Assembly (NCBI GenBank): GCA_013002105.1
Contig: JABDKS010000851.1
Span: 1 to 19,978 of the forward strand
Source of the DNA: Pirellulaceae bacterium
GTDB lineage: Bacteria; Planctomycetota; Planctomycetia; Pirellulales; Pirellulaceae
Direction of reading: 5' to 3'
DNA length: 19,978 nucleotides
Shown in pieces: positions 1-19,978 of this stretch. The notes below the pieces were generated by a model. The model saw only the letters and a program-made list of their open reading frames with translations, made no database searches and was not told the DNA's origin. The position numbers and the translations under genes were made by a program. Numbering within the stretch: position 1 is the first letter of the stretch; every line of letters starts with the position of its first letter.

Positions 1-10
1 CCACTGGCCC

Positions 11-65
11 TGACCTCGGAGAATCCAGTGACTGCCAGTAAGTGGCATCTCTCCCCAACGTCGAC
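11..65 (+). repeat. Direct repeat, copy 1
   Basis: This stretch matches 351-406. Both copies contain TGACCTCGG, GAATCCAGTGA and CTCCCCAACGTCGAC in the same order and at nearly the same spacing, with one base of length difference in between. The copies are about 340 bases apart. They could mark a small duplicated or inserted unit. Confidence 0.6.
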
Positions 66-105
66 CAGTCGCAACACTGCGACGCAAGGCGACGTCGAAA
101 GTAGC

Positions 106-124
106 CATCACGCTCCGCGTGATG
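106..124. repeat. Palindrome, 8-bp stem with TCC loop (REP-like)
   Basis: CATCACGC and GCGTGATG flank the loop TCC and form a perfect 8-bp stem. The same design, with the same TCC loop, occurs at 300-314. An imperfect reverse-complement copy that includes the flanking GTAGCC is at about 263-287. This suggests a dispersed REP-like palindrome family rather than a single terminator. Confidence 0.55.
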
Positions 125-262
125 TAGCCCGACCGAAAGAGATCCCCGATAGGACGGTGGGATCGTCGCGAGCGGCCACCATCGTCGATCGTTCTGCCTT
201 ACCGAAGTGTCATCAGCTCTACGACCGCAAACAAGGTATTGGTCAAACGCAAAGTCGGGCAA

Positions 263-287
263 CGTCACGACGGAGCGTGACGGCTAC
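263..287. repeat. Inverted imperfect copy of the 101-124 palindrome
   Basis: Read in reverse complement, this stretch matches 101-124 with only a few differences, including the GTAGCC flank and the CTCCG centre. Together the two copies form an inverted pair around about 140 bases. Confidence 0.5.
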
Positions 288-299
288 TTTATCGTCGTT

Positions 300-314
300 G
301 TTCGCTCCGCGAAC
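300..314. repeat. Palindrome, 6-bp stem with TCC loop
   Basis: GTTCGC and GCGAAC pair perfectly around the loop TCC. The loop and the GC-TCC-GC core are the same as in the palindrome at 106-124, although the outer stem bases differ. There is no T-tract, so it is not a typical intrinsic terminator. Confidence 0.5.
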
Positions 315-350
315 ATTACGAAAAACCGTTCGTTAGCCAACTCCCGGCAC

Positions 351-406
351 TGACCTCGGTGAATCCAGTGATTGCAAAGAAAGTTGAATCCCTCCCCAAC
401 GTCGAC
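351..406 (+). repeat. Direct repeat, copy 2
   Basis: This is the second copy of the repeat at 11-65. The shared blocks are TGACCTCGG (351-359), GAATCCAGTGA (361-371) and CTCCCCAACGTCGAC (392-406). It lies in non-coding DNA upstream of the small membrane protein gene. Confidence 0.6.
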
Positions 407-572
407 GTAAATTCAGTCAACGAATGCAAAATACTATCAGCGCCGGCACGTATCAAATTCGATGCAATCCACAATGCAATTGCCCCTGCATCGCACTCGC
501 GCTACAATGCCAAGTCCAGCGACGAATTGTCGCTTTTCTCTACGTTGTCGGTTGCTGACTTTGTCGTGGCGC

Positions 573-977
573 ATGCGTTCTACGTTCAACCCATATCAAC
601 CGCCCTCACGTCGATCGCCACCCGATTTAGCTTCCGTTGCTCCGCGCTGGTTCTTTCGATTCATGATCGCATCTGCGGTCATAATGTCCTTCATCACAGT
701 GGTTCTCATCGGCTGGAGCGCCGAGACGGAACCGTTTTTCGGTCCTTTCGACCGGTCTGATGCATTGGTCAGTTTGGCGGGAGGCGGAATGGGAGTTTTG
801 TTCTGGCTTATGTGGGCAGGTGGAATTCTTTACTCCGTATTTCGCCAGTGGGCGCCAAAGTGGATGGTGGTTCTTTTATTGCTCGCACTAATCGGGGCGA
901 CGGTTAGTGGAACCGTAGCCGTCGACTACCTCGGCGATCGACACGATTGGAAAACGAACTTGCAATCCACACCCTAG
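573..977 (+). CDS. Small membrane protein with NPYQPP N-terminus
   Basis: A 134-residue protein of unknown function. The ATG at 573 is chosen because it places the motif NPYQPP at residues 6-11; small membrane proteins of planctomycetes often begin with this proline-rich sequence, whereas the reading frame further upstream looks non-coding. Three hydrophobic segments can be seen: roughly residues 27-48, 62-84 and 91-112. The segments suggest an inner-membrane protein with a short cytoplasmic proline-rich start. No catalytic motif is visible. The gene ends about 150 bases before the next one, and a TACAAT box lies in that gap, so the two genes probably have separate promoters. Confidence 0.65.
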   Translation: MRSTFNPYQPPSRRSPPDLASVAPRWFFRFMIASAVIMSFITVVLIGWSAETEPFFGPFDRSDALVSLAGGGMGVLFWLMWAGGILYSVFRQWAPKWMVVLLLLALIGATVSGTVAVDYLGDRHDWKTNLQSTP

Positions 978-1054
978 GGCCGCGATCGGCAAAGAGTTTT
1001 TACGAAGGGCCGCGAAGCGGACGATATCAAGTCCGTAGCGACCGGCGGCGTTGC

Positions 1055-1060
1055 TACAAT
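1055..1060 (+). promoter_or_regulatory. TACAAT, possible -10 box
   Basis: TACAAT differs from the sigma-70 -10 consensus by one base and lies 70 bases before the ATG at 1130. No clear -35 box is seen. The same hexamer precedes three other small genes here (2799, 3387, 3905). Confidence 0.3.
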
Positions 1061-1129
1061 GGATTGTCGTTCAATCTGTCGCTTTGTCTTGGAGCGGCGT
1101 ATCAACATGCAATAGTCAGAAATAGATCA

Positions 1130-1576
1130 ATGCCGTGGGAAATCACCATTATCGATGGCCCGTCGCCCAACGACTCGATTCTCGGCCCACGTGACAACGT
1201 CATCTCCCGACTTAGCGCGGCGTTGCCGGGTGCAACCCTTGAGCAGCCACCAGCGATCCCGAACGAGTTTCTTGCGCAGATGCCGGAGTCTGTTCGTGAT
1301 GTCATGAACCGCCCCCGATTGGAGGGCAGTTTTGAACATCCCGACTTCTCCATCTCGCTCTACTGCTCTGCCGATCCAGCGATCCGCTGCATAAACGGCG
1401 AGGTGCGTGGTAACGGCGATCCGCTTGCGGCGTTGAAACACCTTTGTGATGACACCGGCTGGTCGGTTTACGACTGTAGCGAAGAGCGTGTCGTCGATTT
1501 CTCCGATCTTGACTCGAACGGCTGGGATGCGTTTTGCCAGTGGCGTAGTCGTGTACTCGCCGAAAGAGACAATTAA
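1130..1576 (+). CDS. Small acidic hypothetical protein, immunity-like
   Basis: A soluble protein of 148 residues with no signal peptide or membrane segment. The start at ATG 1130 (MPWEITIIDG) is preferred over an upstream in-frame ATG that would overlap the preceding gene, because the sequence between them looks non-coding. The C-terminal half has well-spaced tryptophans and acidic residues (W156-type pattern GWSVYD, then GWDAFCQWR), in the style of small immunity proteins of polymorphic toxin systems. I do not recognise a named family, so the immunity role is an inference from size, charge and neighbours (a barstar-like and a SUKH-like gene). A 47-codon ORF follows 11 bases downstream and may be co-transcribed. 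Confidence 0.6.
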   Translation: MPWEITIIDGPSPNDSILGPRDNVISRLSAALPGATLEQPPAIPNEFLAQMPESVRDVMNRPRLEGSFEHPDFSISLYCSADPAIRCINGEVRGNGDPLAALKHLCDDTGWSVYDCSEERVVDFSDLDSNGWDAFCQWRSRVLAERDN

Positions 1577-1587
1577 AGGGAGTGAAG

Positions 1588-1731
1588 ATGTTCGATAGAA
1601 TCGAATGGACTCAAGGCCGCTGCGCGATCGGCGACCATCATTCGACCGTCGACGCGTCAATTGATCAACTTCGCACCCATTTATATTTCACTTGTACCAT
1701 CGACGGTGGTATTCCAAAAACCACTCGTTGA
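1588..1731 (+). CDS. Short ORF (47 aa), possibly real or a remnant
   Basis: The ATG at 1588 has a good ribosome-binding site (AGGGAG, 5-6 bases upstream) and opens 47 codons before TGA. The product (MFDRIEWTQG... to ...GGIPKTTR) has no recognisable domain. It sits 11 bases after the preceding stop and 6 bases before the next ATG, so the three genes could form one transcript. Its length suggests either a small gene or the truncated start of a longer immunity-like protein. Confidence 0.35.
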   Translation: MFDRIEWTQGRCAIGDHHSTVDASIDQLRTHLYFTCTIDGGIPKTTR

Positions 1732-1737
1732 ACGGCA

Positions 1738-2216
1738 ATGACGATGCGAAAACGAATTGACCAACTCGCTGCTGCCGATTTAGACACCTATCCTGTCTGG
1801 GAAATTGCCTCTGACGAGGAGGGGGTCGAGGGCCGAGACGAACAGACGGTTCGGCCATGTAATTTCGATGGCCCGGTCGACCCCAAAGCCGGCATATTCT
1901 TCATTCGCTCAACTTTCACGCTTGATGACGGTTCGACCGCCGTAGGATACGTGACACCACCCTACAATGGAGACTCCGATCTGGGAGCAATCCAGCCAGT
2001 CATCGTCACCAGTCATGAACAAATCATGTTTTGGTGGGGCGTCCTGGAGCCCAGTCGCGATTGGATCAACGCGGCCTACCGCCAGTTCGACCGTCCTGTC
2101 TCACAAATATTCCCAATCCAGTTTTGTCCGATGTCGACGCAATCAGCGGGCCGGTTTCTGGCACGATCTTCGGTTTCATGCAAATGCGTGGTGAAGAAAT
2201 CGACACGATAAAGTGA
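1738..2216 (+). pseudogene. Small hypothetical protein, frameshifted near 2115
   Basis: The frame starting at ATG 1738 reads as a sensible acidic protein up to about SQIFP (codons near 2101-2115). It then turns into Cys/Ser/Lys-rich sequence that ends at 2211. From about 2105 another frame continues sensibly (NPVLSDVDAISGPVSG, then GFMQMRGEEIDTIK) and stops at 2214-2216. Joining the two gives a protein of about 158 residues. The shift is what a loss of one base would produce. It is either a real mutation or a sequencing error. The family is not recognised; features include a tryptophan-rich centre (MFWWGVLEP) and no signal peptide. By context it may be another immunity-type gene. Confidence 0.55.
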
Positions 2217-2376
2217 GTCAACCGCTGCGCAAGAGGACGTACCTGACACCAACACCGATGTTGCATAACGGCTGGTCGCCTCAGCAAGTCGCTGCCATTA
2301 GCTTGATCTATTAATCCAGCTGCCAACCCAATGTGGGCGCGTCGTCACGACTACTTTGTTTGAGACTGCCGGTCCG

Positions 2377-2673
2377 ATGAATATTCCCGTCATCAAAATC
2401 GAAACGGATGTGATTGCAAACTGGGACTCGTTCCATGACTTTTTTGTTCGCTCGTTCAACTTTCCCGACTACTACGGTCGCAATATGAACGCTTGGATCG
2501 ATTGCATTTCAGACCACACCGCTCCATTCGTGCTTCAACTCGACAACGCCGCGAGCTTCCGTGCCAGATGTCCCGAACAATACGCCGCCATCGTTGAATG
2601 TTCTTCGTTCGTCAACTGGCGCAATGTCGAATCGGGGTTTGAACCACTCATATATCTCGCGTTCTCTGATTGA
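2377..2673 (+). CDS. Barstar-like protein (RNase inhibitor family)
   Basis: A protein of 98 residues. The stretch FNFPDYYGRNMNAWIDCISD (about residues 28-47) matches the barstar signature, in which an aromatic-rich FPxYYGxNxxAxxDCL-type helix blocks the active site of barnase-type ribonucleases. The preceding strand (IPVIKIETDVI) and the length near 90-100 residues also fit. The protein would be a cytoplasmic immunity protein against a secreted or delivered RNase. ATG 2377 is chosen over a TTG seven codons upstream because the fold begins there. No barnase-like toxin gene is visible in the window, so it is an orphan or its partner lies upstream. Confidence 0.8.
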   Translation: MNIPVIKIETDVIANWDSFHDFFVRSFNFPDYYGRNMNAWIDCISDHTAPFVLQLDNAASFRARCPEQYAAIVECSSFVNWRNVESGFEPLIYLAFSD

Positions 2674-2798
2674 TGATCTGGCCTGGTTACACATTGGACA
2701 TGAAGTAGATGTTGATGACTCACGTCGCTCGGTAGCATGAATTTTCCTCGAAGACTTCGAACAAGTTTTTGCACTGTGGCGACGTCCGTTGGCATTGT

Positions 2799-2804
2799 TA
2801 CAAT
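2799..2804 (+). promoter_or_regulatory. TACAAT, possible -10 box
   Basis: The hexamer lies within GTTACAAT, 34 bases before the GTG at 2838. It is the second of four such boxes upstream of small genes in this region. No clear -35 is visible. Confidence 0.3.
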
Positions 2805-2837
2805 TTTTCCGTTGTTCACACTTGATCATTTCTTGCT

Positions 2838-3239
2838 GTGGCACGATCAGAAAACCATTTCATTGGATGTAGCCAGGTGCCCGAACAGCGCAAACTTGAT
2901 CGCGAGGCTTTCCTCGAGTTGCTCGCTGACCAGTTTCCCGAAGTGGTAGCGACCATTGACGAAATTTCTACCGGGCTATTGCATCTGGAGGTTGCCGCGT
3001 TTCGGCGATGCGTCGAAAACGCCGCGGATTCATCGCGTCTATGGGATGTGCAGCGCTATCTGAAGTTCGTCGATGATATCGTGCCTCGCGCGGACGATGA
3101 GCTGGGAAATGCGATTGGCGTCTCGTTCATTGAAGACTTCGCACTTGAATGCAACGATGCCCGCAGAAACGCAATTCGAGAGCGGGCTCCCAAACGAATC
3201 CGCGAAATGATTGTCGTAGTGAATTCGCAGTGGCGGTGA
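2838..3239 (+). CDS. Small helical hypothetical protein (DUF7674-like)
   Basis: A soluble protein of 133 residues, strongly helical and acidic. Its centre (FPEVV, then TGLLHLEVAAFRRC, then a run around LWDVQRYLKFVDDI and NAIGVSFIEDFALEC) resembles a family of small bacterial proteins that I associate with DUF7674, found near contact-dependent toxin and immunity loci; the family number is from memory and uncertain. The start is the GTG at 2838, as no ATG is available in frame. The stop is TGA at 3237-3239. The same frame then stays open for 36 more codons with a Gly-rich tail (TGIGN-type repeats) to TAA at about 3348-3350, so read-through or a recent stop mutation is possible. Confidence 0.6.
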   Translation: MARSENHFIGCSQVPEQRKLDREAFLELLADQFPEVVATIDEISTGLLHLEVAAFRRCVENAADSSRLWDVQRYLKFVDDIVPRADDELGNAIGVSFIEDFALECNDARRNAIRERAPKRIREMIVVVNSQWR

Positions 3240-3296
3240 TCCTCGGAGAAGTTTGCTGCCAGGATCTTGGGCGGTGCCATTGGGTTGGTCAATATC

Positions 3297-3341
3297 ACTG
3301 GCATCGGCAATACTGGCATCGGCAGCACTGGCATCGGCGGC
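3297..3341 (+). repeat. Three 15-bp tandem repeats
   Basis: The unit ACTGGCATCGGCAAT is present three times with changes only in the last three bases (3297-3311, 3312-3326, 3327-3341). In the frame of the preceding gene it encodes a pentapeptide repeat, TGIGN/TGIGS/TGIGG, ending in ID and a stop. Confidence 0.75.
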
Positions 3342-3386
3342 ATCGATTAATTGGTTGATGTCTTTTTCCTCGTTTAAGGCGGCGTT

Positions 3387-3392
3387 TACAAT
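3387..3392 (+). promoter_or_regulatory. TACAAT, possible -10 box
   Basis: TACAAT lies within GTTTACAAT, 37 bases before the GTG start at 3429. No convincing -35 is visible. Confidence 0.3.
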
Positions 3393-3428
3393 CGCCCCGT
3401 GTCACACGACCCCCGTGAAGGAAGCTCC

Positions 3429-3782
3429 GTGACTGACGTCTCCCTCCGATTGCTAGTCATCAAGACTCACGATGTCCCCAAGGTGGTCGCGTTCTACCAA
3501 CTGCTCGGTCTGAACTTTGCGGCCGAGCAGCACGGTAAGGGCCCGCTGCATTACTCGGCACCGCTTGGTAACGGGATTTTCGAAATCTATCCTCTGTCCA
3601 GCGAGCAAAGGTCTGACTGTACGACGCGATTGGGATTCGCTGTTGCCGATCCGGACGCGACCGTTGCGTCCACCGATGATTACGGTGGTCGCGTCATCAA
3701 GCCGGGCCGTGACACACCGTGGGGGTACATGGCATTGGTATCGGATCCGGACGGACGCACTGTCGAGATCTACCGCGCGTGA
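3429..3782 (+). CDS. VOC (glyoxalase/bleomycin-resistance fold) protein
   Basis: A protein of about 117 residues with the vicinal-oxygen-chelate layout: an N-terminal strand and helix (VIKTHDVPKVVAFYQLLGL), a central GNGIFEIYPL strand with a candidate metal-ligand Glu, and a C-terminal MALVSDPDGRTVEIY strand with a second Glu. That last block is the family hallmark. Such proteins bind a metal and act as glyoxalases, dioxygenases or resistance proteins; the substrate cannot be read from the sequence. The GTG at 3429 is preferred over the GTG at 3399, because GAAGGAAG sits 4-5 bases before it and the fold starts just after. It lies between immunity-like genes but has its own putative -10 box. 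Confidence 0.85.
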   Translation: MTDVSLRLLVIKTHDVPKVVAFYQLLGLNFAAEQHGKGPLHYSAPLGNGIFEIYPLSSEQRSDCTTRLGFAVADPDATVASTDDYGGRVIKPGRDTPWGYMALVSDPDGRTVEIYRA

Positions 3783-3904
3783 GTGGCTGATGTTACGGCC
3801 TCTGCGATTGAGAGTTTGTCTGATCCTTGACCGTGCGGACCAAATGGCATGGCGGGAACTGGGTTTAGACCGCCTTGTTTGTTTGGCCACGCGTGACCCA
3901 CTGT

Positions 3905-3910
3905 TACAAT
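3905..3910 (+). promoter_or_regulatory. TACAAT, possible -10 box
   Basis: TACAAT lies within GTTACAATAA, 78 bases before the ATG at 3988. It is the fourth copy of this box in the region. The -35 is weak at best (TTTGGC, 17 bases upstream). Confidence 0.35.
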
Positions 3911-3987
3911 AATTCGGCGTGCCACGACTACTCGCTTCGTTTTGGAGCGGCGTCGGCGCTTCCTTTCTTTGTCGATCACCTGTCATC

Positions 3988-4521
3988 ATGGATGCCAACA
4001 CTCTCGCTGCCTCGTTTCCTGCTACCATCGCGTTACCGCCCGAGATCCGTGCGTTGTGCGATTGGACCGCGGCCAATGGCTACCCGATCAGTGGTTACTT
4101 CGAGTTGCGGGAGCACGACGACGAGACATTGCGTTGTTGGTTTGGCTCAGAAGCGGCGATCGGTGACCTTGCCCAATTTGGTGCCGGCGCGGATGGTTCG
4201 CTGTACTGTATTTGGCGGTCGCCCGACGATTCCCAGTCGATCGTTCACCTCGGATCCGAAGGCGACGCGATCTTTGTTCTGGCGTCAAATCCGCTTGAAT
4301 TTTTGCGTCTACTGGCGATTGGCTACGACGAAATTGGGTTCGCTGATTTGAAGTCGCCGCCGACGCAAGAAGATCGCGAGGAGAACGTCAACGCAAACTT
4401 TCAACGTTGGGTTTCCGATACCTACAGCGTCTCCATCCCTGACACTGGCGCCGATATTGTTCAACCCGACTCTCAGAAACATGCTGATCTTCAGGCGTGG
4501 ATCGATGAACGTTGTGGCTAA
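3988..4521 (+). CDS. SUKH (SMI1/KNR4)-like protein, probable immunity protein
   Basis: A soluble acidic protein of 177 residues. The block DAIFVLASNPLEFLRLLAIG at about residues 91-110, followed by YDEIGF, is typical of the SUKH (SMI1/KNR4) superfamily, in which a conserved strand is followed by a helix beginning with a Phe-Leu pair. The upstream part (YCIWRS and IVHLGSEGD) gives the expected beta strands. SUKH proteins are widespread immunity proteins against nuclease and other toxins of polymorphic systems. ATG 3988 is preferred over a GTG at 3919, because the intervening residues do not look coding. No toxin gene is adjacent. I am fairly sure of the superfamily but cannot name the cognate toxin. 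Confidence 0.6.
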   Translation: MDANTLAASFPATIALPPEIRALCDWTAANGYPISGYFELREHDDETLRCWFGSEAAIGDLAQFGAGADGSLYCIWRSPDDSQSIVHLGSEGDAIFVLASNPLEFLRLLAIGYDEIGFADLKSPPTQEDREENVNANFQRWVSDTYSVSIPDTGADIVQPDSQKHADLQAWIDERCG

Positions 4522-4859
4522 CGGCCGGCGACTTGGTGCGCGTGCCGCATCGCTGTGATCCGGTGTGTGTGCAGCATCGCTGCGAGATGTGAGAGCGGTT
4601 GGGAGTACGCGATGCAACTGTGAGTCCCCCGCAGTCGATGGCGGGTGACCGTTTGGTTCGGCGGTTCGTGCGCCCCCGAGTGATGGCCATTACGTCCAAG
4701 CTTTTCGTATCCACTTTGGTTAATTCGCTACGTCAGTGCGCGATCGACGTTTTTCTTCTGGTAGTGCACCACGGACCGGGTACCATTGCATCCGCACGCA
4801 GTTACTCCGTGCGTCCAAACTTTTGACATCCGACTGATCCCTTCGGCGATCCGAGATTC
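4522..4859. other. Spacer without a recognised gene
   Basis: I see no supported gene here. The reading frames are short and their products do not look coding. GC-rich direct elements occur near its start (CGTGCCGCATCGCTGTGA and GTGCAGCATCGCTGCGA share GCAGCATCGCTG-like cores about 27 bases apart). No clear promoter or terminator is visible. Confidence 0.5.
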
Positions 4860-5225
4860 ATGACGAAGTTGTTTGAAACCCAATCGTATGTCAGTACCGA
4901 AGCTGCCTGGCACCAGGAACTTACTTTTGACGAGCCGTACGATGTAACGGTGTTGATCGAGAACCTCGGTGCCGATCCGATTTACGGCTTTTATCTCAAC
5001 GAGGCAGATTTCGAGCAAATGATTGCAAACGAAAGTGTTGATGATGCAATCATGTCTCGATTGGTGGAACAAGTCCTTTGCGAGAATGAGTGTGGTGTTT
5101 GCGAGATCAATGTGCGTTTTCACGAAGGGAAGCATTTCGTTTGCATTGAATTGGACCGAGAGTCCAAACCGGATGCAGATCGGACCGAGTTCCGATTGGG
5201 GCTCTACGAGAAGTCCGCCGGCTAG
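4860..5225 (+). CDS. Small acidic hypothetical protein
   Basis: A soluble protein of 121 residues, family not recognised. It is acidic, with no signal peptide or membrane segment. The pattern suggests an alpha/beta fold: a strand DVTVLIENLG at about residues 28-37, YGFYLNE at 42-48, a long helix with many acidic residues at 50-75, then strands CEINVRFH and HFVCIELDRE. There are three cysteines in ENECGVCEIN and nearby, but no clear metal site. It is followed 27 bases later by another small gene in the same direction, so the two may be co-transcribed. Size, charge and context fit an immunity protein, but this is an inference. Confidence 0.65.
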   Translation: MTKLFETQSYVSTEAAWHQELTFDEPYDVTVLIENLGADPIYGFYLNEADFEQMIANESVDDAIMSRLVEQVLCENECGVCEINVRFHEGKHFVCIELDRESKPDADRTEFRLGLYEKSAG

Positions 5226-5252
5226 CGCCGGGTTCGAGCTCGTTTAAGGTCT

Positions 5253-5498
5253 ATGCAGGTTGTTTCCGATCGGGTGAACGCCGACGGATTTGTCGGCATC
5301 AAAATATCGCTTGTTGCGTCCAAGGATTTGACGTTGGCGGATCTGGCTCCTGGCTCAACACCCGATACGTCTTTTTGGTGCGACTCGCATCAATCGGTCA
5401 TCCGGCGGTTTTGCAAAGAGATATTTCAGACGGCACGCCGGTGCGATGTCCAATTCGTTCTTGGTGAGAGTCGATTCGCCATCACGCTCAAATGGTAG
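5253..5498 (+). CDS. Small hypothetical protein (81 aa)
   Basis: An 81-residue soluble protein that I do not recognise. The ATG at 5253 has AAGG about 5 bases upstream and lies 27 bases after the stop of the preceding small gene. The sequence alternates strands (GFVGIKISLVA, VQFVLGES, FAITLKW) with one helix rich in Arg, Cys and Phe (VIRRFCKEIFQTARRC). It ends 36 bases before the convergent end of the permease gene. A role paired with its upstream neighbour is possible but unproven. Confidence 0.55.
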   Translation: MQVVSDRVNADGFVGIKISLVASKDLTLADLAPGSTPDTSFWCDSHQSVIRRFCKEIFQTARRCDVQFVLGESRFAITLKW

Positions 5499-5534
5499 AA
5501 CCCTTTAGCTGACCGATACTCGGGCGATCGAACA

Positions 5535-7775
5535 TTAAGCGGGTGATGCGACGAGCGATTTGGTTGGATCGACGTAGTCGATTTCCGGGTCGATCAAATC
5601 GTGTTCCGATTCATCTACCGTCGGTGGGAGTGAATGAAAATAGAGCAGAACGCTGACGGATGCGAACGCACTGAAAATGATCCACGGCAATTCGTACTGC
5701 GGTCCCGTTTCGGTTGATTGCAGGATCAATTCGCTGCCGTTCCAACCGCTTTTGACGATGCGGTCCATCGAAACAGACAGGGTATTGTTGGTGAAATGAA
5801 TCAGGATTCCCGGTAGGACGCTGCCGGTGCGTAATGCGATCCAGCCGAGCAACAACCCCATGAAGGTTGCGGCGATTGACTGTTGGACAATGCCGTGCGA
5901 AATACCAAACATCACGGCGGTGACTAATACGGCGCGGAAACGTCCATTGCGTCGCAGGAGTCCACCGAAGATAAATCCGCGGAAGGCTAATTCTTCGCAA
6001 ATCGCCGGTACGACTGCCATCAACAGAATCACCGACGTCCAAGGTGCGGAAGTGATTTGCTGAACGAAGGGCTGCATCGATTCAGCAGCCTGGTCACTAA
6101 CCGGATAGAGATAGCTGATCGATTTGGCCATCAACGTGTACAGGGGATGCAGCACGATGCCCGCTAGGACGGACAATGGCAACACGGTCCAGTGCGGCAT
6201 GCGGATACGCAGGCTTTTACGCAACGATGTCGTCAGCATCGTCGCCATGATCAGTGCGGGAAAGAGAATCATGACCAGTTGTGGCAGCATGACCAGTTTC
6301 GCGATGCCGGCAAAATCCTGGGGGACTTCGGTGACGGCAAGTTTTCCGAAGAACAACGCCACCAGAATGATCGCGCCGCAGGCAAACGCTTGGGCGGGCG
6401 TCGCCGCTGTCTGTCGGTCACGCCACAGGTGTCGGACCCACATGCTCAGTTCCCATTGTTCGCCACCGCCGAACAGGACCGCTTCGTCTTCGAATTGTCG
6501 CCGTGCCCAACGTGTCGCCAACCAGAGGCAGATTCCGGTTACCATCGTGACCAAGGGCACAAACATCATCGCCGTTGCATACTGGCCTTCGACCAATGCA
6601 CGGACCAGCAAAAACATTCCCGTCACGGGGATCACACTGGTTCCAACGTTCAGTGTCGTGCCGGGCAACATTGGCAACAACACCAGTGGCAAGGTGATCA
6701 TCATCAGTGGCATCAGGTAATACTGACCCTCTTTGCTGCTGCGAGCCATTGCCGCGACGGCCAGCGCGGTCGCACTGAAAAGTGCCGAGAGCGGGACCAG
6801 TGCGACTAACAGCCAGAGCATCGGACCCAGTGGTGGCGCGCCCAGCGAGGCGTTGGCACCACCGATCCCGATTTGACCGAATACGAAGGTGCTGGTCACC
6901 AGCATACTGCCGGCGTTCAAGATCGCCGTCATCATGCTGAACGTGGTGACAGCGCCCAGTTTGCCCCAGACGATTTCGCCACGCAGGGCGGGACTGCACA
7001 GGAGCGTTTCAAGCGTGCCTCGTTCTTTTTCGCCGGCGACCAAATCGATCGCTGGATAAAACGCGCCGGTCATCGCCCAAACGAGCATGATGAATGGTAG
7101 CAGTTTGCTCCAAAACGCGGCTTCGCGCGTTCGTTCGGGTGCAATGTCAATGTCGTTCAACTCGAATGGATTGAGCAGCTCCATGTCGATCCCCGAGAGA
7201 GCCAGTTTGTCGCGAATCCAACTGCTACGCCACGCGTTGAGCACCTGGGTAGCCCGGTCGCGGGCGACGAGTGATTGATCCGACGCCACGTTGTACAACA
7301 GTTTGATCGATGCGGAGTCATCCAAGCCACGCAATTCTTTGTTGGCAAAGCCGGGCGGGACCATCACGACCAAATCGAAGCTGCCATCGCGTACCCAAGA
7401 CGCAGTTTCTTCGGCGACGTCAGCCCGTTCGGCGATGTCGCTCCAGCGAAAGTGAATCAAATCCAGGCGTTCGTGGTTATCGGTCAAGTCTCCGTGAAAT
7501 GATTCACCCTCCAACAGAGGTGGAGTGTCGGTCAGAAACTCTGTCCCGACGACGCAAATCGATGTTGGATGCTGTCGCGTGAATTGTGCGATCTGCAATA
7601 ACAACATGCCGACGAGCGGATAGAGCAGGATCGGCAGAACTGCGATGGTGAACAAAGTACGACGGTCGCGAAGCTGGTCGCGCATCTCACGCATGTAAAT
7701 CAGGTAGATGGCCGATAATCTTGGTCGACCGGCTAATTTGGCGGCGCGGCGTTTTTGATCGGATTGTTGACTCAT
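5535..7775 (-). CDS. natB: ABC-2 permease (NatB-like) fused to CPBP protease domain
   Basis: A 746-residue membrane protein. The N-terminal part (about 1-440) is an ABC-2 permease of the NatB type, with a first membrane helix near residues 40-62, a large extracytoplasmic domain (roughly 65-215) and a cluster of helices including the family block [13 protein letters not shown]. The C-terminal part (about 450-715) carries a CPBP (CAAX protease/bacteriocin-processing) domain with EELAFRG at 594-600, a later HG pair in [10 protein letters not shown] and HFTNN. These provide the Glu-Glu, Arg and His residues of the presumed glutamic-type intramembrane protease. The ATG at 7775 has AGGAGA upstream. 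Its first codon overlaps the stop of the ATPase gene (ATGA), so the two are translationally coupled. Exported substrate unknown; NatAB homologues extrude sodium, but this should not be assumed. Confidence 0.9.
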
Positions 7776-8596
7776 TGCTTGTCTCCTGCCGGAGCAAATG
7801 AATTGACATCTACGGCGGCCAATCCATCTTCATGCGCCGTCAGTGCTTCGCATTCCTCATGTTCGTGTTCGGATAAGAGTCCGAAAAAGAGTTCTTCGAA
7901 GTCGTCTTGTTCGTGTCGCGTCTTCAGTTCTTCCAAGGTGCCCGTATCCAGGATTTGTCCGCGATGCATGATCGCGATGCGATCACACAGTCGTTCGACT
8001 TCGCTCATGATGTGCGTGGAGAAGATCAGGCACTTGCCGGCCTCGCGAAGCGATCGAATCACAGCAAGCAGATTTCGAGCGACCAGCACGTCCAACCCCA
8101 ACGTGGCTTCGTCGAAGACCAGGACGGGCGGGTCATGCACCATTGCTCTTGCGATCGAGACTTTTTGTTTCATACCGGTCGACATTTTGCCGCCGGGCAC
8201 GTCGCGGAAATCATTCATCCGCAGTTGAGCGAACAACGTCTCCAAACGGTCACGCAGTTGGGCCGAGGGCATGCCATGCAGCTTGCCAAAATATTCGACC
8301 ATCTCCCAGGCGGTCATGCGGTCGTAGATGGCCGTGTTGTTACTGACAAAGCCGATGCATCGTCGGACTTCTGCCGGATCGGTGACGACGTCGTATCCGC
8401 CGACTTTAGCGATGCCATTGGTGGGCGAAAGTACGGTACTGAGAATTCGCAAAACGGTTGTTTTGCCGGCACCATTGGGGCCTAGCAGTCCAAATATTTC
8501 ACCACTACCGACGGTAAAGGAAACTCGGTCGACAGCGACGAAGGGACCTCGTTGAAGATCGTTATAGGTCTTCGTGAGGTGTTGGACATGAATCAT
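7772..8596 (-). CDS. natA: ABC transporter ATP-binding protein (NatA-like)
   Basis: A 274-residue ATPase that would power the adjacent ABC-2/CPBP permease. Walker A is GPNGAGKTT at residues 39-47. The signature motif is the NatA-type MSTGMKQK rather than LSGGQ. Walker B and D-loop read [13 protein letters not shown], with DEAT in place of the usual DEPT, and the switch histidine is in STHIMSEVE. The C-terminal tail is acidic. I chose ATG 8596 ([11 protein letters not shown]), where the family normally begins; longer in-frame starts at 8623 and 8650 add a hydrophobic leader of no known role. The gene ends in the 4-base ATGA overlap with the permease gene. Confidence 0.92.
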
Positions 8597-8925
8597 GAAT
8601 GACTCGATCAACAGGAGGAGCATGGAATGGGGCAGTTGGTGGTTCGCCAAACCAAACTGTTTGGGACAACTGATCGCCGAATCGAGTGTGGTGACTCGAG
8701 TGTTGGGGCTGGAGTGTTATGGCTCGAGGGGGGAGGACTCGAGCTGGGCGACTCGAACGGATCGCACAATTCGATTCGTAGTGCGATTATTGCGGTGGTA
8801 ACGATTAGACGCGTAGCCTGACCGTGTACGGTACCGGCTAAGGCGAGACTAACCTGCATCCACGAGAATACGAGAGTTGTATTCGCTCAAGAGAAAGGAT
8901 TTGCTGTCGGGCGTCGTCGTAATCG
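8597..8925. other. Spacer between hom and natAB with CTCGAG cluster
   Basis: No gene is supported here. The stretch 8693-8757 is unusual: CTCGAG occurs at 8695, 8723 and 8738, and related ACTCGA words occur at 8602 and 8751, in a G-rich setting. GACTCGAG copies at 8693 and 8736 are 43 bases apart. This lies directly upstream of natA and may hold regulatory sites, but no promoter consensus is clear. Confidence 0.45.
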
Positions 8926-10230
8926 TTAGTCTTTGACCCGAAGCCGTACAACCGGACCGGTGACTGCCTTGAGGGCTTCGATCGCAGCGGTCGCACGCCT
9001 GGCTGCTCCCTCGTTGGCATCGTGCGTCATGATGACTAGCGGCACGGGGTCCAATTGTGGTTGGCCGGACGTTTCGTGTTGGATCACAGAGGCAATCGAG
9101 ATCTGATGTTTTTCTAAGACGGCAGCGATCGCTGCCAGTGTTCCGGGGTGATTGGCAACATTCAACCGGAAGTAATATCGACCGACCAACGAATCGGCGT
9201 CTCGCAGAATCGCTCGCGGTGGATGGTCACTGGAAAAATACTCGAGCGTTTGGAATGTCAGCTTGGTTCGGCCCACGGCGGTGTCGATCATGTCGGCGAC
9301 CACCGCCGAAGCGGTCGGCATCTGACCGGCGCCCAACCCGTGATAGAACACAGGACCCACGGCATCGCCTACGACCCGGATCGCGTTGAATGCATCGCGG
9401 ACTTCGGCAAGCGGTGTGCCGATTCGAACGAGTGTCGGTGCGACGGACAATTCGAGTCCATCCTTGGTCAAATCCGCCAATGCCAGTAGTTTGATTCGGT
9501 AACCAAGTTCTTTGGAGTACAGCAGGTCGGCTGGGTCCAAACCGTCAATGCCGACTTTGGGGATGTCCGACCAATCGACGGTCGCACCGAACGCCAGGTG
9601 TGCGAGAATCGCTAGTTTTTGTGCCGCATCGGTCCCGTCGACATCCATCGTCGGATCGGCTTCGGCGTAACCTAGTTCTTGAGCCTTGCGAACGACGTCG
9701 TCATACGGCGCGCCCTTCTCATCCATCTGGGTGACGATGAAATTGCTGGTGCCGTTGAGGATTCCTTCGAGCGAGAGGATTTGATTGGCCGACAAACATT
9801 GGCTGATGTTGGCGATGATCGGAATTCCGCCCGCTACCGAAGCTTCGAAAGCAATGCTGCGACCGAGTTCTCTGGCACGCGTGAACAGTTCAGGCCCATG
9901 TTCTGCCAGCAACGCCTTGTTGGCCGTCACGATGTCCTTGCCCGATTCCAAGAGTCGCAGCATGATCGATCGGGCTGGTTCCATCCCGCCGATCAACTGG
10001 GCAACAACGGTGATCTCGGGGTCATTGATCACATCATCGAGCGAGTCCGTGGCGATGCCATCGGGCAAGTCGACATCACGGGCTTTGGCCAAGTCGCGGA
10101 CGACCGCTTTCTTGAGCCACATGGTCCGACCCGCATGTCGCGACGTGCGGTCGCCGTGATCGAGCAAGAGACGGGCGACGCCGGTGCCGACGGTTCCCAA
10201 ACCAACAATAGCTACATTTGTCTTTTCCAT
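8926..10230 (-). CDS. hom: Homoserine dehydrogenase
   Basis: A 434-residue cytoplasmic enzyme that reduces aspartate semialdehyde to homoserine with NAD(P)H, the branch step to threonine and methionine. The Rossmann glycine motif is VGLGTVGTG near residues 9-17. The family signature appears in full around AQELGYAEADPTMDVDG followed by TDAAQK (A-x3-G-Y-x3-DP-x2-D-V-x-G-x-D-x3-K), which includes the catalytic-site Asp and Lys region. The C-terminal 80 or so residues form an ACT domain (YFRLNVANHPGTLAAIAAVL), normally the site of threonine feedback inhibition. The length is typical of monofunctional Hom proteins; there is no aspartokinase domain. Start at ATG 10230 with the Rossmann fold beginning at once. 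Confidence 0.97.
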   Translation of the reverse strand: MEKTNVAIVGLGTVGTGVARLLLDHGDRTSRHAGRTMWLKKAVVRDLAKARDVDLPDGIATDSLDDVINDPEITVVAQLIGGMEPARSIMLRLLESGKDIVTANKALLAEHGPELFTRARELGRSIAFEASVAGGIPIIANISQCLSANQILSLEGILNGTSNFIVTQMDEKGAPYDDVVRKAQELGYAEADPTMDVDGTDAAQKLAILAHLAFGATVDWSDIPKVGIDGLDPADLLYSKELGYRIKLLALADLTKDGLELSVAPTLVRIGTPLAEVRDAFNAIRVVGDAVGPVFYHGLGAGQMPTASAVVADMIDTAVGRTKLTFQTLEYFSSDHPPRAILRDADSLVGRYYFRLNVANHPGTLAAIAAVLEKHQISIASVIQHETSGQPQLDPVPLVIMTHDANEGAARRATAAIEALKAVTGPVVRLRVKD

Positions 10231-10361
10231 GGAGACAGATGGTAATCACGAAATCGTATTTCGACGAGGCGTGATGGGGCATACATCCGACTTTGCCCGT
10301 TGCAATCGGCTGGGTCACTGGATGTCCCCGTGTCGTTGTGCTCGTTACGCGGTCGGAAACC

Positions 10362-10395
10362 GGGACGGGATTCGGGCGGACGGGGTTGGGGCGGG
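10362..10395 (+). other. G-quadruplex-capable motif upstream of hom
   Basis: Six runs of three or four G (10362, 10367, 10374, 10382, 10388, 10393) are separated by loops of 1-5 bases on the + strand. This satisfies the usual G3+N1-7 pattern with spare runs. It sits 130-165 bases upstream of the hom start, on the hom template strand. Confidence 0.6.
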
Positions 10396-10452
10396 ATGGA
10401 ATGATTTTGGCTCGTCGACGGGGCGGAAGTCACCGTGAGGGGGCCCAGATCG

Positions 10453-10818
10453 TCAGTTTTTGAGCACCATGAATTGCCAACCAGAAATGTAAAAGCTTTT
10501 GCCGAAGTCGCGGCACCAACGGCACTCGGACAAGATACTGACATCGTGATCGCGAAGTCGTTCAATCGTCAGAATCGCTGTCGATTGATCGGCGATCGCT
10601 TCGGGGGTGATCAAACCGATTCCCGTGGCCGAAATGTTGCGTGAGAAACCCTCGACTGTCCTTTCAGATGGGCTGCGGAATTTCAGCGTGACACTACGCA
10701 ATAGATGCTCGCGGTGAGCGCTACGATTTTCGACACTGTCGTAGCGAGCATCGGCGCGGAGCATCTCACGGACAAATCCTTCGATTTCTGAATTCGCGTT
10801 TCCGTAGGTTTGCAACAT
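10453..10818 (-). CDS. PilZ-domain protein
   Basis: A 121-residue soluble protein, most likely a single PilZ domain. The motif NISATGIGL (about residues 62-70) fits the conserved (D/N)xSxxG of c-di-GMP binding, and Arg residues upstream (RSAHREHLLRS, about 32-42) stand for the RxxxR part. The rest (beta strands VTLKF, AILTIERLR, and a closing WQFMVL) fits the six-stranded barrel. PilZ proteins sense c-di-GMP and affect motility, attachment or exopolysaccharide; the target here is unknown. A strong ribosome-binding site (AAGGAG at 10825-10830 on the reverse strand) fixes the ATG at 10818. Three cysteines near residues 96-104 (SECRWCRDF) are an oddity. Confidence 0.85.
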   Translation of the reverse strand: MLQTYGNANSEIEGFVREMLRADARYDSVENRSAHREHLLRSVTLKFRSPSERTVEGFSRNISATGIGLITPEAIADQSTAILTIERLRDHDVSILSECRWCRDFGKSFYISGWQFMVLKN

Positions 10819-11191
10819 CTCGATCTCCTTGGGGCGTCAGAGATACTCGGTGGATGGGATCGCTGGTACCAGATCGCGGGCGTCGATTTGCAATGGCAAG
10901 TTTTGCGAGCCATCGCCGACCATCTGGTCACGGATCCGCGTACTGGTGCGTGCAAGATCTATCGACGCGTGATGGTGCCCGATAACGGACAAATCGAAGA
11001 AAAGATTGATTGTTCAATGTCGGACGAATGGTGGGGCCACGATATCGGACACAATCGTGGCTTTATCAATCGATATAACGCGTCAAAGCGTATTGAACGT
11101 CATGATTGGCATAGCTTCTGAGGACGGATTTGCAATCTTGTCAAAAACTTTGGATAACTAAGGTCTCTTCACCTCGTCCCCAAAAAACTGT
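10819..11191. other. Spacer between divergent PilZ and DUF1111 genes; possible small ORF
   Basis: A + strand frame from 10810 to 11121 is open for 103 codons without an ATG. Its second half (from ATG 10971, ending ERHDWHSF) has codon use resembling real genes, but no domain is recognised and no ribosome-binding site is visible. It overlaps the 5' end and leader of the PilZ gene. I treat it as unlikely but possible, perhaps a gene remnant. The right end holds a candidate promoter (11130-11158). Confidence 0.4.
11130..11158 (+). promoter_or_regulatory. Candidate sigma-70 promoter for DUF1111 gene
   Basis: TTGCAA (11130-11135) and GATAAC (11153-11158) are separated by exactly 17 bases. They lie 45 bases upstream of the ATG at 11204, on the correct strand. 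This rests on consensus similarity only. Confidence 0.4.
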
Positions 11192-11203
11192 GTGAGGCAT
11201 GTC

Positions 11204-13096
11204 ATGTTGCTGAGAACTCAAGTCGGTAAGACACCTTGTTGGCAACGAATCGATGATGTGAGACTGTCACGCGGTGGCGTTGGTTTCTGCCTGGTGTTGA
11301 TTTTCTTTTGTTTTGTTGCGGTACGCATGCCCGCGTCCGCAGGCGAGCCGAGTAAGGCGATGATCGCGCAGGGCGAAGAGATCTTTGAGCGAGAGTGGAA
11401 TTACAGCGAGGCGGATCAGCTTAGCAAGAATGATTTGCGATCCGATGCGCGAAGTCGAACGATCCGGCCTGGGGATGGGTTGGGACCGATGTTCAATGCT
11501 AAGTCGTGTGCGGCGTGTCACGAATCTGGCGGCGCCGCTGGCATCAAGCAGAACGTGACTTTGTTGACATTAGATCCAAGATCGCCTGCGATCGAATTGG
11601 CTCGAACGTCGACAGTTGCGTTCGGTTTTGGCAAGAGTACCGCGACAACAAAATCGAGCGAGCAAAAGTTGCAGGTCCAGAAGCGAATCAAGCGTCTGTT
11701 TCCCGCGCTTATCGACTCATCAGGACAACTGAACTTAGAAGTGGTCGTTCACGAAGCGTCCACTCGTGATGTTTACGATGTCATTCGCGAAGACTTGGCG
11801 GAGCACGTACCCGGCGGGATTGACGCGACATGGTTCCAGAGTTCACAGCGGACTTCCGACGCCATTGCAGATCGCCCCGTTGTCGCAGGGCGAATGGATG
11901 ATTTAGATTTTTATCTGAGCCAGCGAAATTCGCCGCCCCTATTTGGCCTCGGATTGATTGATCGGATTAACATCAAAAAACTGGAGTCGATCGCCCGAAA
12001 CCAGAATCGCAAGAGCAAGGGTGTTGTCACTGGCAGAGTCGGCATTGGCAAATTTGGTTGGCGAGCACAAACAGCAAGTTTGTCGCAATTTGTTCGAGGA
12101 GCGTGCGCTGGAGAATTGGGTTTGCAAATTCCTGGCATGCCTCAACCGGATGACGTCGCAGACGACACTTATCTGAGTGTGGGTTTGGATTTAAATGAAC
12201 AACAAGTCGTTCAGCTTACCACTTACGTGCGAACGTTGCCTGCTCCAATACAGGTGCGTCGCAACGCCGATGTGATTGCGGTCGCGCGAGATGGCAAGAA
12301 ACTTTTTACAAAGGTTGGTTGTGCCACGTGCCATGTCGAAAATGTTTCACCAGCGTTTGGCATTTACAGCGACCTGTTGCTGCACGACATGGGAGACCTG
12401 TTGCAAGCGTCGTCGCCGGCACCGATGGCGAGGTTTTCGTCGCTGCAAAAGTCGGTTGCCATGCCGAAGTTCGATGGAAACAAACAGATGTTACAACTTC
12501 GGTTGCAGGCGGGAATGCAGATGGAGATGGCCGGGATGGATGTAGTCATGGATATGAGTGATCCATTTTCACCGCAATCGATGACGATGGGGAGGCAGCC
12601 TTTCAGTGGGTACAATGGCGGGCCCGATCCTTCCTTTACCCCGGTTCCCTATGCGTTACGACGTCCGGTCGAACCGCAATTTCCCTACGGTCCGGTTCCT
12701 GCAAACGTGCTGACGACACGTGATCCCGCGCAGATCACCTGGGATATGTTGCAACGCGAATGGCGGACGACGCCACTCTGGGGTGTCGCCGATTCTGCAC
12801 CCTATTTGCATGATGGTCGCGCGAAAACTTTGGATGCGGCAATCCGCTGGCATGATGGAGAAGCGAAAGCGTCGGCGACGGCATACCGTTCGTTGGCAAA
12901 GGATGAAAGAAAACTGATTCTTTCCTTTTTGAAGACTTTGCGAGCACCCGTGGACCATGTGAGCGTGGATGCCAGTATCGAAGATTGGTTGGAGGATGCG
13001 GCGCCAGTTCAAGAGTCGTCAGCCGAAGAAGAGGCGACACAGGAGAATCCAGAGGATACGGTTGATCAAAGCGAGTTGAGTGATCTATTGGGTTGA
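11204..13096 (+). CDS. Secreted di-haem oxidoreductase (DUF1111, cytochrome c peroxidase-like)
   Basis: A protein of about 630 residues. An N-terminal hydrophobic segment (FCLVLIFFCFVAV ending ASAGE) is a signal peptide, so the protein is exported. There are two c-type haem sites: CAACH at 102-106 and CATCH at 373-377. The C-terminal block YLHDGRAKTLDAAIRWHDGE is the DUF1111 hallmark and resembles the second haem domain of di-haem peroxidases. Related proteins are annotated as putative thiol oxidoreductases. An odd Met-rich stretch lies at about residues 435-464, between the haem site and the C-terminal domain. The tail (about 600-630) is acidic. ATG 11204 is chosen; a GTG four codons upstream is the alternative. 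It converges on the DUF3179 selenoprotein gene, with 22 bases between them. Confidence 0.9.
   Translation: MLLRTQVGKTPCWQRIDDVRLSRGGVGFCLVLIFFCFVAVRMPASAGEPSKAMIAQGEEIFEREWNYSEADQLSKNDLRSDARSRTIRPGDGLGPMFNAKSCAACHESGGAAGIKQNVTLLTLDPRSPAIELARTSTVAFGFGKSTATTKSSEQKLQVQKRIKRLFPALIDSSGQLNLEVVVHEASTRDVYDVIREDLAEHVPGGIDATWFQSSQRTSDAIADRPVVAGRMDDLDFYLSQRNSPPLFGLGLIDRINIKKLESIARNQNRKSKGVVTGRVGIGKFGWRAQTASLSQFVRGACAGELGLQIPGMPQPDDVADDTYLSVGLDLNEQQVVQLTTYVRTLPAPIQVRRNADVIAVARDGKKLFTKVGCATCHVENVSPAFGIYSDLLLHDMGDLLQASSPAPMARFSSLQKSVAMPKFDGNKQMLQLRLQAGMQMEMAGMDVVMDMSDPFSPQSMTMGRQPFSGYNGGPDPSFTPVPYALRRPVEPQFPYGPVPANVLTTRDPAQITWDMLQREWRTTPLWGVADSAPYLHDGRAKTLDAAIRWHDGEAKASATAYRSLAKDERKLILSFLKTLRAPVDHVSVDASIEDWLEDAAPVQESSAEEEATQENPEDTVDQSELSDLLG
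12507..12597 (+). other. Met-rich coding stretch within DUF1111 gene
   Basis: This part encodes a segment with about ten Met in thirty residues (MQMEMAGMD, VVMDMSD, then SMTMG). Met-rich segments in periplasmic redox proteins often bind Cu(I). It lies between the second CxxCH and the DUF1111 C-terminal block. Confidence 0.6.
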
Positions 13097-13118
13097 TGTG
13101 CGTGCCGCCGGCGCATAC

Positions 13119-14087
13119 TCAGAATTCAATGTCCTTGGAGTCAGGATGAAAATTTTGCCACGCACGGCGAAAGGACATGATGCCAACCTTGGGGGTCAGC
13201 CGTTTTCCTTTCATCGGTCCGGTGATCGCACGCCCAGTGGACGCGTTCCAGGTACTACCGCTGTTTGTGTCTTTCATTCGATTGTCACCTGTGGCAACAA
13301 ACTGGAGTGACTGGCCGTCGACGATCGTGTCGAACAGGCGTGTCGCGGTGGCTTCGTGATCAAACGTTGCCAGGTAAGATGCGTTCTTGATTTTGAATGC
13401 ATGAAGTGGATGTTTGATCATGTCTTCCATCGGCAACGCCCGCGCCGATCCGCCCGCTTCGAATCCAAAGACAAACTTGGATGGGTCGGCATAAAAGTCG
13501 CGAGAGTAGCTTTTTGACGACGGCGGCATGTTGAGCACCGTCGTAGCGGGAAACTCCTTGCGCCAGGCTCCCCATGTCATCATGTCGGTGATGATTGGCT
13601 CCAGTTCTTTTCCCTTGAGCGGCCCGGACATTGCACGACCGAGCAAATGCGACCACTGCGTACCGGTTTCGACATCACTCATGACCAGCGAGCGCATCCA
13701 GAGCTTTCCCGAGACGCGAAGAGTGAGTATCTGATCATCGACCTGACGGACGTACACGACGCCGTTGTGACAAAGATGTCACCAAGTGGCCGCGATCGGG
13801 GTCGCGGCCAATTCATCGTTGATAATTTCACGCATTGGCCCGGTGAGTTGATTCAGTGGATACGCACGTGCCTTGCCATCCAGTTGGACACCCAAGACCA
13901 AATCGTTGTCATCCAGTTGAACCTTGTCCGCAGCGACGATCGGAGGATCCGTGATCGCGCGAATTGGAAATGGCAACACCGTTCGCGGTTGATACTCTAA
14001 TTGTCCCCAGCAGTGCGATGTATGGATCCACGAACTTGCACCGAGCCAGAGGATCACAAGCGTGGCGGAACGGGCGATATAATTCAC
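13119..14087 (-). CDS. DUF3179 selenoprotein (in-frame UGA read as selenocysteine)
   Basis: One frame runs across a single TGA (13779-13781). Upstream it encodes LDGKARAYPLNQL...NDELAATPIAATW; downstream it continues HLCHNGVVYVRQ...VSGKLWMRS. In DUF3179 proteins this place reads roughly TYCPLCGTGMVF, so the UGA falls exactly on the first Cys, giving Sec103-His-Leu-Cys106. Homology on both sides in the same frame, and a tRNA-Sec 158 bases from this start, make selenocysteine the best reading. The GTG at 14087 gives a compact signal peptide (NYIARSATLVILWLGASSW); a TTG at 14159 is the alternative and would add 24 residues. The protein (about 322 residues) is probably exported, with a thiol/selenol redox role in the envelope; the substrate is unknown. 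The C-terminal half (about 195-322) repeats the fold without the CxxC. A normal gene caller reports two fragments, 13779-14159 and 13119-13757. Confidence 0.9.
13746..13765 (-). promoter_or_regulatory. Candidate bacterial SECIS hairpin
   Basis: Starting 14 bases after the UGA, ACGG-CGT pairs with ACG-T-CCGT: seven pairs, one bulged U on the 3' side, and the five-base loop CGUGU. Position and a G/U-containing apical loop fit a bacterial SECIS, which SelB reads just downstream of UGA. The sequence also encodes protein, so pairing alone is weak proof. Confidence 0.45.
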
Positions 14088-14204
14088 GATGCAACGAACG
14101 CGGTACGTGGAACGATGCCGGATTGCCACCTTGACCAGCGGGCTGGTCGCGTTTGTCAAACCAGGTTTTACGCTGTCAATTCTATCGGATTGCCGCGACG
14201 ATGG

Positions 14205-14233
14205 TTGTTTCAGTGGCGCCGGCTTCGTAGCAT
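14205..14233 (+). promoter_or_regulatory. Possible promoter of tRNA-Sec gene
   Basis: TTGTTT (14205-14210) and TAGCAT (14228-14233) are 17 bases apart. Transcription would begin near 14240, a few bases before the mature tRNA 5' end. Each hexamer matches consensus only in part. Confidence 0.3.
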
Positions 14234-14244
14234 AGCGTGCAACA

Positions 14245-14338
14245 GGAAGCGTTTGCTGGTCTGGTGACCGCCTCGGTCTTCAAAACCGATGAAGCGTCCG
14301 AAACGATGCTTGGTGGGTTCGATTCCCATCCGCTTCCG
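14245..14338 (+). tRNA. selC: tRNA-Sec (anticodon UCA)
   Basis: The acceptor strands GGAAGCG (14245-14251) and CGCTTCC (14331-14337) pair fully and are followed by discriminator G; CCA is not encoded. The anticodon stem TCGGT/ACCGA encloses the loop CTTCAAA, so the anticodon is UCA. The variable arm is very long, with a 7-bp stem (AAGCGTC/GATGCTT, one G-T pair). The T loop TTCGATT is closed by six pairs, so acceptor plus T stem total 13 bp, as expected for tRNA-Sec. The D arm has the GGTC/GACC stem. The GGAAG start is the same as in E. coli selC. It decodes UGA with selenocysteine via SelA and SelB, which are not in this window. It diverges from the DUF3179 selenoprotein gene. Confidence 0.93.
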
Positions 14339-14450
14339 CTTGTTGGCCAATGGTTCGATCGCGTAGTTTTTGCCGGGGTTTGGTTTGCGCCGCCAGTGGA
14401 GGCCACTTCGTGAGACTGCCCCTCGAGGCCGCTGTCCCAGTGATTCATCG

Positions 14451-15446
14451 ATGCTTGTCACTCCCGAATCGCTTCGCGAAAACCAACGCCATTCGCTGAT
14501 CGCTGCGTTCATCACCGGCGTGGTGATCGTCATGTTGGGATTCGTCTGGCCAGTTTGGTTTTTTGCGCTGCCATTGCCGGCGATTGTCTATTGGTGGTTT
14601 CGCCGCAAGCTAAAGCGACGTGCGGCAGTCATCGCGACTCCGTTCCCCGAGGCGTGGGAGCGAATTTTGCAGTCACACGTCGAGTATTTTCGGGCGCTGG
14701 AGGAATCGCAGAGGCAGCGTTTTCGTCAGATGGTGCAGGTGTTTTTGGATGAAACGCTGATTACTGGGATTCGCACCGAAGTGGATGACCTGACGGAAGT
14801 CCTGGTTGCGGCCAGCGCGGTGATCCCCGTGTTTGGTTTTGATGACTGGGACTATACGCGGTTGGGGGAAGTGCTGATCTATCCCGGTCGCTTCGGCGAA
14901 AATTTTGAAACCGCAGAAGGTGCTGATCGTCACACCCTTGGCATGATCGGCGTCAATCATCTGAGCGGTGTCATGATTTTGTCCAAGCCGGATTTGATCG
15001 CCGGTTTTGAAAACACAACCGATAAGCGGAATGTGGGGATTCACGAATTCGCCCACTTGGTCGATCAAGCGGACGGATCCGTTGACGGGTTGCCGGCGGG
15101 GATATCGCGAGATGTCGTCGGGCCGTGGCTGAATTGGGTCGCGGGCGAATTGGAATCGCGGCCGGACACCAAGCACCATATTGATGATTACGCTTACACG
15201 AATGATGCCGAGTATTTTGCGGTCTTGTCAGAATACTTTTTTGAATCGCCGGAACTGCTCTTTCAAAAAGATCCGGCGACCTATGCGATGTTAAAGAAAA
15301 TGTATCATCAGAATCCGCGACGGCTACTCGGTTCCGTCTTACCACGACGGTCGCGCCGGGTCGGCCGAAACGCTCTATGTCCCTGCGGCAGTGGCCAAAA
15401 GTACAAGCGGTGTTGCCGACCACTGGCCCAACGTCGCAGTCGATAG
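14451..15446 (+). CDS. mtfA: MtfA-like zinc peptidase with C-terminal SEC-C motif
   Basis: A protein of 331 residues. Two hydrophobic segments near the N-terminus (about residues 16-52) anchor it in the membrane. The MtfA (M90) peptidase domain follows, with HEFAH at 198-202, part of GIHEFAHLVDQADG, giving the zinc ligands and catalytic Glu. A later Glu in NDAEYFAVLSEYFFE fits the third ligand region. In E. coli MtfA is an aminopeptidase-like protein that binds the Mlc repressor. The extreme C-terminus holds a SEC-C motif, CPCGSGQKYKRCC (310-322), a zinc-binding tail known from SecA. ATG 14451 is preferred; a TTG at 14370 would add an Arg/Pro-rich stretch beginning 32 bases after the tRNA. 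Confidence 0.9.
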   Translation: MLVTPESLRENQRHSLIAAFITGVVIVMLGFVWPVWFFALPLPAIVYWWFRRKLKRRAAVIATPFPEAWERILQSHVEYFRALEESQRQRFRQMVQVFLDETLITGIRTEVDDLTEVLVAASAVIPVFGFDDWDYTRLGEVLIYPGRFGENFETAEGADRHTLGMIGVNHLSGVMILSKPDLIAGFENTTDKRNVGIHEFAHLVDQADGSVDGLPAGISRDVVGPWLNWVAGELESRPDTKHHIDDYAYTNDAEYFAVLSEYFFESPELLFQKDPATYAMLKKMYHQNPRRLLGSVLPRRSRRVGRNALCPCGSGQKYKRCCRPLAQRRSR

Positions 15447-15491
15447 GGTATCTTGTCAGGCAGTTTTTAGTCTCTCGCGCGGCTGGCACAG

Positions 15492-15845
15492 ATGAACACA
15501 CCCTTGGCATCGATCGCCCTGTTTCTCTTGGCGTCCGCGTTTGGAGCGATCGGACAGTTTTTGTACAAGTCCGGGGCCGATAACGCGGGCGGTTCCCTAG
15601 TCAGTTACGTTTGGAATGCCCGGATTCTTGGCGGCGTCGTTTGTTATATCGCCGTGATGGTGTTGTTCGTCGCCGCTTTTAAACGTGGTGGTGAATTGTC
15701 GGTACTGTATCCCATTTACGCGACAACATTCATTTGGGCGGCATTGATTGGACTGTTCGCCTACGCGACGCCAATCAGTTGGGTCAATATTTGCGGGATG
15801 GGATTATTGATCGTCGGCATGTGTTTGATGGGATGGGGAACATGA
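15492..15845 (+). CDS. Small four-helix membrane protein (SMR/EamA-like)
   Basis: A 117-residue protein with four hydrophobic helices (about residues 5-22, 45-66, 72-92 and 96-114). The first helix contains FGAIGQFLYKSG, and the third GELSVLYPIYATTFIW, a pattern of the small multidrug-resistance/EamA (DMT) superfamily. In this group ArnE/ArnF-like flippases move undecaprenyl-linked lipids. Its stop overlaps the start of the phosphatidyltransferase gene (ATGA), so the two are coupled. That, and the downstream lipid genes, favour a role in moving a lipid or lipid precursor rather than drug export. The exact substrate is not readable from the sequence. Confidence 0.8.
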   Translation: MNTPLASIALFLLASAFGAIGQFLYKSGADNAGGSLVSYVWNARILGGVVCYIAVMVLFVAAFKRGGELSVLYPIYATTFIWAALIGLFAYATPISWVNICGMGLLIVGMCLMGWGT

Positions 15846-16537
15846 GCGACGAGACATCCAACCGCCGGCCTCTGAAAACCCGTGGCTGGGGAATCTTTCA
15901 GCGTTTCGCTGCTTGGTTGGCAACCACACCGGTCACGCCGAATATGATTTCGGCGTCGAGTGTTCTGTTTGGCGTTGCCGCCGGCGTGACGCTGGCAGCA
16001 ACATCCGTGGTCGATGACGATCTGGCGAGAAGGATTTTATGGGGACTCTCAGGTGTCTTCATTCAATGTCGTTTGATCGCCAACCTGCTTGACGGCATGG
16101 TGGCAATCGAAGGCGGCAAAGCGTCGGCGGTGGGCGATTTGTACAACGAAGTCCCCGATCGAATCTCCGATAGCGCTATTTTTATCGGCGCAGGTTTCTC
16201 ATTGGGGGGACGAATTGATCTAGGTTTGCTAGCCGCATTGGTTGCAGTATTCGTTGCTTATGTTCGAGCGATGGGAGCGAGCGTTGGTGTGGGACAGGTT
16301 TTTGCCGGACCGATGGCCAAACCGCAGCGGATGGCGTTGATGACCGGAGTGTGTCTTGTTTGCTTGGTCTTTCCATCAAGTCGATGGACGATCGGCGATT
16401 GGCCTGCCATCGGGTTCAGCGGGGCGGCATTGATTGCCGTGATCGCAGGTGGCGTGGCCACTTCCGTGCGTCGCCTGCGGCTGATCGGAGCATTGATGCG
16501 AGAACGAGCAACGGAGAAGGTGCCCGGCGATGTTTGA
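15842..16537 (+). CDS. CDP-alcohol phosphatidyltransferase family protein, degenerate motif
   Basis: A 231-residue membrane protein with at least five hydrophobic helices. It lines up with the CDP-OH-P family around residues 81-106, where the canonical motif is Dxx-DG-xx-AR-x8-G-x3-D-x3-D. Here it reads N81-LL-D84-G85-MV-A88-I89, then G98-DLY-N102-EVP-D106. Two of the four metal-binding aspartates (81, 102) are Asn and the Arg is Ile, while D84, G85, G98 and D106 are kept. The protein may use another substrate, be weakly active or have lost the usual reaction. ATG 15842 overlaps the stop of the preceding gene. CdsA, which supplies CDP-diacylglycerol, is encoded immediately downstream with an 8-base overlap. 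Confidence 0.8.
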   Translation: MSDETSNRRPLKTRGWGIFQRFAAWLATTPVTPNMISASSVLFGVAAGVTLAATSVVDDDLARRILWGLSGVFIQCRLIANLLDGMVAIEGGKASAVGDLYNEVPDRISDSAIFIGAGFSLGGRIDLGLLAALVAVFVAYVRAMGASVGVGQVFAGPMAKPQRMALMTGVCLVCLVFPSSRWTIGDWPAIGFSGAALIAVIAGGVATSVRRLRLIGALMRERATEKVPGDV

Positions 16538-17504
16538 TCATCTGTCTCGCGAAGTGTTGCTGACATTGGGCGGAATCGTTGCGGCGCTGATCACGTCCAA
16601 TGTCATTGTGTGGGGGATGGGACGCAGCAACCCGCAACGTGATTTGACGGAAGTGTCGCTGCGGTTAAAGACGTGGTGGATGATTGTTGGTCTGTTCAGT
16701 CTCGTCTTGCTAATTCACCAAACAGCGTCGATCGCATTCTTGGCGTTCGTCAGTTTCCTTGCACTCAAGGAGTTTCTGTCGCTGATTCCGACGCGCCGCG
16801 CCGATCACCGCGTGTTGTTTTGGGCGTACTTGGCGATTCCTATTCAGTACTATTGGGTTTATTGCCAGTGGTTCGGAGTCTTCATCATCTTCATACCGGT
16901 TTACATGTTCATGTGGTTACCAACACGGATGGTAACCATCGGCGAAACCAGCGGTTTTTTGCGGGCGGTGGGCACATTGCACTGGGGGTTGATGACGACG
17001 GTGTTCAGCTTGTCCCACGCTGCGTTCTTGCTGGTGTTGGAGCCATCCGAAACGGCGCGGGTCGCTCCCGAGTGGTTCAACGAAACGGCGGCCACCGCGA
17101 GTGGCGCGGGCCAATTGCTGTTGTTGGTGCTGTTGACGCAGTTCAATGACATCGCGCAATTTTGCTGGGGCAAGGCGTTGGGAAAGCGCCGCGTGGCACC
17201 CAAAGTGAGTCCCGGAAAAACTTGGGCGGGATTCGTAGGTGGTGTCGCAACGACGATCGCATTAGCAAGTTTGCTCGGCCCTTGGCTGACATTTCTTGAC
17301 TTGCCGCGGGCTGCCATGGCAGGGTTGATTGTGGGTGTGAGTGGTTTCTTTGCAGATCTGTCGATCAGCGCACTCAAGCGGGACCTTGGCGTAAAAGACT
17401 CGGGTTTTTCATTGCCTGGTCACGGCGGCATTCTTGATCGTGTCGACAGCTTGACGTTCACAGCGCCGCTGTACTTTCATTTTGTCTACTACTGTTACGG
17501 GTAA
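16530..17504 (+). CDS. cdsA: Phosphatidate cytidylyltransferase (CdsA)
   Basis: A 324-residue integral membrane enzyme, about eight hydrophobic helices, which makes CDP-diacylglycerol from phosphatidic acid and CTP. The full family signature is at residues 280-304: SALKRDLGVKDSG, then FSLPGHGGILDR, with the conserved Lys-Arg, Lys-Asp and Asp-Arg. A second conserved block, GKRRVAPKVSPGKTWAGFVGG, precedes it. The ATG at 16530 overlaps the end of the phosphatidyltransferase gene by 8 bases. With the PlsC-like gene 11 bases downstream, this is a lipid operon covering acylation, activation and head-group transfer. Confidence 0.96.
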   Translation: MFDHLSREVLLTLGGIVAALITSNVIVWGMGRSNPQRDLTEVSLRLKTWWMIVGLFSLVLLIHQTASIAFLAFVSFLALKEFLSLIPTRRADHRVLFWAYLAIPIQYYWVYCQWFGVFIIFIPVYMFMWLPTRMVTIGETSGFLRAVGTLHWGLMTTVFSLSHAAFLLVLEPSETARVAPEWFNETAATASGAGQLLLLVLLTQFNDIAQFCWGKALGKRRVAPKVSPGKTWAGFVGGVATTIALASLLGPWLTFLDLPRAAMAGLIVGVSGFFADLSISALKRDLGVKDSGFSLPGHGGILDRVDSLTFTAPLYFHFVYYCYG

Positions 17505-17515
17505 AAGGTAGCGAG

Positions 17516-18187
17516 ATGATCAATGACGTCCTGCGATACTTGTATTTTCTATTGATCGTCCGACCGGTGGTCATGGTCGTGATCGGACTCAATGCCAGAA
17601 ACGCACAACGATTGCCACAGAAGGGTCCGGCGCTGGTCGTCGCGAACCACAACAGCCATTTGGACACCATGGTGTTGATGACGTTATTCGGAATGAACCG
17701 GTTGCATTGCGTTCGACCGGTCGCTGCAGCGGATCACTTTTTACGCAATCGATTCATGGCTTGGTTTTCGACCAAGATCATTGGGATCGTGGCATTGCAG
17801 CGGGAGATGAAGGGTGTCCGAACTGATCCGCTCGCGGGAATCAGCGAAGCACTCGATCGAGAGCAGATTCTGATCCTGTTTCCCGAAGGAAGTCGGGGTG
17901 CACCGGAGATTCGCGAACAGTTCAAGACCGGCGTAGCACATGTTGCCAAGCGACATCCAGAGGTGCCAATCACACCGGTGTTCTTACATGGCCTGGGGAA
18001 GGCGCTGCCCAAGGGCGAAGGTATTTTGGTGCCGTTTTTTTGCGATGTCTTTGTGGGCACACCCATCAAGTGGACGGGCAAACGAGATACGTTCATGACG
18101 CAGTTAGAAACCGCTGTAAACGACCTGGCCGCTCAATCGCATGTACCCAGTTGGGGAAACGACACGCCGTGCGAAACGTCCACTTAG
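17516..18187 (+). CDS. plsC: 1-acyl-glycerol-3-phosphate acyltransferase (PlsC-like)
   Basis: A 223-residue membrane-associated acyltransferase that would turn lysophosphatidic acid into phosphatidic acid, the CdsA substrate. The catalytic H-x4-D is NHNSHLD (His45, Asp50), after an N-terminal hydrophobic helix (about 6-25). The substrate-binding block FPEGSRG is at 122-128. A PTPVFLHG-like strand (ITPVFLHG) follows near residue 158. Its ATG at 17516 is 11 bases after the cdsA stop. It is the last gene of the operon. Specificity between glycerolipid and other acceptors cannot be told from the sequence. Confidence 0.93.
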   Translation: MINDVLRYLYFLLIVRPVVMVVIGLNARNAQRLPQKGPALVVANHNSHLDTMVLMTLFGMNRLHCVRPVAAADHFLRNRFMAWFSTKIIGIVALQREMKGVRTDPLAGISEALDREQILILFPEGSRGAPEIREQFKTGVAHVAKRHPEVPITPVFLHGLGKALPKGEGILVPFFCDVFVGTPIKWTGKRDTFMTQLETAVNDLAAQSHVPSWGNDTPCETST

Positions 18188-18659
18188 GACTTCGCTTTGG
18201 ATGTTGCTGAGCCGTTATGATTTGAACTCACGCTATTTGCATCCCACTTTTGCTCTGACCGAGTCTGACGGTGCTTACACCCCTTCGCATGCTTGTGCTC
18301 GGTGTCGTTATGTTTAACGCCGGTGTAGCCATGGCGGACGAACGTCCCAACATCGTTGTGATTCTAATCGTATTGCTGCTCCCCCGACGAAGGATATCGC
18401 CCTGTATCGAGGTGGGCCGCCGACCGCGGCGATCGGATATGTTTCCGACTTGGCGTTGTGCCAGTCGCCACAATCGCACCAATGGTGAATTCTTTGCGCG
18501 GATGATGGCAACTTCGTTACACTAATCAAGGATGATGCACCCGTCGCGTGCATCCTGACAGATCCCAAAGCAAGTTCTAGTCGCGAATTGATTCCCACGG
18601 GCCCGTGGGAAACCCAATGGTTGCAGGCGGATTTCGAACGAGTGTTTCAGGCTTTCTAA
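18188..18659 (+). pseudogene. Degraded region with sulfatase-like start and orphan C-terminal frame
   Basis: No intact gene is present. A frame at ATG 18271 begins with a signal-peptide-like segment (MLVLGVVMFNAGVAMA) followed by DERPNIVVIL, the usual start of planctomycete sulfatases, but it loses sense after about 35 codons. A second frame, coherent from about 18362, ends at TAA 18657-18659, directly adjoining the next ATG. It contains one TGA (18486-18488) followed by ILCADDGNFVTLIKDDAP and ends with FERVFQAF. The family of this part is not recognised. It could be the remnants of one or two genes after deletions. Confidence 0.45.
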
Positions 18660-19055
18660 ATGACCAATAGTAAAAACTCATTCATCGGTTACATCATTGG
18701 TGGGCTGTTGTCGTTGTGTGGATGCAGTCAAGAGTTGCCAACGCCATCTGATGCTGGAGAACCGACGCTGGTCGAAGAGGTCAGCGTAAGCGGATTCGAT
18801 TCTGACAGCGAGCCGGTGATCAAGAAATGGTCGGATGGAACGCTGTCGATCGTGTTCGAGGCAATGCCACCCTTCTTTGCAGAAGAGGACGGGACGGAAT
18901 CCGATTTCGAGAGTTTTGACGTCGTCATCCAAGATGTGCTCGGGGTTTCTGTTTCTCGTCAGGATCGCGAAGTGTTCGTCATTGACAACCCAGATCCGGA
19001 CACGGCCGCGAAAGCCAAAGCATGGCTCGAGACGTTCCACGATCAACGGTCATAG
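18660..19055 (+). CDS. Small putative lipoprotein
   Basis: A 131-residue protein. The N-terminus (MTNSKNSFIGYIIGGLLSLCGC) has a Lys, a hydrophobic stretch and a possible lipobox ending at Cys22 (LCGC), so it is probably a membrane-anchored lipoprotein. The mature part is very acidic (EEDGTESDFESFD near residue 82-94) and its C-terminal half (FDVVIQDVLGVSVSRQDREVFVIDNP) suggests an alpha/beta domain with an ending helix (DTAAKAKAWLETF). I recognise no family. Its ATG directly follows the TAA of the coherent upstream frame (TAAATG), so it may once have been the second gene of a coupled pair. Confidence 0.7.
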   Translation: MTNSKNSFIGYIIGGLLSLCGCSQELPTPSDAGEPTLVEEVSVSGFDSDSEPVIKKWSDGTLSIVFEAMPPFFAEEDGTESDFESFDVVIQDVLGVSVSRQDREVFVIDNPDPDTAAKAKAWLETFHDQRS

Positions 19056-19529
19056 GTGTCGGTGAATCCGGAGGGTGGGCCGCGTCGTTGTTGCAAAAGC
19101 ATCGATTGTCGGAGACCGGAGACCTGAGACCTGAGACCGGAGAGCGACCCGGTGAACCGGAACGTGTCCGGCCAATGTGGATCTCGGGACGAATCGTGTC
19201 TTTCCTGCGATCCATACGTGACAATGCTTGCGCATCAGGATTCAGGGCTGAACTGGGAAAGGTCTACCGCCGAAATGACCGTTAATTCGACGATTTTACT
19301 CGCGTCCTTTCCCTGATCCGTATTGGCTCGGTGTCTTCGTCGTGGCGTCAGGTTTGCCCGTAGTGAACGTTATCCGTTCGTGATCAGAACTCCATCGCAT
19401 GGTTTCGCACAAAACGGCAAGATTGGTCGATTTTTGGGTTTCACGTTCTGGAGAGATTATTCGATTATCTTCGCGAAACTCCCAGGCGGCTGACGCATTT
19501 AATCGCTAGACATTCAGGAGATATCCAGC
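19056..19529. other. Spacer with 7-bp tandem repeats
   Basis: No gene is supported here. Five tandem 7-mers lie at 19111-19145. The stretch 19270-19529 upstream of the next gene shows no clear promoter boxes; the only evident signal is the ribosome-binding site AGGAG at 19516-19520. Confidence 0.5.
19111..19145 (+). repeat. Five-copy 7-bp tandem repeat
   Basis: The units are GGAGACC, GGAGACC, TGAGACC, TGAGACC and GGAGAGC, in that order. Only the first base of the unit and the last copy vary. This is a short, possibly slippage-prone microsatellite in non-coding DNA. Confidence 0.8.
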
Positions 19530-19978
19530 GTGACGCACAACAGAATCATTTCGCCTGCCCCGTTTTGGATCTGCATACTCCTGCTAATGGCGGGCCATCA
19601 AAACGTGGATGCGGTGGATCGATCATCTTCGACCGGTGGGGATGAACTCGCGAAACATGGTTTTGTCTTTTATAACGGTCACTTCATTCCAGGTCCGTAC
19701 ACCATCGAGCGCACGGGTGACTTCATTCGTGTGAACAACATTCAGATCGACGGGCAGCAACTGGGAGCACGTGTTCACGTCGCTGCAAGTAGCAATCCAA
19801 TTGGCGAGGTCCAGTTGGTGAGTTTCAGCCCGAACCATTCGATCCCCCGTCACGAGGTGATCGCTGAGCATCAGCCAGAATTGTTCGAGCAAGAGTTATT
19901 GTCACCGACGGATGAATTACATCTTGCGATCATCGATGCGGCTCGCGGCGATATCACCGTGATCTACGACAAACGCCC
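19530..19978 (+). CDS. Secreted hypothetical protein, 5' part (cut by window end)
   Basis: A GTG at 19530 with AGGAG nine bases upstream opens a frame that is still open at the last base (149 codons seen). The N-terminus has a signal peptide (PFWICILLLMAGHQNVDA), so the protein is exported. The mature part contains GFVFYNGHFIPGPYTIER followed by a strand-turn INNIQ-type segment (IRVNNIQIDG). This 'FVFxxGxxIPxPY' pattern is recurrent in planctomycete secreted proteins of unknown function. No catalytic motif is seen in the part available, and the ending lies beyond the window. Confidence 0.75.
   Translation, partial: MTHNRIISPAPFWICILLLMAGHQNVDAVDRSSSTGGDELAKHGFVFYNGHFIPGPYTIERTGDFIRVNNIQIDGQQLGARVHVAASSNPIGEVQLVSFSPNHSIPRHEVIAEHQPELFEQELLSPTDELHLAIIDAARGDITVIYDKR

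Follow-up and report, generated by a model that had tools for sequence, protein, structure and literature searches.

A predicted DUF3179 selenoprotein with a U-H-L-C motif in a Pirellulaceae bacterium

The DUF3179 gene and its in-frame UGA

The window, i.e. the whole stretch of 19,978 nucleotides of Pirellulaceae DNA that was analysed, carries a gene of the DUF3179 family with an in-frame UGA and, on the opposite strand, a tRNA-Sec gene (Table 1). The minus-strand frame from 14159 to 13119 contains a single internal TGA, at 13781-13779, and ends with a further TGA at 13121-13119. The original prediction had described one reverse-strand frame interrupted by TGA alone, and this was borne out: the PF11376 match of the read-through product spans the UGA, covering residues 68-341 with 192.2 bits (cut-off 27) and an E-value of 1.8e-56. 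Sub-pieces of the product also match the family, residues 60-228 (read through) with an E-value of 7.1e-45 and residues 220-346 with 1e-11. Around residue 127, the read-through translation is ATPIAATW-U-HLCHNGVVYVR.

Table 1. Features of the DUF3179 locus, with positions in the window.
Feature	Position	Strand	Remarks
DUF3179 (PF11376) gene, predicted selenoprotein	13119..14159	minus	346 residues from TTG 14159
In-frame UGA, residue 127, putative selenocysteine codon	13779..13781	minus	
U-H-L-C motif (Sec127 to Cys130), site of the family CxxC	13770..13781	minus	
Possible signal peptide, residues 25-52, hydrophobic stretch	14004..14087	minus	hydropathy only; homologue N-termini by eye
First predicted Rieske-type beta domain, residues 86-209, with UxxC	13533..13904	minus	
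Second predicted Rieske-type beta domain, residues 229-337	13149..13475	minus	
SECIS-like hairpin	13746..13765	minus	stem ACGGCGU / ACG(U)CCGU, one bulged U
tRNA-Sec gene, anticodon TCA	14245..14339	plus	ARAGORN; Rfam RF01852, 72.9 bits (cut-off 47)

Compared with 11 relatives, codon substitutions are most frequent at position 3 and least frequent at position 2 on both sides of the TGA, with a single tie between positions 1 and 2, found in L016 downstream of the TGA. As the pattern is the same on both sides, the parts upstream and downstream of the TGA both look protein-coding. The true start codon is uncertain, TTG 14159 being merely the earliest possible one and GTG 14129, 14087 and 14057 the alternatives. 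The 15-residue stretch of peak hydrophobicity begins at residue 23, and the N-termini of full-length homologues, read by eye, resemble signal peptides. Together these observations make export plausible, and the product is probably exported.

Motif codon, hairpin and selenocysteine machinery in relatives

A first scan of genome contigs yielded eight loci (L001-L008). The codon aligned to the UGA is TGA in L001, L002 and L008, which are 58-60% identical to the window protein, and a Cys codon in L003, L004, L005 and L007 (41-48% identity); L006 stops short of the motif, and another fragment of the same genome, G006:C380, has TGA. Among 150 genomes from the family of G001, 66 have a match at E 1e-3. 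A codon-level check showed TGA in place of the aligned Cys codon in close homologues of 12 of the 150, and one further genome of the family, G058, has it in a divergent subfamily. From 294 genomes drawn from the phylum of G001, 24 match at E 1e-30, 23 of the best matches having one internal TGA, and in the fetched homologues the aligned codon is TGA in 22/22 (G001 was covered separately); as this draw was picked by similarity to a Sec-type query, it gives no estimate of the frequency of Sec in DUF3179.

After removal of repeats (L001, L003, L005 and L008 equal L009, L015, L014 and L010) and of L006 and L025, in which the motif is not reached, 41 UGA genes including the window were counted, 19 from the family-level set and 22 from the phylum draw, together with 22 Cys homologues that have TGC or TGT at the aligned codon. 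The motif is UxxC in 40 of the UGA genes and UxxA in one, and the full CxxC is present in 21/22 Cys genes. The alignment and the search of related planctomycetes that had been proposed as checks thus agree with the original prediction: U takes the place of the first Cys in CxxC, relatives have either TGA or TGC/TGT at this codon, and, as to the possible objection that homologues have no Cys there, 22 do. An internal TGA does not always imply Sec at the motif, where the aligned codon is GAC, TAC, TAC and GGC in G018, G147, G134 and G064, and TGC in G039; in G002:C212, TGC stands at the motif and a TAG lies elsewhere.

Two variants of the motif were seen among the UGA genes. In L086 (G216:C682:938-2404) it reads U-P-L-A, with Ala replacing the second Cys, so that Sec may work there without a resolving Cys. 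L039 (G006:C60:26900-28700) and L045 (G058:C4:2200-3700) belong to a divergent DUF3179-like subfamily (25-29% identity), with TGA at the aligned Cys (F-U-A/V-V-C-N) and the hairpin loop GGUCU.

Downstream of the UGA, the window can form a SECIS-like hairpin with a 5-nt loop, CGUGU (13758-13754), 7 bp and one bulge, and a spacing of 20 nt from the UGA to the loop; without the bulge, five pairs are left, one of them G-U. The bacterial SECIS model, in the part of PMC13188914 that describes it, has a loop of 3-9 nt with G in the first two loop positions, a spacing of 16-37 nt, a stem of 4-16 bp and an energy <= -7.5 kcal/mol. In loop, G placement, spacing and stem, the window hairpin lies within this description. 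Set against the bSECIS consensus, CGUGU is the commonest loop, in 27 of 39 UGA genes, followed by GGUCU in 5, CGUGC in 3 and GGUCC in 2; two genes have other loops.

Resampling of synonymous codons was used to tell constraint on the RNA from constraint on the protein, in 39 of the 41 UGA genes (L039 and L045, of the divergent subfamily, were left out). All five inner pairs are present in 36/39 UGA genes, compared with a null mean of 9.3 and a maximum of 18 in 1000 resamplings, and in 0/22 Cys genes (null 0.3); as the sequences are kin and not independent, the null figures are not exact probabilities. In the family-level subset the five inner pairs are found in 16/17 UGA genes (null mean 4.77) and in 0/9 close Cys genes. 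When the partner strand was slid by 1-3 bases, pairing fell from 5.95/7 to 1.6-2.9, lower in all six registers. Hairpin columns 21 and 29 covary, with G-C in 21 and A-T in 18 of the 39 UGA genes and zero mismatch, a Val/Ile codon change being accompanied by a silent change in the next Tyr or His codon. From these loci, the phylum gains a collection of SECIS-like hairpins that covary.

Folding of single sequences proved uninformative as SECIS evidence, and UGA and Cys genes were separated only by the position-specific, codon-controlled comparison. The window's 59-nt fold shows no advantage over shuffled sequences (z -0.46), and the mean 39-nt fold energy is -8.4 for 19 UGA genes vs -10.2 for 22 Cys genes, i.e. 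no better for UGA. In this 39-nt stretch, which was of our own choosing, the window gives -8.0 and the 16 other family-level UGA genes -5.3 to -11.8 kcal/mol, several UGA genes folding more weakly than -7.5 kcal/mol; the minimum-energy structure differs from the hairpin in 5/17 family-level genes (L010, L002, L013, L019 and L048). The 22 Cys genes, too, have 24-nt stretches that fold below their own codon null (2/200 resamples as low).

To relate the codon to the decoding machinery, 22 genomes of relatives were searched, 13 with a UGA gene and 9 in whose listed matches a close Cys form occurs and the UGA form does not. SelA scored over the cut-off in 13/13 UGA genomes vs 3/9 Cys-only genomes and SelB in 12/13 vs 3/9; the missing one is G022, where two partial SelB pieces lie on separate contigs, both below the cut-off. 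A tRNA-Sec over the cut-off was found in 11/13 vs 3/9, with 120 candidates scored per genome and none passing in G051 and G126; the cut-off is lenient, as the control passed in 5/14 named genomes, and weak passes mean little, while all 14 genomes that passed have a top match of 68-78 bits.

The tRNA-Sec gene of the window does adjoin the DUF3179 gene, as had been claimed, but it lies on the opposite strand, and adjacency was not found in relatives. The two genes are divergent, with 85 bases between the tRNA and the earliest possible DUF3179 start, and being on opposite strands they are not co-transcribed. In 11/11 UGA genomes with a tRNA-Sec over the cut-off, tRNA-Sec and DUF3179 are on different contigs; DUF3179 lies well inside its contig in most of them, e.g. 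G001 and G030, which excludes adjacency there, and near a contig end in G002 and G006, which leaves room for it. No tRNA gene of any kind was found in L001-L008. In the window the adjacency is thus a fact, but it looks incidental.

A quickly built tree of 62 genes (SH-aLRT support only, midpoint root, 18/59 inner branches below 80), in which L039 and L045 were kept and L046 was left out as too short, shows clustering of the U/C label, with 7 changes vs a shuffled mean of 18.2; only 2 of the 7 are required by well-supported branches. The window falls in an all-UGA clade of 7 genes (support 99). L021 (UGA) and L022 (Cys) are sisters, also with support 99, and the genome of L022, G095, has no SelA over the cut-off. 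The tree is compatible with an old Sec form and a degree of Sec/Cys exchange; rooted at the midpoint and built from a biased sample, it fixes neither the number nor the direction of the changes.

Reading of the UGA and predicted fold of the product

The fact that the TGA is conserved, that the hairpin covaries and that Sec machinery goes with the UGA form in the relatives tested supports the earlier proposal of selenocysteine in a Sec-x-x-Cys motif. Judged by these comparisons, Sec is almost certainly inserted at the residue 127 UGA, and the window gene is very probably a selenoprotein gene of the DUF3179 family. The TGA could instead be a sequencing error or a recent nonsense change of TGC/TGT in a dead gene, and gene callers do stop at this codon, the window's own database entry, P0002, being a 212-aa C-terminal piece. 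The TGA is, however, kept in relatives at 58-60% identity and in all 22 homologues fetched across the phylum, substitutions are codon-like on both sides and the hairpin covaries, which makes a pseudogene or misread base hardly credible. The database calls could also be taken at face value as two products, an upstream piece of 126 aa and a downstream piece of 212 aa that restarts at GTG 13757. Among the 120 matches listed (of 228), 88, P0002 included, begin at residues 135-160, past the UGA, and 32 cover the motif. The Cys homologues, however, are continuous, and as the UGA lies in the middle of a beta domain in the model, neither piece would contain the whole first domain; two separate products are therefore extremely unlikely.

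The codon might also be decoded by near-cognate tRNAs as Trp or Cys, or have been reassigned in the whole lineage; some read-through of UGA occurs generally, but nothing specific to this gene speaks for either. Against such decoding, the gene uses TGA as its own terminator, the internal TGA stands in place of Cys at a single fixed position, the UGA form is accompanied by SelA (13/13 vs 3/9), the hairpin is complete in none of the 22 Cys genes and a tRNA-Sec adjoins the gene. We consider non-Sec decoding very unlikely. In the preferred reading, a bacterial SECIS hairpin whose loop begins 20 nt downstream would direct the insertion of selenocysteine at the UGA at 13781-13779, so that the CxxC-type motif has Sec in its first position and reads U-H-L-C. 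SelB, SelA and SelD would act here as in the relatives, and the tRNA-Sec next door would presumably be the one used. From the anatomy of the family, the product would be exported and fold as two tandem Rieske-type beta domains without iron-sulfur ligands, in which the Sec-Cys pair may serve as an extracytoplasmic redox centre of the reversible selenenylsulfide/dithiol type.

In the model, the UGA is located mid-domain in the first beta domain, with one strand at residues 120-127 and the next at 132-137. The Rieske ligand motif, C-x-H ... C-x2-H, is present in 0/59 sequences of set A1, of which only 33 show WCxxC and the remainder are mostly C-terminal pieces, and in 0/30 of set A2. A Pfam search of the DUF3179 product up to E 10 gave no Rieske family, NCBIfam no family at E 0.01, and a sequence search of the PDB two matches at chance level (E 0.25 and 0.76). 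DUF3179 has a predicted fold of the Rieske type, to which Rieske ferredoxins and NirD belong, but neither the cluster ligands nor a Pfam Rieske match, and with the ligands missing it was not filed as a Rieske [2Fe-2S] protein. An exact placement of UxxC on the Rieske 'box I' loop was dropped, as two registers fit the strand order and only ranges could be aligned.

Analogy within the family suggests that the U-C pair has a redox role, which we consider likely. The motif might alternatively bind a metal or haem, with no selenol/thiol cycling. The CxxCH of close DUF3179 homologues resembles a c-type haem site, and His follows the second Cys in 26/33 WCxxC homologues of set A1. Many of the wider members, however, have no His, with UPLCQ in 7, UPLCR in 4 and UPLCF in 3 of the 41 UGA genes and CPLCD in 11/22 Cys genes, and covalent attachment of haem normally needs two Cys. 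A DUF3179 protein also appears in a table of an Idiomarina paper on extracellular electron transfer (PMC9230427, table entry), which would fit such a role; on balance, metal or haem binding appears unlikely.

What is new here, as a prediction only, is the view that DUF3179 consists of two Rieske-type domains in tandem that lack the Rieske ligands. If this fold and the redox role are both correct, a selenol would carry out redox chemistry on a scaffold whose known use elsewhere is electron transfer by iron-sulfur clusters. More tentatively, Sec-Cys or Cys-Cys may have replaced iron-sulfur redox chemistry in a tandem, cluster-less Rieske-type family whose Sec form is old and widespread in the Planctomycetota, Sec and Cys having replaced each other more than once; this combined view is possible rather than probable. 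Should the predicted fold hold, it would offer a structural interpretation of DUF3179, together with the hypothesis of a selenol/thiol pair on a scaffold that usually carries iron-sulfur clusters.

Published context and the rest of the window

The original prediction allowed that Sec-containing DUF3179 members might have been noted elsewhere, and they have. The selenoprotein list of PMC9312934 contains 'DUF3179 domain-containing protein, pfam11376, UxxC/T', in the listed entry traced to Zhang and Gladyshev 2007 and the Olavius algarvensis delta-symbiont, and PMC13188914 has the same entry from the same 2007 source. NCBI uses the name 'DUF3179 domain-containing (seleno)protein [Planctomycetota bacterium]' for one database row, P0057, although this row is a Cys form, and PMC4807772 reports selenoproteins in two planctomycetes. 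DUF3179 is therefore already known as a selenoprotein family, to which the window adds a good new planctomycete example. It shares the Pfam family, the UxxC motif and Cys homologues at the aligned place with the listed selenoproteins, and differs in being a planctomycete member, whereas the paper cited in the review entries deals with a deltaproteobacterium. The passages concerned in PMC9312934 and PMC13188914 do not contain the hairpin covariation, the phylum-wide spread or the predicted fold, and neither these passages nor the table entry in PMC9230427 treat structure or function. 'Overlooked', as the gene had been called, applies to gene calling, with 88 of the 120 listed matches starting past the UGA, and does not apply to the family, which is on published lists. 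Many proteins of the clade are shortened in public databases because the UGA was taken as a stop. The parts worth following are the phylum-wide spread and the predicted tandem Rieske-type fold.

An operon or conserved neighbourhood with tRNA-Sec or with a di-haem oxidoreductase was considered and rejected, since the tRNA is on the other strand and the neighbours do not recur. The di-haem oxidoreductase gene (DHOR, E 2e-27; 11192-13096, plus strand) is convergent and ends 22 bases from the DUF3179 stop, and no homologue of it was found in 16 DUF3179 and 13 tRNA-Sec loci of relatives. Against the same loci, nine window proteins other than DUF3179 gave a single weak match, an ABC-ATPase with 29% identity. 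In an all-against-all comparison of ORFs (first 25 groups), beyond DUF3179 and overlapping frames, only pairs from the close relatives G008/G084 and G100/G038 were found.

At the left end of the window, a repeat in two pieces of ~30 nt occurs in copies 340 nt apart (6-65 and 346-406). At 359-5498 (plus strand) lies a row of small ORFs resembling an integron-cassette or immunity-gene array, among them Barstar (2356-2673), DUF7674 (2838-3239) and a glyoxalase-like protein (3399-3782), the others being without a curated Pfam match. The ORF at 18271-18525 (plus strand) ends early and has no Pfam match at E 0.1; its beginning, with DERPNIVVIL after a signal peptide, resembles that of a sulfatase, and the ORF is possibly a sulfatase remnant. 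The host looks to be a planctomycete of the Pirellulaceae type, since the homoserine dehydrogenase of the window shares 86-87% identity with its best named matches, proteins of Pirellulaceae, Stieleria and Rubripirellula.
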